A stretch of DNA of 64,000 bases from Bacteroidota bacterium (GTDB lineage Bacteria > Bacteroidota > Bacteroidia > NS11-12g > UBA9320), in contig JABWCE010000001.1 of the NCBI GenBank assembly GCA_013359235.1, positions 1 through 64,000 on the forward strand. The letters are read 5' to 3'. Position numbers and translations under genes: made by a program. This document shows, in pieces, positions 1 through 64,000 of the stretch (its first letter is position 1; each line of letters starts with the position of its first letter). The notes beneath the pieces were generated by a model, which saw only the letters and a list, made by a program, of their open reading frames with translations, was not told where the DNA came from and searched no databases.

Positions 1-90
1 GACAATGGGGCATGACTCGACAATGGGGCATGACTCGACAATGGGGCATGACTCGACAATGGGGCATGACTCGACAATGGGGCATGCCCC
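1..90. repeat. 18-bp tandem repeat array, open at the left window edge
   Basis: Four exact head-to-tail copies of GACAATGGGGCATGACTC start at 1, 19, 37 and 55. A fifth copy starting at 73 changes after GACAATGGGGCATG into the right arm of a palindrome. The array begins at base 1, so it probably extends outside the window. The unit is a multiple of three, so the array reads through as repeats of MGHDST in one frame. I take that as chance rather than as a real protein. The unit is richer in G and C than the surrounding DNA. Confidence 0.9.
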
Positions 91-96
91 ATTGTC
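73..96. repeat. Perfect 24-bp palindrome closing the tandem array
   Basis: The left arm GACAATGGGGCA is followed directly by its exact reverse complement TGCCCCATTGTC, giving 12 + 12 bp with no loop. Each 18-bp unit upstream contains this left arm plus two bases, so the array looks like repeated copies of one half of the palindrome. It could form a cruciform or hairpin. REP-like palindromes next to IS200-type transposases are a known arrangement, which would fit the adjoining coding remnant, but that link is inference. Confidence 0.85.
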
Positions 97-97
97 A

Positions 98-301
98 AAA
101 CAGTCAACCTTGCAAAGAGGTAAAAAACAAAATTCACTTTGGGCTCAGAAATTCAACAGAGTCGAAATAGAATCTGACAAACAATTATCTATTACATTAG
201 AATATATTATTAACAATCGTTTTAAGCACAATCTCAATCCTTTGTCTGAAGTAACTATTAATCTGATTAATAGTATAATTTGCGATTTTGAGGATATTTA
301 A
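98..301 (+). pseudogene. Probable C-terminal remnant of an IS200-like (Y1 / REP-associated) transposase
   Basis: About 68 codons follow the repeat array and end at TAA 299-301. The stretch LWAQKFNRVEIESDKQL, then an ITLEYIINNRFKHNL-type segment, resembles the part of Y1-family transposases after the catalytic tyrosine, which runs like 'LW...F...I.s.eqL...i.YI..N..KH'. The HUH motif and catalytic tyrosine are not present, because the frame runs back into the tandem repeats. It is therefore a fragment, either truncated by the array or continuing beyond the left edge. The assignment rests on pattern memory only; a short unrelated protein is possible. Confidence 0.4.
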
Positions 302-305
302 TAAC

Positions 306-839
306 TTAATAACCCATTTTGTTAATTTTAGTTAAAATTTTTTCACCTGCATTTTTTAAACCCGGAGAGGCATTTTGCATTAATAATTCAATTAATCCTT
401 TTATTTCATTGCACAAATCGGGATGTGTTTCAATAATTTTTGATAAGATATGTATGCAAAACGATTTTACAGCAATTGGCATTTCATTGTCAGATAAGCA
501 ATTAATACAGAAATTAACCGAAACTCCATAATATTTTTCAGGAATTATAATTTTCATTAATACCCTGCAAACATTTCTATAAACAGAAAAATGAGTTATA
601 GGAGTCAATGAATTTAGCAAATCATTTAATCTACTTACAAACCAACTGGGGCATTTGACACCTGCATATCCCAAAACCCATGATGAATACAATGAAATAT
701 GTTTATTGGACGATATAATTATATCAACAAGTTCATCAAATTTTTTTTGAGAAGCACACACAATTTCTACAAGCATCTCTACTTCATGTTTTGAAACTCT
801 TTTCTTAAATATCTCTTTAAGATTTATATTATCAATCAA
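306..839 (-). CDS. HEAT-repeat-like hypothetical protein
   Basis: This 177-residue protein is made almost wholly of short amphipathic helices, with no signal peptide or membrane segment, and looks like a small HEAT or ARM-type scaffold. Cysteines are fairly frequent but show no zinc-binding spacing. It lies 14 bp downstream of valS on the same strand and is probably cotranscribed with it. Similar small helical-repeat proteins occur in many Bacteroidota and are sometimes labelled adenylosuccinate lyase in databases by transfer of annotation; nothing here looks like that enzyme. No specific function can be given. Confidence 0.6.
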   Translation of the reverse strand: MIDNINLKEIFKKRVSKHEVEMLVEIVCASQKKFDELVDIIISSNKHISLYSSWVLGYAGVKCPSWFVSRLNDLLNSLTPITHFSVYRNVCRVLMKIIIPEKYYGVSVNFCINCLSDNEMPIAVKSFCIHILSKIIETHPDLCNEIKGLIELLMQNASPGLKNAGEKILTKINKMGY

Positions 840-853
840 AACTTAATAAAAAT

Positions 854-3460
854 TTATAATTGTTTACTTAGACTTTCGATTTTGCTAATTGCATCGTCTC
901 TTTTTTGCTTTTCACGCATAACCAGTTCAGGCTTTGCATTTGTAATAAATTTTTCATTACTTAATTTTAATTCAACAGATTGCAGAAAACCTTTAAGGTA
1001 ATTTATTTCTTTCAAAATAGCATCTTTATCATTTTGGGGTGGCTGCCAACCTTCAAATTCTACAAAAATTTGATCTTTTTCTACCAATCCTGAAATTGCT
1101 GTTTTGATAAGTCCAAAATTTATATTTGATACGTTTCCAAGTTTTTTGATTAACCCTTCTGATAATTTATAATTTGTTTCATCATCGGCATTTACTGTAA
1201 CACAAGCTTTTATTTTAGGAGAAATGCCGTTTTCATTACGTTTATTTCTTATGAAACCGATAAGTTCTATAGGTTTATCGAGATTTATTTTTTCTGTTTC
1301 AGAAAGTTTAGGCCAACTTGTATTGTTTATAAATTTTTCATCATCAGAAATTAAATTACTTCTTATTTCTTCAGTAATAAATGGCATAAACGGGTGAAGA
1401 AGTTTTAGCAATTTTTCAAAAACCAAAATACATTTTTCAATATTTTTTTTATAAATAGGTTCGCCATATTCCGGTTTAATCATTTCTAAATAAAGCGAAC
1501 AGAAATCATCCCAAATTAGTTTGTAAGTAATCATAAGTGCTTCAGAAAGTTTATATTTTTCGAAACAATCATTAATTTCGGTAATTGATTTGTTTATTCT
1601 ATTTTCTATCCATTTTGTAGCTATTTCAGTATTTTTTATAATATATAAATCGCTGCTTTCTGATACTTTCCATGATTTTATTAAACGATAGGCATTCCAT
1701 ATTTTATTACAAAAATTTCTACCTTGTTCAACTTGAGATTCGTCAAACAAAATATCATTTCCAGCTGGCGAACAAAGCAACATACCCATTCTTACACCGT
1801 CGGCACCAAATTTTTCAATCAAATCAATTGGTTCAGGGCTGTTTCCTAAAGATTTTGACATTTTACGACGTAATTTATCGCGAACAATTCCTGTGAAATA
1901 AACGTTTCTAAATGGTTTTTCGCCTCTAAATTCGTAGCCGGCCATTATCATTCTTGCAACCCAAAAGAAAATGATTTCGGGAGCAGTTACAAGGTCGTTT
2001 GTAGGATAATAATATTTAATATCTTCATTATTGGAATTTTCAAAACCATCAAAAACCGAAATGGGCCAAAGCCATGACGAAAACCAAGTATCAAGCACAT
2101 CGTCATCTTGTGTGAGTATAATATTTTTGTCCACTCCAAATTGGCTTTTGTAAATTTCTATTGCTTCATTATATGATTTTGCTACAATGGTATTTCCTTT
2201 TTCATCATACCATGCAGGTATTTGATGCCCCCACCATAATTGGCGACTTATGCACCAATCTTTAATATTTTCGAGCCAATGCCGATAAGTGTTTTTAAAA
2301 TTTGAAGGATAAAATTTTATTTCGTCATTCAAAACACTTTGTAATACTTCAGGATTATTAGTTAAAAACTTTTTCATTTCAACAAACCATTGCTTTGAAA
2401 TTCGTGGTTCTATAATGGCATTAGTTCTTTCACTAAAACCAACTTTGTTTCTAATATTCTCTGTTTTTACTAAAAGTTCTTTATTTTTTAAATCAATTGA
2501 TATTTGCTTTCTTACAATAAACCTATCTTGACCAATATAAAAGCCGGCTGCATTACTCATAGTTCCATCTTCGTTAAAACAATCTATAATTTCAAGTTTG
2601 TGTTTCAATCCGAGATTATAGTCATTTATATCATGTGCAGGTGTAACTTTTAATGCTCCCGTTCCATAATCAATATCAACATATTCATCAAAAATTACAG
2701 GAACTATCCGGTTTACAATCGGAACTATAACATTTTTACCTTCAAATTTCTTGTATCTTTCATCATTTGGATTTACACAAACTGCTGTATCACCAAGTAT
2801 TGTTTCGGGTCTGGTGGTTGCAACTACAATAAATTCTTCACTTTCAGGTACACAGTATTTTACATAATATAGTTGCGAATCTACTTCTTTAAATATTACT
2901 TCTTCATCGCTAAGGGCTGTTTTTCCTGCCGGATCCCAATTTACCATTCTGCTACCTCTGTAAATTAAGCCTTTGTTATACATTTCTACAAAAACATTTA
3001 TCACTGCACTGGATAGCGAAGGTTCCATTGTAAAACGCGTTCGGCTCCAGTCGCAACTGCAACCTAATTTTTTTAGCTGTTCGAGTATAATGCCGCCATA
3101 TTTTTCTTTCCAGTCCATTGCATAAGCTAAAAACTCCGCTCTTGAAAGGTTTTTCTTTTCAATTCCTTTTTCTTTAAGCATATTCACAACTTTTGCTTCG
3201 GTAGCTATACTTGCATGGTCTGTTCCTGGAACCCAACAGGCATTTTTCCCCAACATTCTCGCCCTTCTTATCAGTACATCTTGAATTGTATTGTTAAGCA
3301 TGTGCCCCATGTGCAATACTCCTGTTACATTTGGCGGCGGTATTACTATTGTATATGGCTCTCTCTGGTCGGGTGTACTTTTGAAAAGATGATTATCTAA
3401 CCATTTTTGGTACCATTTGTTTTCTATGTCTTTTGGTAAATATTTTGAAGAAATTTCCAT
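854..3460 (-). CDS. valS: Valyl-tRNA synthetase
   Basis: Cytoplasmic class I aminoacyl-tRNA synthetase that charges tRNA-Val with valine. The 868 residues match the usual length. The HIGH motif appears as HMGH at residues 50-53, after PPPNVTGVL. The KMSKS loop (RRKMSKSLGN) lies near residue 532. The editing (CP1) domain sits between them and includes the TTRPETILGDTAV segment around residue 215. An anticodon-binding helical domain follows, and the last ~65 residues form the ValS C-terminal coiled coil. The start ATG gives the expected MEISSKYLPKDIENKWYQ opening. rnhA lies upstream on the same strand. Confidence 0.98.
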   Translation of the reverse strand: MEISSKYLPKDIENKWYQKWLDNHLFKSTPDQREPYTIVIPPPNVTGVLHMGHMLNNTIQDVLIRRARMLGKNACWVPGTDHASIATEAKVVNMLKEKGIEKKNLSRAEFLAYAMDWKEKYGGIILEQLKKLGCSCDWSRTRFTMEPSLSSAVINVFVEMYNKGLIYRGSRMVNWDPAGKTALSDEEVIFKEVDSQLYYVKYCVPESEEFIVVATTRPETILGDTAVCVNPNDERYKKFEGKNVIVPIVNRIVPVIFDEYVDIDYGTGALKVTPAHDINDYNLGLKHKLEIIDCFNEDGTMSNAAGFYIGQDRFIVRKQISIDLKNKELLVKTENIRNKVGFSERTNAIIEPRISKQWFVEMKKFLTNNPEVLQSVLNDEIKFYPSNFKNTYRHWLENIKDWCISRQLWWGHQIPAWYDEKGNTIVAKSYNEAIEIYKSQFGVDKNIILTQDDDVLDTWFSSWLWPISVFDGFENSNNEDIKYYYPTNDLVTAPEIIFFWVARMIMAGYEFRGEKPFRNVYFTGIVRDKLRRKMSKSLGNSPEPIDLIEKFGADGVRMGMLLCSPAGNDILFDESQVEQGRNFCNKIWNAYRLIKSWKVSESSDLYIIKNTEIATKWIENRINKSITEINDCFEKYKLSEALMITYKLIWDDFCSLYLEMIKPEYGEPIYKKNIEKCILVFEKLLKLLHPFMPFITEEIRSNLISDDEKFINNTSWPKLSETEKINLDKPIELIGFIRNKRNENGISPKIKACVTVNADDETNYKLSEGLIKKLGNVSNINFGLIKTAISGLVEKDQIFVEFEGWQPPQNDKDAILKEINYLKGFLQSVELKLSNEKFITNAKPELVMREKQKRDDAISKIESLSKQL

Positions 3461-3499
3461 TAGTATTTGCTGCGAATTTAATAATATTAAAGCTAAAGT

Positions 3500-3949
3500 T
3501 TATGGATTATAGCCTTTATCATCTTTTAAATATTTGCTATCAGCAGCAGTTGTAGCAAGCTTATCACATAATTCGTTATAATTATTTCCACTATGCCCCT
3601 TTACCCAATGAAATTTTATATTATGTTTTTCGTACAGGTCAATCAAAACTTTCCATAAATCAGGGTTTTTTATTTTTGTAAAACTGGTAGTTTTCCATTT
3701 TTTTATCCAGTTTTTTTCGAAAGCATCCATTACATATTTACTATCGGTATAAATATCTATTTCAAGGTTTTCCATTTTTAATGCTTTAAGCGACTCAATC
3801 ACTGCCATCAATTCCATACGGTTGTTAGTTGTATGTTTAAATCCTTCGCTAATTTCTTTTATATGTTTTCCATAAATAAGAACTGCTCCATATCCGCCAT
3901 TTCCAGGATTTCCACGTGATGACCCATCAGTATAAATAATTACTTTCAA
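3500..3949 (-). CDS. rnhA: Ribonuclease HI
   Basis: A 149-residue RNase H that cuts the RNA strand of RNA-DNA hybrids such as R-loops and leftover primers. All four acidic active-site residues are visible: D8 in YTDGSSRGNPG, E46 in NRMELMAV, D69 in YTDSKYV, and D129 in ELCDKLA. The catalytic-loop histidine is H119 in WVKGHSG. The length is typical of bacterial type 1 enzymes without an extra N-terminal hybrid-binding domain. It is 39 bp upstream of valS on the same strand and diverges from the TonB receptor gene at 4063. Confidence 0.97.
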   Translation of the reverse strand: MKVIIYTDGSSRGNPGNGGYGAVLIYGKHIKEISEGFKHTTNNRMELMAVIESLKALKMENLEIDIYTDSKYVMDAFEKNWIKKWKTTSFTKIKNPDLWKVLIDLYEKHNIKFHWVKGHSGNNYNELCDKLATTAADSKYLKDDKGYNP

Positions 3950-4020
3950 CTAACTTTTTAAAAATATCAAAAATATCAAAAAAAGCTTTTGTAAAAAAAA
4001 AGGTATTTTATAAAATAGTT

Positions 4021-4051
4021 TTTTTTCAAATTTAATTTTGGTGTAAGTTTG
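4021..4051 (+). promoter_or_regulatory. Candidate Bacteroidota promoter for the TonB receptor operon
   Basis: TAAGTTTG at 4044-4051 fits the TAnnTTTG -7 element, with TTTT at 4021-4024 as a weak match to the TTTG -33 element and a 19-nt spacer. A second possible -7 element, TAATTTTG, lies at 4033-4040 but lacks a partner. Transcription would start a few bases before the ATG at 4063. Confidence 0.4.
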
Positions 4052-4062
4052 GACTCTGCAAA

Positions 4063-6396
4063 ATGAGAATAAAGCATATTTTAATTACAATTTTTTTATT
4101 AAATTCTGTATTTGTTTTTTCGCAATATGATTATAGAATTTTTGGATATATAACTGATAAAAAAAATGGCGAACCAATAGTGGGGGCACAAATTTATCTG
4201 CCCGACTGGCAAACAGAGACTTTTTCAAACAATTATGGGTATTTCAGCATTTCTGTACCACCACAAGATTTTGTAATTATTTACAGTTTTAATGGTTATA
4301 AAAAAATTATTGACTCGGTGTACATTGACCAAGATACTCAAGTAAATATTAAATTATCAAAAATTAAATTAGATGAAACATTTCTTGACAATTCAAGAAA
4401 ATCGCAAAGTGATCTATCAAACCCAATCGGTGGAAAAATTGATGTGCCAATTTCTCTATTAAAAGAATATCCGTATTTATTATCAGAACCTGATATAATA
4501 AAAGGGTTGCAAAGTTTACCAGGTATTACTCCCGGAAATGAATGGGGAAGCAATTTGTACGTAAGAGGAGGAGGAAGCGACCAAAACCTTATGCTTTTAG
4601 ATGGTGTACCGGTATATAATGGAACTCATTTATTCGGTTTTTACTCAATTTTTCAACCCGATATTACAAATTCAATTCAAGTTTACAAAGCGGGTTTCCC
4701 TGCAAGATATGGAGGGAGACTAAGCTCTATTGTTGATATTACAACCAATGAAGGAGATGCTAAAGAAATAAACGGAACCGCATCAATGAGTTTTTTATTA
4801 GCAAAATTTTCAATACAAGGACCAATAGGTTCAAGCCAAAATACCACTTTTTCATTGGGTATGAGGCGTACTTATTATGATGCACTTTCACTTTTTGCTG
4901 CTAATGATCAAAAATTGAAGATTTTTAAATTGTCAGACTACAATTTTAAATTAAAACATAAGATATCAAAACACGATTATTTAATTGCTTCAGTTTATGC
5001 AGGTAGAGATTTTTGGCCCCAAATTTATTCTGATTCGGCAAAAATTACTGAAAATTATATCGAAACTAAGTATGGAAATATATCCAGCGTTGTAAAGTGG
5101 AACCATATTTTTTCACCAAAATTATTTTCAAATATTTCTACAGGTTTTACCAGATACAAAGTTACCCTAAGCGAAGAGCAGAAGTATTTTGATTCATTAA
5201 ACAATGATTATAAAATTTCGGATTATTTTTATAAAAACGGTGTTGCTGATGCCATTTTAAACGGAGATTTTGAATATAGTCATTCAACTAAACATTTTTT
5301 TAGATTTGGGGTACAATCGGTTTTACACTTTTTTAACCCAGGATATTCACTTCAAAATGTTGACAATAAAGCTGAAACTTATGAAAGTGGAGTAAAATCA
5401 TGGCAAAATAGCATTGAAATAGCATCATATTTTGAAGATGATTATAAAATAAACAATTCACTAAAAGCAAATGTTGGTTTGCGAAGCGTATATTATAGTT
5501 ACAAAAAATTTAATTACAATCCGGTTTTAATTGAGCCACGTTTTAATTTAAGATATATTTTAAGTAAAACAATTACTATTAAAACATCTTACACAAGAAT
5601 GCATCAAACTATGTTTTTGCTTACAAATTCTGGTATTGGATTCCCATTTAATTTTTGGGTTTCGGCTACAAAAAATTTTCCTGTTCAAGCTTCTGATCAA
5701 TTCAACTTAAGCATAGTAAAAGAATATGACAAGGATTATCAATTTTCTGTTGATGTGTTTTATAAAACCATGAATAACGTGTTGTATGCTAAAGAAAATC
5801 CGGCTTTTTTTGATAATTCACTCGATTGGCAATCAATACTCGAAAAAGGAAAAGCTAAGAGCTATGGATTTGAAATGATTATTTTTAAAAAATCGGGCTA
5901 TCTTACAGGCTGGACAGGATACACACTTGCTTTTGCCGACAGAAAATTTGAAAACCTTAATTTAGGAAAAGCATTTCCATTTTCATTTAATAGAAGACAT
6001 ACAATAAATGCCGTGTTGAATTACAGAATTACAGAAAAAAATTCAATATTTATGAATTTAACTTTGGCATCGGGGAGGTATTTTACAATTCCCGGTGGAA
6101 AATTTAATGATATTGATGGCAATATAGTACTTGATTACACATCGTTGAATAATTTCAAGGGACCGATATTTCACAGATTGGATATAGGCGGTATTTTTGA
6201 AAGACAAAATACCGAACGTTATGTTGACCGCCAAATATTTTTTACGCTTTACAATGTTTTGTTAGCCAAAAATCCAATTGCAATTTATTCAGATTATGTT
6301 CCCAATGCAAACAATCCAGGTACCGGTTCGTATAAAGTTTATAAAATTTCAATCCCGGTTTTTATACCCGGAATATCATATATTTTAAAATTTTAA
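4063..6396 (+). CDS. TonB-dependent outer-membrane receptor with carboxypeptidase-like N-terminal domain
   Basis: A 777-residue outer-membrane active transporter. A signal peptide ends near residue 20 (VFVFSQ). Residues ~25-100 form a carboxypeptidase-regulatory-like beta-sandwich (IFGYITDKKNGEPIVGAQIYL...). The plug domain follows (~140-235), with LYVRGGGSDQNLMLLDGVPVYN and GGRLSSIVDI, and then a long beta-barrel ending in a hydrophobic aromatic strand. The substrate cannot be read from the sequence. The DUF4249 gene 5 bp downstream is a common partner of such receptors in Bacteroidota, and an amino-acid permease comes after that, so a peptide or amino-acid-related substrate is possible but unproven. 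Confidence 0.93.
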   Translation: MRIKHILITIFLLNSVFVFSQYDYRIFGYITDKKNGEPIVGAQIYLPDWQTETFSNNYGYFSISVPPQDFVIIYSFNGYKKIIDSVYIDQDTQVNIKLSKIKLDETFLDNSRKSQSDLSNPIGGKIDVPISLLKEYPYLLSEPDIIKGLQSLPGITPGNEWGSNLYVRGGGSDQNLMLLDGVPVYNGTHLFGFYSIFQPDITNSIQVYKAGFPARYGGRLSSIVDITTNEGDAKEINGTASMSFLLAKFSIQGPIGSSQNTTFSLGMRRTYYDALSLFAANDQKLKIFKLSDYNFKLKHKISKHDYLIASVYAGRDFWPQIYSDSAKITENYIETKYGNISSVVKWNHIFSPKLFSNISTGFTRYKVTLSEEQKYFDSLNNDYKISDYFYKNGVADAILNGDFEYSHSTKHFFRFGVQSVLHFFNPGYSLQNVDNKAETYESGVKSWQNSIEIASYFEDDYKINNSLKANVGLRSVYYSYKKFNYNPVLIEPRFNLRYILSKTITIKTSYTRMHQTMFLLTNSGIGFPFNFWVSATKNFPVQASDQFNLSIVKEYDKDYQFSVDVFYKTMNNVLYAKENPAFFDNSLDWQSILEKGKAKSYGFEMIIFKKSGYLTGWTGYTLAFADRKFENLNLGKAFPFSFNRRHTINAVLNYRITEKNSIFMNLTLASGRYFTIPGGKFNDIDGNIVLDYTSLNNFKGPIFHRLDIGGIFERQNTERYVDRQIFFTLYNVLLAKNPIAIYSDYVPNANNPGTGSYKVYKISIPVFIPGISYILKF

Positions 6397-6401
6397 ATTA
6401 A

Positions 6402-7289
6402 ATGAAAAAAATATTGTATTTATTAATTTCTATTGCCCTATTTGGTGGGTGTGAAGAAGAAATTCCAATAGAGCAACTAAACACATATACCGAAAAATTA
6501 GTAGTAAATGAAGTTTTTAATAATCATACTCCATTTTCCATTCAAATTTCAAATAGCAAAAGTGCATATTACGATAAAAATCCTGAAATTTTAGGACCAG
6601 AAACAATTACAGAAATTAATTTGAAAGATGGCGATAACAATGTAATTCCATTGACATTTGACCAATTTTCGCGAACATATTTTTCGGGCGAATTGCCATT
6701 ACCCGGCAAAAGTTATAAATTATTAATAAACAGTAAAAATTTTACAAATGTAAATTCAACAGGTTTTTTACCCTTAAAAATAAATAATATGAATTCAACA
6801 TGGATTGAAAATGGAGGAATTGATATGCAAGGAAATAAATCTGATTTACTAAAAGTAACTTTTACAGATGATAAAAACTCTAAAGATTATTACAAAATAA
6901 ACTTTATGTATTATAGCGAATTGGTTGACAAATTCAATTCATTCGAATTTAAATTAAATGATATTTTATCGGCTGTAAGTACAATAAAAACAAGAGATGG
7001 CGGATTACTTTTTTCTGACGAAACTTTCAATGGAGAATCAAAAACCATTACAGCAATACCTCCTGCAGGTCTTGTAAAAGCTAATACTACATACAAATAT
7101 CTTATTTCAATCGAAAAACTCAGCAGTGAATACTGGAAATATTATACATCCTTAGAAATGTATAGGGGAGGTTCGTCTGGTAGCTCGGGAACTGATTTGT
7201 TTAGAGGGGCAACTGTTATTTATTCTAATATAAATAATGGATTGGGTATATTTGCTGGTACATCTATAAAAGCCGATACTTTAAAATAA
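6402..7289 (+). CDS. DUF4249 lipoprotein, partner of the TonB receptor
   Basis: A 295-residue lipoprotein. The N-terminus ends in a lipobox-like ALFGGC with the lipidated cysteine at about residue 17, which suggests attachment to a membrane, probably the outer membrane. The body is beta-rich (EKLVVNEVFNNHTPFSIQIS near residue 30) and matches the DUF4249 family, which is typically encoded beside TonB receptors in Bacteroidota. It begins 5 bp after the receptor stop codon and ends 6 bp before the permease, so the three form an operon. It is presumably an accessory surface or periplasmic part of the uptake system; its exact role is unknown. Confidence 0.85.
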   Translation: MKKILYLLISIALFGGCEEEIPIEQLNTYTEKLVVNEVFNNHTPFSIQISNSKSAYYDKNPEILGPETITEINLKDGDNNVIPLTFDQFSRTYFSGELPLPGKSYKLLINSKNFTNVNSTGFLPLKINNMNSTWIENGGIDMQGNKSDLLKVTFTDDKNSKDYYKINFMYYSELVDKFNSFEFKLNDILSAVSTIKTRDGGLLFSDETFNGESKTITAIPPAGLVKANTTYKYLISIEKLSSEYWKYYTSLEMYRGGSSGSSGTDLFRGATVIYSNINNGLGIFAGTSIKADTLK

Positions 7290-7295
7290 TAAAAT

Positions 7296-8966
7296 ATGCT
7301 CAAATCTTTATTCAGAACAAAACCTATAAAAAATATTGTAACTGAGTTTGAGCAGGAAAAAGAACATGAACAACTACATCGCACTTTAGGAGTAAAAGAT
7401 CTTACAGCTTTTGGAATTGCAGCAATAATAGGAGCCGGAATATTTTCTACAATAGGCGAAGTGTGTTTTAAAGGTGGACCGGCAGTAGTTTGGCTTTTTG
7501 TAATAGTAGCCATAACTTGTGCTTTTGCAGCATTTTGCTATTCATCGTTTGCGTCTATAGTGCCTGTATCAGGTAGTGCTTATTCATATTCGTATGCAAG
7601 TTTCGGCGAATTATTTGCGTGGATTATTGGCTGGGACTTGATTATTGAATATGCAATTGGAAATATAGCTGTTGCAATTAGCTGGAGCAACTATTTCACA
7701 AAATTACTTGAGGGATTTGGATTAAATATTCCATATTGGCTTTCAACAGATTATTTGTCGGCAGCAAAGGCATTCGAAAATGGCTTAAAAAGTACCGAAG
7801 AGTTTTTAGCATATACTACAGCACCTCATTTAGGCAACATTAAAATTATTGCTGATTTACCTGCATTTCTCATAGTTTTTGCAATTTCATACCTTGTTTT
7901 TATTGGAATAAAAGAAACTAAAAAACTAAACAACGTAATGGTATTGATTAAACTTTCAGTTTTAATATTGGTTTTGGTTGCCGGTGCCTTTTATGTTAAT
8001 CCCATAAATTGGAATCCCTTTATGCCCAATGGTTTTGGAGGGGTTTTAAAAGGAGTTTCGGGTGTTTTTTTTGCCTATATTGGTTTTGATGCAATTTCTA
8101 CTACTGCCGAAGAGTGTAAAAATCCACAACGCGATTTGCCAAGAGGTATGATTTATTCTCTTGTAATCTGTACAATTTTATATATACTTATTGCTTTAAT
8201 AGTTACCGGAATTATTCCATTTAAAGACCTTGAATTTGTAAAAGATCCATTAGCTCATATTTTTAATACACCTAATACTCAAATTTTGTATTTTATAATT
8301 AGTATAAGTGCGGTTATTGCAATTACAACAGTACTTCTGGTTTTTCAAATGGGACAACCCAGAATTTGGATGTGCATGAGCCGAGATGGTCTTTTGCCTA
8401 AAGCTTTCTCAAAAATTAATAAAAAATATAAAACACCCGGTTTTAGTACTTGGGTAGCATGTGCAATAGTAGCAGTTCCGGCAATGTTTTTAAATATTAC
8501 GGTAGTTACAGACCTGACAAGTATAGGTACTTTGTTTGCTTTTGTACTCGTATGTGGCGGTGTATTGGTTTTAGATGTTAAAAAACCCGAAATTGAAAGA
8601 AAATTTAAAATTCCATATTTAAATTCAAAGTGGGTATTACCCTTATTGTCTGTGGCTATGATTTTGCTTATTTCTTATTTTTTACCAGATTATTACAAAA
8701 AATTATTTCAAGACAGTTTTATCGAAAAAATTCCTCAGTATGTTTTTTGGCTAAGTTTGGTTTGTATGATTTTCTTTTCTTTTAAATATAATTTATCGCT
8801 AATTCCGGTTTTAGGAACTTTAAGTTGTATTTATCTTATGTCGGAAATCCACCATTTAAGCTGGTTTAGGTTTGGAATTTGGCTTTTGATTGGCTTAGTT
8901 ATTTATTTTTCATTTAGCTTTAAAAACAGTAAATTAAATAACAAATCCGTACAAATAAACGATTAA
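7296..8966 (+). CDS. APC-family amino-acid permease (cationic amino-acid transporter type)
   Basis: A 556-residue inner-membrane protein with about 13 hydrophobic segments. The first helix has the typical APC motif FGIAAIIGAGIFSTIG (residues ~38-53) and a later helix carries the conserved FFAYIGFDAISTTAEE segment. These match the cationic amino-acid transporter branch of the APC superfamily (YfnA/CAT-like). The substrate is inferred from the family only. It is the third gene of the receptor-DUF4249-permease operon. Its last four bases overlap the stop codon of the convergent msrC gene. Confidence 0.93.
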   Translation: MLKSLFRTKPIKNIVTEFEQEKEHEQLHRTLGVKDLTAFGIAAIIGAGIFSTIGEVCFKGGPAVVWLFVIVAITCAFAAFCYSSFASIVPVSGSAYSYSYASFGELFAWIIGWDLIIEYAIGNIAVAISWSNYFTKLLEGFGLNIPYWLSTDYLSAAKAFENGLKSTEEFLAYTTAPHLGNIKIIADLPAFLIVFAISYLVFIGIKETKKLNNVMVLIKLSVLILVLVAGAFYVNPINWNPFMPNGFGGVLKGVSGVFFAYIGFDAISTTAEECKNPQRDLPRGMIYSLVICTILYILIALIVTGIIPFKDLEFVKDPLAHIFNTPNTQILYFIISISAVIAITTVLLVFQMGQPRIWMCMSRDGLLPKAFSKINKKYKTPGFSTWVACAIVAVPAMFLNITVVTDLTSIGTLFAFVLVCGGVLVLDVKKPEIERKFKIPYLNSKWVLPLLSVAMILLISYFLPDYYKKLFQDSFIEKIPQYVFWLSLVCMIFFSFKYNLSLIPVLGTLSCIYLMSEIHHLSWFRFGIWLLIGLVIYFSFSFKNSKLNNKSVQIND

Positions 8967-9430
8967 TGTTCTGTTGTCTTAAAAATTTTACTGATATTTT
9001 TTGAAATAATTGCGAGATAATGTTCATCAGTATCATCAAAACAATTGTAATTTTCGCTATCAATATCAATTAAAGCCAAAACTATATTATCTACTATTAC
9101 AGGAACAACAATTTCAGATTTTGAATGTTCGCTACAGGCTATATGACCTTTAAATTCATTAACATCAGGTACGTTTATTATTTGAGCAGAAGTAAATGCT
9201 TTACCGCAAACACCTTTATTGTATTTTATTCTTGTACATGCAATCGGACCCTGAAATGGTCCAAGAACCAATTCTTTTCCATTGTTAAGATAAAAACCTG
9301 TCCAATGAAAATTGAATGTAAAATGAATAGAAGATGCAATGTTTGACAAGTTTGCAATAAAGTCTGTTTCGTTGTCAATTAAAGAGTTTACTTGATTTAT
9401 AAGGTTTATGTATTTTTCGGTTTTATTCAT
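8963..9430 (-). CDS. msrC: Free methionine-(R)-sulfoxide reductase (GAF-domain fRMsr)
   Basis: A 155-residue GAF-domain enzyme that reduces free methionine-R-sulfoxide, repairing oxidised methionine in the cytoplasm. The three family cysteines are present: C65 in GPIACTRI, C75 in KGVCGKA, and C99 in GHIACSEHSKSEIVVP. This pattern is very close to E. coli YebR/MsrC. The start codon overlaps the stop of the upstream universal stress gene by one base (TAATG), so translation is probably coupled. The 3' end overlaps the convergent permease gene by four bases. The operon context suggests a role in stress response. Confidence 0.93.
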   Translation of the reverse strand: MNKTEKYINLINQVNSLIDNETDFIANLSNIASSIHFTFNFHWTGFYLNNGKELVLGPFQGPIACTRIKYNKGVCGKAFTSAQIINVPDVNEFKGHIACSEHSKSEIVVPVIVDNIVLALIDIDSENYNCFDDTDEHYLAIISKNISKIFKTTEH

Positions 9431-10314
9431 TAATTAAATCCACCAAAAGCAATAACACTTCCCATAATATTGTAATTGCTGGCATTAACACACAAAACCG
9501 GTATTTGTGAATCATTATTAATAATTTTTACATCTTCATCTCCAATAAACATATCTGAAATTTCTTTTTCTTTTTTTGTGGTAATAACAATTAATCCTGC
9601 TTTTACATTTGCAGAATATCTTATTACAGCATTTGAAAAACTTTTAGAATCTGAAGGTTCATTAGCTTCAACAACTTTTACTCCCTCTGAAATCAATTCG
9701 TTTTTAACATAATTTGAATTTCCTTTTACTTTTATCTGCAAGTACTCATCTTTCTCGTATTTAGAAAAAATATGTACTTCGGCTTTGTGTGTTTTTGCAA
9801 ATTCTAAAGCTTGATTTACCTTTTGTTTGGTTTCAACGCTTTCGTCAATTGATAAAATTATAGGATTATAACCATCTTTATCAACCTTTTTTGATTGCAC
9901 AATTACTACAGGAGCGGGAGAGGAGGTAACTACTTTGAGCGCAAATGCTCCTAATAAATGCTGCATACCTTTTACACCGTGTGTGCCTAAAACAACTAAT
10001 TTTGCTTTGGTTTCGCTTGTGATTTCTGCAATTGTAGAAAAAATACTGCCAGGACGTACTATTGAAAATGTTTTTACACCGGTATTTTGAAAATTTTTTG
10101 TACAAATTTCATTCAATTTATTTTCTATTTCGGTTTGTACAGAGTTAACATTTTTACCAAATTTTGATTTTGATTCTTTGTTTATAATATGCACAAGAGC
10201 AACATCGCCACTTGTAATCTTTGCCAGATAGCTCGCATGATTTGTTGCACAATCAGCTTGTTCGGTAAAATCGTATGTAACAATTATTAAATTGTTTTTT
10301 TCTTTGTTAGACAT
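9430..10314 (-). CDS. Universal stress protein with two UspA domains
   Basis: A 294-residue tandem UspA protein, probably cytoplasmic. The first domain (residues ~8-142) carries the ATP-binding signature as VVLGTHGVKGMQHLLGAFA followed by APVVIVQSKK. The second domain (~150-285) is more diverged: it ends ITTKKEKEIS...IPVLCVNAS and lacks a clear nucleotide-binding glycine motif, so only the first half is likely to bind nucleotide. It overlaps the upstream HD gene by 8 bases and the downstream msrC by one, which makes a tight three-gene operon. The physiological signal is unknown. Confidence 0.93.
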   Translation of the reverse strand: MSNKEKNNLIIVTYDFTEQADCATNHASYLAKITSGDVALVHIINKESKSKFGKNVNSVQTEIENKLNEICTKNFQNTGVKTFSIVRPGSIFSTIAEITSETKAKLVVLGTHGVKGMQHLLGAFALKVVTSSPAPVVIVQSKKVDKDGYNPIILSIDESVETKQKVNQALEFAKTHKAEVHIFSKYEKDEYLQIKVKGNSNYVKNELISEGVKVVEANEPSDSKSFSNAVIRYSANVKAGLIVITTKKEKEISDMFIGDEDVKIINNDSQIPVLCVNASNYNIMGSVIAFGGFN

Positions 10315-10897
10315 AATTATTTAAATTTTCTAATATTTTTTGCAAATTTTTTTCTTTCTGTTTATTTCTTAATTCAATATTGGTGCGGGTAAAGTAATGA
10401 TGTGATTTGAAAAAATTTAATTGAATTGTATCCCAACTTTTTTGATCTTTTACTATATTTCTATATTTGAATTCTTCAAATAAAGAATCTGAAATCTTTT
10501 CAAAGTCATTTCTGCCTAAATAATCAAGATCTGCATCACAAATAATTTCGGCCAAATGTGATGAAGGTGATTGTGGAATTTTTGTAGCCATAATTATTTC
10601 ACAAATTTTGCTAATTTGGCTATCGTTGTAGTTATACTGTGGCAGTACTTGTGTAGAAATAATACAACTTTGTTGTTCATGGCTCAATTCAGAAACCGTA
10701 AATCCTGAATCATGAAATAATGCAGCCGTAAGTATAAGTTTTAACTCGGTTTCATCATTGATATTTTCAGATAAAGCTATGCGTTTTGCTTCGTTATAAA
10801 CATCTATAGTATGTTCAAAACAATGATAAGTTAAATACTTCGGAAGTTTTTCCTTTAGTAAATTTAATATGTATTCTTTAGCCGATTCTATTTGCAT
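10307..10897 (-). CDS. HD-domain phosphohydrolase
   Basis: A 196-residue soluble protein with an HD metal-binding domain. Visible ligands are H29 (HCFEHTID), H62-D63 in LFHDSGF, and an aspartate in ICDADLDYLGR (D121 or D123). Family members hydrolyse phosphoesters of nucleotides; the substrate here is not predictable, and no RelA/SpoT synthetase domain is present. It is the first gene of the operon with the universal stress protein and msrC, overlapping the next gene by 8 bases. A TAGATTTG element (minus strand, 10914-10921) about 17 bp upstream fits the Bacteroidota -7 box. Confidence 0.88.
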   Translation of the reverse strand: MQIESAKEYILNLLKEKLPKYLTYHCFEHTIDVYNEAKRIALSENINDETELKLILTAALFHDSGFTVSELSHEQQSCIISTQVLPQYNYNDSQISKICEIIMATKIPQSPSSHLAEIICDADLDYLGRNDFEKISDSLFEEFKYRNIVKDQKSWDTIQLNFFKSHHYFTRTNIELRNKQKEKNLQKILENLNNYV

Positions 10898-11037
10898 TGA
10901 AAAGCAGTCAAAACAAATCTAATTTAATGAAAAAAACAAATTCAAGTTATATTTTTTCAATTTTATAAAGTAATTAAATAAATACAAAAACAACTATAAT
11001 TTATATTATGTTAAGTAGAAAGTATTTTATTTAATTA

Positions 11038-12237
11038 TTACAACTCATCTTTCAATTTTTTATACTCTTCTTCCTTTTCTTTATTTCCAATGTTTTTATA
11101 CAATCTCTGTAGGCTTTCTAACAATTCAAATTTTTCTTTTTTATCATCACCAGGAACACCAACTTGATAGCATTTTTCAAAATATTTAATTGCAACTATA
11201 TAAAATTCAGAAATTTGAGTTTCCAATTTTGTTTGTTCATCCTTTTTATAGGTTTTTGTAAGTTTATCAATTATTGGTCTTGCTTTATTTACATATAGTA
11301 CGCCCAAATTAAAACTTGCATCATAATAATCAGGATCAATTTCTAAAGCTTTTTTATAATCTTTTTCGGCTTCATCCCATTTTTGAATTTTTTCGAAAGT
11401 TGAAGCACGTGCAAAGTAATAAATTTTGTTTTCTGCATCAGCTTCTATGGCGGCATTGAGTTTTTCGAGAAGTAAGTCGGTTTTTCCTTGTTTCAGATAA
11501 ATATCAAGTTCCATATTCATCAAATCAATATCATTAGGAAATCTATTTCTTCCATCAGCTAATGATTGTAAGGCTGCCGCTGTGTCTTTCTCGTCTAATT
11601 GCACTCGGGCAAGTGCATTGTAAATTTTAGGGTCGTTAAATTTCAAATCTATTAATTTATTGATGTATTGCTTTGTTAAAGCATTATCACCCTTAGCCAT
11701 TGCAGCATAATAGCAATATTGATATATTATTGCATCTGTAATATTTATAGTTTTTAAGTCGCCTTTTGTATCGTAAGGAATAATTCTCAACGTGGTTGTG
11801 TAATAAAAAATAGATTTATCATAATTTTTTGCTTGATATTCTGCTACTCCTAAATTAAACATCACGTTTGCAACATTCAACAAATAAAAATCGCATTGTT
11901 CCTGCCAACTTTTTTTAGTATCAGACTCTTTGCATTTAAAAAGAGATTCGGCAGCAATAACAATTGCATCTGGATTTTCTTTTGATAATTCGTCGTTTTT
12001 CCTAGCTATTTCGTAATAAACTGCACCGCGATATACCCACATTTTAGGACTATTTGAGGTTTTTGAATGCTCCTTCGCTTCGTCAATTAAGCGTTTACAT
12101 TCTCTCAAATCTTTTACTGCATTCGGGTCTGTATCTTCAAGTATCATTCGCACTGTTTCAACCTTACTGGGTTGTGCTACAACTATGATAGAGGTTAGTA
12201 AAACTAAGGCTGTAAGATATATTCTAATTTTTTTCAT
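11038..12237 (-). CDS. Secreted tetratricopeptide-repeat protein
   Basis: A 399-residue protein with an N-terminal signal peptide (IYLTALVLLTSIIVVAQ, cleavage near residue 21) followed by TPR-type helical pairs. The clearest repeats are around residues 260-310 (AENKIYYFARASTFEKIQ, then WDEAEKDYKKALEIDPDYYDASFNLGVLY). The C-terminal 40 residues are highly charged. It is probably a periplasmic scaffold. Similar TPR proteins are common in Bacteroidota and usually have no assigned role. It stands alone, with 126 bp separating it from gyrA upstream. Confidence 0.85.
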   Translation of the reverse strand: MKKIRIYLTALVLLTSIIVVAQPSKVETVRMILEDTDPNAVKDLRECKRLIDEAKEHSKTSNSPKMWVYRGAVYYEIARKNDELSKENPDAIVIAAESLFKCKESDTKKSWQEQCDFYLLNVANVMFNLGVAEYQAKNYDKSIFYYTTTLRIIPYDTKGDLKTINITDAIIYQYCYYAAMAKGDNALTKQYINKLIDLKFNDPKIYNALARVQLDEKDTAAALQSLADGRNRFPNDIDLMNMELDIYLKQGKTDLLLEKLNAAIEADAENKIYYFARASTFEKIQKWDEAEKDYKKALEIDPDYYDASFNLGVLYVNKARPIIDKLTKTYKKDEQTKLETQISEFYIVAIKYFEKCYQVGVPGDDKKEKFELLESLQRLYKNIGNKEKEEEYKKLKDEL

Positions 12238-12363
12238 CTTAAATTTTTTAAAAATATTTACTTCAATTATAGTACCAAATATTTCAAATTTATAATTTCT
12301 TTAAATTTTTATAGAAACTAATTTAATGAATTGGTTTATGAATTTTATTAATGGAATTAAAAA

Positions 12364-14898
12364 TTACTCGTTTTCTTCAATTTCTGTTGAATTTTGAATA
12401 TCATTTTCGGAGATTTCAGTATTTTCATCTTCTCCATTTTCTTCATGTTCTACTTTTGCAATAGAGACAATTTCATCGCTTTCGCGTAATTTAATTAACC
12501 TTACTCCTTGAGTAGCTCTGCCCATTACACGCAACGAAGCCACAGGCATTCTAATTGCTATTCCCGATTTGTTTATTATCATCAAATCGTCATTGTCGTT
12601 TACATCAAGTATAGCAACGAGTGTACCTGTTTTTTCTGTGATATTTAAGGTTTTTACTCCCTTGCCTCCTCTTCCGGTTATTCTGTAATCTTCAATGTCA
12701 GTACGCTTTCCGTAGCCTTTTTCAGATACTACAAGTATTGTAGAAGGGCTACCCTGTTCTACAGTAATTATTCCAATAACTTCATCTGTTTTGTTTTCGA
12801 GTGTAACGGCTTTTACCCCTGAAGCTGTTCTGCCCATTGGTCTTACTTTGCTTTCTGAAAATCTTATTGCTTTTCCCGACTTTTTTGCAATTATCACTTC
12901 ACATTTGCCATTTGTAAGTTTTACATCCAATAATTCATCTTCTTCTCTAATTGTAATAGCATTTATACCATTTACTCTTGGTCTTGAGTATGCTTCTAAT
13001 GTTGTTTTTTTAATTATTCCCTTTTTAGTTATCATGGTTATGTAATTATTGTTTACATACTCTTCGTCTTTAAGTGTAATTACATTAATGCAAGACCTTA
13101 TTTTGTCTTCCTGTGGTATGCTTATAAGGTTTTGAATTGCTCGTCCTTTTGTTGTTTTTGCTCCTTCGGGTATTTCCCAAACTTTCATCCAAAAACATCT
13201 TCCATGATCAGTAAAAAACAATAGATGATTGTGATTTGTGGCAATAAACATGTGTTCTACAAAATCTTCATCTCTGTGGCTTACCGCTTTATTTCCAACA
13301 CCACCCCTACCCTGCGATTTATATTCGGTAAGTGGAGTACGTTTTATGTAGCCCATATGTGATATTGTAACCACAACTTCTTCGTCTGCAATTAAATCTT
13401 CAATATTCAAATCATCGGCAGAGTGTACAATTTCTGTTCGGCGAGCATCGCCAAATTTATCTTTTACTTCGTTAAGTTCATCTTTTATTAGGTTCATTCT
13501 CATGTTTTCATCAGATAGAAGCGTATTAAGATAATCTATTAATTTCATTATTTCTTCATATTCTTCCTTTATCTTTTCTCTTTCAAGTCCTGTTAGTTTT
13601 TGTAACCTGAGGTCAAGTATTGCTTTTGATTGGATTTCGGTAAGTTCAAAATTGCTCATCAAACCGTTTCTTGCTTCTTCAACCGTTTTTGATTCGCGAA
13701 TTAATTTTATAACAGCATCAAGGTTATCAAGTGCTTTTAATAATCCTTCGAGAATATGGGCTCTTTTGCGTGCATCTTCAAGTTCAAATTGTGCTCTGCG
13801 AACTACAACTTCGTGCCTGTGTTCAACAAAATTTGAAATTAATGATTTTAAATTGAGCAATTCGGGGCGACCTTTTACCAAAGCAATATTATTTACCGAA
13901 AACGAACTTTGAAGTGGTGTGTATTTGTATAATTGGTTTAAAACTATATTAGGAATAGCATCTCTTTTCAATTCAAACACTATTCTTAATCCGTCTTTTC
14001 CAGATTCATCGCGTACTTCAGAAATACCATCAATTATTTTTTCATTTATTAAATCTACAGCTTTAATGATGATTTGTGAGGGTGAAATTTGATATGGTAC
14101 TTCTGTAACAATTATTTGCTCTCTACCTGAATTTAGTGTTTCGGTTTCTGCTTTTCCGCGTATTACCACTCTGCCTCGCCCTGTTAATATTGAATCTCTG
14201 ATGCCATCAAAGCCATAAATTATACCACCTGTAGGAAAATCAGGACCTTTTACAAATTGCATCAATTGTTCTATTTCAATTTCTCTATTATCAATATAAG
14301 CTATTGTTCCATCAATTATTTCTGTAAGATTGTGTGGAGGCATATTGGTTGCCATACCTACTGCAATACCTGATGCTCCGTTTATCAATAGATTTGGAAC
14401 TTTTGAGGGAAGTACTGTTGGCTCTGTGAGTGTATCATCAAAATTTGGTATAAAATCAACCGTGTTTTTTTCAATATCAACTAACATTTCTTCGGCAATT
14501 TTTCTCATTCGGGCTTCTGTATATCGCATTGCGGCCGGAGGGTCTCCATCTATAGAACCGTAATTTCCCTGTCCATCTACCATCATGTATCTTACACTCC
14601 AATCTTGTGCAAGTCTTACCATTGCATCATAAACTGATTGATCGCCATGTGGGTGAAATTTTCCTAAAACCTCTCCTACTATTCTGGCAGATTTTTTATA
14701 CGGACGATTACTTGCAAGCCCTAATTCAGACATTCCGTAAAGAACTCTGCGGTGTACTGGTTTTAATCCGTCTCTTACATCGGGCAAGGCTCTCGAAACA
14801 ATTACAGACATTGAGTAATCAATGTACGCAACTTTCATTTCGTCTTCGATATTTATAGGTATAATCTTGTCATTTTCAGGCTCAAAAATTTCTTCCAT
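12364..14898 (-). CDS. gyrA: DNA gyrase subunit A
   Basis: An 844-residue type IIA topoisomerase subunit that cuts and rejoins DNA to introduce negative supercoils together with GyrB. The active-site tyrosine is Y126 in AAMRYTEAR. The winged-helix segment [18 protein letters not shown] is intact. The C-terminal half has six beta-pinwheel blades, with a GyrA-box form QGRGGVG near residue 530 and another GRGGKG near residue 750, which favours GyrA over ParC. The tail is acidic. At the position equivalent to E. coli Ser83 there is a glutamine (Q87, codon CAA), while the Asp87 equivalent is kept as D91. It is transcribed alone. Confidence 0.96.
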
Positions 14899-15003
14899 TT
14901 GTTTTATTTTTTTTCGGTGAAATTACAATAAAAAAACTATGTGCAAACCTTAGATTTTGGCACTAAATACCCACATTTTATTTACAAAATTTAAAGATTG
15001 TTT

Positions 15004-16392
15004 TTAGAAAGTGTATTCATTTCCACGAATTGGAATTTCAATTTTGTTAAAATTTATTTCTTCAAGGTATTCTTTAAATCCCTCAATTGTTTTTTTATCA
15101 CCATGTATTAAAAATACTTTTTTAAGGTTTTTATTTTCTGAATCTTTTAGGTATTTTACTAATCCGTCTCTATCAGGGTGAGCAGAAAAAATATCTGTTG
15201 AGGTTACTTTGGCATAAACAGGGCTTTCAAAACTTCCAATTTTAATAGATTTTTGTCCTTGAAGTAGTTTATTTCCAAGCGTGCCATCAGCACAATATCC
15301 TGCAATGAGTATATATGATACAGGATTATGTATATTGTTTCTTACATGTTGCTGAATTCTGCCGCCTTCTACCATTCCTGCTGATGAAACTATAATGTAT
15401 GGCTCATTTTGATAGTTTAAATCTTGTTGGTCATATTCTGTTTCTATAACCTTTAGATTCGGAAAATTGAATAAATCACCATGTTTTTTAAAAAACTCTT
15501 GGGCTTCATTATTCATATATTCATCAAATTGCTCGTGAACTCTTGTACTTTGTATTCCCAATTTACTATCTGTAAAAACTTTTATACCATTTAGTTCACC
15601 TCTTTTGTAAAGTTGATTAAGAGTAAACAATATAGCTTGTGTACGCCCAACACTAAAAGCTGCAATAATCAACCTGCCTTTTTTATTTTTACAACTTAAA
15701 TTTATATGATTTAAAATTTCATCTTCGGCAGTATTTAGGCATTTATGCTTTCTGTTTCCATAAGTTGATTCACAAACTAAATAATCAATATCAGGCATAA
15801 TTTCAGGGTTAACAACAATTTTTGAATTTTCTTTGCCTAAATCTCCTGTAAAACCAATTTTTATTGTTTTTCCGTTTTCATTAATTTCTGCAAGAACAGA
15901 AGCGGCCCCAAGTATATGTCCGGCATTATAAAATGTAAAACTAAAGTTTTCATTAATCTTTATTTTATTATGAAAATCTATTAGTTTTATATGCTCAAGT
16001 GATTCCTTTACATGTTTAGATGAATATAAAACAGTATTTTGTTTTGATTTTTTGCCCTTTTTCTTAGATTTATTTACTGCGTATTGCACATTAACTGAAT
16101 CATAAAGTAAATTTTCAACAAGTGATGCTGTGGGCTTTGTACAATAAATTGTGCCCTTAAATCCATGTTTAACAATTGTAGGAATGTTGCCCGAATGATC
16201 AATATGAGAATGTGTTAAAATTATGCAATTAATTTCTGAAGGATTGAATGGAAATTTGTCGTTTATATCTAATTTATCACCACTTTCGTATTGCAGCCCA
16301 CAATCAATTAATATTTTTGAGTTATTATCAAATTCGAGCAGGTGCATACTGCCCGTAACTTGTTGTGTAGCCCCATAGAACTTGAGTTTCAT
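15004..16392 (-). CDS. Beta-CASP metallo-beta-lactamase-fold RNase (CPSF/RNA-specificity type)
   Basis: A 462-residue protein of the MBL-fold beta-CASP family, which includes RNA endo- and exonucleases. The zinc motif is THSHIDHSG, with H61, H63, D65 and H66. Downstream motifs include AGHILGAAS (~residue 158), GDLGKE (~183), SSAGMVEGGRIQQH (~345) and the C-terminal RMMBL segment FSAHPDRDGLVKYL (~405). This fits the bacterial 'MBL fold metallo-hydrolase, exonuclease of RNA specificity' group. There is no N-terminal KH domain. The likely role is RNA processing or decay in the cytoplasm; no direct target can be seen. Confidence 0.92.
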   Translation of the reverse strand: MKLKFYGATQQVTGSMHLLEFDNNSKILIDCGLQYESGDKLDINDKFPFNPSEINCIILTHSHIDHSGNIPTIVKHGFKGTIYCTKPTASLVENLLYDSVNVQYAVNKSKKKGKKSKQNTVLYSSKHVKESLEHIKLIDFHNKIKINENFSFTFYNAGHILGAASVLAEINENGKTIKIGFTGDLGKENSKIVVNPEIMPDIDYLVCESTYGNRKHKCLNTAEDEILNHINLSCKNKKGRLIIAAFSVGRTQAILFTLNQLYKRGELNGIKVFTDSKLGIQSTRVHEQFDEYMNNEAQEFFKKHGDLFNFPNLKVIETEYDQQDLNYQNEPYIIVSSAGMVEGGRIQQHVRNNIHNPVSYILIAGYCADGTLGNKLLQGQKSIKIGSFESPVYAKVTSTDIFSAHPDRDGLVKYLKDSENKNLKKVFLIHGDKKTIEGFKEYLEEINFNKIEIPIRGNEYTF

Positions 16393-16436
16393 TTTAAATT
16401 GTTAAAAAATTTTAAGTTTACTTGCTTCGCTTATTT

Positions 16437-17564
16437 TCAATGCAAAAATATTTTTTTAGTATCACAATACAACTCTTTTTGCAATAAAATAAAATATATA
16501 CCTTTTGCATATTGTTTTACAGAAGTTTCATGAATATTTATTTGAATAATGTTTTCTTCAATTAAATTACCCGAGTAATCAAAAATTTTATAATTAAATC
16601 CTACGAGATTCTCAAATCTCAATACACCATTCGTCAAATAAACATTTATTTTGTTGTTAATTATGTATTTATTAGTATTTACCAATTCGGTATCTTTTAT
16701 TTCTGAAAGAAAAATTAATGCTGCCAAAGCACCTTTTACTGTTTCTGTCAGGGTGTTTATGTCTATATTTTTTAATAAATCATCAGTTGTATGTGTATAT
16801 GGATACGAGGCGTATTGATAAAGACCTGAAATAATATACCCCGAATCAATAAAAGGGATATAATCTGATAAATATGCTTGGCTTATTTGTGGTGTTAATG
16901 TTGTGTAAATACTATAACAGTTTGCAATTTTATTGGTTAAAAGTTCACTTAAAATTTTGTTTGAACTTTGTTCGTCTTTTTCGCACTTAACTTTACTATT
17001 GTCAAAGCCTGCAGTGCCTCCCAACTGGTCAAAATTGAGCATAAATTTGACTTTTATTCCGTTTGATTTTATTCTTTTTACATAATCGTAACTTCCTTTA
17101 AATCCTAATTCTTCGCCCGAAAAAAATATAAATCTGATAGTGTATTTTGATTTTAGGTTTTTTAAAAGTTTTGCCATTTGGTAAACTGCAAAATTACCTG
17201 TTCCATTATCATTTACACCTTTTCCAACCCACGAATCGTAATGTGCACAAACAAGAATACTACTATCATTAGTACCGTTTTTCACAAGTTCAATATTATA
17301 CAGTGTGTCAGTTGTATTCATAAAGTAATAAACTTTAGGCATATATCCAGCTTCTATTGATATTTTTTTTAACCATTCGAAAGTGCTGTCAAGTCCTGTT
17401 GTGCCACTCATTTTAATACCTAAAGTCTCTATTTTACTTAAAAAATTATACGGATTTTCAACCTTTTTAATAAAATCGGCAATATTTTTACTGTAAGATT
17501 GTGCATTCAAAACCCAATTTGCAAGTAAAGTTATCAAATTTAGTATTATAATCCTTTTAATCAT
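16437..17564 (-). CDS. Secreted M28-family zinc aminopeptidase with T9SS type A sorting domain
   Basis: A 375-residue exported peptidase. A signal peptide ends near residue 21 (ANWVLNAQ). The two-zinc site of M28 enzymes is visible: H108 (VCAHYDSW), D119 (GVNDNGTGN), the E151-E152 pair (FSGEELGFKGS), D179 (NFDQLGG) and H258 (YPYTHTTDD). The last ~70 residues resemble a type A type-IX-secretion sorting domain (LRFENLVGFNYKIFDYSG, then KGIYFILL and a basic end). It is therefore likely exported to the cell surface or medium to free N-terminal amino acids. It begins right after the tsaE stop codon, with no gap. Confidence 0.9.
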   Translation of the reverse strand: MIKRIIILNLITLLANWVLNAQSYSKNIADFIKKVENPYNFLSKIETLGIKMSGTTGLDSTFEWLKKISIEAGYMPKVYYFMNTTDTLYNIELVKNGTNDSSILVCAHYDSWVGKGVNDNGTGNFAVYQMAKLLKNLKSKYTIRFIFFSGEELGFKGSYDYVKRIKSNGIKVKFMLNFDQLGGTAGFDNSKVKCEKDEQSSNKILSELLTNKIANCYSIYTTLTPQISQAYLSDYIPFIDSGYIISGLYQYASYPYTHTTDDLLKNIDINTLTETVKGALAALIFLSEIKDTELVNTNKYIINNKINVYLTNGVLRFENLVGFNYKIFDYSGNLIEENIIQINIHETSVKQYAKGIYFILLQKELYCDTKKIFLH

Positions 17565-17996
17565 TTAAGAAGTTGTGGCTATAAGTCTCCTTTTATTTGT
17601 ATTAATGTATTTCAATTCACAAAATACAACATTTTTCGTTGGTAAAATGCTTTTAATTTTATCATACCATTCAATAAAACAATAATTGCCTGAGTAAATA
17701 TATTCTTCAATTCCTGTTTCGATAATATCTTCCAAAGTATTATTTAATCTATATAAATCAAAATGGAAAATATCATTGTTTTGGCTGCGGTAATGATTAA
17801 TTATTGAAAAAGTAGGACTTGTAACTTCGTCAAAACTGCCAAGAGCTTTACAAAAGGCTTTTACAAGTGTGGTTTTGCCGGTACCAAGGCTCCCGTTTAG
17901 GCAAACAATTTTTTGGCTATAAAATGTTTTTAAAAAGTCATTTGCAGTTTCATCAATTTCGTCAATAGAAAAAATCCATTCTCTTTGCTTATTCAT
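17565..17996 (-). CDS. tsaE: tRNA threonylcarbamoyladenosine biosynthesis ATPase TsaE
   Basis: A 143-residue ATPase needed with TsaB and TsaD to make the t6A37 modification on tRNAs reading ANN codons. The Walker A motif is GSLGTGKTT (residues 35-43), followed by the family motifs SPTFSIINHY and FHFDLYRL and a C-terminal EWYDK segment. The length fits the family. It lies 3 bp after the MORN-like gene and directly before the M28 peptidase on the minus strand, probably in one transcript. No tsaB or tsaD is seen in the window. Confidence 0.95.
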   Translation of the reverse strand: MNKQREWIFSIDEIDETANDFLKTFYSQKIVCLNGSLGTGKTTLVKAFCKALGSFDEVTSPTFSIINHYRSQNNDIFHFDLYRLNNTLEDIIETGIEEYIYSGNYCFIEWYDKIKSILPTKNVVFCELKYINTNKRRLIATTS

Positions 17997-17999
17997 TTT

Positions 18000-19100
18000 T
18001 CAAAAATCTTTTGAATCTGTCATTTCTCCTTTATTCCAAATTTCAATTCGTATTTTTTTTCCTTTAAAATTGTAATAAATCCATTCTCCGTCTTTTTTAT
18101 CAAGTAAATACGAACCAATACTTTTGCCATACAAACGGCTTATACCAAAGTACCATTTTCCGTTTCGCTTTCCGTCAATATAATCGCCTTCACATTTTGT
18201 TTTTTCATTTGAAGCTTTTTCTATCCAGTGTCCGTTTTTTTTAGACTTTGAATAATTTCCTTTTGTATCAATCACTCCATCATTCCAAAGGGTGTATTCG
18301 CCTTCTAAGAAATCATTATCATAGTTTAATTCTTCAGCTTTGTTACCTGTAAGGTCATAGCTTATCCAAGTACCATCTTTTTTGCCGTTTTTATAAGATT
18401 CTTGTTTGATTTTATTACCTCCTATATCAAATTTTACAAATATTCCATCTTGTAAACCATCTTTAAATTTTCCTGTTTCGCCAATTTGGCCATTTGAATG
18501 ATAAATAATTGAAGTTCCATCTCTTGCGCCATTTTTATATTCAATATCTTTTCTAAGTTTTCCTTCTTCTGAATAAGAAAGCACTCTTCCATTGGGTTTT
18601 CCATTTTTAAATTCAGCTTCTTGTTGTTTGTTACCGTTTTCAAACCATAAAATTAATTTACCATCTTCTAAACCATTTTTAAAATTTGCATTCTTTTTTT
18701 TATTGCCGTTGCTGTAATAACTTTCATAATCGCCATTTATATTTCCTTCATTGTAAAATGTAATAATTTCGGGCTTTCCATTACTATACCAAGTTTTGTA
18801 ACTTCCATGTCGTTTCCCGTCTTTATATTCAATTTCTGATTCTTTTACAGATGTTTCGTAAAATGATAGGTATTTTCCTTCTATTTTGCCATTAATCCAT
18901 TCTATTTCCTGCCATCGTCGGTTATTGGGATAATTTAAAACAGATTTGCCTGTGAATGGTACACCTTTATAAAGATAAATGTTATCTTTATTTTTATTTA
19001 GTTCAGAAAATTTTACGGTTTTTGTTTGACAATTACCGCCATAGCATATAAAAGATAAAATTGATATTGTTAAAAATCTTTTAATTTTAATGTTCATCAA
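18000..19100 (-). CDS. MORN-variant repeat protein (YwqK-like)
   Basis: A 366-residue protein with a signal peptide (residues ~1-25) and about a dozen 23-residue repeats of the form 'Y.NGK.dG.w..yy.nGn', for example FKNGLEDGKLILWFENGN. These are the MORN_2 or YwqK type. Databases often call such proteins 'YwqK family antitoxin', but no toxin gene is nearby and export makes an antitoxin role unlikely. Probably a periplasmic or surface repeat protein of unknown function. It may head the transcript running into tsaE and the M28 peptidase. Confidence 0.85.
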   Translation of the reverse strand: MMNIKIKRFLTISILSFICYGGNCQTKTVKFSELNKNKDNIYLYKGVPFTGKSVLNYPNNRRWQEIEWINGKIEGKYLSFYETSVKESEIEYKDGKRHGSYKTWYSNGKPEIITFYNEGNINGDYESYYSNGNKKKNANFKNGLEDGKLILWFENGNKQQEAEFKNGKPNGRVLSYSEEGKLRKDIEYKNGARDGTSIIYHSNGQIGETGKFKDGLQDGIFVKFDIGGNKIKQESYKNGKKDGTWISYDLTGNKAEELNYDNDFLEGEYTLWNDGVIDTKGNYSKSKKNGHWIEKASNEKTKCEGDYIDGKRNGKWYFGISRLYGKSIGSYLLDKKDGEWIYYNFKGKKIRIEIWNKGEMTDSKDF

Positions 19101-19138
19101 TAAAAAAGCAAAATTACATATTTGTAACTTATAATGCT

Positions 19139-19243
19139 TTAATTTTGAAGAAATACAGCTAATAAAAGAATAAATGCTAAATTTATAAAGAGTGCTAAAA
19201 TAGCATAGTAAAAGTCATTTGATTTTGATATTTTAATTTTCAT
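19139..19243 (-). CDS. Possible 34-residue single-span membrane peptide
   Basis: A short frame beginning MKIKISKSNDFYYAIL and ending LLAVFLQN would give a basic N-terminus followed by one hydrophobic helix (residues ~12-32). Small one-helix proteins like this are common in Bacteroidota. A longer version starting at 19402 exists in the same frame, but its extra N-terminal part has an unlikely composition (poly-lysine, cysteine-rich), so I prefer the internal ATG. No ribosome binding site or homology supports it, so it may not be a gene. Confidence 0.35.
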   Translation of the reverse strand: MKIKISKSNDFYYAILALFINLAFILLLAVFLQN

Positions 19244-19614
19244 TGTAAGAGGTAATTTGAATAATTTTTTCTTTTTGACAAAGATAATAACAATTATGTG
19301 ACAAAAAGCAAACGATTTTTTAAAAAAAATTAACACTTTGTTGCAAAAATCATTTCTCTTTTGCCAGGTGGGTAGGCAAGGCAGTAATTTCAAAACCTGC
19401 ATTTTTAGGTTTCTTTTAACGGCAGTTTTGATATTGGCGAAGGTGGCGATTTATACCACAAATATTGATGAGAACCAAACTTTAATTAACCACAAAACTG
19501 TCTGCCAGCACTACACTTGAATAGAAGCACAAAGATTCATTTAACCACTGAACCGCCACTATCGTTTAGGTGCTGTAAGGCGATGCCGCTAATTATTTAT
19601 CCTTAGTCATTATA
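19244..19614. other. Gene-poor stretch of unusual composition
   Basis: No convincing coding frame is found here on either strand. The segment from about 19360 to 19600 is visibly richer in G and C than its neighbours (for example ACCGCCACTATCG and AAGGCGATGCCGC). Such patches in AT-rich Bacteroidota genomes often mark inserted or decaying DNA. It lies directly downstream of the broken mnmD gene, in the direction of that gene. No transposase, inverted repeats or direct-repeat ends can be identified. Confidence 0.5.
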
Positions 19615-19746
19615 TCAATCTCTGTTTTTATAAATAAACTTTCCACTATCGTTAAAATGTACACTAAAACATTCCCAAGCAAAGTCGAACCATTGGCATT
19701 TTCCATCAGAACTATACCAAAAATTTAAGATTTTGTTTTTCTTGTC
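19615..19746 (-). other. Short coding-like tail fused to the mnmD remnant
   Basis: The frame that carries the last recognisable mnmD segment continues for 44 codons (YDKKNKILNFWYSSDGKCQ, later GKFIYKNRD) to a TGA at 19615-19617. This part does not look like the end of MnmD, which normally continues with TYxAKG and a GPPGKREM-like tail. It reads like a piece of another aromatic-rich small protein. It may be foreign sequence joined at the break. Confidence 0.35.
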
Positions 19747-20305
19747 ATAAACAAATACTCCGTAATTGTATAAAATATCTAACATCATTTTAAAAAATAT
19801 CTAATGTCCACATTTGCGGTTGTTTTGATGGAGAAAGTGCATCAAAATAAATTATTTAATATTTATCTTCTGACTTAAATTCCTGCAATGTTGTTCTATT
19901 TTTTTCAAAACCGAAGTATTCTGACAAACTGTAATAATTATTCCATTTCAATTTATTCAAAAGTTGTAGATTTTGCAAAATTTCAAAATCAAAAAACTTA
20001 AAATATTCTGTAATTATATCTTTTTTAATGAGCAATAGGTCAATTGTTTGATAATAGATTTTATTTTTATTCTCTAAAGCATATTTCATGGTTAAAGCTG
20101 AATTAAGACCCGTTCCAAATCCAACTTCAAATACTTTAATTGTATTATCGTTTAATCTTCTTATACCGTTTTCTATAAAAACATGCATTGACTCTTGCAA
20201 AGCATCATTTATTGAATGATAAGTTTCATCAATTTTCTTATTTATAATAGTAGGCGAATGGTCTTTTGTTATTATAATTTCAAGTTCGTTTTTTAAATCA
20301 ATCAT
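19747..20305 (-). pseudogene. mnmD: Broken tRNA (mnm5s2U34)-methyltransferase MnmD
   Basis: The gene begins with ATG at 20305 and shows MnmD features: YHSINDALQESMHVFIENG, then the SAM-binding motif FEVGFGTGLNSALTM. After 149 codons an in-frame TAA (19856-19858) interrupts it, yet the same frame goes straight on into the family's catalytic signature IIYFDALSPSKQPQMWTLDIF. A second stop follows, and the expected next helix and strand (FFKMMLDILYNYGVFV) appear in another frame after a short T-run. Thus one stop and one frameshift occur within ~70 bp. The enzyme normally finishes the mnm5s2U wobble modification of tRNA. The upstream extension to 20365 is not used by the family. Confidence 0.75.
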
Positions 20306-20324
20306 AAAAACTAAAATTTGCAGT

Positions 20325-21041
20325 ATGCAAATCAAAACACTTTCTATAATTATTCCTGCATACAATGAAGAAAAAACTATTCATCTTATTTTAAATAAAA
20401 TAAAAGAAATAAAACTAATAAACTCCATAAAAAAGCAAATAATTATAACAAACGATTGCTCTTCAGATAATACGAGTGAAGCTATAAAAAAATATATTAC
20501 GGCTAATGCCGAATTAGAAATCAAACTATTTGAACATGAAAAAAACATGGGAAAAGGCGCTGCAATCAGAACCGGTATAAGCAAAGCAGAAGGCGAAATA
20601 GTTATTATACAAGATGCAGATCTCGAATACGACCCAAACGAATACAATGATTTATTAAAACCATTCTATGATGCAAATGCCGATGTGGTTTACGGTTCAA
20701 GGTTTATTGGCGGAAATCCTCATAGAATTCTCTTTTTTTGGCATACAATAGGTAATAAATTTCTTACATTTTTTTCGAATGCTCTTACAAATTTAAACCT
20801 TACTGATATGGAAACATGCTATAAAATGTTTAAAAGAGAGATTATTCAAGGAATTGAAATAAAAGAAAACCGTTTTGGCTTTGAACCCGAAATTACCGCC
20901 AAAATTTCAAAAATTAAAGAAATAAAAATTTATGAAATAGGTATTTCTTATTATGGTAGAACTTATGCCGAAGGCAAAAAAATCAATTGGAAAGATGGGT
21001 TTAGAGCTTTGTGGTGTATTATTAAGTATAACATATTTTAA
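20325..21041 (+). CDS. Family 2 glycosyltransferase (polyprenyl-phosphate mannose/glucose synthase-like)
   Basis: A 238-residue cytoplasmic GT-A enzyme that would move a sugar from a nucleotide donor, probably to a polyprenyl phosphate. The opening TLSIIIPAYNEEKTI, the GKGAAIRTGISKAEGE segment and the DXD-like metal site QDADLEYDP (~residue 97) match the DPM1/DPG synthase-like group. No membrane helices are present. It diverges from the broken mnmD gene only 19 bp away, and is followed with a one-base gap by an EamA transporter, so those two are cotranscribed. Confidence 0.9.
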   Translation: MQIKTLSIIIPAYNEEKTIHLILNKIKEIKLINSIKKQIIITNDCSSDNTSEAIKKYITANAELEIKLFEHEKNMGKGAAIRTGISKAEGEIVIIQDADLEYDPNEYNDLLKPFYDANADVVYGSRFIGGNPHRILFFWHTIGNKFLTFFSNALTNLNLTDMETCYKMFKREIIQGIEIKENRFGFEPEITAKISKIKEIKIYEIGISYYGRTYAEGKKINWKDGFRALWCIIKYNIF

Positions 21042-21042
21042 A

Positions 21043-21927
21043 ATGGTTTTAAGAGAAAAAAAACCATTATCACTTTTTATACTTTTAATTTTATCAATAA
21101 TTTGGGGAAGCTCTTTTATTTTAATGCACGAAGGGCTTAAAGTTTTTACATCTCTGCAATTGGCATCGTTCAGATTGGGAATTATAGGACTTATTTTTCT
21201 TCCATTTGGAATATTAAGCTTAAAAAAAGTGGAACTTAAAGACATGAAGTGGTTTGCAATTGCTGGACTTATAGGAAATTTTATTCCAGCATTTTGCTTT
21301 GCTCATGCACAAACATATCTTCAAAGTTCAACTGCAGGAATATTAAATTCACTTACACCATTGTTCACACTTCTTTCAGGTCTTTTAATTTTTAAAAAGA
21401 AATATAATTTGATTAAATTATCAGGAATATTAATTGGCTTAATTGGTGCTTTAACATTAATATTATCAAAGCCTGGAGGTGGAATAGAAAGTAATATAAT
21501 TTATGGAGTATTGATTTTGTTGGCTACATTATTGTATGGAATAAATGTAAACATTATAGAACTTAAATTAAGCAAATACAACCCACTCTATATTGCTTTT
21601 ATATCTTTAACCTTTCTTTTTGTCCCATCACTGTTTTGTATGATTTATTTTGATTTTCCTTTTGGTACAATGTTTTCTAAAACATCATTATATGCTACTT
21701 TATGTATAATGTTTTTAGGGATAGCCGGAACCGGTATCGGTCTTATACTCTTCAATAGATTAATTCAAATATCAAACGGACTTTTTGCATCAACGGTTAC
21801 ATACACAATGCCAATAATATCTTCATTGTGGGGAATATATTTTAATGAAAATTTTGGTTTGATTCAAATACTTTCATTAAGCTTAATTTTTGCAGGAGTG
21901 CTAATTGTAAGAAAAAATAACGCTTAA
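21043..21927 (+). CDS. EamA-family (DMT) transporter
   Basis: A 294-residue inner-membrane protein with ten hydrophobic segments arranged as two five-helix EamA repeats. Typical motifs are SIIWGSSFILMHEGL in the first helix and the repeat ends ILSKPGG and FAGVLIVRKN. The reading frame is open from 20953, inside the glycosyltransferase gene, but the ATG at 21043 lies one base after that gene's stop and gives a normal N-terminus, so I use it. The substrate is unknown; drug/metabolite transporters export or import many small molecules. Confidence 0.9.
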   Translation: MVLREKKPLSLFILLILSIIWGSSFILMHEGLKVFTSLQLASFRLGIIGLIFLPFGILSLKKVELKDMKWFAIAGLIGNFIPAFCFAHAQTYLQSSTAGILNSLTPLFTLLSGLLIFKKKYNLIKLSGILIGLIGALTLILSKPGGGIESNIIYGVLILLATLLYGINVNIIELKLSKYNPLYIAFISLTFLFVPSLFCMIYFDFPFGTMFSKTSLYATLCIMFLGIAGTGIGLILFNRLIQISNGLFASTVTYTMPIISSLWGIYFNENFGLIQILSLSLIFAGVLIVRKNNA

Positions 21928-21971
21928 TTTTTTTTATTCATTACAATTAAGTATTTCTTTAATTTTGAATC

Positions 21972-23057
21972 ATGAAATACGACTCGCTTAATAATTATTT
22001 AAAATGTATAGAGGCAGTACTATCATTAGAGTATAACAACTTAAACTTACTTTGGGGCACTTGTAATATTTCAAATTTAAATCTTGAATCAATTATAAAA
22101 TTATTACCCAAAAAGGCTAATGAAAGTGAATTTATTGACTTCAATTCTATAGCAAACAGTAATGGAAACGGAAAGAGTAATCATTTGGTTCAGGTAGATA
22201 TTCTCCTTTCATTATCAGAACCGGTATGGCTATTTAAACACAATAACAGCAATTCGAAATACTTAATTATTAAGTTTTATAATAAAAATATTAAGCATAG
22301 CCTATTGTATTCTTATGAAAATTTGCAATTAATTGATTCGTTTTTAAAGCTATGGTTACAATCGCTCAGCCAATTTGACAGTGAAGCAAATCAGTCTTCA
22401 ATAAATTATACTTTAATATCTAAAAATCAGCTAATAAAGATAGAAACGTTGAATAATGAATTGAATAAATGTAAAGAATTCATTGAACAGTTTGTTACAA
22501 AAGTGAGTTCGTATTTAATTTCTGAAGGCTCTAATGAAATAATTAATATTACATTGAGTGATTCTACTATCGAATTTATTAAAAATTACACACAAGGAAT
22601 AGATGAACTTAAAACTATTTTGCAGAAAGCGTTTGCAGTTGCACAAAACCTTTCTCCCGAAAATAAAATTAAAAGAATTAAAAGATATTTTATAGAAGAT
22701 GCAAATTCTGATTTTATTGAAAAAAATACAACAAAACCAATTATAAAAATTAATAAATATGAAAAAAAACCTAAATCATTTTCAAATAATATTACGAATG
22801 AAAATACAAAATTTCACAAAACAGAGGCTTTGCTTGACAGATATGAAAAAGTTGCTGAAGAATTACAATTGAAAAACTTGCCAATTTTAGGCAAAAACAT
22901 CGCTAGTTTCTGTACTCCTGCTATCTCCCCTCCTGCCTTAACTGATTCAATAAACAAACACAGTGACAGAATAAAAAAATGTTTAAAAGCAAATCCTCAA
23001 AAATGGAAACTTTTGAGAAACAATTATAAACCTATAAAAAATTTAGCTATGAATTAG
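21972..23057 (+). CDS. Hypothetical protein, unrecognised
   Basis: A 361-residue soluble protein that I do not recognise. There is no signal peptide or membrane helix. Residues ~1-170 are a mixed alpha/beta region with aromatic patches. Residues ~170-270 are helical and lysine- and asparagine-rich. The last ~75 residues look like a compact helical module (LLDRYEKVAEELQLKNLPI, then KKCLKANPQKWKLLR) that is better conserved in appearance than the rest. Codon use resembles the neighbours. The 3' end overlaps the convergent pckA gene by 11 bases. It might be a scaffold or DNA/RNA-binding protein, but there is no firm evidence. Confidence 0.65.
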   Translation: MKYDSLNNYLKCIEAVLSLEYNNLNLLWGTCNISNLNLESIIKLLPKKANESEFIDFNSIANSNGNGKSNHLVQVDILLSLSEPVWLFKHNNSNSKYLIIKFYNKNIKHSLLYSYENLQLIDSFLKLWLQSLSQFDSEANQSSINYTLISKNQLIKIETLNNELNKCKEFIEQFVTKVSSYLISEGSNEIINITLSDSTIEFIKNYTQGIDELKTILQKAFAVAQNLSPENKIKRIKRYFIEDANSDFIEKNTTKPIIKINKYEKKPKSFSNNITNENTKFHKTEALLDRYEKVAEELQLKNLPILGKNIASFCTPAISPPALTDSINKHSDRIKKCLKANPQKWKLLRNNYKPIKNLAMN

Positions 23058-24645
23058 AAGCTAATGATTTTGGTGCAGCATTCAAAATTTCTTCACTGCA
23101 ACCATCAGCATATTGTTTAAAATTATTATTAAACAAATCAGATAGATGATTTGCCATTTTTAAATAATCAACTTTGTTTTGCCAAGTATTTTCTGGATTT
23201 AACAACTCCGAAGGCACATCAGGGCAATTTACAGGCATGGCAAGCCCAAAAATTTTATGTGTTACAAAGTCTATATTATCCAATTTATGTTCGAGCGCTG
23301 CTGTAATCATAGCTCTTGTATAAGACAATTTCATTCTTGAACCAACCCCGAAAGGTCCGCCACTCCAACCTGTATTTACAAGCCACACATTAATGTTTGG
23401 GTTTGCTTTCAATTTTTCACCTAGCATTTCTGCATATGTTGCTGGGTGTAGTGGTAAAAAGGCTTTTCCGAAACAAGCTGAAAATGTAGCTTGCGGCTCG
23501 GTTACGCCTGCTTCTGTTCCGGCTACCTTTGCTGTATAGCCTGAAATAAAATGATACATAGCTTGTGCAGGTGTTAATTTTGAAATTGGAGGTAAAACTC
23601 CAAATGCATCAGCTGTTAAAAAAAATATGTTTTCAGGAGCCTTGCCTATTGAAGGTACAGCTATATTATCTACAAAGTCAATCGGGTAAGCAACTCGTGT
23701 GTTTTCAGTAACAGAAATATCAGAATAATTTACTTTGTTTGAATTAGGGTAAAATCTAACATTTTCTTCTAATGCACCTCGTTTAATGGCTTTCCATATT
23801 TGCGGTTCTTTTTCTTCTGATAAATCAACACATTTTGCATAACAACCTCCTTCAAAATTAAATACGGTTTCGTTATCCCAACCGTGTTCGTCGTCGCCTA
23901 TTAATTTTCTGTTGGGATCGGCAGAAAGTGTTGTTTTTCCTGTACCCGACAACCCAAAAAATATTGCTGTATCGCCATTTTTACCAATATTTGCAGAGCA
24001 GTGCATTGATAATACTTTTCTGTTGTGAGGTAAAACAAAATTTAAAACTGTAAATATTCCTTTTTTAATTTCGCCTGTATATCCCGAGCCACCAATTAAA
24101 ATTATTTTTTTCTCAAAATTTATTATTGTAAAATTATGTTGACGTGTATTGTCTTCTGAGGGATTTGCTTTGAAAGAAGGTGCTGCTATAATTAGCCATT
24201 CAGGAGTTTGTGTATCTAAATCATCAGATGTTGGTCTTAAAAACAGATTGTTCGCAAATATATTTTGATATGCAGTTTCTGTAACTACTTCTATATTCAA
24301 TCTGTAATTAGGATTTGCGCAAGCAAAAGAATTTCTGATATACAAGCTTTTGTTTTCAAGGTGTTTTAATACTTTTTCGAGCAAATTATCAAAACTTTTG
24401 GTATCTATTTTTTTGTTTACATCACCCCACCAAACTGAGTTTGCAGTAGTACTGTCATCAACAACAAATTTATCTTTTGGGCTGCGTCCTGTAAATTCAC
24501 CTGTATCGGCAGCAAGTGAACCGGAACTTGTAATTACGCCTTCGCCGTTTTTTGTTGCTTTTTCAATAAGTTCATCAACACTTAGCTGAATGTACGAATT
24601 AGATGCTTTTGAAATGATTTTTTCTACAATTGGATGGTGTTTCAT
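23047..24645 (-). CDS. pckA: Phosphoenolpyruvate carboxykinase (ATP)
   Basis: A 532-residue cytoplasmic enzyme that converts oxaloacetate and ATP to phosphoenolpyruvate, the entry step of gluconeogenesis from amino acids and organic acids; in some anaerobes it runs in the CO2-fixing direction. The P-loop GLSGTGKTTL is at residues 231-240, followed by the metal-binding LIGDDEHGW segment and ENTRVAYPIDF. FTGRSPKDKF near residue 51 is also typical. The length is as usual for the ATP-dependent family. A TAATTTTG -7 element (minus strand, 24666-24673) lies 20 bp upstream. The stop is TAG and overlaps the neighbouring gene. Confidence 0.97.
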   Translation of the reverse strand: MKHHPIVEKIISKASNSYIQLSVDELIEKATKNGEGVITSSGSLAADTGEFTGRSPKDKFVVDDSTTANSVWWGDVNKKIDTKSFDNLLEKVLKHLENKSLYIRNSFACANPNYRLNIEVVTETAYQNIFANNLFLRPTSDDLDTQTPEWLIIAAPSFKANPSEDNTRQHNFTIINFEKKIILIGGSGYTGEIKKGIFTVLNFVLPHNRKVLSMHCSANIGKNGDTAIFFGLSGTGKTTLSADPNRKLIGDDEHGWDNETVFNFEGGCYAKCVDLSEEKEPQIWKAIKRGALEENVRFYPNSNKVNYSDISVTENTRVAYPIDFVDNIAVPSIGKAPENIFFLTADAFGVLPPISKLTPAQAMYHFISGYTAKVAGTEAGVTEPQATFSACFGKAFLPLHPATYAEMLGEKLKANPNINVWLVNTGWSGGPFGVGSRMKLSYTRAMITAALEHKLDNIDFVTHKIFGLAMPVNCPDVPSELLNPENTWQNKVDYLKMANHLSDLFNNNFKQYADGCSEEILNAAPKSLASNS

Positions 24646-24862
24646 TGTTTATTTAAAAATGACTGCAAAATTATATATTTTGAACTGAAGAAAAATCAAA
24701 ATTTTTAAAAAATTAATATACTTTAAGCAGATTTTACTTTGAGTTTTTTAAAGTGTATTTTGAATAATTTATAATTCTTAAAATACCTAAAGTTTTGATT
24801 TTGCCAATTTTGGATAATGTAGTTTTATCAAATTTCTTTCTTTCAATTATGTTATACTTTAT

Positions 24863-25201
24863 TTAACCTCTTCGTGCCTTAAATCCTTTTGAATTGAGAA
24901 ATTGAACAATTTTATCACAAAAGTCTCCTTGAATTATAATTTCGTTGTTTTTTACACTTCCTCCCGTACCACAATGTTTTTTTATATCTTTTGATAATTG
25001 TTCCAATGTTTCATTACTTCCAATAAATCGTTGAATTAATGTAGCCTTTTTACCAGCTCTGCCTTGTGTGGAAATTCGCACTATTAAATTTTGTTTTTCG
25101 TTTGCTAAATTGCCTATTTGTATTTCATTATTTTTAATTTCAAAATCAGGATTTGTGCTGTAAACTATACCTTGAATTTTCTTGTTTTTGTTCGACATCA
25201 A
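24863..25201 (-). CDS. SUI1/eIF1-like translation factor (YciH type)
   Basis: A 112-residue protein of the SUI1 family. The C-terminal half shows the family pattern: RAGKKATLIQRF, then LSKDIKKHCGTGGSVKNNEIIIQGDFCDKIVQFL and a basic end KGFKARRG. Bacterial YciH resembles eukaryotic eIF1 and is thought to influence fidelity of translation initiation, but its role in Bacteroidota is not established. A second ATG follows directly after the first (MMSNK), so the start is uncertain by one codon. It stands alone, diverging from the giant surface-protein gene. Confidence 0.92.
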   Translation of the reverse strand: MMSNKNKKIQGIVYSTNPDFEIKNNEIQIGNLANEKQNLIVRISTQGRAGKKATLIQRFIGSNETLEQLSKDIKKHCGTGGSVKNNEIIIQGDFCDKIVQFLNSKGFKARRG

Positions 25202-25286
25202 CTTATTTACTTTACTACTTCAAAAATATTAAAAGCAATGTATAATTTGCATTATAAATTAATTAGATAAAATCTTTAAGAAAAAT

Positions 25287-25294
25287 TATATTTG
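25287..25294 (+). promoter_or_regulatory. Candidate -7 element for the giant surface-protein gene
   Basis: TATATTTG fits the Bacteroidota TAnnTTTG element and ends 13 bp before the ATG at 25308. No good TTTG -33 box is found at the expected distance, so strength cannot be judged. Confidence 0.4.
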
Positions 25295-25307
25295 AAAGTT
25301 TTTGTAA

Positions 25308-28300
25308 ATGCCTAATTGTAAAAAGTTTTTATTTAGTGCCGTTTCGGTCTTATTTTTTATGACTGCTGTAAATATTACATCTTTTTGCCAGTCAAAGAAA
25401 TTCAGTTTACAATTTACATTACCGTCAAACATTACAGTTTGCCATAATTACGATTCGGTAGTGTTTGAAATAAGAAACATACATACATTTGGCGTAATAA
25501 ACGTTTACAACACGATTAAGCTACCTACTGGTTGCAAGTATATTTCGGGTTCGTTAAAAAGTAATGCAGTGTCAGAATTTAATATATCAAATTTAAACTC
25601 TCCGGTTTTTAAATTGAAAGATTTTACACTTGCTGGTTATTTAAAATTTTCGATAAAAATTTCTTCTGATTGCAATTTGCAAAGTTTTGTTAGTAAGGGT
25701 AACCAAGCTTTGATTAACAGTGATTTTACATATACAGGCGGCTCTGAAAGTCATGTTTCGGGAAATATAAATGTTAAATCAGCTAATATTTTGATTAATT
25801 CTATAAGCAATCAAGTGAAGAATGCGTATATTAAAGATATTTTTATAAGAGAAATACTTATTAAAAACACCGGGAACGGAAGTTCAAAAGATTTTCTGTT
25901 TTTCAGAGTTTCAGGTTCTGGCGTATCAATTAAATCGTCAAGAATGAAAGATAAATACTCTTACGATTCAATAATTTCAAAAATAGATTCCAATGATTTC
26001 TTAAAAGTTGGTAATAATGATAAATATTTTGACATAGGTGAAGAAATAAAAATATACGATACAGTAAGAGTTTTGAAGTGCAGTAACCTTTCATCCGTTT
26101 ACTATATAAAATTTGGATGTCAAAACACAATTTGTAATTCAACTTCAAAAAATGCTGTTATAAATATTGATGCTTTTACACAAGGGCTATTTATAAAACC
26201 TACAAGTGTTATAAATTGGTGTTTTGACCTTAGTAAACCAAGCAAAAACAATTTATTAATTATAAATAAATCAAATAAACAAATTTCTAATACAATTATA
26301 AACATATATCAAACATGGAACGGAGGGTTTTACAACTCTCAAATGTCGGCAATAGATACATCTACATTAGCTATAAGTAAGGGAAAATGGGGCAAACAAC
26401 TTTCAAAAAATTATTTAAGTTTTGACTACAATAAAAATAGTAGTTATTTTACATGTCTTGGCTCTACACCAATTGGTGGTATAAGCTTAAAAATAGGTGA
26501 TTTGGCGGTTGGAGATACAATTTACATAAATTGGAGTTGTTTTTCATGTTTTCCAGATATTTGCAATACAACAATAACTGCAAACAGGTGGATGTATTCT
26601 GCTACATACAGTGATTTGTGTGGTAATAATTATCAAATTAAAGAAACTTGGGGAAGTTATGGCGGTGCACAATATTTCACTGCATTACCTTGGATACCAA
26701 CAGATATTGTAGCAGGAACACCCGAAAAACTAAATTATACTATCACTTCTTCGTCATTGATTAATCTTTCTTCAAAATCACAATTTGCTGTTAAACTCAA
26801 TATTCCAAATGGCTTAACTCACAATTTGAAAACTGATGATTTTAAATTTTCAGATTTAGATGGTGTGGAATGGAAACCATACAAATTAATTTTTGATTCG
26901 AAAGATTACTGGGCTTATTTCAACAATCCCCCTATTGATATTTTAAAATCTGAATTAAATATTATAGTAAGTACCGATTGTAAAAATGGCTCTTCAGGCT
27001 TGAAAAACATAAATTTAAACATTTTATATAAAATTGATTCGACATGCAATAGCAAATATTTTCAGCTTTATTGTAATACATCACAAACAAAAGTTCATTG
27101 TAAACTCAATTGCAGCAACGGAGGTATGCTGTTTAAAGGTTTTAAAGTTGTAAGAAAAAACTATGGATTGCCCGATAATGATAATAATGGAGTTGCCGAT
27201 ACAAGCGGAACTTTAAATATGCAAAAAGTAAAATCGCATATTTCAATTTTATTCGATACAATTTCTGCAAAATATTCTGGAATAGTATTTTCTTCCGGTT
27301 CAACTAATGTTTTCTTTAATGGAAAGCTAAAAACAACAATTGCAAATGGCAATTTGGTTACACCAATATCAACTAATTTGAGAATATACAGAAATGGCAA
27401 ATTAAGATATTCGTGTGACAAGCTATCAATGACCTCATCGCTGAGTGGTACAAACAGAAATTGCGACCTTGATTTCACTTCAAATGCTGCCAAAACAGCC
27501 GGTTGTGCTAATTTTAGTAATTATTTTTTTCTAAATGGCGATAGTGTTGTTATATCTTTAAACTTTGTTTATTCAACAAATATTGGAAACTATTCGGGAG
27601 ATTTAAAATTTACAAATACCGACTTTTTTCTTAGCACCACTCCCAATCCATCTCCATCACAAAAACTTCAATGCGACACACTTAACGGAAGTCATATTTT
27701 GCTTAGCAATTATTATATTGATTATTACACCGAAAATTACACCACTAATACTTGCGATGGTGTTGCTTTAAATCAAAATTTTTATTTCAGTGCCGGTAAT
27801 TGCTGTAATAATTATGTAGGAGGAAATCAATTTAGTTTTGAGTATAGAAAATTTACTTATTTACACAAAATTGGAGTAATTTTACCTACAGGTTACCTTT
27901 ATAAAGATGCTTCTTTTACTTATTACTACACAACAGGAACATCAAAATACAAAACCAAAACTTTTTCGGGGCTCAAACCATTTAAAATTTCGCAAGACAC
28001 AATATTTTTTAATATTGATACATTTTTAAATCCCCAAAAAGGAATTTATTATCAAAGTGATGAGGGGTGGATAGCAACTATGCAAATAAAACTTTTGCCT
28101 ACATGCAACTCGGCAATTAATACATTAGAGCCCGTAACATATTTGAGTTATTACAGATGGATTACCAATAATCAAAATGTAATTTATAAGTATTACAACG
28201 ATTTTGTTAAGTTTGAACATCCAAAAATATTATTAACCCCTATAAACTCAAACAGCATTTCTAACAAAGATACTTTTACATGGGATGTTGTTGTAACAAA

Positions 28301-31300
28301 TGAATTAAGCGGTAATACAGTAAATAATCTCTGGATTTCAAACACCGATAAAAACAAAGCAGAAATAATTGCAGTTAAAGATTTGAGTAATGGTACTTTT
28401 CTATCAAAACAAGCTGATATTTTTAAAATAGGAAATTTAAGCTCTGCAAACACGAGAAACATTAGAATTTATGCAAAATCTAAAGATTGCAAAACTGATA
28501 GTATAAAAGTAGCTTTTGGTTGGAATTGCAATACATATCCTGATAGTTTTGATGTGTATAATTGTAAAAATTTATTAAAATATGTAACTCTTACCCTAAA
28601 TCCTCTCCCACCTTTGATAATTTCAAAATTAATAGATGATACTTCAAGCACCGATGTATGCACAAACCGTTTTTATGAAGCAGTAATTGCAAACACAGAC
28701 GAAGAAAACATTTATAATTTAAAGTTAAAAGTTACAATTCCACAAGGCACTACATTTGTTGATTCAGGAATGTATTACTCATTTCCCTATGGCAATAAAT
28801 TTTATAAATTGAGTAAACCTACAATTTTATCAGGAAATACATACATTTGGAACTTGTCTGATAGTATTGCAAGCCTGAAACAAGGTTTAGCAAAAGTAAG
28901 CGACACACTAAAAAACAAAATAAAGATAAGATTTTATCTCGAAACCAATTGCAATATTATTGCAGGCTCGGTAGTTTCTATAATACCCGAAGGTACAATG
29001 GGATGTGGCGAACCTGTAAGAAAAATAGGTTTTACAGGCAACCCAATAAAAATCAAAGGTGCTCAAAATTCATATTTCACATCTGTAAAACTAAGTTACG
29101 ACAGCATTAACCTATGCAAACCGGAAGTAAATTTCAAAGCTAAAGTTATTTATCTTGGACCCGTAAATACCAAAAATGGTGATTCAATTATATTAAGCCT
29201 TCCAAAAGGATTTTATCCTGACACTACTTCACTTGTTACCAAAAACATTAAAGGTCGTGGTGATTTGAAGAACATAAATAACCAAGTAAACTGGCTTTGG
29301 AGCATTCCGACAGGTACATTACCCGGAGATTCGTCTGAATTAATTTTTAAAATAAAGATAAATGGCAATAATATTTCCTGTGGGCAAGAACAATTTTCTT
29401 TAATGTCATTTACAAAGAAAAAAGCATATTGCCAAAAGAATAATGATAGTTGTTTTATTAAATCGGCAACAGGAACTTTTGCAAAAAACTACATTTTAAA
29501 AAAATCAAACCCAGTTGTCACCTTGCTTAGAGCATCTTCTACTAATGCAGGCGATAGTGGAGAAATGGCAAATATTGCATTTACTGTAAAAAATAGTCTA
29601 AACGAAATTGACACTACAATTTCAAGTACATTTTATCTTGTGGCTGACCGAAATATGAATGGCAAATTCGATATTTCCGATTTTGTAATTTCAAAATACA
29701 CTATAAGCAATGGCTTTTTGCCATCGCAATTGTTAAATTTTAATTTCAACGGTTTTATTAAAAATACTGATGCCTGCAATCTAATTATTGTATCAGACCC
29801 TTCAAACTGCCAGTGTTTTAGCAATGCTATTTCAATTTTTTCTTTAAAACTTAATAATGCCGGACGCGATACAACTTTTTGTTCAAATTATAATGTGATT
29901 TTAGGGTTAGATTCTGTTAAAAATTTTAAATACGAATGGATGCCTTCAACATATTTAAAATACCCATACAAATCAAAAACAGTGTATTCAAAATTCAATA
30001 TTTCAAATACCGAAGAAAATAAAAATTATATACTTAAAACTGCAAAACCCGGATCATGCTATTCGTATGATACCATAAAACTAATATCAAATCCTGTAAT
30101 TATTTTGCCCAAGCTAAAAGACACAATAAATTTATGCAGCGGAAAAACAGTAAATATTGGAGATACAGCAAAAGGTGGAAAAGGAACACTTAGTTTTAAT
30201 TGGTCGCCTCCTTCAGGATTATCATCAACCAATAAAATGATTGTGAGTGCTGGTACTTTATTACCTACAAAGTATTATTTAACAATAAACGACCAAAACA
30301 ATTGCAAAATAAAAGATTCGATATATTTAAAAATAGTTTATGCACCAAATGTAAAAATTGCTTATGAAGGGAATTGCGAAAAAAAAGAAATAAAATTTAA
30401 AGATGTAAGCGATTACCGAGGTTCGGGCAAAGGCAATGTAATATGGAAAATAAACTTTAACAATATTTATCAACCTGACCCAACCTTTATTTACGACACT
30501 CTAGGTTATTATTTTACACGCCTTGTTGCCGAAAACCAGTATGGCTGTATTGATTCGGGCTATAAGTATGTGAAAATTTTTGGGAATCCCGTAGTTTCAA
30601 GTACAAAACAAAATTTATGTTTTGGCGATTCGTTAAAATTAACTGATAAGTCAATCGTAGCCCAAATGAATATTAAAGCAGTAAATTGGCTATTTTCTAC
30701 TGATACAGCTACCGGAAAATCTGTTTCAAAATCTTTTAATTCCGGCGGTAAACATTATTTTTACCAGCAGGTAATAAGCGATTCAGGTTGTATTTCTACT
30801 TATTTTGATTCAGTATTTATTACTCAAAAACCTAAAGCACAATTTAGTAAAACGTACAAATGTCTTTATGATTCTATAATCTTCAACAGTTTACCAATAA
30901 TTTACGATAATGATTCAATTATCAATTATAAATGGAACATTGAAAACAATGTTTTCACCCAATCAAACTTAAAATTAAAATTTGACACATCGGGAATTTA
31001 TAAAATATCACTTTCTATTAAAACTAAAAACAATTGTAGCGACAGCATATCCAATAATGTTGTAATAAACCCTGCACCGGTTGCTATTTTTACTACAAAA
31101 GACTATTGTCCTTATGACACGGTTATAATTTCAGAAAATTCAACTATCAAAACTGGCAACATTTCTAATTATAAATGGATTTTAGACGGCAAAACTATTG
31201 ATAGTGGTAAAGTTTATTTCAATTCTAAAATTGCAGTGGGCTTACACAAACTTAAACTAATGATAACAAGCGATTCATTGTGTAATGATAGTTCAGAAAA

Positions 31301-32579
31301 AAACTTTTCAATATATCCATCACTTATACCAAAGGCAAGTTTTGGTATAGCCTGTGAAAATGATTCTATTAAATGTGCTGATTTAACCTCACAAAGTTCA
31401 ACTTCAATTACATTTAGAAACTGGATATACAATAAAACAAATTATTTAGATAGTACTTTCAAAATGAAAGTTACATCAAATGGTATTCATCCAATAGTTT
31501 TAAAACTCACATCAAAAGAAAACTGTATTTTTAGCAAAGACACATTTTTTACAGTAAACGAAAAACCAATTCCAGATTTTCAATATTTTTCAAAATGCAA
31601 TGATAATACATTGGTTTTTAGTGATAAATCAATTGCCGGGACAAACTCAAAAATAATTTCAAGAAAATGGTTTTCTGAAAACTATTTGATTAATTTTATT
31701 GATTCTTCAATAGTAAACAAGTTTAACAATGCAGGTTCAACAAATATAAAATTGGTAGTTCAAAATTCATTTCAGTGCATTGATAGTATTGCTAAAAACA
31801 TAGATATACCAAAAGAAAATTTTGCCGATTTTATAGCAAACGATGCATGTCCGAATGATACTGTTAAAATTACTTTCAGCGGTTACACCGGCAACAATAA
31901 AATTAATTTTCACAGGGTAAATTGGGGTGATGGTGTAAATTCTTCATTTCTACCATTAGCTCACTCATATAATAACACAGGCAAATTTTTAATAAAATAT
32001 CAAATTGAAACCTTACCGGGTTGCAAATTTGATACTTCAAAATTTGTAACTATTCACCCCGTTCCGCAGGCATCATTTACATACTATCCGCCTTTTCCGG
32101 ATATAATAAATTCGCAGGTAACAATTAAAGACAATTCAAGTGGTGCTGTAAATTGGTATTATACAATAAGCGATGGAGCTAAAATCAACTCTCAAAATGC
32201 TGTTTACAATTTCATTGACTCTGGTAAGTACAATATTGTACAATTTGCATCAAACGAGTTCGGATGTATTGATACAGCTATAAGACAAGTATTTGTAAAT
32301 TATATTTTGCTAACTTATATCCCAAACTCATTCAGCCCGGGAAATGATAATATTAATCCTGAATTTTTCCCAACTGGGTTAGGAATTAAAGAATACAAAA
32401 TGACAATTTTTAATCGCTGGGGCGAAATAGTTTTTGAAAATGACTGGGGTAAAAATCACTGGGACGGAACTTATAAAGGCGAATTTGTCCCCACAGGAAT
32501 ATATCATTACTTCATTCAAATACGCGACTATGGCAATAAACGACATGATTACAGCGGCATTTTAAATGTAATTAAATAA
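25308..32579 (+). CDS. Giant T9SS-exported surface protein with PKD-like repeats and type B sorting domain
   Basis: A 2423-residue exported protein. A signal peptide ends near residue 28 (NITSFCQ). Residues ~30-1500 are long beta-sandwich stretches resembling DUF11/'conserved repeat' modules, rich in Asn, Ser, Thr and paired Cys. Residues ~1500-2330 contain several PKD-like domains with the recurring 'C..D.i.f.d.S.....i..y.W' pattern, for example SLCNDSSEKNFSIYPS and CPNDTVKITFSG. The last ~88 residues are a type B (gliding-motility-associated) sorting domain: YIPNSFSPGNDNINPEF, YKMTIFNRWGEIVFE, GTYKGEFVPTGIYHYFI. It is probably secreted through T9SS and may act in adhesion; no catalytic motif is visible. 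Confidence 0.9.
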   Translation: MPNCKKFLFSAVSVLFFMTAVNITSFCQSKKFSLQFTLPSNITVCHNYDSVVFEIRNIHTFGVINVYNTIKLPTGCKYISGSLKSNAVSEFNISNLNSPVFKLKDFTLAGYLKFSIKISSDCNLQSFVSKGNQALINSDFTYTGGSESHVSGNINVKSANILINSISNQVKNAYIKDIFIREILIKNTGNGSSKDFLFFRVSGSGVSIKSSRMKDKYSYDSIISKIDSNDFLKVGNNDKYFDIGEEIKIYDTVRVLKCSNLSSVYYIKFGCQNTICNSTSKNAVINIDAFTQGLFIKPTSVINWCFDLSKPSKNNLLIINKSNKQISNTIINIYQTWNGGFYNSQMSAIDTSTLAISKGKWGKQLSKNYLSFDYNKNSSYFTCLGSTPIGGISLKIGDLAVGDTIYINWSCFSCFPDICNTTITANRWMYSATYSDLCGNNYQIKETWGSYGGAQYFTALPWIPTDIVAGTPEKLNYTITSSSLINLSSKSQFAVKLNIPNGLTHNLKTDDFKFSDLDGVEWKPYKLIFDSKDYWAYFNNPPIDILKSELNIIVSTDCKNGSSGLKNINLNILYKIDSTCNSKYFQLYCNTSQTKVHCKLNCSNGGMLFKGFKVVRKNYGLPDNDNNGVADTSGTLNMQKVKSHISILFDTISAKYSGIVFSSGSTNVFFNGKLKTTIANGNLVTPISTNLRIYRNGKLRYSCDKLSMTSSLSGTNRNCDLDFTSNAAKTAGCANFSNYFFLNGDSVVISLNFVYSTNIGNYSGDLKFTNTDFFLSTTPNPSPSQKLQCDTLNGSHILLSNYYIDYYTENYTTNTCDGVALNQNFYFSAGNCCNNYVGGNQFSFEYRKFTYLHKIGVILPTGYLYKDASFTYYYTTGTSKYKTKTFSGLKPFKISQDTIFFNIDTFLNPQKGIYYQSDEGWIATMQIKLLPTCNSAINTLEPVTYLSYYRWITNNQNVIYKYYNDFVKFEHPKILLTPINSNSISNKDTFTWDVVVTNELSGNTVNNLWISNTDKNKAEIIAVKDLSNGTFLSKQADIFKIGNLSSANTRNIRIYAKSKDCKTDSIKVAFGWNCNTYPDSFDVYNCKNLLKYVTLTLNPLPPLIISKLIDDTSSTDVCTNRFYEAVIANTDEENIYNLKLKVTIPQGTTFVDSGMYYSFPYGNKFYKLSKPTILSGNTYIWNLSDSIASLKQGLAKVSDTLKNKIKIRFYLETNCNIIAGSVVSIIPEGTMGCGEPVRKIGFTGNPIKIKGAQNSYFTSVKLSYDSINLCKPEVNFKAKVIYLGPVNTKNGDSIILSLPKGFYPDTTSLVTKNIKGRGDLKNINNQVNWLWSIPTGTLPGDSSELIFKIKINGNNISCGQEQFSLMSFTKKKAYCQKNNDSCFIKSATGTFAKNYILKKSNPVVTLLRASSTNAGDSGEMANIAFTVKNSLNEIDTTISSTFYLVADRNMNGKFDISDFVISKYTISNGFLPSQLLNFNFNGFIKNTDACNLIIVSDPSNCQCFSNAISIFSLKLNNAGRDTTFCSNYNVILGLDSVKNFKYEWMPSTYLKYPYKSKTVYSKFNISNTEENKNYILKTAKPGSCYSYDTIKLISNPVIILPKLKDTINLCSGKTVNIGDTAKGGKGTLSFNWSPPSGLSSTNKMIVSAGTLLPTKYYLTINDQNNCKIKDSIYLKIVYAPNVKIAYEGNCEKKEIKFKDVSDYRGSGKGNVIWKINFNNIYQPDPTFIYDTLGYYFTRLVAENQYGCIDSGYKYVKIFGNPVVSSTKQNLCFGDSLKLTDKSIVAQMNIKAVNWLFSTDTATGKSVSKSFNSGGKHYFYQQVISDSGCISTYFDSVFITQKPKAQFSKTYKCLYDSIIFNSLPIIYDNDSIINYKWNIENNVFTQSNLKLKFDTSGIYKISLSIKTKNNCSDSISNNVVINPAPVAIFTTKDYCPYDTVIISENSTIKTGNISNYKWILDGKTIDSGKVYFNSKIAVGLHKLKLMITSDSLCNDSSEKNFSIYPSLIPKASFGIACENDSIKCADLTSQSSTSITFRNWIYNKTNYLDSTFKMKVTSNGIHPIVLKLTSKENCIFSKDTFFTVNEKPIPDFQYFSKCNDNTLVFSDKSIAGTNSKIISRKWFSENYLINFIDSSIVNKFNNAGSTNIKLVVQNSFQCIDSIAKNIDIPKENFADFIANDACPNDTVKITFSGYTGNNKINFHRVNWGDGVNSSFLPLAHSYNNTGKFLIKYQIETLPGCKFDTSKFVTIHPVPQASFTYYPPFPDIINSQVTIKDNSSGAVNWYYTISDGAKINSQNAVYNFIDSGKYNIVQFASNEFGCIDTAIRQVFVNYILLTYIPNSFSPGNDNINPEFFPTGLGIKEYKMTIFNRWGEIVFENDWGKNHWDGTYKGEFVPTGIYHYFIQIRDYGNKRHDYSGILNVIK

Positions 32580-32603
32580 ATTTTTAAAAGTTTTATTTCT
32601 GCA

Positions 32604-32634
32604 TTTGAAAAGTAAAATCAGATTTCTATATTTG
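32604..32634 (+). promoter_or_regulatory. Bacteroidota-type promoter for the tRNA-Gly/tRNA-Leu pair
   Basis: TTTG at 32604-32607 and TATATTTG at 32627-32634 are separated by exactly 19 nt, a perfect match to the -33/-7 consensus of the Bacteroidota primary sigma factor. The tRNA-Gly gene begins 15 bp downstream. Confidence 0.75.
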
Positions 32635-32649
32635 CAGCACCAAAAAAAA

Positions 32650-32722
<73 letters not shown>

Positions 32723-32784
32723 CAATTCAATTGATTTTTTTTGAATTAAGTTCTCTGTATAAAAAGTAAAAATTCAAAAAAATT

Positions 32785-32868
32785 GCCCGGGTGGTGGAAT
32801 TGGTAGACACGCAGGACTTAAAATCCTGTGGCTTCGCGGCTGTACGGGTTCAAGTCCCGTCCCGGGTA
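32785..32868 (+). tRNA. tRNA-Leu (anticodon TAA)
   Basis: An 84-nt tRNA with the long variable arm of the leucine class (TGGCTTCGCGGCTGT). The acceptor strand GCCCGGG pairs with CCCGGGT (G-U at the first pair). The anticodon loop CTTAAAA gives anticodon UAA, and the T-loop is GTTCAAGTC. CCA is not encoded. It is probably cotranscribed with the upstream tRNA-Gly. Confidence 0.97.
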
Positions 32869-32995
32869 CTTCTTAAAAACTTATAATTTTTTAAAAAAAC
32901 TGACATGATTTGTTAAATTTTAAATTCAATTATTAAAATCAAACTAAGCTTTATCAAGAAAAAAACAATTTCCAACTATAAACCCTCAATAGACT

Positions 32996-33025
32996 TTTGC
33001 TCATTAATTTTTGATATTATTTTTG
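32996..33025 (+). promoter_or_regulatory. Bacteroidota-type promoter for the HtrA-like protease gene
   Basis: TTTG at 32996-32999 and TATTTTTG at 33018-33025 are separated by 18 nt. The -7 box ends 18 bp before the ATG at 33044. Its position supports 33044 as the real start, because the alternative in-frame start at 33011 lies inside the promoter. Confidence 0.65.
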
Positions 33026-33043
33026 CCTTTTATTGAAAAAAAT

Positions 33044-34468
33044 ATGAAAAAGTGGATAGTAATTATTTTGGTTTCTTCTTTATGTGGCGTGAGTAGTTCA
33101 TTTCTATTTTCTAAATTCAACAAAAATGAAGATTTTTCGGGAATTGAAAATTTTAAAAATGTAGCTCGTAACGTAAATTACAATTCAACCGGATATTCAC
33201 CTGTTGATTTTGTAAAAGCTGGCGAAAAAGCAACGCCATGTGTGGTTTTCATCAAAACAAAATCTGAAGTGCAACGCCAAAGTGGTTGGGGCTGGTTTTT
33301 TGATTTTGACCCATTTGGCAGTATTGGCGAAGTAGCAAGTAGCGGAAGTGGCGTTATCATTTCAAAAGACGGATATATAGTAACCAATAACCATGTAATA
33401 AAGGGTGCAAAAACCATTGAAGTTGTATTAAACAAAAATCGCCGCACTTACAAAGCAAATCTTATTGGTTCGCATCCTTCATCAGATTTGGCATTATTAA
33501 AAATTGATGCCGAAAATTTACCTTTCATACAATTTGCCAACTCAGAAGAATTAAAAATCGGCGAATGGGTTGTGGCAGTGGGCAATCCTTTCAATTTAAC
33601 ATCTACTGTTACAGCAGGTATTGTAAGTGCAAAAGGTAGAAACATAAATATTGTAAACGAGCAATTCCCAATTGAATCATTTATACAAACCGATGCAGCT
33701 ATAAATCCTGGAAACAGCGGCGGTGCCCTTGTTGATTTGAACGGTAACCTTGTTGGAATAAATACTGCTATTGCTTCAAAAACAGGATCGTATGTAGGTT
33801 ACGGATTTGCTATACCATCAAAAATTGTAGCAAAGATTATTAAAGATTTAAAAGAATTTTCAACCGTACAAAGAGCTTTTTCGGGAATAAGTGTTCAAGA
33901 CATTGAAGGCGATTTGGCTAATAAATTTAAAGACCAAAGTACTGGAGTTTATGTAACTTCGGTTTCTGAAAGCTGTCCTGATGCAAAAAAGTATATTGAA
34001 AAAGCTGATATTATTCTAAAAATCAACGGTCATATAATTGACAATAAATCTATCTACGATGAGCAATTAGCCTATTACAGACCTGGCGATAAAGTAATTT
34101 TCACAATTTTAAGAGATGGAAAAGAATCCGAAAAAACCATACAACTTGTAAACGAAAATGGCGAAACAAATGTTTATAAACGTGTAGTTTTAAGTTCTGA
34201 AATCCTCGGAGCCGATTTTGAACCTATAACCAAAATAGAAAAAGATTTGTACAAAGTAAATTCTGGCATAAAAATTATTATGGTAAAATCGGGGCGAATT
34301 GCCCAAATGGGTTTTAGTGAAGGATACATTATTACTTCTGTTAATCAAAAGAAAGACAAAACTCCCGAAGAACTTATAAGTATTCTTGAAAACTCAAATG
34401 GAAGAACAATACTTGAAGTTATATCGCCAGAAGGACAAAAAAGCGTAAACCAATTTTATTTCTATTAA
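33044..34468 (+). CDS. HtrA/DegP-family periplasmic serine protease
   Basis: A 474-residue envelope quality-control protease. A membrane anchor or signal peptide covers residues ~4-23. The trypsin-like domain has the full triad: H117 in [11 protein letters not shown]148 in [11 protein letters not shown], and S225 in NPGNSGGAL. Two PDZ domains follow, around residues 275-375 and 385-470; the second is weak. Family members degrade or refold misfolded periplasmic and outer-membrane proteins. The start at 33044 is chosen because a promoter covers the earlier frame start. The uvrA gene begins 12 bp after its stop, so the two may be cotranscribed. Confidence 0.94.
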
Positions 34469-34480
34469 TAAAATTTAAAA

Positions 34481-37294
34481 TTGCAAGAAGAAAAATACAT
34501 CGAAATAATTGGTGCCAAACTGCACAATCTAAAAAATATAAATGTAAAAATACCCCGTAACAAATTTGTGGTAGTTACAGGAGTATCAGGCTCCGGAAAA
34601 TCATCTTTAGTTTTTGATACATTGTTTGCCGAAGGGCAGAGAAGATATGTAGAAAGCCTCTCGTCTTATGCACGCCAGTTTCTTGGAAGACTTGAAAAAC
34701 CTGAGGTTGATTATATAAATGGATTAACTCCATCAATTGCTATTGAACAAAAAGTAAATACACGCAATCCACGAAGTACTGTAGCTACAAGTACCGAAAT
34801 TTACGAGTATTTAAAACTGCTCTTTGCAAGAGCCGGACATACATTTAGCCCTTTAAGTAATAAAGAAGTAAAATGCTTTGAAGTAAATGATGTTGTAAAA
34901 TTTATAAATTCACAACCTCTCAATTCACACATATACATTACGGTAAAACTCAATCAAAACAAAGATGCTATTTCAAAAATCAAAACTTTGATGCAAAACG
35001 GGTTTACACGACTTTTGATTAACGATGAGGTAATAAAAATTGAAGATTTTTTAAAATCTGAAAAAAACATTCAAAAAAACACATATCTCATTATTGATAG
35101 ATTAATATATGATAGTAACGATGCGGGTTTTGATAATCGTTTGGCCGATTCTGTTCAAACAGCATTTTATGAAGGTAAAGGCGAAATATGGGTACTAATT
35201 AAAAATAATGAAGAAAACTCTTGGAATTCTTTTTCAAACCGTTTCGAAAAAGATGGTATAAAGTTTGAAAAACCAAGTGTAAATCTTTTAAGTTTTAACA
35301 ATCCTTACGGAGCATGCAAACGCTGTGAAGGTTTTGGCAGTGTTATAGGTATAGACGAAGATTTGGTAATACCGGACAAAAATCTTTCACTTTACGAAGG
35401 TGCTGTAGCTCCCTGGAGAAGCGAAGGAATGACTGAATGGAAAATAAATTTTTTAAATACTTCAATTGATAAAAATTTCCCTATTCACAGGTCATATAAT
35501 TTGTTAAACGAACAAGAAAAAGATATTTTGTGGAATGGTGATGAAAAAATAAAAGGAATAAATGTATTTTTCAAATCAATAGAAGAACAATCATACAAAA
35601 TACAATACAGGGTAATGTTGAGCAAATATCGAGGAAAAACCATTTGCCCCGATTGCAGAGGTGTAAGGCTAAGAAAAGATGCTGCTTATATTAAACTATT
35701 ACATACAAATAAATTAAAAGGCAATTATAATTTCGGGAACAATTTTGCCTCAATAAGCGATATTTTACTCATGCCGGTTGCTGTAGCCTTCAAGTACTTT
35801 GAAGAACTAAAACTAAACTCAAATGATGAAAAAATTGCATCTCGATTACTTATTGAAATTAAAAATCGTTTAAAATTTTTGCTCGACGTTGGCTTAGGAT
35901 ACCTTTCTCTTAACCGTTTAAGTAACAGTTTGAGTGGTGGCGAATCGCAGAGGATTAACCTTGCAACATCTCTAGGAAGCAGCCTTGTTGGAAGTACGTA
36001 CATACTTGACGAGCCCAGTATCGGTTTGCATCCACGCGATACTGAAAAACTGATTGATGTATTAAAAAATTTAAAAAAATTAGGAAATTCGGTAATTATT
36101 GTTGAGCATGATGAAGAAATTATGTCATCATCAGAACATATAATTGATATAGGTCCAATGGCAGGCTCAAACGGCGGAAACATAGTTTACGAAGGAAATT
36201 TTAAAAATATATATCAAAGTGATAGTCTTACTGCAAAATATCTATCTGGCAAAATGAAAATAGAAACTCCACTACATAGAAGAAACTGGAGTAATTTTAT
36301 TAAATTAGGGAAATGCAATTTGAATAATTTAAAAAATATTGATGTAACATTTCCTTTAAATGTTATAACATGTGTAACCGGAGTAAGCGGAAGCGGAAAA
36401 ACTTCGCTGGTCAAGGGTATCCTCTACCCCGCCCTGCAAAAGATTAACGGAAATTTTACAAATATCAGAACCGGAAAATTTGATAATATTTCGGGCGATA
36501 TAAAATTGATTAAGCAAATAGAATTAATAGACCAAAATCCAATTGGAAAATCAACAAGAAGCAATCCGGTAACCTATGTAAAGGCATGGGACAGTATTAG
36601 AGAATTATTTGCAGATATGCCACTTTCTAAAAGAAATGGTTTAAAATCGCAACATTTTTCATTTAATGTAGATGGTGGCAGATGCGAACAATGCAAAGGC
36701 GAAGGCGAAGAAACCGTAGAAATGCAGTTTATGGCTGACATACATTTAACTTGTGATATATGTAAAGGCAAAAGATTTAAAGACGAAGTCTTAGAAATTT
36801 TATACAAAGGAAAAAATATTTATGATATTCTTTGCCTTACAGTTGATGAAGCTATTGAGTTTTTCAACGAAAATAAAAATATTTCAAATAAACTTAAACC
36901 CTTACAGGAAGTTGGACTTGGCTATGTAAAATTAGGTCAAAGCAGCGCTACATTGAGCGGTGGCGAAGCTCAGAGAGTAAAACTCGCTTCTTTTCTCACC
37001 TCAGGCAAAAACCATGAGCCGGTTTTATTTATTTTTGACGAGCCCACAACAGGTTTACATTTTAACGATATTGAAAAACTTGTGAAATCATTCAATTCTC
37101 TAATAACTAACGGTCATACTGTAATAATTATAGAACATAATCTTGAAGTTATAAAATGTGCAGACTGGGTAATTGATATTGGACCTGAAGGTGGCGAAAA
37201 TGGAGGGAAAATAATATATGAAGGAACACCTGAAGGATTAATATTAAACCCAAACAGCTATACCGCAAAATATCTCAAGCCAAAATTAAATTAA
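34481..37294 (+). CDS. uvrA: Excinuclease ABC subunit A
   Basis: A 937-residue ATPase that finds DNA damage in nucleotide excision repair with UvrB and UvrC. Both ABC modules are intact: Walker [16 protein letters not shown] (residues ~34-48) and [13 protein letters not shown] (~633-645), signatures LSGGESQRI and [11 protein letters not shown], and Walker B segments with [13 protein letters not shown] and [10 protein letters not shown]. The zinc modules are CKRCEGFG...CPDC and CEQCKGEGE...CDIC. No ATG fits the family's start; the frame opens with TTG (34481) giving [19 protein letters not shown], which aligns well. It follows the HtrA gene by 12 bp. Confidence 0.97.
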
Positions 37295-37319
37295 CGTAGG
37301 TTCGATTTAAAACCCAATC

Positions 37320-37338
37320 TTTGCACCAAAGGAGCAAA
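37320..37338. repeat. Short hairpin resembling dispersed Bacteroidota palindromes
   Basis: TTTGCACC and GGAGCAAA (one mismatch) flank a 3-nt AAA loop, followed by ATATTTATAGAA. Hairpins of this general form followed by A/T-rich ATTTATAGAA-like text occur as dispersed intergenic repeats in some Bacteroidota genomes, as I recall. Only one copy is seen here. The rest of the 183-bp gap after uvrA holds nothing recognisable. It could also help end uvrA transcription. Confidence 0.4.
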
Positions 37339-37477
37339 ATATTTATAGAATGATTAAACCATTAAATATAATTGAAATAATTTGTTACAAGCAACATTTG
37401 TTTCAATATACAATAATTATTCAATTTTTATTTACATTTAAAATGCAAGCAATTTCTTATATCTAACTCACATTAAA

Positions 37478-38782
37478 TTAGTCATTTTCAAGTGCTGCTT
37501 TTCCTTCTTTTGGACCAATTCGCAACAATAACGTAAAGCCCAATATGAAAATGATAATAAGGAAAACTATTGAAAGCCGCATATTATTTGTTAACCCTTC
37601 GATAAAACCAAAAAGAAAAACACCAATTACAAGTCCTATTTTTTCCGCAACATCAAAAAAACTGAAATACGAAGTATTATCATTTGTAGCAGGTATCAGT
37701 TTAGCAAATGTGCTACGGCTCATAGATTGTATGCTGCCCATAACAAAACCCACAGTACAGGCTAAAAAATAAAACTGAATTTGAGTTTTTATGAAATAAC
37801 CGAGGATACAAATTATCATCCAGATAAATACACTTATCTTAATAACATTGAAATTGCCGATTTTTGACGACAAATTGCTCATAAGCCACGCCCCTACTGC
37901 ACCTACAAGTTGAATTAATATAACTGCGGCAATAAGTCCTGATTTATCAGAACCTGTAAAAATTTCTTTGCTTGCAAATGGCACAGCAACAATCATTACT
38001 GTTTGTACACCACAATTATATACAAAGTATGAAAGTAAAAATTTACGCAATACAAATTGCTCTTTAATTTCGCCAAAAACTTTTTTCAATTCTTTAAAAC
38101 CATTGAGAAATGGATTTTTAATGTTTTTTCTTATTACTGATTTTGGCAAACGCCAATAAGTTATATGTGCAAAACCAATCCACCACAACCCCACTAATAT
38201 AAAAACATAACGCACATTAAAATTAAAAACTTTTATTGCAATTAACGAAGCCACAAGTAATATTGTACTACCTATGTAGCCCATTGTAAAACCCCTTGCA
38301 CTAAGTTTGTCGTGCAATGCAGGTTCGGCAATTTCGGGCAAATAAGCATTGTAAAAGACCAAACTTCCCCAAAACCCTACACATGCCATCATTACAGCAA
38401 ACATGCTCCATTCAAGATGTTGTGCATTAAAAAAATACAGGCATATACAACTCAAAGAACCAATTGCACAAAAGAGTTTTAAAAAAAATTTTTTATTTCC
38501 CCAAAAATCAGCAACACCACTTAAAATCGGAGTTGTAAACACCACAATTAAATATGCAAATGAAAAAACATAATTATAAAGTTCGGTATTTATAAGTTCG
38601 AAACCCCAAAACTGAACTTTGTCAGATATTACATTTCCTGAAACTTTATCAATTACACTAGTTTGGTTTTGATAAAATATTGGAAAAATTGCTGATGCTA
38701 TTACAAGATTATAAACTGAATTTGCCCAGTCGTACATCACCCAACCATTCATAACTTTTGGGTTGTTTTTTTCAATTTGCAT
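37478..38782 (-). CDS. MFS transporter of the UMF1 / Atg22-like family
   Basis: A 434-residue inner-membrane protein with about 12 hydrophobic segments. The opening VMNGWVMYDWANSVYNLVIASAIFPIF is typical of the UMF1 (unknown major facilitator, Atg22-related) family, as is ILSGVADFWGNKK between the second and third helices and QSMSRSTFAKLIP in the second half. Yeast Atg22 exports amino acids from the vacuole, but the substrates of bacterial members are not known. It stands alone and diverges from the L,D-transpeptidase gene at 38949. Confidence 0.9.
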   Translation of the reverse strand: MQIEKNNPKVMNGWVMYDWANSVYNLVIASAIFPIFYQNQTSVIDKVSGNVISDKVQFWGFELINTELYNYVFSFAYLIVVFTTPILSGVADFWGNKKFFLKLFCAIGSLSCICLYFFNAQHLEWSMFAVMMACVGFWGSLVFYNAYLPEIAEPALHDKLSARGFTMGYIGSTILLVASLIAIKVFNFNVRYVFILVGLWWIGFAHITYWRLPKSVIRKNIKNPFLNGFKELKKVFGEIKEQFVLRKFLLSYFVYNCGVQTVMIVAVPFASKEIFTGSDKSGLIAAVILIQLVGAVGAWLMSNLSSKIGNFNVIKISVFIWMIICILGYFIKTQIQFYFLACTVGFVMGSIQSMSRSTFAKLIPATNDNTSYFSFFDVAEKIGLVIGVFLFGFIEGLTNNMRLSIVFLIIIFILGFTLLLRIGPKEGKAALEND

Positions 38783-38948
38783 TTGCCAAAAGTAATAATT
38801 TTAACCAGTAAAGGACATTTTTTTATTTTTTTCTGATATAAAAATCTGACATTTTAGACACAAAACAATAAGGAACGGCAATTGCACGTTTTAAAGTTTT
38901 GATTTTAAAAAAAATTTGATTTTATTCGCACAACTTTAAAAAAAACAG

Positions 38949-39755
38949 ATGCTTAAAAAAACAATAGCATTATTATTAGTTTCAATTGTTTTTCAGTCTT
39001 TCAAAACGGCTGATAAAATTGCTATTGATATTGAGCATTTTTCTGTTTTCGAAAACATAGAGCAAGTAAAAGCCAAAATTCTTCCTAATGTAACTAATGC
39101 AATTACTTTTGGCGATAGCACTGTGTGCAACAATCAAGATTTGCTAAACGAAATAGCAATGAATAAATTTAACGAGTTCAATTTCAAAAAATGGGATAAT
39201 CTTAAATTTGATGTATTTTTTCTTGCTTACAAAGGCTACAATACCTTACTTGCTGAAGGTATAATTTCAAACTCACGTTATTTATCAATTATAAATTACA
39301 GTATTTCGGCAAACAAAAAGCGGCTTTGGGTTCTTGACATGCAAAAAAACAAAATTGCAATTAACGATTTGGTTTCGCATGGCAAAAACAGCGGAGAAGA
39401 ATATGCACATTATTTTTCTAATTCTCACGAAAGCTACAAAAGTAGTCTTGGGTTTTACATTACCGGAATGCCTTATCAGGGAAAAAATGATTATTCGTTA
39501 AGATTGCATGGTGTTGAAGAAGGAATAAACGACAATGCTTACGAAAGAGGAATAGTGATACACGGTGCCGATTATGTAAGTAATAAATTTATTAGGGCTC
39601 ACAAAAGATTAGGTCGTAGCCAGGGTTGTCCTGCTGTGCCTTTAAAATTAAACCCATGGCTTATCAAAACCATACAAGGTGGCTCGTGTATGTTTATTTA
39701 CTATCCTTCTGAAAACTATTTAAAAAATTCGCCTATTTTAAATTCAGATTTTTAA
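38949..39755 (+). CDS. L,D-transpeptidase catalytic domain protein (YkuD_2 type)
   Basis: A 268-residue exported protein with a signal peptide (residues ~1-20). It matches the 'murein L,D-transpeptidase catalytic domain family': residues ~100-245 contain YLSIINYSISANKKRLWVLD, VSHGKNSG, the histidine H195 in GIVIHGADYV, and the nucleophile C217 in GRSQGCPAVPL. Such enzymes act on peptidoglycan peptide stems, making 3-3 cross-links or attaching proteins. It is 50 bp upstream of a second, larger L,D-transpeptidase on the same strand. The exact reaction cannot be told from sequence. Confidence 0.88.
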   Translation: MLKKTIALLLVSIVFQSFKTADKIAIDIEHFSVFENIEQVKAKILPNVTNAITFGDSTVCNNQDLLNEIAMNKFNEFNFKKWDNLKFDVFFLAYKGYNTLLAEGIISNSRYLSIINYSISANKKRLWVLDMQKNKIAINDLVSHGKNSGEEYAHYFSNSHESYKSSLGFYITGMPYQGKNDYSLRLHGVEEGINDNAYERGIVIHGADYVSNKFIRAHKRLGRSQGCPAVPLKLNPWLIKTIQGGSCMFIYYPSENYLKNSPILNSDF

Positions 39756-39804
39756 AATTAAAGAAAATTTTAAGATTTGAACCGAATGTATAAATTTGCC
39801 ATGA

Positions 39805-41598
39805 TTGGCAAAATCAATTTTATATTTTAAAATAATTGCAGTTTTAGTTTTCTCTGCATTTTTTTACTCTTGTAAAAAAACTCAAAAAACTTATGAAACA
39901 GTTTCTGTTGAAGAGTTAATCAAAGGGCTTGACAAGTTAAAACTATCAAAATTAATTTTATTCAAATCAAACGACAAGCAATATAAACCCCCTGGTGTAA
40001 AATACTTTGCACATTGCGATACACTTGATTTTTTTTACCGAATTAATGACGGGCAGCCTATTTGGCTAAGCTATTTAAAAGATTCTGCATTTAAAACCAA
40101 TTTAATTAAAATTCTTGGCTCTGCAGTTGAACACGGACTAAAAGATGAATTTTACAACAAAAAATTAATTGAAAAATATCTTTTAAAGTTTGATAGTTTA
40201 AATGAAATAAAAACTAACGAAGATTACAATTTTCTTTCAGACCTCGATTATACAATATCACTTTCAGTTTTAACTTTATTTAACGATTTGGCACTCGGTC
40301 ACATAAATCCTTATAAATTTTATAAACCATTCTATACCTTAGTTTCGCCAAAAACAACCAATTTCAACTTGTTTTCAGTATTAAATCACCCTACTTCATT
40401 TGCAGATACTATTGCAGTGAAAGCCCCATGTACTGTGCGTTACAGAACTTTGCAACTCATTTATAAATACTACCTCGATTATTTATCAAAAAACAAAATA
40501 AAGGATTATGATACATCACAAAAATCAAATTCAGAACACAACCTTGCAGTAATTGACCAAAGACTTGATTTGCTTTGGAATTCAATAAATAAAGTGAACA
40601 AAAAACCACTCGAAAATATTGCAGAATCAAGAGATAGGTTTGTTTCAAAAACCAGAATGATGTATGGATTGCCCGATGGAAAAATTGACTCACTTTTTGT
40701 TGCAAAGTTTGTAAAAAAATCTGACGAAATTATAGATGATATCTTGGCAAATCTTGAGCAAGAAAGATGGTTTTCAATACCCGATACAGGAAAATTTATT
40801 TTAATAAGAATGACACAATTTCTTGCCGAAATACATACTGATAGTATTAGACAAATGAAAGTGTGTATAGGAAAAAACAAACCCGATGATTATGATGAAA
40901 GATATAAACAATACATTAAAACGAAAAATTATCTGCAAAAGCCAATAAATACCGAAACTCCAATAATTCAAGGCGAATTGAGTGAAATAATAATAAATCC
41001 GACATGGACAGTACCCAACAGTATTATTGGAAAAGAAATGTTTTCAAAAATTGTTAAAAATCCTGATTATCTCACACAAAAAGGCTATGAAGTGCTTCTT
41101 AACGGAAAAGTAATCTCGCCACGAAGTGTAAATTGGCATAAATTCAGCCCTTACAATGTGCCGGTAAAAATCAGACAAAAAGCAGGCAATGCAAATTCGC
41201 TTGGAATTCTTAAATTCAATTTTCCGAACAATTTTAATATTTATATGCACGATACACCCGAAAAAAATAAGTTTAATCAGGCTAACAGGGCTGTAAGCCA
41301 TGGATGTATAAGGCTTCACAAACCAACAACTATGGCTGAACTAATGCTTAATTTGCAAGAAGACACTACGCTTACAGACAAGGTAAGACTAAAACTTGGG
41401 CTACAACCATACGACTCGTCATTAAGAATTGAAGATTCATTGCTAAAACCTATAAAAAACACTGAATATATTCGGCTTAAAACAAAAATTAAGGTTTACC
41501 TTTATTACAGAACTATAAACGTAGAGAGAAATGGCAAAATTACTTTCAACTACGATATTTACAGGCGAAATAAAGCAATTGCCAAAAAACTTAAATAA
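39805..41598 (+). CDS. L,D-transpeptidase of the YcbB/LdtD type, probable lipoprotein
   Basis: A 597-residue envelope enzyme. The N-terminus has a hydrophobic stretch ending in FFYSC, a plausible lipobox. A helical scaffold domain (~30-330) precedes the catalytic YkuD domain, with IINPTWTVPNSI, YMHDTPEKN and the nucleophile motif SHGCIRL (H499, C501). The scaffold-plus-catalytic layout matches E. coli LdtD, which makes 3-3 cross-links in peptidoglycan. No in-frame ATG occurs near the front; the frame opens with TTG at 39805. A promoter-like TTTT-N19-TAAATTTG (39768-39798) ends 6 bp upstream, so the start needs testing. Confidence 0.9.
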   Translation: MAKSILYFKIIAVLVFSAFFYSCKKTQKTYETVSVEELIKGLDKLKLSKLILFKSNDKQYKPPGVKYFAHCDTLDFFYRINDGQPIWLSYLKDSAFKTNLIKILGSAVEHGLKDEFYNKKLIEKYLLKFDSLNEIKTNEDYNFLSDLDYTISLSVLTLFNDLALGHINPYKFYKPFYTLVSPKTTNFNLFSVLNHPTSFADTIAVKAPCTVRYRTLQLIYKYYLDYLSKNKIKDYDTSQKSNSEHNLAVIDQRLDLLWNSINKVNKKPLENIAESRDRFVSKTRMMYGLPDGKIDSLFVAKFVKKSDEIIDDILANLEQERWFSIPDTGKFILIRMTQFLAEIHTDSIRQMKVCIGKNKPDDYDERYKQYIKTKNYLQKPINTETPIIQGELSEIIINPTWTVPNSIIGKEMFSKIVKNPDYLTQKGYEVLLNGKVISPRSVNWHKFSPYNVPVKIRQKAGNANSLGILKFNFPNNFNIYMHDTPEKNKFNQANRAVSHGCIRLHKPTTMAELMLNLQEDTTLTDKVRLKLGLQPYDSSLRIEDSLLKPIKNTEYIRLKTKIKVYLYYRTINVERNGKITFNYDIYRRNKAIAKKLK

Positions 41599-41655
41599 AC
41601 TTATACCATTCAAATTGTAAGTTTTATATTATTTTTTTTGAAATCATTATAATGA

Positions 41656-41686
41656 TTTATAATTAATAATTTTTCAGATATATTTG
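41656..41686 (+). promoter_or_regulatory. Candidate promoter for the SPFH protein gene
   Basis: TTTA at 41656-41659, a 19-nt spacer and TATATTTG at 41679-41686 fit the Bacteroidota consensus with one change in the -33 box. The upstream TTG start (41684) would lie inside the -7 box, so the ATG at 41696 is preferred; the mRNA leader would then be only a few bases. Confidence 0.55.
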
Positions 41687-41695
41687 AACGCAATT

Positions 41696-42658
41696 ATGAT
41701 TTATATTTATTATATACCAGCGATTATTATATTTCTATTTTTTTGCTTTGTCACAGTAAAACAAGGTACAATAGGAGTAATTACAATTTTTGGCAAATAC
41801 CGCCGTATCCTTCACCCTGGCTTAAATTTCAAAATACCATTAATTGAGGTTGTTTTTAAAAAAATAAGCATACAAAACCGCTCAACCGAATTAGGTTTTC
41901 AAGCAGTAACTTTAGATCAGGCTAATGTAAACTTTACAGCTCTTGTGCTATATTCAGTATTGAACCACGAAGAAGAAACAATTAAAAATGTTGCTTTTAA
42001 GTTTATTGACGAAAAAAGTTTTATGCAATCGCTAATTCGTACAATCGAAGGCAATGTACGTTCATTTGTAGCTACAAAAAAACAAAGTGAAATTTTAACT
42101 TTACGTAATGAAATAGTACTTTTTGTAAAAGAAAACCTCGATACAATATTAGAAACATGGGGTTATCATTTAATAGACTTACAGATGAATGACATAACAT
42201 TTGATGACGAAGTGATGCGAAGTATGGCAAAAGTTGTAGCTTCAAACAATCTTAAAGCCGCAGCCGAAAACGAAGGACAGGCACTTTTAATTACAAAAAC
42301 AAAAGCAGCCGAAGCCGATGGTAATGCTGTTCGCATTGCAGCCGAAGCCGAGAGGCAAGCTGCAATTCTCAGAGGTCAGGCAGTAGCTTCGTTTCGCGAA
42401 GAGGTAGCAAAAGGTATGAGCCTTGCTGCAAGAGAAATGCAACAATCAGACCTTGATAATTCGGTTATTTTATTTACAATGTGGACAGAAACCCTCAAAC
42501 ATATAGCCGAAAATGGCAAGGGAAATGTAATTTTCTTAGATGGGTCAACCGATGGGATGGAAAAAACAGTGAAACAAATGATGGCAATGCAAAAAATGCA
42601 ATCAGAGGCCCAAGCCCAATCTCAATCACATCAACACCACGAAAAACACAAGAAATAA
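41696..42658 (+). CDS. SPFH / Band 7 (stomatin-prohibitin-like) membrane protein
   Basis: A 320-residue protein with one N-terminal membrane helix (residues ~3-22) followed by an SPFH domain (TVKQGTIGVITIFGKYRRILHPGLNFKIP, ~24-52) and a long alanine- and glutamate-rich coiled-coil region (~175-250: AAENEGQALLITKTKAAEAD). Members form large ring-like oligomers in membranes and often accompany proteases or organise membrane domains. Family matches point to the HflC/stomatin side, but no NfeD-like or FtsH gene is adjacent. The tail is rich in Gln and His. The start ATG was chosen from promoter position. It abuts the convergent small membrane protein gene with no spacing. Confidence 0.88.
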   Translation: MIYIYYIPAIIIFLFFCFVTVKQGTIGVITIFGKYRRILHPGLNFKIPLIEVVFKKISIQNRSTELGFQAVTLDQANVNFTALVLYSVLNHEEETIKNVAFKFIDEKSFMQSLIRTIEGNVRSFVATKKQSEILTLRNEIVLFVKENLDTILETWGYHLIDLQMNDITFDDEVMRSMAKVVASNNLKAAAENEGQALLITKTKAAEADGNAVRIAAEAERQAAILRGQAVASFREEVAKGMSLAAREMQQSDLDNSVILFTMWTETLKHIAENGKGNVIFLDGSTDGMEKTVKQMMAMQKMQSEAQAQSQSHQHHEKHKK

Positions 42659-42964
42659 TCATTCTATTTTCATTTTCTTTAAAAAAACATGAATTGCAGG
42701 AGCCAACAAAATGCCGGCACCTGTAAGAAATGCCACACCACTGTATAATGCATAAAATGATGAAAATAATTTAGCCGACACAGAAATCATTTTGTCCACA
42801 GGTCCCATACCTGTTAAAATCATTGATGCATTGAGAAAAGCATCAGTATAACTCAACCCACCAAAATAATGATATCCCAATACTCCTATTGCAAGCGAAA
42901 AAAGCATTATTATTGATGAATAAAAGAAATGTTTGAATTGCAGTGATGTTGCATAATGTTTCAT
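42659..42964 (-). CDS. Small two-helix membrane protein with a K+-channel-like pore segment
   Basis: A 101-residue protein with two membrane helices (~14-33 and ~64-90). Between them lies a segment shaped like a P-loop: YTDAFLNASMILTGMGPVD (residues 39-57), where TGMGP sits where potassium channels carry TVGYG. The helix, re-entrant loop, helix order and size fit a KcsA-like two-helix channel, but the filter lacks the second conserved glycine-tyrosine pair, so potassium selectivity is doubtful. No ligand-binding domain is attached. It could equally be an unrelated small membrane protein. It is convergent with the SPFH gene and diverges from paaD. Confidence 0.55.
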   Translation of the reverse strand: MKHYATSLQFKHFFYSSIIMLFSLAIGVLGYHYFGGLSYTDAFLNASMILTGMGPVDKMISVSAKLFSSFYALYSGVAFLTGAGILLAPAIHVFLKKMKIE

Positions 42965-43036
42965 AGTATTTTAAATAAATTTGCAAATTATAAATACATT
43001 AAAATTATTTGATAAAAATTTATTCACTTACAAAAA

Positions 43037-43525
43037 ATGTCAGTTGACAATAACTCAAAAGATAACATTTTAAAAATACTTTCTGAAGTGCCCGACCCTG
43101 AGATTCCTGTAATTAGCCTACAAGAACTTGGAATTATCAGAGATGTAAAAATTACTGACAATTTAATAGAAATAATAATTACACACACATATAGCGGCTG
43201 TCCTGCAAATAGTATAATAGAACTCGAAATAAGAACCGCATTGCTCAAAAACGGTATTGAAAATTTTATCATCACATTACAATTATCACCACCTTGGTCA
43301 ACTGATAATATAAGCCCCATAGGTTTAAGAAAACTTAAAGAATACGGAATAGCCCCACCAATAAAATATGTGAATGATATAAATGAAGAAATTTACATAA
43401 TAAACTGCCCGCAGTGCGATTCACAAAATGTAATGCCGGTAAGCAATTTTGGTTCTACTGCATGTAAAGCTCTATACAAATGCAATGATTGTAAAGAACC
43501 TTTTGACTACTTTAAATGTATTTAA
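43037..43525 (+). CDS. paaD: Phenylacetyl-CoA epoxidase subunit PaaD
   Basis: A 162-residue protein matching PaaD (also called PaaJ in some species), an accessory part of the multicomponent epoxidase that converts phenylacetyl-CoA to its ring epoxide. Residues ~10-115 are an MIP18/DUF59-like domain (LSEVPDPEIPVISLQELGIIRDV, then THTYSGCPANSII). The C-terminal ~45 residues hold a zinc-finger-like set CPQCDS...CNDCKEPF. It is the first gene of a short run with paaH and paaJ. The catalytic and electron-transfer subunits (PaaA, B, C, E) are not in this window. Confidence 0.9.
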   Translation: MSVDNNSKDNILKILSEVPDPEIPVISLQELGIIRDVKITDNLIEIIITHTYSGCPANSIIELEIRTALLKNGIENFIITLQLSPPWSTDNISPIGLRKLKEYGIAPPIKYVNDINEEIYIINCPQCDSQNVMPVSNFGSTACKALYKCNDCKEPFDYFKCI

Positions 43526-43546
43526 ATCATAAAAAAAAATTGTGAA

Positions 43547-44707
43547 ATGAAAATAGGTATAGTTGGTTCGGGAGCCATGGGAAGCGGCATAGCACAAACA
43601 GCAGCAATTAATGGTTTTGAAACATTAATTTTTGATAAAAACACAGAAGCACTGCAAAAAGCTGCTGAAACAATTTTAAATTCGATATCAAAATTACAAT
43701 CAAAACAAAAACTCAATTTTTTGCAAGCCGAAAATGCCCGCAAAAACATTTTGCCAATAAATAATCTACATGAATTTGAAAAATGTGACCTTATAATTGA
43801 AGCAGTAATAGAAAATTTAAGTGTTAAAAAAAACGTTTTTGAAGAGCTTGAAACAATTGTAAATAGTGAATGTATTATTGCTACAAATACATCGTCTTTT
43901 ACAGTAACATCAATAGCTTCGGCATGTAAAAATGCACAAAGGGTAATTGGAATTCACTTTTTTAACCCTGCCTATATAATGCCATTGGTTGAAATAATTC
44001 CGGCACTTCAAACCAACCAAAAAACTTTACAAAAAGCTTCAAATTTCATTAAACAACTTAACAAAACACAAGTATTAGCCAAAGACACTCCCGGTTTTAT
44101 TGTAAACCGCATTGCCCGCCCTTTTTACTGTGAATCTTTTAAAATTTACGAAGAAGGTATTGCTGATTTTGCTGAAATTGATTTTGCATTAAAAACTAAA
44201 GGTAATTTTAAAATGGGACCTTTTGAATTATCAGATTTTATTGGTCACGATGTAAATTACAATGTAACAGAATCTATTTGGACTTCAACATATTTTGACA
44301 GCCGTTACAAACCATCATTTTGCCAAAAACAATTATTAAATGCCGGGTACCTTGGTAAAAAAACAAACAAAGGATTTTATGATTATCAAGAAGGTGTTAT
44401 TAAAAACAAAAATACAATAGTTGACGAAAATTTAGCTACATTAATTTTTGAGAGAGTACTTGCAATGCTAATAAACGAAGCCGCCGAAGCGCTTTCAACA
44501 AAAAATGCCAGTATTAACGATATTGAAATAGCAATAGTAAAAGGTTTGAATTACCCCAGGGGTTTGTTCAATTGGGCAAATGATTTTGGAATTGAAAAAA
44601 CTGTTAATATTTTAGATTTATTCTATGAAAAATACAAAGATTCAAGGTATCGTTGCAGCTATATTTTAAGAGAAATGAATATAAAAAAAACATTGTTTGA
44701 ATTTTAA
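43547..44707 (+). CDS. paaH: 3-hydroxyacyl-CoA dehydrogenase (PaaH-like)
   Basis: A 386-residue NAD-dependent dehydrogenase. The Rossmann motif is GIVGSGAMGSGIAQTA (glycines at residues 7, 9 and 12), followed by the NAD-domain segment TNTSSFTVTSIA and the catalytic region GIHFFNPAYIMPLVEI. Two C-terminal 3HCDH domains follow (DTPGFIVNRIARPFY and EAAEALSTKNA). In phenylacetate degradation PaaH oxidises 3-hydroxyadipyl-CoA to 3-oxoadipyl-CoA. The paa neighbours support this role over general fatty-acid oxidation. It starts 21 bp after paaD and ends 8 bp before the thiolase. Confidence 0.9.
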   Translation: MKIGIVGSGAMGSGIAQTAAINGFETLIFDKNTEALQKAAETILNSISKLQSKQKLNFLQAENARKNILPINNLHEFEKCDLIIEAVIENLSVKKNVFEELETIVNSECIIATNTSSFTVTSIASACKNAQRVIGIHFFNPAYIMPLVEIIPALQTNQKTLQKASNFIKQLNKTQVLAKDTPGFIVNRIARPFYCESFKIYEEGIADFAEIDFALKTKGNFKMGPFELSDFIGHDVNYNVTESIWTSTYFDSRYKPSFCQKQLLNAGYLGKKTNKGFYDYQEGVIKNKNTIVDENLATLIFERVLAMLINEAAEALSTKNASINDIEIAIVKGLNYPRGLFNWANDFGIEKTVNILDLFYEKYKDSRYRCSYILREMNIKKTLFEF

Positions 44708-44715
44708 CAAAAAAT

Positions 44716-45918
44716 ATGAAACAAGCATATATAATTGATGGTACACGAACACCAATTGGAAATTTTGGAGGTGTTTTATCAAATTTCAGAACCGATGATA
44801 TTGCAGCATTTGTAATTAGAGAATTGGTAAAAAAAATTCCTGATTTTGATAAAACAAAAATCAACGAAGTGATAATGGGTTGCGCAAACCAAGCGGGAGA
44901 AGATAATAGAAATGTTGCCCGTATGGCTTTATTGTTGGCTGGTTTGCCCGTAACTGTAACCGGAGAAACAGTAAACAGATTGTGTGCAAGCGGTATGGGT
45001 GCTGTTGTAAATGCCAAAAGAGTTATAAACACAGGCGATGCCGATATTATGATTGCAGGTGGTGTAGAGGGAATGACAAGATCACCTTATGTAATATCAA
45101 AATCTGCAAAAGCATTTGGAACTGACTCAAAATTGTACGACAGTAGTTTTGGTTGGCGTTTTATTAACCCCGAAATGAAAAAGCTATATGGAACTGAAGG
45201 GATGGGCGAAACAGCCGAAAACCTTGCAGAATTTTATAAAATTAGCCGACATGACCAAGATTTGTTTGCAGAATGGAGCCAGAAAAAAGCTACTGTTGCA
45301 AAAAATTCAGGAAGATTATCAATGGAAATCTCTCCATTAAAGTATTATAATAAAAACATTGAAACCTTTATAGAACATGACGAATTTATAAAACCATCAA
45401 CTACACTCGAAATTCTAAGCACACTAAAGCCTGCATTTAGAAACGAAGGCAGCGTAACAGCAGGCAATTCGAGTGGATTGAACGATGGTGCAGCAGCAAT
45501 TCTTATTGCTTCAGAAAAGGGAATTAATGAAAATAATTTAAAACCTTTGGCGAGAATTGTTTCATCAGGTACATCAGGCGTAGAGCCACGTATTATGGGA
45601 ATAGGTCCAGTTGAAGCAAGCAAAATAGCATTAAAAAGAGCAGGCATTTCACTCAATGATATTGATGTAATTGAACTAAATGAGGCTTTTGCAGTCCAAG
45701 CACTATCTTGCACACGCCAATTAAAAATAGATGACAATGACAGTAGATTAAACCCAAATGGTGGTGCAATTGCCTTAGGACACCCACTTGGTATGAGTGG
45801 AGCAAGAATAGTATATTCTGCAGCTTTACAACTTAAATTAACCCGAAAAAAATACGCACTTTGTACTCTTTGTGTAGGAGTAGGTCAAGGCTATGCACTT
45901 GTTTTAGAAAGTTGTTAA
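44716..45918 (+). CDS. paaJ: Acyl-CoA thiolase (3-oxoadipyl-CoA thiolase, PaaJ-like)
   Basis: A 400-residue thiolase. The acyl-enzyme cysteine is C90 in NRLCASGMG. The C-terminal catalytic motifs are GGAIALGHPLGMSGAR and CTLCVGVGQG. The stretch GCANQAGEDNRNVARMALLLAGLP is characteristic of the PaaJ/PcaF group, which splits 3-oxoadipyl-CoA into succinyl-CoA and acetyl-CoA; in the phenylacetate route PaaJ also acts on the 3-oxo-5,6-dehydrosuberyl-CoA intermediate. It is the third gene of the paaD-paaH-paaJ run. A plain acetyl-CoA acetyltransferase role is less likely. Confidence 0.92.
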   Translation: MKQAYIIDGTRTPIGNFGGVLSNFRTDDIAAFVIRELVKKIPDFDKTKINEVIMGCANQAGEDNRNVARMALLLAGLPVTVTGETVNRLCASGMGAVVNAKRVINTGDADIMIAGGVEGMTRSPYVISKSAKAFGTDSKLYDSSFGWRFINPEMKKLYGTEGMGETAENLAEFYKISRHDQDLFAEWSQKKATVAKNSGRLSMEISPLKYYNKNIETFIEHDEFIKPSTTLEILSTLKPAFRNEGSVTAGNSSGLNDGAAAILIASEKGINENNLKPLARIVSSGTSGVEPRIMGIGPVEASKIALKRAGISLNDIDVIELNEAFAVQALSCTRQLKIDDNDSRLNPNGGAIALGHPLGMSGARIVYSAALQLKLTRKKYALCTLCVGVGQGYALVLESC

Positions 45919-45981
45919 ACTCAAAAATTGGATTTATTTTAAAAAAAGTTATACACAATTTTTAATTTTTTATTAAAATAA

Positions 45982-46014
45982 TTTGTTATTCTGATTTTTT
46001 TCTTTATACATTTG
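45982..46014 (+). promoter_or_regulatory. Candidate promoter upstream of the small membrane protein and paaZ
   Basis: TTTG at 45982-45985 and TACATTTG at 46007-46014 are 21 nt apart. The -7 element ends 21 bp before the ATG at 46036. The spacer is slightly longer than the usual 19 nt. Confidence 0.5.
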
Positions 46015-46035
46015 ATTTAATAAAATTTTAAAAAT

Positions 46036-46461
46036 ATGAACACAAAAACATTACTCGCCGCCCTTGTTGGCGCAATCACATTCTTTTTATTTGGTTGGTT
46101 GGTTTATGGAATTTTACTAAAATCATTTATGGAAGAAAATTTTAACCATTGTTTGAACAGAAAACCCGAAGAAATGATTATGTGGGCAATGGTTGTAAGC
46201 AATCTGTTTTTTGGTTATTTATTTTCACTAATTTTCTCATGGGCAAAAATCAATGATTTTATGTCAGGCTTAACTAAAGGTGCATTCTTGGGGTTAATTT
46301 TTAGTGCATTTATTGATTTCCAATTTTATGCTATGACTACTTGGTTTAACAACATTACATCAATGATTATTGATATTGTTGTATGGGTGTTAATGTGTGC
46401 AATTGGTGGTGGTGTAATAGCTTATATGCTCGGAAGAGGAAACAGTAGCGAATCAGCATAA
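46036..46461 (+). CDS. Conserved four-helix membrane protein of unknown function
   Basis: A 141-residue inner-membrane protein with four hydrophobic segments (roughly residues 6-26, 48-68, 77-97 and 112-134). The first loop holds a charged, aromatic region with a single Cys (EENFNHCLNRKPEEMIMW). I do not recognise a named family with certainty. It sits between paaJ and paaZ on the same strand but has its own promoter-like element and is followed by a strong hairpin terminator, so it is probably transcribed alone and need not belong to the phenylacetate pathway. Confidence 0.7.
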   Translation: MNTKTLLAALVGAITFFLFGWLVYGILLKSFMEENFNHCLNRKPEEMIMWAMVVSNLFFGYLFSLIFSWAKINDFMSGLTKGAFLGLIFSAFIDFQFYAMTTWFNNITSMIIDIVVWVLMCAIGGGVIAYMLGRGNSSESA

Positions 46462-46490
46462 ACTAAAAAAAACATCTTTTAATAAAAATT

Positions 46491-46521
46491 AAAGCCGGTG
46501 ATTTTGCCGGCTTTATTTTTT
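46491..46521 (+). terminator. Intrinsic transcription terminator
   Basis: A perfect 8-bp stem AAAGCCGG / CCGGCTTT (46491-46498 and 46507-46514) with an 8-nt loop is followed by ATTTTTT. It lies 29 bp after the membrane protein gene and 47 bp before paaZ, so paaZ should have its own promoter or be reached by read-through. Confidence 0.85.
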
Positions 46522-46567
46522 ATAAACTTTTAGCAATTAAAAATGTTTTAAAAATATTTACATATAA

Positions 46568-48619
46568 ATGATAATTCAAAATTATGCCCTTGATGAATGG
46601 GTTATAGGAAAAACAGTTGGTCAAGATTTAATAGATGCAAGCACTGGCGAAATATTTGCAAATACAAGCAGTGATGGTTTAGATTTTGGCGAAATGATGA
46701 AGTATGCCCGAAATACAGGTTCGCCTGCATTAAGAAAACTTACTTTTTACGAAAGAGGTAATATGCTTAAAGCATTAGCTTTTCATTTGCAATCAAAAAA
46801 AGAAAAATTTTACGAAATAAGTTACAAAACAGGTGCAACACGAATTGACAGTTGGATAGATATAGAAGGAGGAATAGGTAATTTGTTCAGCTACGCAAGC
46901 CTTAGAAGAAAATTTTCTGATAAACCATTTCATGTTGAAGGCGAAGCATTAACTCTTAGCAAAAATGGAACTTTTTCAGGTCATCATTTACTTGTGCCCA
47001 AAGAAGGATTGGCACTTCATATAAACGCTTTTAATTTTCCGGTATGGGGAATGTTAGAAAAAATAGCCGTAAACTTACTCGCAGGTGTGCCGGCTATTGT
47101 AAAACCTGCAACTGTAACTAGTTTTCTAACATTTGTAGTATTCAAAGAGATAATTGATTCTAAAATACTGCCAGCAGGATCTTTGCAATTAATTTGCGGA
47201 TCGGCAAACGGAATACTCGAACACTTGACTTTTCAGGATGTTGTAACTTTTACTGGAAGTGCAGAAACAGGGAAAAAACTTAAATCACATCCAAAAATAA
47301 TTGAAGAATCAATCCCATTTAACCTTGAAGCAGACTCATTAAATTGTATGGTGTTGGGCGAAGATGCACATCCGAAAACTGAAGAATTTTCAATTTTTAT
47401 TAATGAAGTAAAACGTGAAATAATTGTAAAAGCTGGGCAAAAATGTACAGCTGTAAGACGTATAATTGTTCCCGAAAAATTTGTAGAAGACGTAAGTAAA
47501 TCGCTTTCTACAGCATTGTCAAAAGTAAAAATTGGCGACCCCAGAACAGAAGGTGTAAAAATGGGTCCCCTCGCCTCTACTACACAAAGAAATGAAGTAT
47601 TTAAAAATCTTGAAATACTACTCAAAGAATCAGAAATAATATTTGACAAACAAAATTGCGATTTTGATGATAATATTGATATTGACAAAGGTTCGTTTGT
47701 ATCACCGGTTATTCTTCTTAATAAAAATCCATTTAAAAATAAAAAAACACACGAAATAGAAGTTTTTGGACCTGTAAGTACAATTATACCCTACAAAAAT
47801 CTTAATGAAGCAATAGAATTATCAAAAATGGGTAAAGGTTCATTGTGCAGCAGTATAACAACGGCAAATGATGCAATTGCAAAAGATTTTGTGTTGGCTA
47901 CTGCTTCGCATCATGGAAGAATTGTAATTTTTAATAAAAATTGCATAAAAGAAAGCACAGGGCATGGCTCTCCATTGCCTAACCTCGTTCATGGTGGACC
48001 TGGAAGAGCCGGTGGCGGTGAAGAAATGGGCGGCATACGAGGTGTAATGCATTATATGCAGCGTACAGCTATTCAAGGCTCTCCAACTACACTTACCGAA
48101 ATTACCGAGATTTTTCAACCAGGCAGCGAATATAAAACGCCCGAAATTCATCTTTTCAGGAAGCATTTTGAAGAACTTGTTGTAGGCGAATCTATTACAA
48201 CACACAAAAGAACTATAACCGAAAGCGATATTGTAAATTTTGCCAACGTAAGTTGGGACCATTTTTATGCACATACCGATGCTACTTCATTAGAAGGAAC
48301 AATGTTTACACAACGTGTAGCTCATGGATATTTTGTATTGAGTGCAGCAGCCGGTTTATTTGTTGACCCTGCAAAAGGTCCGGTTTTGCTCAATTACGGT
48401 TTGGACGAATGCCGTTTTACAAAACCAGTTTATCCAGGTAGTACAATTTATGTAAAGCTCACAGTAAAAGAAAAAGTTAACCAGCAGAAAAAAAATGACG
48501 AAGATATTGCAAAAGGAATAGTAAAATATTATGTTGAAGTATTTGACGAAACCAACGAACATGTAGCAATTGCTACAATTCTTACTATGGTAAAAAAAAT
48601 TAATCAAAATGAAATATGA
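46568..48619 (+). CDS. paaZ: Bifunctional PaaZ: oxepin-CoA hydrolase and aldehyde dehydrogenase
   Basis: A 683-residue fusion that opens the oxepin-CoA ring and oxidises the resulting aldehyde in phenylacetate breakdown. The N-terminal aldehyde dehydrogenase domain (~1-520) has the catalytic E254 (FNLEADSLN) and C293 (AGQKCTAVRR). The C-terminal MaoC-like hydratase domain (~540-675) contains the D-x4-H pair in DHFYAHTD and the helix RVAHGYFVLSAAAGLF. Both active sites look intact and the length equals E. coli PaaZ. paaD, paaH and paaJ lie just upstream, supporting the pathway. PaaZ can also supply the route to tropone-type products when its dehydrogenase half fails. Confidence 0.95.
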   Translation: MIIQNYALDEWVIGKTVGQDLIDASTGEIFANTSSDGLDFGEMMKYARNTGSPALRKLTFYERGNMLKALAFHLQSKKEKFYEISYKTGATRIDSWIDIEGGIGNLFSYASLRRKFSDKPFHVEGEALTLSKNGTFSGHHLLVPKEGLALHINAFNFPVWGMLEKIAVNLLAGVPAIVKPATVTSFLTFVVFKEIIDSKILPAGSLQLICGSANGILEHLTFQDVVTFTGSAETGKKLKSHPKIIEESIPFNLEADSLNCMVLGEDAHPKTEEFSIFINEVKREIIVKAGQKCTAVRRIIVPEKFVEDVSKSLSTALSKVKIGDPRTEGVKMGPLASTTQRNEVFKNLEILLKESEIIFDKQNCDFDDNIDIDKGSFVSPVILLNKNPFKNKKTHEIEVFGPVSTIIPYKNLNEAIELSKMGKGSLCSSITTANDAIAKDFVLATASHHGRIVIFNKNCIKESTGHGSPLPNLVHGGPGRAGGGEEMGGIRGVMHYMQRTAIQGSPTTLTEITEIFQPGSEYKTPEIHLFRKHFEELVVGESITTHKRTITESDIVNFANVSWDHFYAHTDATSLEGTMFTQRVAHGYFVLSAAAGLFVDPAKGPVLLNYGLDECRFTKPVYPGSTIYVKLTVKEKVNQQKKNDEDIAKGIVKYYVEVFDETNEHVAIATILTMVKKINQNEI

Positions 48620-48656
48620 AAACCATAATTTCGTTTTGCTTTTATCATAATAAAAA

Positions 48657-49697
48657 ATGATTAACCGTTTTTTTGCACTTGTAACATTTTTCATTTCATT
48701 TAGTCAATCTTTTTCGCAAATTGGAGGCACACGAACTTATCCTTTTTTAAACCTTGACCATAGTGCAAGAATTGCCGCTGCCGGTGGAAGTTTAATTACT
48801 GTAAGAGATAATGATATTTCATTAGCTTATCAAAATCCGGCATTGCTAAACAAAAGCATGGATTTTCATGCAATGGCATCGTATATGAATTACCTTGCTG
48901 GCATTAATAATGCTTATGCAGGATTTGTAAGACATTACGATAGTATTGGAACATTTTCGGCTAATATATTTTTTGTTAATTATGGAAAAATACAAGGATA
49001 TGACGAAAATGGCAATGCTACCCGACCATTCACATCTCAAGATTATAATTTTCAAATAGGATATGGCAAACATTGGCAACAAAAGCTTTGGTACGGAATA
49101 AATTTTAATTTTATATATTCTGCTCTTGAAGCCTATGTTTCTACAGCCGGTGCATTTAATTTAGGGTGCATATATCACGATGAAGAGAAAAGATTTACAG
49201 CAAGTGGCACTGTAAAAAATCTTGGTGTACAATTTATCCCTTATAGGGATGGAAACCGCGAACCTTTGCCTCTCGACATTCAAATCGGCATTTCTCAAAA
49301 GTTAAAGTTCAATCCTTTGCGTTTTTCAATTATAGCCCACGACCTTCAAACTTGGGATTTGAGATATATTAACCCCAATAAAAGAAACAAAACAATTGAC
49401 CTTGAAACACAAAAAGAAAAGATTGAAAAAATATCAACTCCCGAAAATTTCATGAGGCATTTCAACTTTGTTGGAGAAATGCTGTTTTCAAAAAATTTTA
49501 ATATAATACTGGGGTATAATTACCAAAGGCGTAAAGAATTATCGCCCGAACAACGAAAGGTTGTTACCGGTTTTTCATGGGGCTTTTCGTTAAATCTGTT
49601 AAAATATCGCTTCACTTATGGCATGGCATCATATTACCCGGGACAGCCAAGTTTCAATTTTTCACTACTAAAAAATATAAGAGACTATAAAAAGTAA
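48657..49697 (+). CDS. porQ: Type IX secretion system protein PorQ
   Basis: A 346-residue exported outer-membrane protein. The signal peptide ends near residue 21 (SQSFSQ). The mature start IGGTRTYPFLNLDHSARIAAAGGSLI and the pattern NDISLAYQNPALLN (~50-63) are typical of PorQ, and the rest alternates like a 14-strand beta-barrel. In Porphyromonas, PorQ is a component of the T9SS attachment step together with PorZ, acting with the cargo sorting domains seen elsewhere in this window. It starts 38 bp after paaZ. No other T9SS core genes are in the window. Confidence 0.82.
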   Translation: MINRFFALVTFFISFSQSFSQIGGTRTYPFLNLDHSARIAAAGGSLITVRDNDISLAYQNPALLNKSMDFHAMASYMNYLAGINNAYAGFVRHYDSIGTFSANIFFVNYGKIQGYDENGNATRPFTSQDYNFQIGYGKHWQQKLWYGINFNFIYSALEAYVSTAGAFNLGCIYHDEEKRFTASGTVKNLGVQFIPYRDGNREPLPLDIQIGISQKLKFNPLRFSIIAHDLQTWDLRYINPNKRNKTIDLETQKEKIEKISTPENFMRHFNFVGEMLFSKNFNIILGYNYQRRKELSPEQRKVVTGFSWGFSLNLLKYRFTYGMASYYPGQPSFNFSLLKNIRDYKK

Positions 49698-49768
49698 AAT
49701 TATTGGTATTTTTTTTAATTAAATCACCCTATAAAAAAAAATTGATTATAACTTCGCGTTAAGAACAG

Positions 49769-50422
49769 ATGCGATTACTCTATTTATTTTCTCTTATTTT
49801 GTCATTAAATTTTGCTACTGCACAAGAAAGCCCTTTGAAAATTGCAAAATTAAAGTATGCAGGCGGTGGCGATTGGTACACTGCCCGAACTGCTTTGCAC
49901 AATTTAATCGAGTTTTGTAATACTTATTTAAGTACTAACATTAAGAGCGATGAAGAAATTGTTGAACCAATAAGCAAAGAAATTTTCAATTATCCATATA
50001 TTTTTATGACCGGACACGGCACATTTGTTTTGAACGACAAAGAAGCCGAAAACCTTAGAAATTATATGATTGGAGGAGGTTTTCTTCATATTGATGATAA
50101 TTATGGGCTAAATCCTTATGTAAGACCACAATTGAAAAAAGTATTTCCCGAACTTGATTTTGTTGAGTTGCCATTTACACATCCAATTTTTCATCAGAAA
50201 TACGATTTTCCCAATGGATTACCAAAAATTCATGAACACGACAACAAACCTCCGCAAGCCTTTGGATTGATATACGAAGGACGACTTGTTTGCCTTTTTA
50301 CTTACGAATGCGATCTTGGTAACGGCTGGGAAGATTACGGAATACACGGTGATAGTGAAGAAACAAGATTAAAAGCCCTTAAAATGGGAGCGAATATAAT
50401 TCAATACGTTTTCACACATTAA
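49769..50422 (+). CDS. DUF4159 domain protein
   Basis: A 217-residue exported protein with a signal peptide (residues ~1-18). The body matches DUF4159: KLKYAGGGDWYTARTALHNL, PYIFMTGHGTFVLNDKEAENLRNYM, GGFLHIDDNYGLNPY and a closing GANIIQYVFTH. The fold is thought to resemble a class I glutamine-amidotransferase-like domain, often found at the C-terminus of larger membrane proteins; here it stands alone as the whole gene. Its function is unknown. It begins 72 bp after porQ and ends 10 bp before the lipid kinase gene. Confidence 0.85.
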   Translation: MRLLYLFSLILSLNFATAQESPLKIAKLKYAGGGDWYTARTALHNLIEFCNTYLSTNIKSDEEIVEPISKEIFNYPYIFMTGHGTFVLNDKEAENLRNYMIGGGFLHIDDNYGLNPYVRPQLKKVFPELDFVELPFTHPIFHQKYDFPNGLPKIHEHDNKPPQAFGLIYEGRLVCLFTYECDLGNGWEDYGIHGDSEETRLKALKMGANIIQYVFTH

Positions 50423-50431
50423 AAAAAATAA

Positions 50432-51313
50432 GTGAACAGAAAGTATTTCTTTATAATTAATCCAATATCAGGAGGTAGCTCAAAAACTGAAATAGTAAAT
50501 AAAATTTCGGAATTAATGAACGAAAATCAAATAATTTTCGAAATTGGTTGGTGGAAAAAAGATGTTACCGTAAAGCAATTGATTGAAAAAGGAAGTCAAT
50601 CAAATTTTGATACTTTTGTAGCCGTAGGCGGCGATGGCACTATAAATCACGTTGCTGTTGAAATTAAAAATACCGATAAAATTCTTGGAATAGTTCCTTT
50701 TGGTTCGGGCAATGGCTTTGCACGTCATCTGGGAATTAAAGGTCATCTAAGCGATTATCTTAATATTTTATTGAATGGAAAAGTTAAAAAAATTGATAGT
50801 GGTATATGCAACAACAAACATTTTTTTATGAACATAGCCGGCGTTGGTTTTGATGCTCATGTCAGCCATCTGTTTGCACGTTCAAATAGCAGGGGAATGA
50901 GTAATTATGCAAGATTATCACTTATCGAAGGCAGAACTTATAACGAGCAAGAATACGAACTTGAAGTTGATGGAAAAAAAATGATTGAATCAGCTTTTTT
51001 GATAAGTGTGGCAAATGGATCACAATGGGGAAATGAATTTTACATTGCTCCCGATGCCGAACTGAATGATGGACAATTGCGTTGTTGTATTCTCAAAAAA
51101 CCTCCGTTAATGGCTTTACCAGGATTAATTAGAAGATTTCTAACAGGTGAAATAGCCGAAAGTAAATATTACAAAGACATACCTTTCAAAACTCTAATAA
51201 TAAAAAGAAAATCTGATGGACCTGTACATTTTGACGGAGAACCTGTATTGCTTGATGATACTTTGAATTTTTCTGTAAATGCAAACTCAGTAAATGTAAT
51301 TTGTATCGAATAA
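50432..51313 (+). CDS. Diacylglycerol kinase-family lipid kinase
   Basis: A 293-residue kinase of the DAGK_cat family. The nucleotide motif is VAVGGDGTINHV (GGDGT at residues 66-70) after NPISGGSSK, and VPFGSGNGFARHLG follows. The C-terminal half ends with the family's DGEPV segment. These enzymes phosphorylate diacylglycerol or other lipids such as sphingoid bases; Bacteroidota make sphingolipids, so the substrate is open. The start codon is GTG (50432), which gives the expected MNRKYFFIINPISGG. It follows the DUF4159 gene by 10 bp and converges on the CAP-domain lipoprotein gene. Confidence 0.92.
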   Translation: MNRKYFFIINPISGGSSKTEIVNKISELMNENQIIFEIGWWKKDVTVKQLIEKGSQSNFDTFVAVGGDGTINHVAVEIKNTDKILGIVPFGSGNGFARHLGIKGHLSDYLNILLNGKVKKIDSGICNNKHFFMNIAGVGFDAHVSHLFARSNSRGMSNYARLSLIEGRTYNEQEYELEVDGKKMIESAFLISVANGSQWGNEFYIAPDAELNDGQLRCCILKKPPLMALPGLIRRFLTGEIAESKYYKDIPFKTLIIKRKSDGPVHFDGEPVLLDDTLNFSVNANSVNVICIE

Positions 51314-51315
51314 AT

Positions 51316-52149
51316 TTATAAATAACTAAAATCGAGTACTACGTTGGTTCTATAAGTTTTATGAGGTTTCATAGAAACACCAAGCTTGGCATAAGAACCA
51401 AGGCAAATGTAACGATGTCCCAATGATTTTACCCCTTTATCAACCAAAAGTTGAATTACTACAGATAAAGGATCATCTAAGCCATAAGAGCAACATTCGC
51501 CTCTGTATGTTGATTTGCACCCGTCAATTCTGGCATGACCAATCTTTCCTGCTTTTCCCATGCTTTCTGCATGACAAAGTGCAGATTCATACAAGGTTTT
51601 GTCAGGCATTAGCGCCGGCATTGGTTTCATACTAAGCATGTAATCAATTAATGTTGCTACATAAACATCGCTCAATTCATCCTTATAACGCGGAATAACA
51701 TACTTCATGCAAAACTTTTTGGGATTTAATCTGGCATAATTAAGCCAATAAATAAGTTCTTTTTCTTTTTTTGAGAGCCAATTGGTTTTTTGGGCTGAAT
51801 TTGTATCAACAAAATTGTTTTTTTTCAATAATAACTCATAATATTCATTTGAATAATTCTGATTTTCTACACCAATTTCATCAAATTTTTCTGCATTTAA
51901 TTTTACTATTATGCCAAATTTAGCAAGCCGTTTTTCAATTTTATTAATTTCGAGTAAAGAGTATTCAATTTCTTTATTTATTGAATCTTCTAATTTTTTA
52001 TTAAGTTTTTCAGCACTTTTTATTTCTTTATTAATTTGCTTTTTTTTGCTCAAAACATCTTCAAGTTCTTCACTCATACTGCGGTATTTGGCTGCAGATA
52101 CACAACCACAAAGTAAAACTAAAGCAAATATTTTGATTGTTATTTTCAT
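51316..52149 (-). CDS. CAP/SCP-domain lipoprotein with coiled-coil stalk
   Basis: A 277-residue protein. The lipobox VLLCGC places the lipidated cysteine near residue 16. Residues ~22-85 form a charged coiled coil (SEELEDVLSKKKQINKEIKSAEKLNKK). Residues ~125-275 are a CAP domain with the usual histidines and acidic residue: LYESALCHAESMG, KIGHARIDG, RGECCSYG and LGHRYICLG. Disulfides among the six cysteines of this part are likely. CAP proteins bind ligands or act on cell envelopes, but their activity is mostly unknown. The start overlaps the stop of the small lipoprotein gene by four bases (ATGA). Confidence 0.87.
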   Translation of the reverse strand: MKITIKIFALVLLCGCVSAAKYRSMSEELEDVLSKKKQINKEIKSAEKLNKKLEDSINKEIEYSLLEINKIEKRLAKFGIIVKLNAEKFDEIGVENQNYSNEYYELLLKKNNFVDTNSAQKTNWLSKKEKELIYWLNYARLNPKKFCMKYVIPRYKDELSDVYVATLIDYMLSMKPMPALMPDKTLYESALCHAESMGKAGKIGHARIDGCKSTYRGECCSYGLDDPLSVVIQLLVDKGVKSLGHRYICLGSYAKLGVSMKPHKTYRTNVVLDFSYL

Positions 52150-52334
52150 TGTATTTTGTCTAATGAATCAATAAGTTTTTGCTGATAATTTAATAATGAT
52201 TCAAGTTTTTGTTCAAGTTTCAAATTTTTATTTTGAGCTTTATTTTTTTCTAAAACAAGTTCATTGTATTTTTTTTTACTTACGCATGAAGTAAAACACT
52301 CAAGTAATAATATGGTTAATAAAATTCTGAACAT
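52146..52334 (-). CDS. Small coiled-coil lipoprotein
   Basis: A 62-residue protein consisting of a signal sequence ending in CFTSC (lipidated cysteine near residue 17) and a coiled coil (NELVLEKNKAQNKNLKLEQ, then SLLNYQQKLIDSLDK). After the cysteine it reads CVSKKKYNEL, and its partner CAP lipoprotein reads CVSAAKYRSM at the same place, so the two share an N-terminal module. The stop and the partner's start overlap as ATGA, so translation is coupled. It may be a Braun-type spacer or assembly partner; the role is unknown. Confidence 0.75.
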   Translation of the reverse strand: MFRILLTILLLECFTSCVSKKKYNELVLEKNKAQNKNLKLEQKLESLLNYQQKLIDSLDKIQ

Positions 52335-52422
52335 TTTCGATTTTAATATCTAATAAAAATCAAAGGTGAATTTCAGTAGAAATCTAACGAAAATTATGGT
52401 TAAAAAATTATTGTTTTGTTTG

Positions 52423-54114
52423 TTAAAACGCTATAAGAGAATCTACTTTTTTGAGTATTTTTTCAGCTTCTACTGTGTTTGAATCAAGTATTTTTTTTGC
52501 TTTTTCAGCAAGTTGTTTTGCTTTATTTTTATCTGTAAGTCCTTTTGCATTTATTATTACATTAAAATAAGCTGCATGTACAGCGGTTTTGCAGCAAAGT
52601 ACACCGGCTGCACCATCAGATAAAGTATTTTTATTACCATTATCAATCATTTCAGAAGCAATTTCTAATATCTGAGCAGCTACATCCATTGTTAACAATG
52701 GAATTTCAGTTGCATAGAGTGATGCAGATTCTATAGCTTTTTTTCTAATTTTTATTTCGTTTTCGGTTGTTTTTTGCATTCTAAATGCTTCAATTATTGC
52801 AGCAAATGCCTTTGTATCCTCATCTACAAGCCATAAAAGTCTTTTTTTGAGTTCTTGTGCTTTTTGAGCATATTTTCCAAAGTATTCAAACTTTTCTTCC
52901 CACCCTTTTTTATTAGCACTTACGTTTGCTACCATAGCAGAAAGAGATGCGCCTAATGCACCACAAAGTGCCGCAACCGAACCACCTCCCGGAGCCGTAG
53001 TTTCACTTGCTGTTACATCGGCAAAATCTAAACAGCTAAGATTTACAAGTTTATTTTTATTGTTTTCGAGGCAATATTCTATTATTTTTTTCTCTGGTTC
53101 AAAAGGTGTCAATTCATCTAAACCTAATGATTTTACTGCAATTTGTATTAATTCTTTTTCTGAAACGCCAATACTTCGCCCCTGTTTATTTAGATAGTAT
53201 TTTCCGGCATCGGTAATTGCTTTCAAGGGCACAAGCCCAACTAATTCGCTTCCTGTAATTCTTACCCCTCTTGTCTCAGCACTTTTACAAACTTCGTCAA
53301 AAAAAACATGAATAGGTGTTGTGTTAAAGTTTACAAGATTTGCCGATATTTGAGCAATACCATATTCTTCAATGTACCATCCAATGGCTTTTACATCTTT
53401 ACATTTGCCAGGTATTCTAATTGGTTCTCCATTTTTATCAAGTTCTATTTCGCCAGTGTATTTATTTCCTTTTCTTTTTACCCTACCTGCTTCTCGTACA
53501 TCAAATGCAATTCTGTTCGCAATTCGCGAACTTTTTGAATTGAGATTTACATTGTAAGCAATAAGAAAATCTCGTGCCCCTATAACAGTAGCCCCTGTTT
53601 GTAAATTGAATTCATCATTACCAAAATCGGGTTTCCATTCTTTTTGTTTTATTTTGTTTGAAAATCCTTCGTATTCTCCATCTCTAATTACAGATAAATC
53701 ATTTCTTTTTTTATTTGGTTGTGAGTAGCCATATAAATAAACCGGAATTTTACTGTTTTCTCCTACCCTTTTTGCTAATTTTACTGCATAATTTACAGTA
53801 TCCTCCATACTTATACCGCTAATTGGAATGAGTGGGCAAACATCAGTTGCACCCATTCGTGGATGTTCGCCTTTGTGAAATCTCATATCTATCAACTCTG
53901 CAGCCTTAATTATAGCTTTAAAAGCTGCTTCTATTACACCATCAGGTTCACCTACAAATGTCATTACGGTTCTGTTTGTTGCATAACCTGAATCAATATC
54001 AAGTAATTTTACTCCTTCTACATTACGAATTTCATCGGCTATTTTACTGATTGTTTCTTTATTTCTACCTTCACTGAAATTTGGAACACATTCTATTATT
54101 TGTTTTTCTTTCAT
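52423..54114 (-). CDS. ftcD: Bifunctional glutamate formiminotransferase / formimidoyl-THF cyclodeaminase
   Basis: A 563-residue enzyme that moves the formimino group from formiminoglutamate (from histidine breakdown) to tetrahydrofolate and then releases ammonia. The N-terminal transferase domain opens with IIECVPNFSEGRN and contains DIDSGYATNRTVMTFVG and HKGEHPRMGATDVCPLIP. A C-terminal transferase subdomain (~180-320) precedes the cyclodeaminase domain (~350-563), which has ETTAPGGGSVAALCGALGASLSAMVA. The frame is open to 54138, but the ATG at 54114 matches the family start, and a TATTTTTG -7 box (minus strand, 54123-54130) covers the longer version. Other hut genes are not in the window. 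Confidence 0.93.
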   Translation of the reverse strand: MKEKQIIECVPNFSEGRNKETISKIADEIRNVEGVKLLDIDSGYATNRTVMTFVGEPDGVIEAAFKAIIKAAELIDMRFHKGEHPRMGATDVCPLIPISGISMEDTVNYAVKLAKRVGENSKIPVYLYGYSQPNKKRNDLSVIRDGEYEGFSNKIKQKEWKPDFGNDEFNLQTGATVIGARDFLIAYNVNLNSKSSRIANRIAFDVREAGRVKRKGNKYTGEIELDKNGEPIRIPGKCKDVKAIGWYIEEYGIAQISANLVNFNTTPIHVFFDEVCKSAETRGVRITGSELVGLVPLKAITDAGKYYLNKQGRSIGVSEKELIQIAVKSLGLDELTPFEPEKKIIEYCLENNKNKLVNLSCLDFADVTASETTAPGGGSVAALCGALGASLSAMVANVSANKKGWEEKFEYFGKYAQKAQELKKRLLWLVDEDTKAFAAIIEAFRMQKTTENEIKIRKKAIESASLYATEIPLLTMDVAAQILEIASEMIDNGNKNTLSDGAAGVLCCKTAVHAAYFNVIINAKGLTDKNKAKQLAEKAKKILDSNTVEAEKILKKVDSLIAF

Positions 54115-54159
54115 TTTGAGTGCAAAAATAAGTTTCAAGTAATTATTAAAACCAATTTT

Positions 54160-57135
54160 TTAGATTTCTTTTCCTAAAGTAAAGCTTAAAAATTTATTTG
54201 TTTTTCCTCTTTCTGTATAGCCAATTGAATAATCTATTCCAAAATTATATCCAAGCAAAACTGAATTTATACCGGCACACCAACTCCAAATTAATGGATT
54301 TTTATAAGTGTAATTTATTATTGTCATACTTCCAGTTTCAATCACGGTGCGATTTTCAGGATTTGTAATTGAAAATGGATTTTTACCGTACCACACAGTT
54401 CCTAAGTTTAATACTCCCTTTAAACACAAATATTTGAATAAATTTTGATTAAAACTGTAAAATGATAATATTGGATTTAATGGAAGCAAAATTTTTAGTT
54501 TATTTATATTATAAGATGTTCCTGTTTGATAATTATATGGAAAACCTTCGAAATCTTCAATAGCTGAAAACATTAAGGTATGAGCCGAATCGTATATTTT
54601 TGCGTTCCCAAAGTAAGGTTTTAACCAGTTTGACTGACCTCCCATTATAAAAACTGTTTTTTGTTTTGATGGCGACGTTGTAAACACAACGCTAAAAGAA
54701 ACGTTTAATATGCGATAAATTGTTTGATTATGTTGCAATTTCATCTTTATTATATTATTAAAACCGCTTGAACTGATAGGCTTACTAACTTTAAATATTA
54801 GTGAATAATTCAATGAATTTTTATAGTTCAAATTGTTTTTCTTATATATTTCAAAGTCGGTTATATTAGATATAAAGGGTTTTATTATATTTATTTCGTT
54901 TTTGTTAATGTTTTCTTCACTTACAGATGTAAAAATTCTTCTATCATGTCTCGTGCCTATTTCAATATGGTTATTTATTTTATGATTTAATTTATTATTA
55001 TAAAAAGATTTAAGTTCTCCGCTTATAAATTTTTCGGGCGAATTGTACAAATCTTCCTGAAAATTATTTATAAAAAACTTAATTCCATACGAACTGTTTT
55101 GATTATTTCTCACAAATGCCAAATCAATATCCAATCCCTTGTTTCTCAAAGGTTGTCTTATGTTTCCTTCGAATGATATTTTCTTGTAAATCTCAATAAT
55201 ACCGCAACCTACAATTACATTTACACCATTATTTAAGCCTTGATTTTTTGGAAAAAAATATGCAAATTCTTTACTTTGATACATATCATTTGAAAAGCCT
55301 AATTTCATATACCAAGGCTTAAATTCAAATTTATCAATTTTGTACTCTTTTAATTTTAAATGAAACGGAATTCTGCTAAATGTTTCATTTTTTGTCTGTA
55401 TTTTTTCTTCTCTTTTGTATTCAAAACCAGTAATAAAATACTTTAATGTATCAATGTTTGCAATAGAATCTTCACTATCTGTTAAAGTATTTTTTACAAA
55501 TTTTATTGTATCTTTTTCATCAATATAAATTTCTTTGATTGTTGCATCTGAAATAACTATGTAATTCTTTTTATCATAGTTAATCATTTCTGCAACAATG
55601 TTCAGGCGTGAATTATAGTCATAATTACTTATTGAACGATTATAATTTGTAACCCTAAAATGTTGTGAAGTATCTTTTTTATTAATAATCTTACCGGCAT
55701 TTATACCATTTGAATAAGATAAAAAAGACAAAAAACTATCGCTGTACAAATTCAAATCTGTGATTTTGTTAGTTGAACTGTAAATTATTTTTTTGTTATT
55801 GAGATTCATTAAACAATATTTTTCATTTAATATACTTACAACATACACATCAAGGTTTTCGCAAACTACAAAATCATTTATATCAAAATCTAGATTAAAA
55901 ACATTCACAGTTTCGCTTTTATTAATATCATTTATAAAATATAGTTCGGTTTTATAGTTTTTTTGGGCAAGAACCATTATTCCGCCTTTGTATTCTAAGA
56001 TTTTAAATATATTGGAAAAATCAAGATTGTGTTTTTTAATTTTTTTTTCACTTTCTACAACCATAATTTTACTTGTGATGCCATCGCTTTGACTTAACAA
56101 AATCTTATAGCCTACAATACAAAAGTTATAATTATATTCATTTGAAGGCACATTTAATTTAAAGATTCTATTACTAACTTTTTTCTCAAAATTGTAAGAA
56201 TAAATTTCAACTCCATATTCTGATTTTATCAAAAAACAGAGATTTTGAGTATTTTTATCAAATTTTATATCAATAATTTCTGAACTTTTAAGTTTTGAAG
56301 ATATTGGTTCAGGCTCGTTTGGAAGCCTTAACTTGTTATTTTGCAAATAATGATATTTTTCAGAATTGAACCATTTTTCAATTATTTTTTCGCTTGATTT
56401 ATTTAGTACAACTTTAAAAGCAAAATCAGTATTACCCGACAGTCGAGTATAAAATAATATTTGTTTCAATTTTACAGAGCCAAAAGTGTCGTTCAAAAAT
56501 TTAACAATTGAAAAACCTATTTCTTCGGTTTCTTTATCACTTATCAGATTAAAATTTAGTTTTATTCTGTTTTCGAAATAATCGGCAAGTTTACCGGTGT
56601 TCAATTCATTTTTATTTGCAATGAACAACGCCAAACCTTTTACAAACCAGTTCTGAATATTCACTTCGCGGTTGTTTTTAAGCCTGTCTTTTATTGTATT
56701 TCCATAAAGCATATTGTAAATCAAAATTTCTGATAGTTGCTTTTTCAATTGAAAAAAAGCATTAATAATATCTCCATTATAAACTATAATTATTTCAGAA
56801 TTTGTAAGTAGAATCGTCCCGTTTCTTTGGTTTAATTGCAAACTTTTGGTATTTGTGCTTTCAATTAAAAAAATATCTATTTTTTCAACTAAACGTGTGC
56901 CGAGAAAATTTTCAATATTTCCGAGATTGTTTTCTGAATATGTTATAATTTCTTTAGCTGTTTTTTCGCCACCTTTTGAATAATAAAGTTTAAAATTAAG
57001 TGATTTTATTACATTTTTTTCAAATGCCGAAACATTTCCGCAAATGATGAAAAACGTTAGATTTAATAATATTTTCAGTATAAATTTGATAAACAAAAAT
57101 AATAAATTTAACTTAAAATAATACCTTTGCAGCAT
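54160..57135 (-). CDS. Large envelope protein: degenerate peptidase-MA-like domain, propeller-like region and C-terminal beta-barrel
   Basis: A 991-residue exported protein with a long signal sequence (~residues 1-38). Residues ~40-260 resemble the gluzincin 'peptidase MA' domain ([37 protein letters not shown]), but the zinc motif appears as KQLSE at 132-136 in place of HExxH, and the EGLA motif reads KGLA (K166). Residues ~270-560 alternate short beta strands like a TolB/PD40 propeller. Residues ~620-991 look like an outer-membrane beta-barrel ending LSFTLGKEI. This order is seen in Bacteroidota TolB-like surface proteins. It is probably a non-catalytic outer-membrane protein. Its ATG overlaps that of rocD. 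Confidence 0.7.
57122..57129 (+). promoter_or_regulatory. Candidate -7 element for rocD, inside the neighbouring gene
   Basis: TACCTTTG fits TAnnTTTG and ends only 4 bp before the rocD ATG, which would give a leaderless mRNA. It lies within the first codons of the opposite-strand gene. No clear -33 box is seen 19 nt upstream. Confidence 0.4.
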
Positions 57136-58366
57136 GATTACAGATACAGTTCACCATTCAATTTTTTTAGAACAAAAATACGGAGCACACAATTATCATC
57201 CGCTACCAGTAGTTTTAGAAAAAGGGCAGGGAATTTATCTATGGGATACAGACGGTAACAAATATTTCGATTTTCTTTCGGCGTACAGTGCCGTAAACCA
57301 AGGACATTGTCATCCTAAAATAATAAATGCACTTACAAAGCAGGCTCAAACTCTTACTCTTACTTCACGTGCATTTTACAACAATGTGCTTGGCGAATAT
57401 GAAAAATTCATTACTACACTTTTTGGCTACGATAAAGTATTGCCAATGAATACAGGCGTAGAAGGAGGCGAAACTGCATTAAAACTATGTAGAAAATGGG
57501 CTTATGAAGTAAAAAAAATTCCTCAAAACGAAGCGGTAATTTTGTTTGTAAGCGGCAATTTTTGGGGAAGAACTTTAAGTGCTGTATCAACCTCTACTGA
57601 CTACGATAGTAAAAATAATTTTGGTCCATATATGCCCGGATTGAAGGTTATACCATATAGCGATATTAAAGCATTAGAAAATGAACTGCAAAATAAAAAT
57701 ATTGCAGGTTTTATGGTAGAGCCAATACAAGGTGAAGCAGGAGTAGTTATTCCCCCAGATGGTTATTTGGAAACTGCATTTGAATTATGCAAAAAAAACA
57801 ATGTACTTTTTATTGCTGACGAAATACAAACAGGACTTGGACGAACAGGCAAAATGCTTGCCTGCGAATATGAAAATGTAAGACCTGATATACTCATTTT
57901 GGGCAAGGCATTAGGTGGTGGTGTAATGCCGGTTTCTGCTGTTTTGTGTGATGATTATATTATGCTAAACATAAAGCCCGGTCAACACGGTTCAACATTT
58001 GGAGGCAATCCTCTTGCTTGCAAAGTTGCTATGGCGGCACTTAATGTAATTGTTGATGAAAACCTTTGTGAAAACTCTTTTAATATGGGCGAAATTTTCA
58101 GAAAAAGATTATCGTTAATTAATTCACCTATTATTGAAAATATAAGAGGAAAGGGCTTATTCAATGCAATGGTAATAAAGCCTTACGGAAATGGTAAAAC
58201 AGCTTGGGATGTTTGCATTGAATTGAAAAATAATGGGCTTCTTGCAAAACAAACACATGGCGATATAATTAGATTTGCTCCGCCATTAACCATTAACGAA
58301 GAAGAAATAAACCAAGCCTGTGATATAATTGAAAAAACAATAAATGAAATTTCATATTTGGGTTAA
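57134..58366 (+). CDS. rocD: Ornithine-oxo-acid aminotransferase
   Basis: A 410-residue PLP-dependent class III aminotransferase that moves the delta-amino group of ornithine to 2-oxoglutarate, giving glutamate semialdehyde for glutamate or proline. The cofactor lysine is K258 in ILGKALGGG, and the aspartate touching the PLP ring is D229 in [15 protein letters not shown]. The start [30 protein letters not shown] closely matches ornithine aminotransferases rather than acetylornithine or GABA enzymes. Its start codon overlaps that of the opposite-strand gene in a CATG. It lies 30 bp upstream of tRNA-Met. Confidence 0.94.
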
Positions 58367-58396
58367 AATTTATAATTTTGCAACTCGAAAATAATT

Positions 58397-58470
58397 GGCG
58401 GGGTAGCTCAGATGGTTAGAGCGTCGGATTCATAACCCGGAGGTCGGCAGTTCGATCCTGCTCCCCGCTA
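58397..58470 (+). tRNA. tRNA-Met (anticodon CAT)
   Basis: A 74-nt tRNA with acceptor strand GGCGGGG pairing with CCCCGCT (58463-58469), a D-arm AGCTCAGATGGTTAGAGC, anticodon loop TTCATAA and T-loop GTTCGATCC. The first acceptor pair is G-U rather than the mismatch typical of initiator tRNA, so it is an elongator or a CAT-anticodon tRNA-Ile whose C34 is modified. CCA is not encoded. A TAATTTTG -7 element (58373-58380) lies 16 bp upstream. Confidence 0.93.
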
Positions 58471-58481
58471 CAATCTTAGAA

Positions 58482-60419
58482 TTAACGATGTAGTATAATT
58501 ATTTTAAAGTAAGAATTTTCTATTTTCAAACTAAAAATTCCTTCGGGCAATAATGAAGTATCTATTTTATTACTGCAATCAAGTTTACCCTTTTCTATTG
58601 TTCTGCCGTTTAAATCAAAAATTTCCCATTCTTTATTTATAAATATTGAAGGTATTAAAACAAATTCATTGCATGGGTTGGGAAAAACCTTTGACTTTTT
58701 ATTTTGATAAAGATTTACAATATCTACCTGTGGCGGACTTTTTAGTGTGGTATCGTATAAAATATATCCTGTATCGTTCAATATCCATTGATTTGGGTCA
58801 ATTTCAAGCACCAAAATTGAATCGGAATTTTTTAATACAAACAATTGGCTATCACTTTCTATTTTAAACCTTACAAGAGTATCTTTGTTTTTTAAATGAA
58901 TTTTTAAGTCTATACTTCCTTTGAAAACAGCTACTGAAGCAGGTTTACTCGTTTTTTGTTTAATTAACACAAGCCCATCTTTGCCACTTGTACGATAGTG
59001 AATATTGTATGTAGGATATCCCTCTTTGTAAATCCATTGGTCAAAAAAATCGTTCCAATTTCTTTTAGTATTTGTTTGTAAAAAATCTCTAAAATCTGCA
59101 ATAGAAGCATTTTTATGTGAAAATGATTTTTGAAATCTTCTTAAAACCTCAAAGAAAATTGAATCATTATTAATTTCATATCTTAAACTATGAATAACTG
59201 CTGCACCCTTGTTGTATGTAAGCCGAGTACTGAAAATTCGCGATGGATTTGTTGTGTCGTCAACAAAAATACTTCCGTCAAAAGCTGTAAAAACCGAAGT
59301 GTGATATTCGTCCATTTGCTTTCTGGCATAAGTTGGATTTGTTTTTTCTGAATAAAGAACTTCAGAATATCTTGCAAAGCCTTCGTTTATCCATATATCT
59401 TTCCAGGTTTTGCAAGTCACATTATCGCCAAACCATTGGTGAGCAAGTTCGTGTGCCGTTAAACTTGTATTGAAAGTTCCTAATGTAGTCATTGTTTGAT
59501 GTTCCATTCCTCCTCCAAATGGAGCCATACAATGACCATATTTTTCTTTAAAAAATGGATAAACACCATACTTTTCAGAGAAAAATTTTAACAAGTCACC
59601 TGTTTTGTCAATTTCATTTTTAAAATTTTGAAGGGTTTGGGGATTACGATAAATTAAATTTTGAACTAAAACGGGAGCAGCAATTCCAGGTATTATAACA
59701 TCAAACGAATATTCAATGTAATTGCTTACTGCTACGCTTATCAAATAATATGCAATTGGCGAACGGTTTTTCCACTCAAAGCGGTGTAGGGTATCAAATT
59801 TTACAATTTTTTGCAACAAACCATTTGATCCGCCCATTTGCGAAGTATCACAGGTTATCCAAACATCGCTGCTATCAATTTTATCAGTTAAAACTTGCTT
59901 GCTGGGCCACCATTGATGAGCATTAAACGGCTCGCTAAGCGACCAAGAAGCCCGTGTACTCCATGTTGGACTTTCTGCACTGCTATATCCGTTAAAAAAA
60001 CCTCCAGATGGCGAAAATCCGTAATAATATACGTTTAAATCTACAATATTGCCTTTTGTATATGTTTTATCAAGTTTTACGGTTATATAATTTCCATTTC
60101 GTGTAAATGATAACTTTTTACTATCAGACTTAATTGAATCTATGGTAAAATTTGTATGAAGTTCAAAAATCCAATTGTCAAAACTTGCAGAAACTACAAC
60201 TGCTTTTGTAAAAACATTACCCGAAATAAATTGATTTTTATTTGTAAGTTTTAAATCGAGTTTTACATATTTTACATCATAATCAAATTCTCGTATATCT
60301 GTATAAACTGAATTTTTATTAAAAATTATTTTTGATTTGTACTTGCTACATTCTGATTGCTGACCATACAAAAAGCCAGACATAAGTATTATTAAAGCAG
60401 TAATTAAGTTTTTAATCAT
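58482..60419 (-). CDS. Secreted M1-family aminopeptidase with T9SS type A sorting domain
   Basis: A 645-residue zinc peptidase. The signal peptide ends near residue 20 (GFLYGQ). The substrate-binding motif is GGGMEH (302-307), and the zinc site is H323-E324-x2-H327 in TAHELAHQWFGD with E346 in NEGFARYSE. The last ~75 residues form a type A T9SS sorting domain (VFPNPCNEFVLIPS, WEIFDLNGRTIEKG, LPEGIFSLKI). It is likely surface-exposed or released and trims peptides, like the M28 enzyme in this window. A TAAATTTG element (minus strand, 60424-60431) just before the ATG suggests a very short leader. Confidence 0.93.
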   Translation of the reverse strand: MIKNLITALIILMSGFLYGQQSECSKYKSKIIFNKNSVYTDIREFDYDVKYVKLDLKLTNKNQFISGNVFTKAVVVSASFDNWIFELHTNFTIDSIKSDSKKLSFTRNGNYITVKLDKTYTKGNIVDLNVYYYGFSPSGGFFNGYSSAESPTWSTRASWSLSEPFNAHQWWPSKQVLTDKIDSSDVWITCDTSQMGGSNGLLQKIVKFDTLHRFEWKNRSPIAYYLISVAVSNYIEYSFDVIIPGIAAPVLVQNLIYRNPQTLQNFKNEIDKTGDLLKFFSEKYGVYPFFKEKYGHCMAPFGGGMEHQTMTTLGTFNTSLTAHELAHQWFGDNVTCKTWKDIWINEGFARYSEVLYSEKTNPTYARKQMDEYHTSVFTAFDGSIFVDDTTNPSRIFSTRLTYNKGAAVIHSLRYEINNDSIFFEVLRRFQKSFSHKNASIADFRDFLQTNTKRNWNDFFDQWIYKEGYPTYNIHYRTSGKDGLVLIKQKTSKPASVAVFKGSIDLKIHLKNKDTLVRFKIESDSQLFVLKNSDSILVLEIDPNQWILNDTGYILYDTTLKSPPQVDIVNLYQNKKSKVFPNPCNEFVLIPSIFINKEWEIFDLNGRTIEKGKLDCSNKIDTSLLPEGIFSLKIENSYFKIIILHR

Positions 60420-60518
60420 AAAGCAAATTTAAAGTATTTTTAATGGTAAATAATGAATAAACTATTGCAATTACAAAAATCTTTGAAAGGCTATAAGTTT
60501 TAATTTATAAATAAAACC

Positions 60519-61190
60519 TTAATTTTTTCTTGTTTCTTTTGATAGTTCTAATAATTTTTCTTTGTCTATTATCGTAATTGTTTTTCTATTAATATTTAAA
60601 ATACCTTCTCTTTTTAATTTATTTATTGTTCTTGATACGGTTTCGCGTGTAGAACCTATCATAGATGCAATTTCTTCTTTAGTTATAAAAATTTTATCAT
60701 CTTTGTTTTTAAGAATCATAAGTGCTTTTGCAACTTTTGATAATGATATTCCTGTTACCATTGCAACAGAAAAATCGCTAATGTTTTTTATTTGGTTAAA
60801 CAATGAACGAATAAACAATTGATTATTTTCACTGCTTTTATTCAAAATTTCGCTTATTACATAACGGTTAAATACACAAATTGTAGAATCAGACAGGGCA
60901 GTTGCAGTAGTAAAATAGTTTTTTATAGCCATTGCTGCCACACCAATAAATTCACCCGGATGGGCAATATACATAGTAACAGGATATGGCAAATCATCTT
61001 CTTTTAGCAGCCTTACCTCACCACTAATAATCATGTATATATTTTCGGCAAACTGTCCGTTTGAATATATTAGCGAGTTTTTTTTGAATTGAAGTTTTTT
61101 TACTTCTTTATCAAAAATTTCAGAATCGCGGCTCTTAACAAAATAAGAAAAGCAATTTTGGTAAACGGGGCATGTGTTACAATTTAACAT
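60519..61190 (-). CDS. CRP/FNR-family regulator with FNR-type cysteines
   Basis: A 223-residue DNA-binding regulator. An N-terminal cluster C4-x2-C7-x5-C13 (NCNTCPVYQNC) matches the spacing of E. coli FNR (C20, C23, C29), and C105 in DSTICVF lies where FNR has C122. These four ligands hold the oxygen-sensitive [4Fe-4S] cluster. A cyclic-nucleotide-binding-like fold covers ~30-125, a dimer helix ~125-158, and a winged helix ~160-215 whose recognition helix TRETVSRTI has the E--SR residues used by FNR to read TTGAT half-sites. It is probably an oxygen sensor. It lies between the M1 peptidase and TonB receptor genes, all on the minus strand. Confidence 0.88.
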   Translation of the reverse strand: MLNCNTCPVYQNCFSYFVKSRDSEIFDKEVKKLQFKKNSLIYSNGQFAENIYMIISGEVRLLKEDDLPYPVTMYIAHPGEFIGVAAMAIKNYFTTATALSDSTICVFNRYVISEILNKSSENNQLFIRSLFNQIKNISDFSVAMVTGISLSKVAKALMILKNKDDKIFITKEEIASMIGSTRETVSRTINKLKREGILNINRKTITIIDKEKLLELSKETRKN

Positions 61191-61281
61191 TTTTTTTGAG
61201 TTTTTTAGTAAATAAGTACAAAATTTGTTTTAGCATTTAAAATAAAAAGTTTTCGAAATAATATTTAAAAAAAATAACATG

Positions 61282-61299
61282 TTGTGATAATTATAACAA
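61282..61299. promoter_or_regulatory. Near-perfect palindrome upstream of the FNR-type gene, candidate operator
   Basis: TTGTGATAATTATAACAA reads as two 9-bp halves, TTGTGATAA and (complement) TTGTTATAA, with one mismatch. Its size and TTG...CAA ends resemble CRP/FNR operators, though not the exact TTGAT-N4-ATCAA consensus. It lies 92-109 bp upstream of the regulator's start, in the only gap in that region, so autoregulation is possible. The rest of the 185-bp gap is plain A/T-rich sequence. Confidence 0.45.
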
Positions 61300-61375
61300 A
61301 AGTGAAAATTTTGTAATTTTTTTTTTAATAATTGTATAATGTGCTTCATTAAAACAAAAAAAAACATATACTGTT

Positions 61376-63691
61376 TTACATTTTCCAACTTAGCAGAATG
61401 GTAATATTTCTGGGAGGTCTCACATCGCAAGGTCGTGTCATATACACTCTGTTAAATAAATTATTAATTGTAAATAAAATTTTAAAATTTTTTATTTTTT
61501 TTCCTGCTCTTACATCAAAAATATAATCTCCTTTATCTCCCATTTGCCTAAAATCTTCAATTCCTGGTACTAAAGCAGAAATAGGGAAAGTTATAAATGC
61601 TTTATCTATATTTTTAATTGGGCTATTATAACGATAACTTGCACCAAATTCAAAACTTTTAATATCGTATTGCAAATCTAACCTCACAAGATGTTTAGGA
61701 CGGTATTTCAAAAAATTTACGGATGGATTGCTGCTTGTATTAGTATAGGTGAGTTCGTTATTATAAATATCATGCGCAAAAGCTAAATTCGGTTTAAGGG
61801 CTAAAGCATCAGAAAATGTGTATCCTCCAATAAATTTCAATGAACTTTTTTTCAAAATTGCAGCACCGGTAATTGTAAAATCAACGCCCGATATTTGAGC
61901 ATCAGCAACATTTACAGATTTAAACCCGGCGCCAATTGGGTTTTGTAAATTTTGTTTTTCCCATATACCAAAGGTAAATTCCATCATTCTATCGTATTGC
62001 ATTAAAAAAAATGCGATATCGGCTATCCCGCTAATTTTTCCTATTTTAATTCCTTGTTTTACACCAATTTCAGAACTCCAACCTGTTTCAGATTTTAGAT
62101 TGTTATTTGGAAAAATTTTTACAGGACCGGCAGAAGTGAGAACGAATGTTTCGGCAATTGTAGGAAAACGGTACCCTTGCCCATACGATGCTCTTAAAAA
62201 TGTAGCTTTTGCAACTTTTATACTCATACCGCTCCTTACAACAGGTTTTGATTCAATGTAATTATTAAGCCTGTAAAATTCATATCTTAAACCCACATCA
62301 AAACTCAATATACCTTTCGAAAAATTGAGTTGAGCAAATGCAGCTCTGTTTTCTGATTGCTGATTACCTTGATATAATGGAGATTCGGTTTGGGTGAATG
62401 AAGCTACTACACCAAAAGTAGAATTAAAATATGTTTTAATTTTTTTTGACAAATGGTATTCACAGTAAATAGTTTTCGAAAAATTGCTTTGATCGTTTTT
62501 TGAAGTATCCTGCACTACTTCATTGTTTAACTGAAAATATCTTAGTTGTAAAACATTTTTCCAGCCTTTGAAATAAAAGTATAAATATGGGTCTATATTT
62601 AGCTTAAAAGTTCTATTTTTGGTATGCTGGCTATCAAGCGAAGTATAAGGTAATTTATTGCTTTCCCAAAGTAAAAACGATTCGCTTTTGCCATTGTGCA
62701 AATTAATATTTACTCCTGCAAAACCGTTTATTTTCTTTAAATCTCGCTGATATTTTGCACCAAATTGTATTCGATTGTCGTTGTCACTCATTCTATAACC
62801 TGCATCATTAAAATAATTTAATCTAACAAAATATGAATTTTTGTTTATTCTTTGCATTTGAAATGCTCTAATACCAATAGTTCCAAGAATTTTACTGCCT
62901 TTTAAATATGTATAGTTTTGGCTGAAATTATCATATATTCCATAAAATACAGAAGCATTATTTTCAATTTTTTTATTAATTACAGGCATTTTTGTTCTAA
63001 TATTAATTACTCCATTCAATGCTGATGAGCCAAATAGTACTGATGAGGCTCCTTTTATTACCTCAATACTTTCAACATTTTCGAGTGGAATAAACGACCA
63101 CTGAACCTGGCCTGCATCGCCTGACATTACAAGCATACCATCTAACAAAACAGCTACACGGCTTCCGGCTCCATAGCTCCAACCGCTACCGCTTCTTATA
63201 ACTACTTGTCCGTTTATAGCCATCACTCCAGGTATTTGGTCAACTGTGTTTTCGGCAGTTGATGGAATTTTATTGTTTATAATGTAAGGTTTTATAACCT
63301 CTACCGAAACCGAAGTGTTTTTAACAGATTGATCAACTTTTGAAGCTGAAATAAATACTTCTTCGAGGCTTATAATTTCTTGCTCAAGTTTTATGTCAAG
63401 AGGCGATTTTCCTTGATATTTGAATTTGAGTGTTAAATATCCCGTTTTACTGAATTCTAATAAATCTCCTTTTGTGCAAATGAGAGCAAAATTTCCAAAA
63501 GTATCTGTAACAGTTCCTTCAATTTTTGAAATATTTTTAACCGAAACATTTGATAATCCTTTTAAACTTGTAATATCTACTACTGTACCATTTATTGTGT
63601 TTTGAGAAATTGCTGATTTAGCCAGAAATATATTTATGATTAGAACAAAAATTTGGCATCTACTATTAATAATATTAAAATTGTACTTCAT
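61376..63691 (-). CDS. TonB-dependent outer-membrane receptor (siderophore/vitamin type)
   Basis: A 771-residue outer-membrane receptor. A signal peptide ends near residue 29 (KSAISQ). Residues ~32-105 are a carboxypeptidase-regulatory-like domain (INGTVVDITSLKGLSNVSVKN). The plug domain (~110-235) has VDQIPGVMAINGQVVIRSGSGWSYG and IEVIKGASSVLFGSSALNGVINIRT. The barrel ends in a typical last strand (NNLFNRVYMTRPCDVRPPRNITILLSW). The overall layout is that of BtuB/FepA-type receptors; the ligand is unknown, and no cobalamin riboswitch is visible upstream. It diverges from a secreted-protein gene with only 5 bp between the start codons. Confidence 0.93.
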   Translation of the reverse strand: MKYNFNIINSRCQIFVLIINIFLAKSAISQNTINGTVVDITSLKGLSNVSVKNISKIEGTVTDTFGNFALICTKGDLLEFSKTGYLTLKFKYQGKSPLDIKLEQEIISLEEVFISASKVDQSVKNTSVSVEVIKPYIINNKIPSTAENTVDQIPGVMAINGQVVIRSGSGWSYGAGSRVAVLLDGMLVMSGDAGQVQWSFIPLENVESIEVIKGASSVLFGSSALNGVINIRTKMPVINKKIENNASVFYGIYDNFSQNYTYLKGSKILGTIGIRAFQMQRINKNSYFVRLNYFNDAGYRMSDNDNRIQFGAKYQRDLKKINGFAGVNINLHNGKSESFLLWESNKLPYTSLDSQHTKNRTFKLNIDPYLYFYFKGWKNVLQLRYFQLNNEVVQDTSKNDQSNFSKTIYCEYHLSKKIKTYFNSTFGVVASFTQTESPLYQGNQQSENRAAFAQLNFSKGILSFDVGLRYEFYRLNNYIESKPVVRSGMSIKVAKATFLRASYGQGYRFPTIAETFVLTSAGPVKIFPNNNLKSETGWSSEIGVKQGIKIGKISGIADIAFFLMQYDRMMEFTFGIWEKQNLQNPIGAGFKSVNVADAQISGVDFTITGAAILKKSSLKFIGGYTFSDALALKPNLAFAHDIYNNELTYTNTSSNPSVNFLKYRPKHLVRLDLQYDIKSFEFGASYRYNSPIKNIDKAFITFPISALVPGIEDFRQMGDKGDYIFDVRAGKKIKNFKILFTINNLFNRVYMTRPCDVRPPRNITILLSWKM

Positions 63692-63696
63692 AAATA

Positions 63697-64000
63697 ATGA
63701 TTCAAATGACTAAAATAATTTCAATATTTTCACTATTTTTTTTATGCGTGACAAAAATATTTGCTCAATGCACTCCCGATACTTCAATACATAAAGCTGG
63801 TTTTTACCCTAAAACTTTGCCCGATGCACAACTTAACGTGGCTTATGAGCAAACTATAAATTTTAAAATATTTAAAGATACTGTGGTTAATGTTTTTGGT
63901 TCTGATCAAACTGCTATTGTTGACTCTGCAGTAATTGTAAATGTAAAAAATATGCCTCCTGGTTTGTCTTTTCAACTAAATAAAGCATCAAAATCATACA
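63697..64000 (+). CDS. Secreted protein, truncated by the window end
   Basis: An open frame starts at ATG 63697 and runs off the window after 101 codons. It begins with a signal peptide (TKIISIFSLFFLCVTKIFAQ, cleavage near residue 23), and the mature part CTPDTSIHKAGFYPKTLPDA, then LNVAYEQTINFKI and MPPGLSFQLN, resembles the start of Bacteroidota exported proteins that end in T9SS sorting domains. The second ATG (63706) could be the real start. The function cannot be seen. It diverges from the TonB receptor gene with a 5-bp gap. Confidence 0.7.
   Translation, partial: MIQMTKIISIFSLFFLCVTKIFAQCTPDTSIHKAGFYPKTLPDAQLNVAYEQTINFKIFKDTVVNVFGSDQTAIVDSAVIVNVKNMPPGLSFQLNKASKSY

Follow-up and report, generated by a model that had tools for sequence, protein, structure and literature searches.

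A four-cysteine FNR-type regulator and its candidate operator in a Bacteroidota bacterium

Introduction

Does a member of the Bacteroidota possess a cluster-based oxygen sensor of the FNR type, and which genes might such a protein control? The question is raised by a CRP/FNR family gene in a Bacteroidota bacterium (contig JABWCE010000001.1, positions 1 to 64,000; this whole 64,000-nucleotide stretch is referred to as the window). The initial annotation of the locus proposed that the encoded regulator carries the cysteine ligands and the recognition helix of E. coli FNR, which many homologues in the phylum lack in part, and that it is linked to oxygen-dependent phenylacetate genes nearby. The features of the locus on which our analysis is based are given below.

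60519..61190, minus strand: FNR-type CRP/FNR regulator of 223 aa, assigned from the ORF, the domains, a full-length alignment with E. coli FNR and a structure model nearest to holo-FNR
61152..61181, minus strand: codons of the C-x2-C-x5-C motif (C4 at 61179-61181, C7 at 61170-61172, C13 at 61152-61154), kept in the SJ44 orthologue
60876..60878, minus strand: codon of C105, the counterpart of FNR C122, kept in the SJ44 orthologue
60609..60647, minus strand: recognition helix (residues 182-194 in the model), R-E-T-V-S-R
61282..61299: candidate operator TTGTGATAATTATAACAA, an 18-bp imperfect palindrome 91 bp upstream of the regulator ATG

Results

The regulator and its four cysteines

The ORF starts with ATG, and reading of the sequence reveals no alternative in-frame ATG, GTG or TTG between the upstream stop and this codon. 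The protein contains a cNMP-type domain and a Crp-type HTH and is about 20% identical to E. coli FNR. Its only cysteines are C4, C7, C13 and C105, which align with C20, C23, C29 and C122 of E. coli FNR; the spacing is C-x2-C-x5-C followed by 92 residues to C105, the corresponding gap in FNR being 93. The positions and spacings given in the initial annotation are thus all correct. The E. coli FNR query had 251 residues, with one extra residue near the C-terminus and correct ligand numbering; it was compared with A. fischeri FNR and with annotated E. coli fnr (99.6% identical).

Homologues were searched for in 58 relatives, 396 phylum-wide genomes and 108 genomes of the order (overlapping sets), about 500 Bacteroidota genomes, and the best matches were read. 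The single close homologue in these sets comes from the same genus (G001, JADLGN01, 'Bacteroidia bacterium isolate SJ44'; 49% identity) and has exactly four cysteines at the same places, so that the one close homologue available does not lack any of the four. Conservation of the ligand set is based on these two sequences. Because all four cysteines among 223 residues fall on FNR ligand columns, and do so again in a homologue of 49% identity, the pattern is not attributable to chance. In the other members of the genus the best proteins are at most 30% identical to the regulator, and the gene is therefore patchily distributed in the genus. Searches of viral contigs, plasmids and genome contigs gave no close relative besides SJ44, only two weak viral fragments.

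Rarity of the ligand set in Bacteroidota

Most FNR-like Bacteroidota proteins among the best matches read have three cysteines; they form a large class that has CxxC and Cys122 but Ser or Asn in place of the cysteine at FNR position 29. The regulator falls outside this class, since C13 occupies FNR position 29. The full set was found in one further protein among the best family matches read (L019 of genome G013), which is 22% identical to the regulator. In a search of 396 genomes with a profile that included E. coli FNR, the regulator scored 342 bits and the next best protein 151 bits, and no second canonical FNR stood out among the matches read. A literature search of partial coverage found no account of a four-cysteine FNR in Bacteroidota. 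By sequence, the four-cysteine FNR ligand set is very rare in the Bacteroidota sampled.

Several other loci of the family were noted during these searches. The start of the distant four-cysteine protein L019 (1489-2237, G013 contig C33) is preceded at 51 bp by a perfect FNR box, TTGATTTAAATCAA, and its recognition helix carries Lys where the regulator has Arg, at the position of FNR V208. A three-cysteine regulator with Ser at FNR position 29 (L005/L196, G052 contig C12; L196 918-9252) lies in divergent orientation to a cytochrome c gene and nosZ; the DNA between them contains a perfect FNR box, TTGATGTGCATCAA, and a NorB-like gene follows 3.7 kb further on. FNR box counts at both loci were judged against a composition-based expectation. 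The three-cysteine class, frequent in Bacteroidota and equipped with the same ligands as FNR_AF, may be the usual oxygen/NO sensor of the phylum. Many Bacteroidota CRP/FNR homologues, for example L002 (G000 contig C14, 55665-56264), L008 and L035, have what appears to be the end of a response-regulator receiver domain (MGADDYLTKPFDD...) upstream in the same open frame, which suggests receiver-CRP fusions.

Predicted structure and phylogeny

The structure of the regulator was modelled from 66 family members with a mean pLDDT of 87. Among PDB entries, the model matches A. fischeri holo-FNR best (TM 0.88 over 232-233 columns), while TM is 0.84 with PgCRP and 0.75 with dimeric apo-FNR. The three-cysteine paralogue L011, modelled from the same sequences as a control, matches PgCRP and GlxR first and FNR only in 11th place. 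Because the regulator model is nearest to holo-FNR whereas the control is nearest to CRPs, the modelling supports an FNR-like N-terminal region and a fold nearer to holo-FNR than to CRP.

In the tree, the regulator and its SJ44 orthologue form one clade on a long branch. When the topology was left free, this pair was placed on the Bacteroidota side and not with the FNRs. Grouping with four proteobacterial FNR-like proteins was not rejected (AU p 0.32; long branch), nor was grouping with all eight proteobacterial rows (p 0.51).

Recognition helix and candidate operator

The initial annotation stated that the recognition helix keeps the E--SR of FNR. Indeed, E183, S186 and R187 align with FNR E209, S212 and R213, and the 11-residue stretch GSTRETVSRTI is identical in the helix of the SJ44 orthologue. 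However, the position of FNR V208 is taken by R182, the residue used by CRP (R180), and the candidate operator differs from an FNR box, so that the likeness to FNR is partial.

Neither the window nor the rest of the genome contains a second exact match to the pattern of the palindrome TTGTGATAATTATAACAA, and a counterpart, TCGTAATAAGTATCACAA, lies between the regulator and the divergent NDH-2 gene in SJ44. Alone or paired with the SJ44 site, the palindrome does not reach significance (13 of 150 shuffles). The two sites were then combined into a matrix, which was run over ten respiratory upstream regions and picked TTGCGATACTTATCGCAA, located on contig C11 at 20 bp from the start of a cytochrome c gene; this score was reached in none of 300 family-wise shuffle sets, in a test that was not wholly blind as the region had already been seen in a first pass. 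After addition of TTGCGATACTTATCGCAA, the three sites outscore all others in the 0.8 Mb of DNA of this analysis. The case for an operator is made by this third site, because it was found with the two-site matrix and the pair alone is insufficient.

The consensus of the three sites, TTGYGATA-NN-TATCRCAA, combines an FNR-like core (YGAT-N4-ATCR) with a CRP-like outer G, and we infer that it is a candidate operator of the regulator. A hybrid R-E-T-V-S-R helix is expected to prefer such a hybrid site, given the established contacts of CRP and FNR. The core YGAT-N4-ATCR is all that the candidate sites share with the FNR box. Canonical FNR boxes (TTGAT-N4-ATCAA) are not enriched over control in the window or the genome, and neither is the looser TTGTNAT-N4-ATNACAA with one mismatch (47 versus 57 in the reversed control). 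The genome encodes two other CRP/FNR paralogues, of which L003 has a helix (NIQRESATRLL) that is also R-E--R; it could be this paralogue, rather than the regulator, that would bind the candidate operator.

Departures from E. coli FNR

Compared with E. coli FNR, the regulator has P8 in place of S24, T6 of D22, I137 of D154 and R182 of V208. FNR residues 184-189 fall in an alignment gap, so that the 180-190 loop is shortened or absent, and only three residues precede the first ligand. The dimer switch is not of the E. coli type: I151 is kept as I134, D154 is I137 and the loop falls in the gap. Pro at position 24 raises the aerobic activity of FNR (PMC4771820), and it has been proposed that the 180-190 loop transmits changes in the cluster loop to the DNA-binding domain (PMC12937710). 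FnrP has Pro at the same position and Ala at 140 and 154; it reacts with O2 more slowly (29 per M per s, against 180-200 per M per s for E. coli FNR), still monomerises, and responds to NO as well as to O2 (PMC4771820). As FnrP is devoid of these charges, the E. coli-type switch is not shared by all FNRs. Since the counterparts of S24, D22 and D154 are replaced and the loop is shortened or absent, the substitutions are most naturally read as pointing to a sensor that is less labile towards oxygen and whose switch is modified.

Genomic setting

In SJ44, an NDH-2 gene is divergent from the regulator gene, and four genes come after the regulator: one for a small protein, lgt and two for cytochromes c. 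This genome has the same group of four, 4.7 kb past the regulator and just outside the window, which puts the cytochrome c genes of the group 4.7-8 kb from it. On contig C11, the cytochrome c gene preceded by TTGCGATACTTATCGCAA is followed by a small ORF and then NDH-2. Both regulator-bearing genomes contain a CtaD-type cytochrome c oxidase, and in both a small cytochrome c gene precedes a NorB-like gene. The NorB-like haem-copper gene of this genome (G000 contig C29, 156336-158089; L170 6334-8089) has nitric-oxide reductase subunit B as its nearest solved relative. The NorB-like gene is present in 7 of the 58 relatives. Taken with the candidate sites, the setting suggests that the regulator probably tunes cytochrome and NADH-dehydrogenase genes.

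The proposed tie to oxygen-dependent phenylacetate genes did not survive. Genes for paaD, a paaH-like protein, 3-oxoadipyl-CoA thiolase (paaJ/pcaF-like) and paaZ do lie in a row at 43037-48619, in the same window as the regulator. However, they are 12-18 kb from it with unrelated genes in between, the PaaA/PaaC genes are on a separate contig of this genome (C33), and three of the five genus members tested lack the regulator, yet all five have PaaA/PaaC. On these grounds the link was rejected. In addition, no close operator match lies near the paa genes, where the best site (44693) scores 8.9 against 23.9 for the site at the regulator. That the regulator controls phenylacetate genes in response to oxygen is hardly credible on this evidence. 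A separate feature of the window is a single ORF (52423-54138) joining glutamate formimidoyltransferase (FtcD) and methenyltetrahydrofolate cyclohydrolase (FchA) domains.

Discussion

The cysteine set and the modelled fold indicate that the regulator is likely an N-terminal [4Fe-4S] sensor, and by analogy with characterised FNRs it probably senses oxygen (or nitric oxide). In the mechanism that we favour with fair confidence, ligand conservation and fold point to C4, C7, C13 and C105 as ligands of an N-terminal [4Fe-4S] cluster. The cluster-bearing dimer would bind TTGYGATA-NN-TATCRCAA, as suggested by the three sites, two of them next to the regulator genes and one before the cytochrome c gene, and would control its own gene and a part of the respiratory chain. 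Putative targets are the cytochrome c gene near the NDH-2 gene in this genome and the divergent NDH-2 gene in SJ44. As in characterised FNRs, oxygen, or NO, would destroy the cluster and thereby release the DNA. The replaced residues are ones that in E. coli FNR are known to govern oxygen sensitivity and the dependence of dimerisation on the cluster. The regulator is therefore probably adjusted to higher oxygen levels, as is Paracoccus FnrP, and its switching may not involve a complete change from dimer to monomer.

It is possible to read the same [4Fe-4S] architecture as a device whose physiological signal is NO, or both gases, and which handles NO exposure or partial denitrification. The NorB-like and small cytochrome c genes of both regulator genomes and the NO response of FnrP (PMC4771820) agree with such a role. 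However, NorB-like genes are also found in genus members without the regulator (G003 and G006), and the matrix scan found no operator-like site upstream of the NorC-like gene in this genome, which makes this role unlikely. The metal itself is not readable from sequence alone, and four clustered cysteines can also bind zinc; they might otherwise form a redox disulphide switch in place of the cluster, as other CRP/FNR proteins sense redox through a single cysteine (FixK2, PMC12937710). Zinc or a disulphide is nevertheless quite unlikely, given that the spacing and the distant fourth cysteine equal those of FNR and that the fold is closest to holo-FNR.

The altered dimer interface raises a further alternative, namely a constitutive, cluster-bound dimer without a true oxygen switch, whose activity would depend chiefly on how much of it is expressed, a mode proposed for PgCRP. 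The candidate site in the regulator's own promoter is compatible with this, as is I137 at the position of D154, since the D154A substitution makes E. coli FNR a constitutive dimer (PMC4214427). We consider it improbable, as FnrP, with its two alanines, monomerises with O2 all the same (PMC4771820).

The regulator was compared with several known systems. The FNRs of E. coli and Aliivibrio fischeri (PDB 5E44, 8QTO, 9QMC) share with it the C-x2-C-x5-C motif with a distant fourth cysteine, the E--SR helix and the best structural match, and differ in the residues listed above, in the longer N-terminus and 180-190 loop, and in the canonical box, none having been found for the regulator. FnrP of Paracoccus denitrificans shares four cysteines, Pro after the second ligand and an uncharged residue at the Asp154 position, whereas it is of another lineage and its spacing is C-x2-C-x7-C (Cys14, 17, 25 and 113) (PMC4771820); the candidate operator of the regulator departs from it in being CRP-like outside the core. 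FNR_AF of Acidithiobacillus ferrooxidans (PMC6659574) resembles the regulator in its short N-terminus and non-charged residue at 154, and both FNR_AF and the three-cysteine Bacteroidota class have CxxC and Cys122, with Ser (or Asn) in place of Cys at 29. PgCRP of Porphyromonas gingivalis (PDB 2GAU) and bacterial CRPs have in common with it the overall fold, Arg at the CRP R180 position, TGTGA-like half-sites and CRP spacing. However, FNR-like cluster ligands have not been reported for PgCRP, to which the model is less similar.

A bolder, rather doubtful possibility is that the regulator represents a rare Bacteroidota lineage of four-cysteine [4Fe-4S] sensors, of separate origin or divergence from proteobacterial FNR, in which a CRP-type Arg would have altered operator specificity and which would dispense with the Asp154 and 180-190 loop machinery in switching and be set to higher oxygen.

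As hardly any of the Bacteroidota genomes sampled encodes the full FNR ligand set, the regulator is one of few candidates for direct cluster-based oxygen sensing in this phylum. Its helix and candidate operator offer a testable example of a shift in DNA specificity between FNR and CRP, and its natural substitutions at known oxygen-tuning positions probe those rules outside Proteobacteria.
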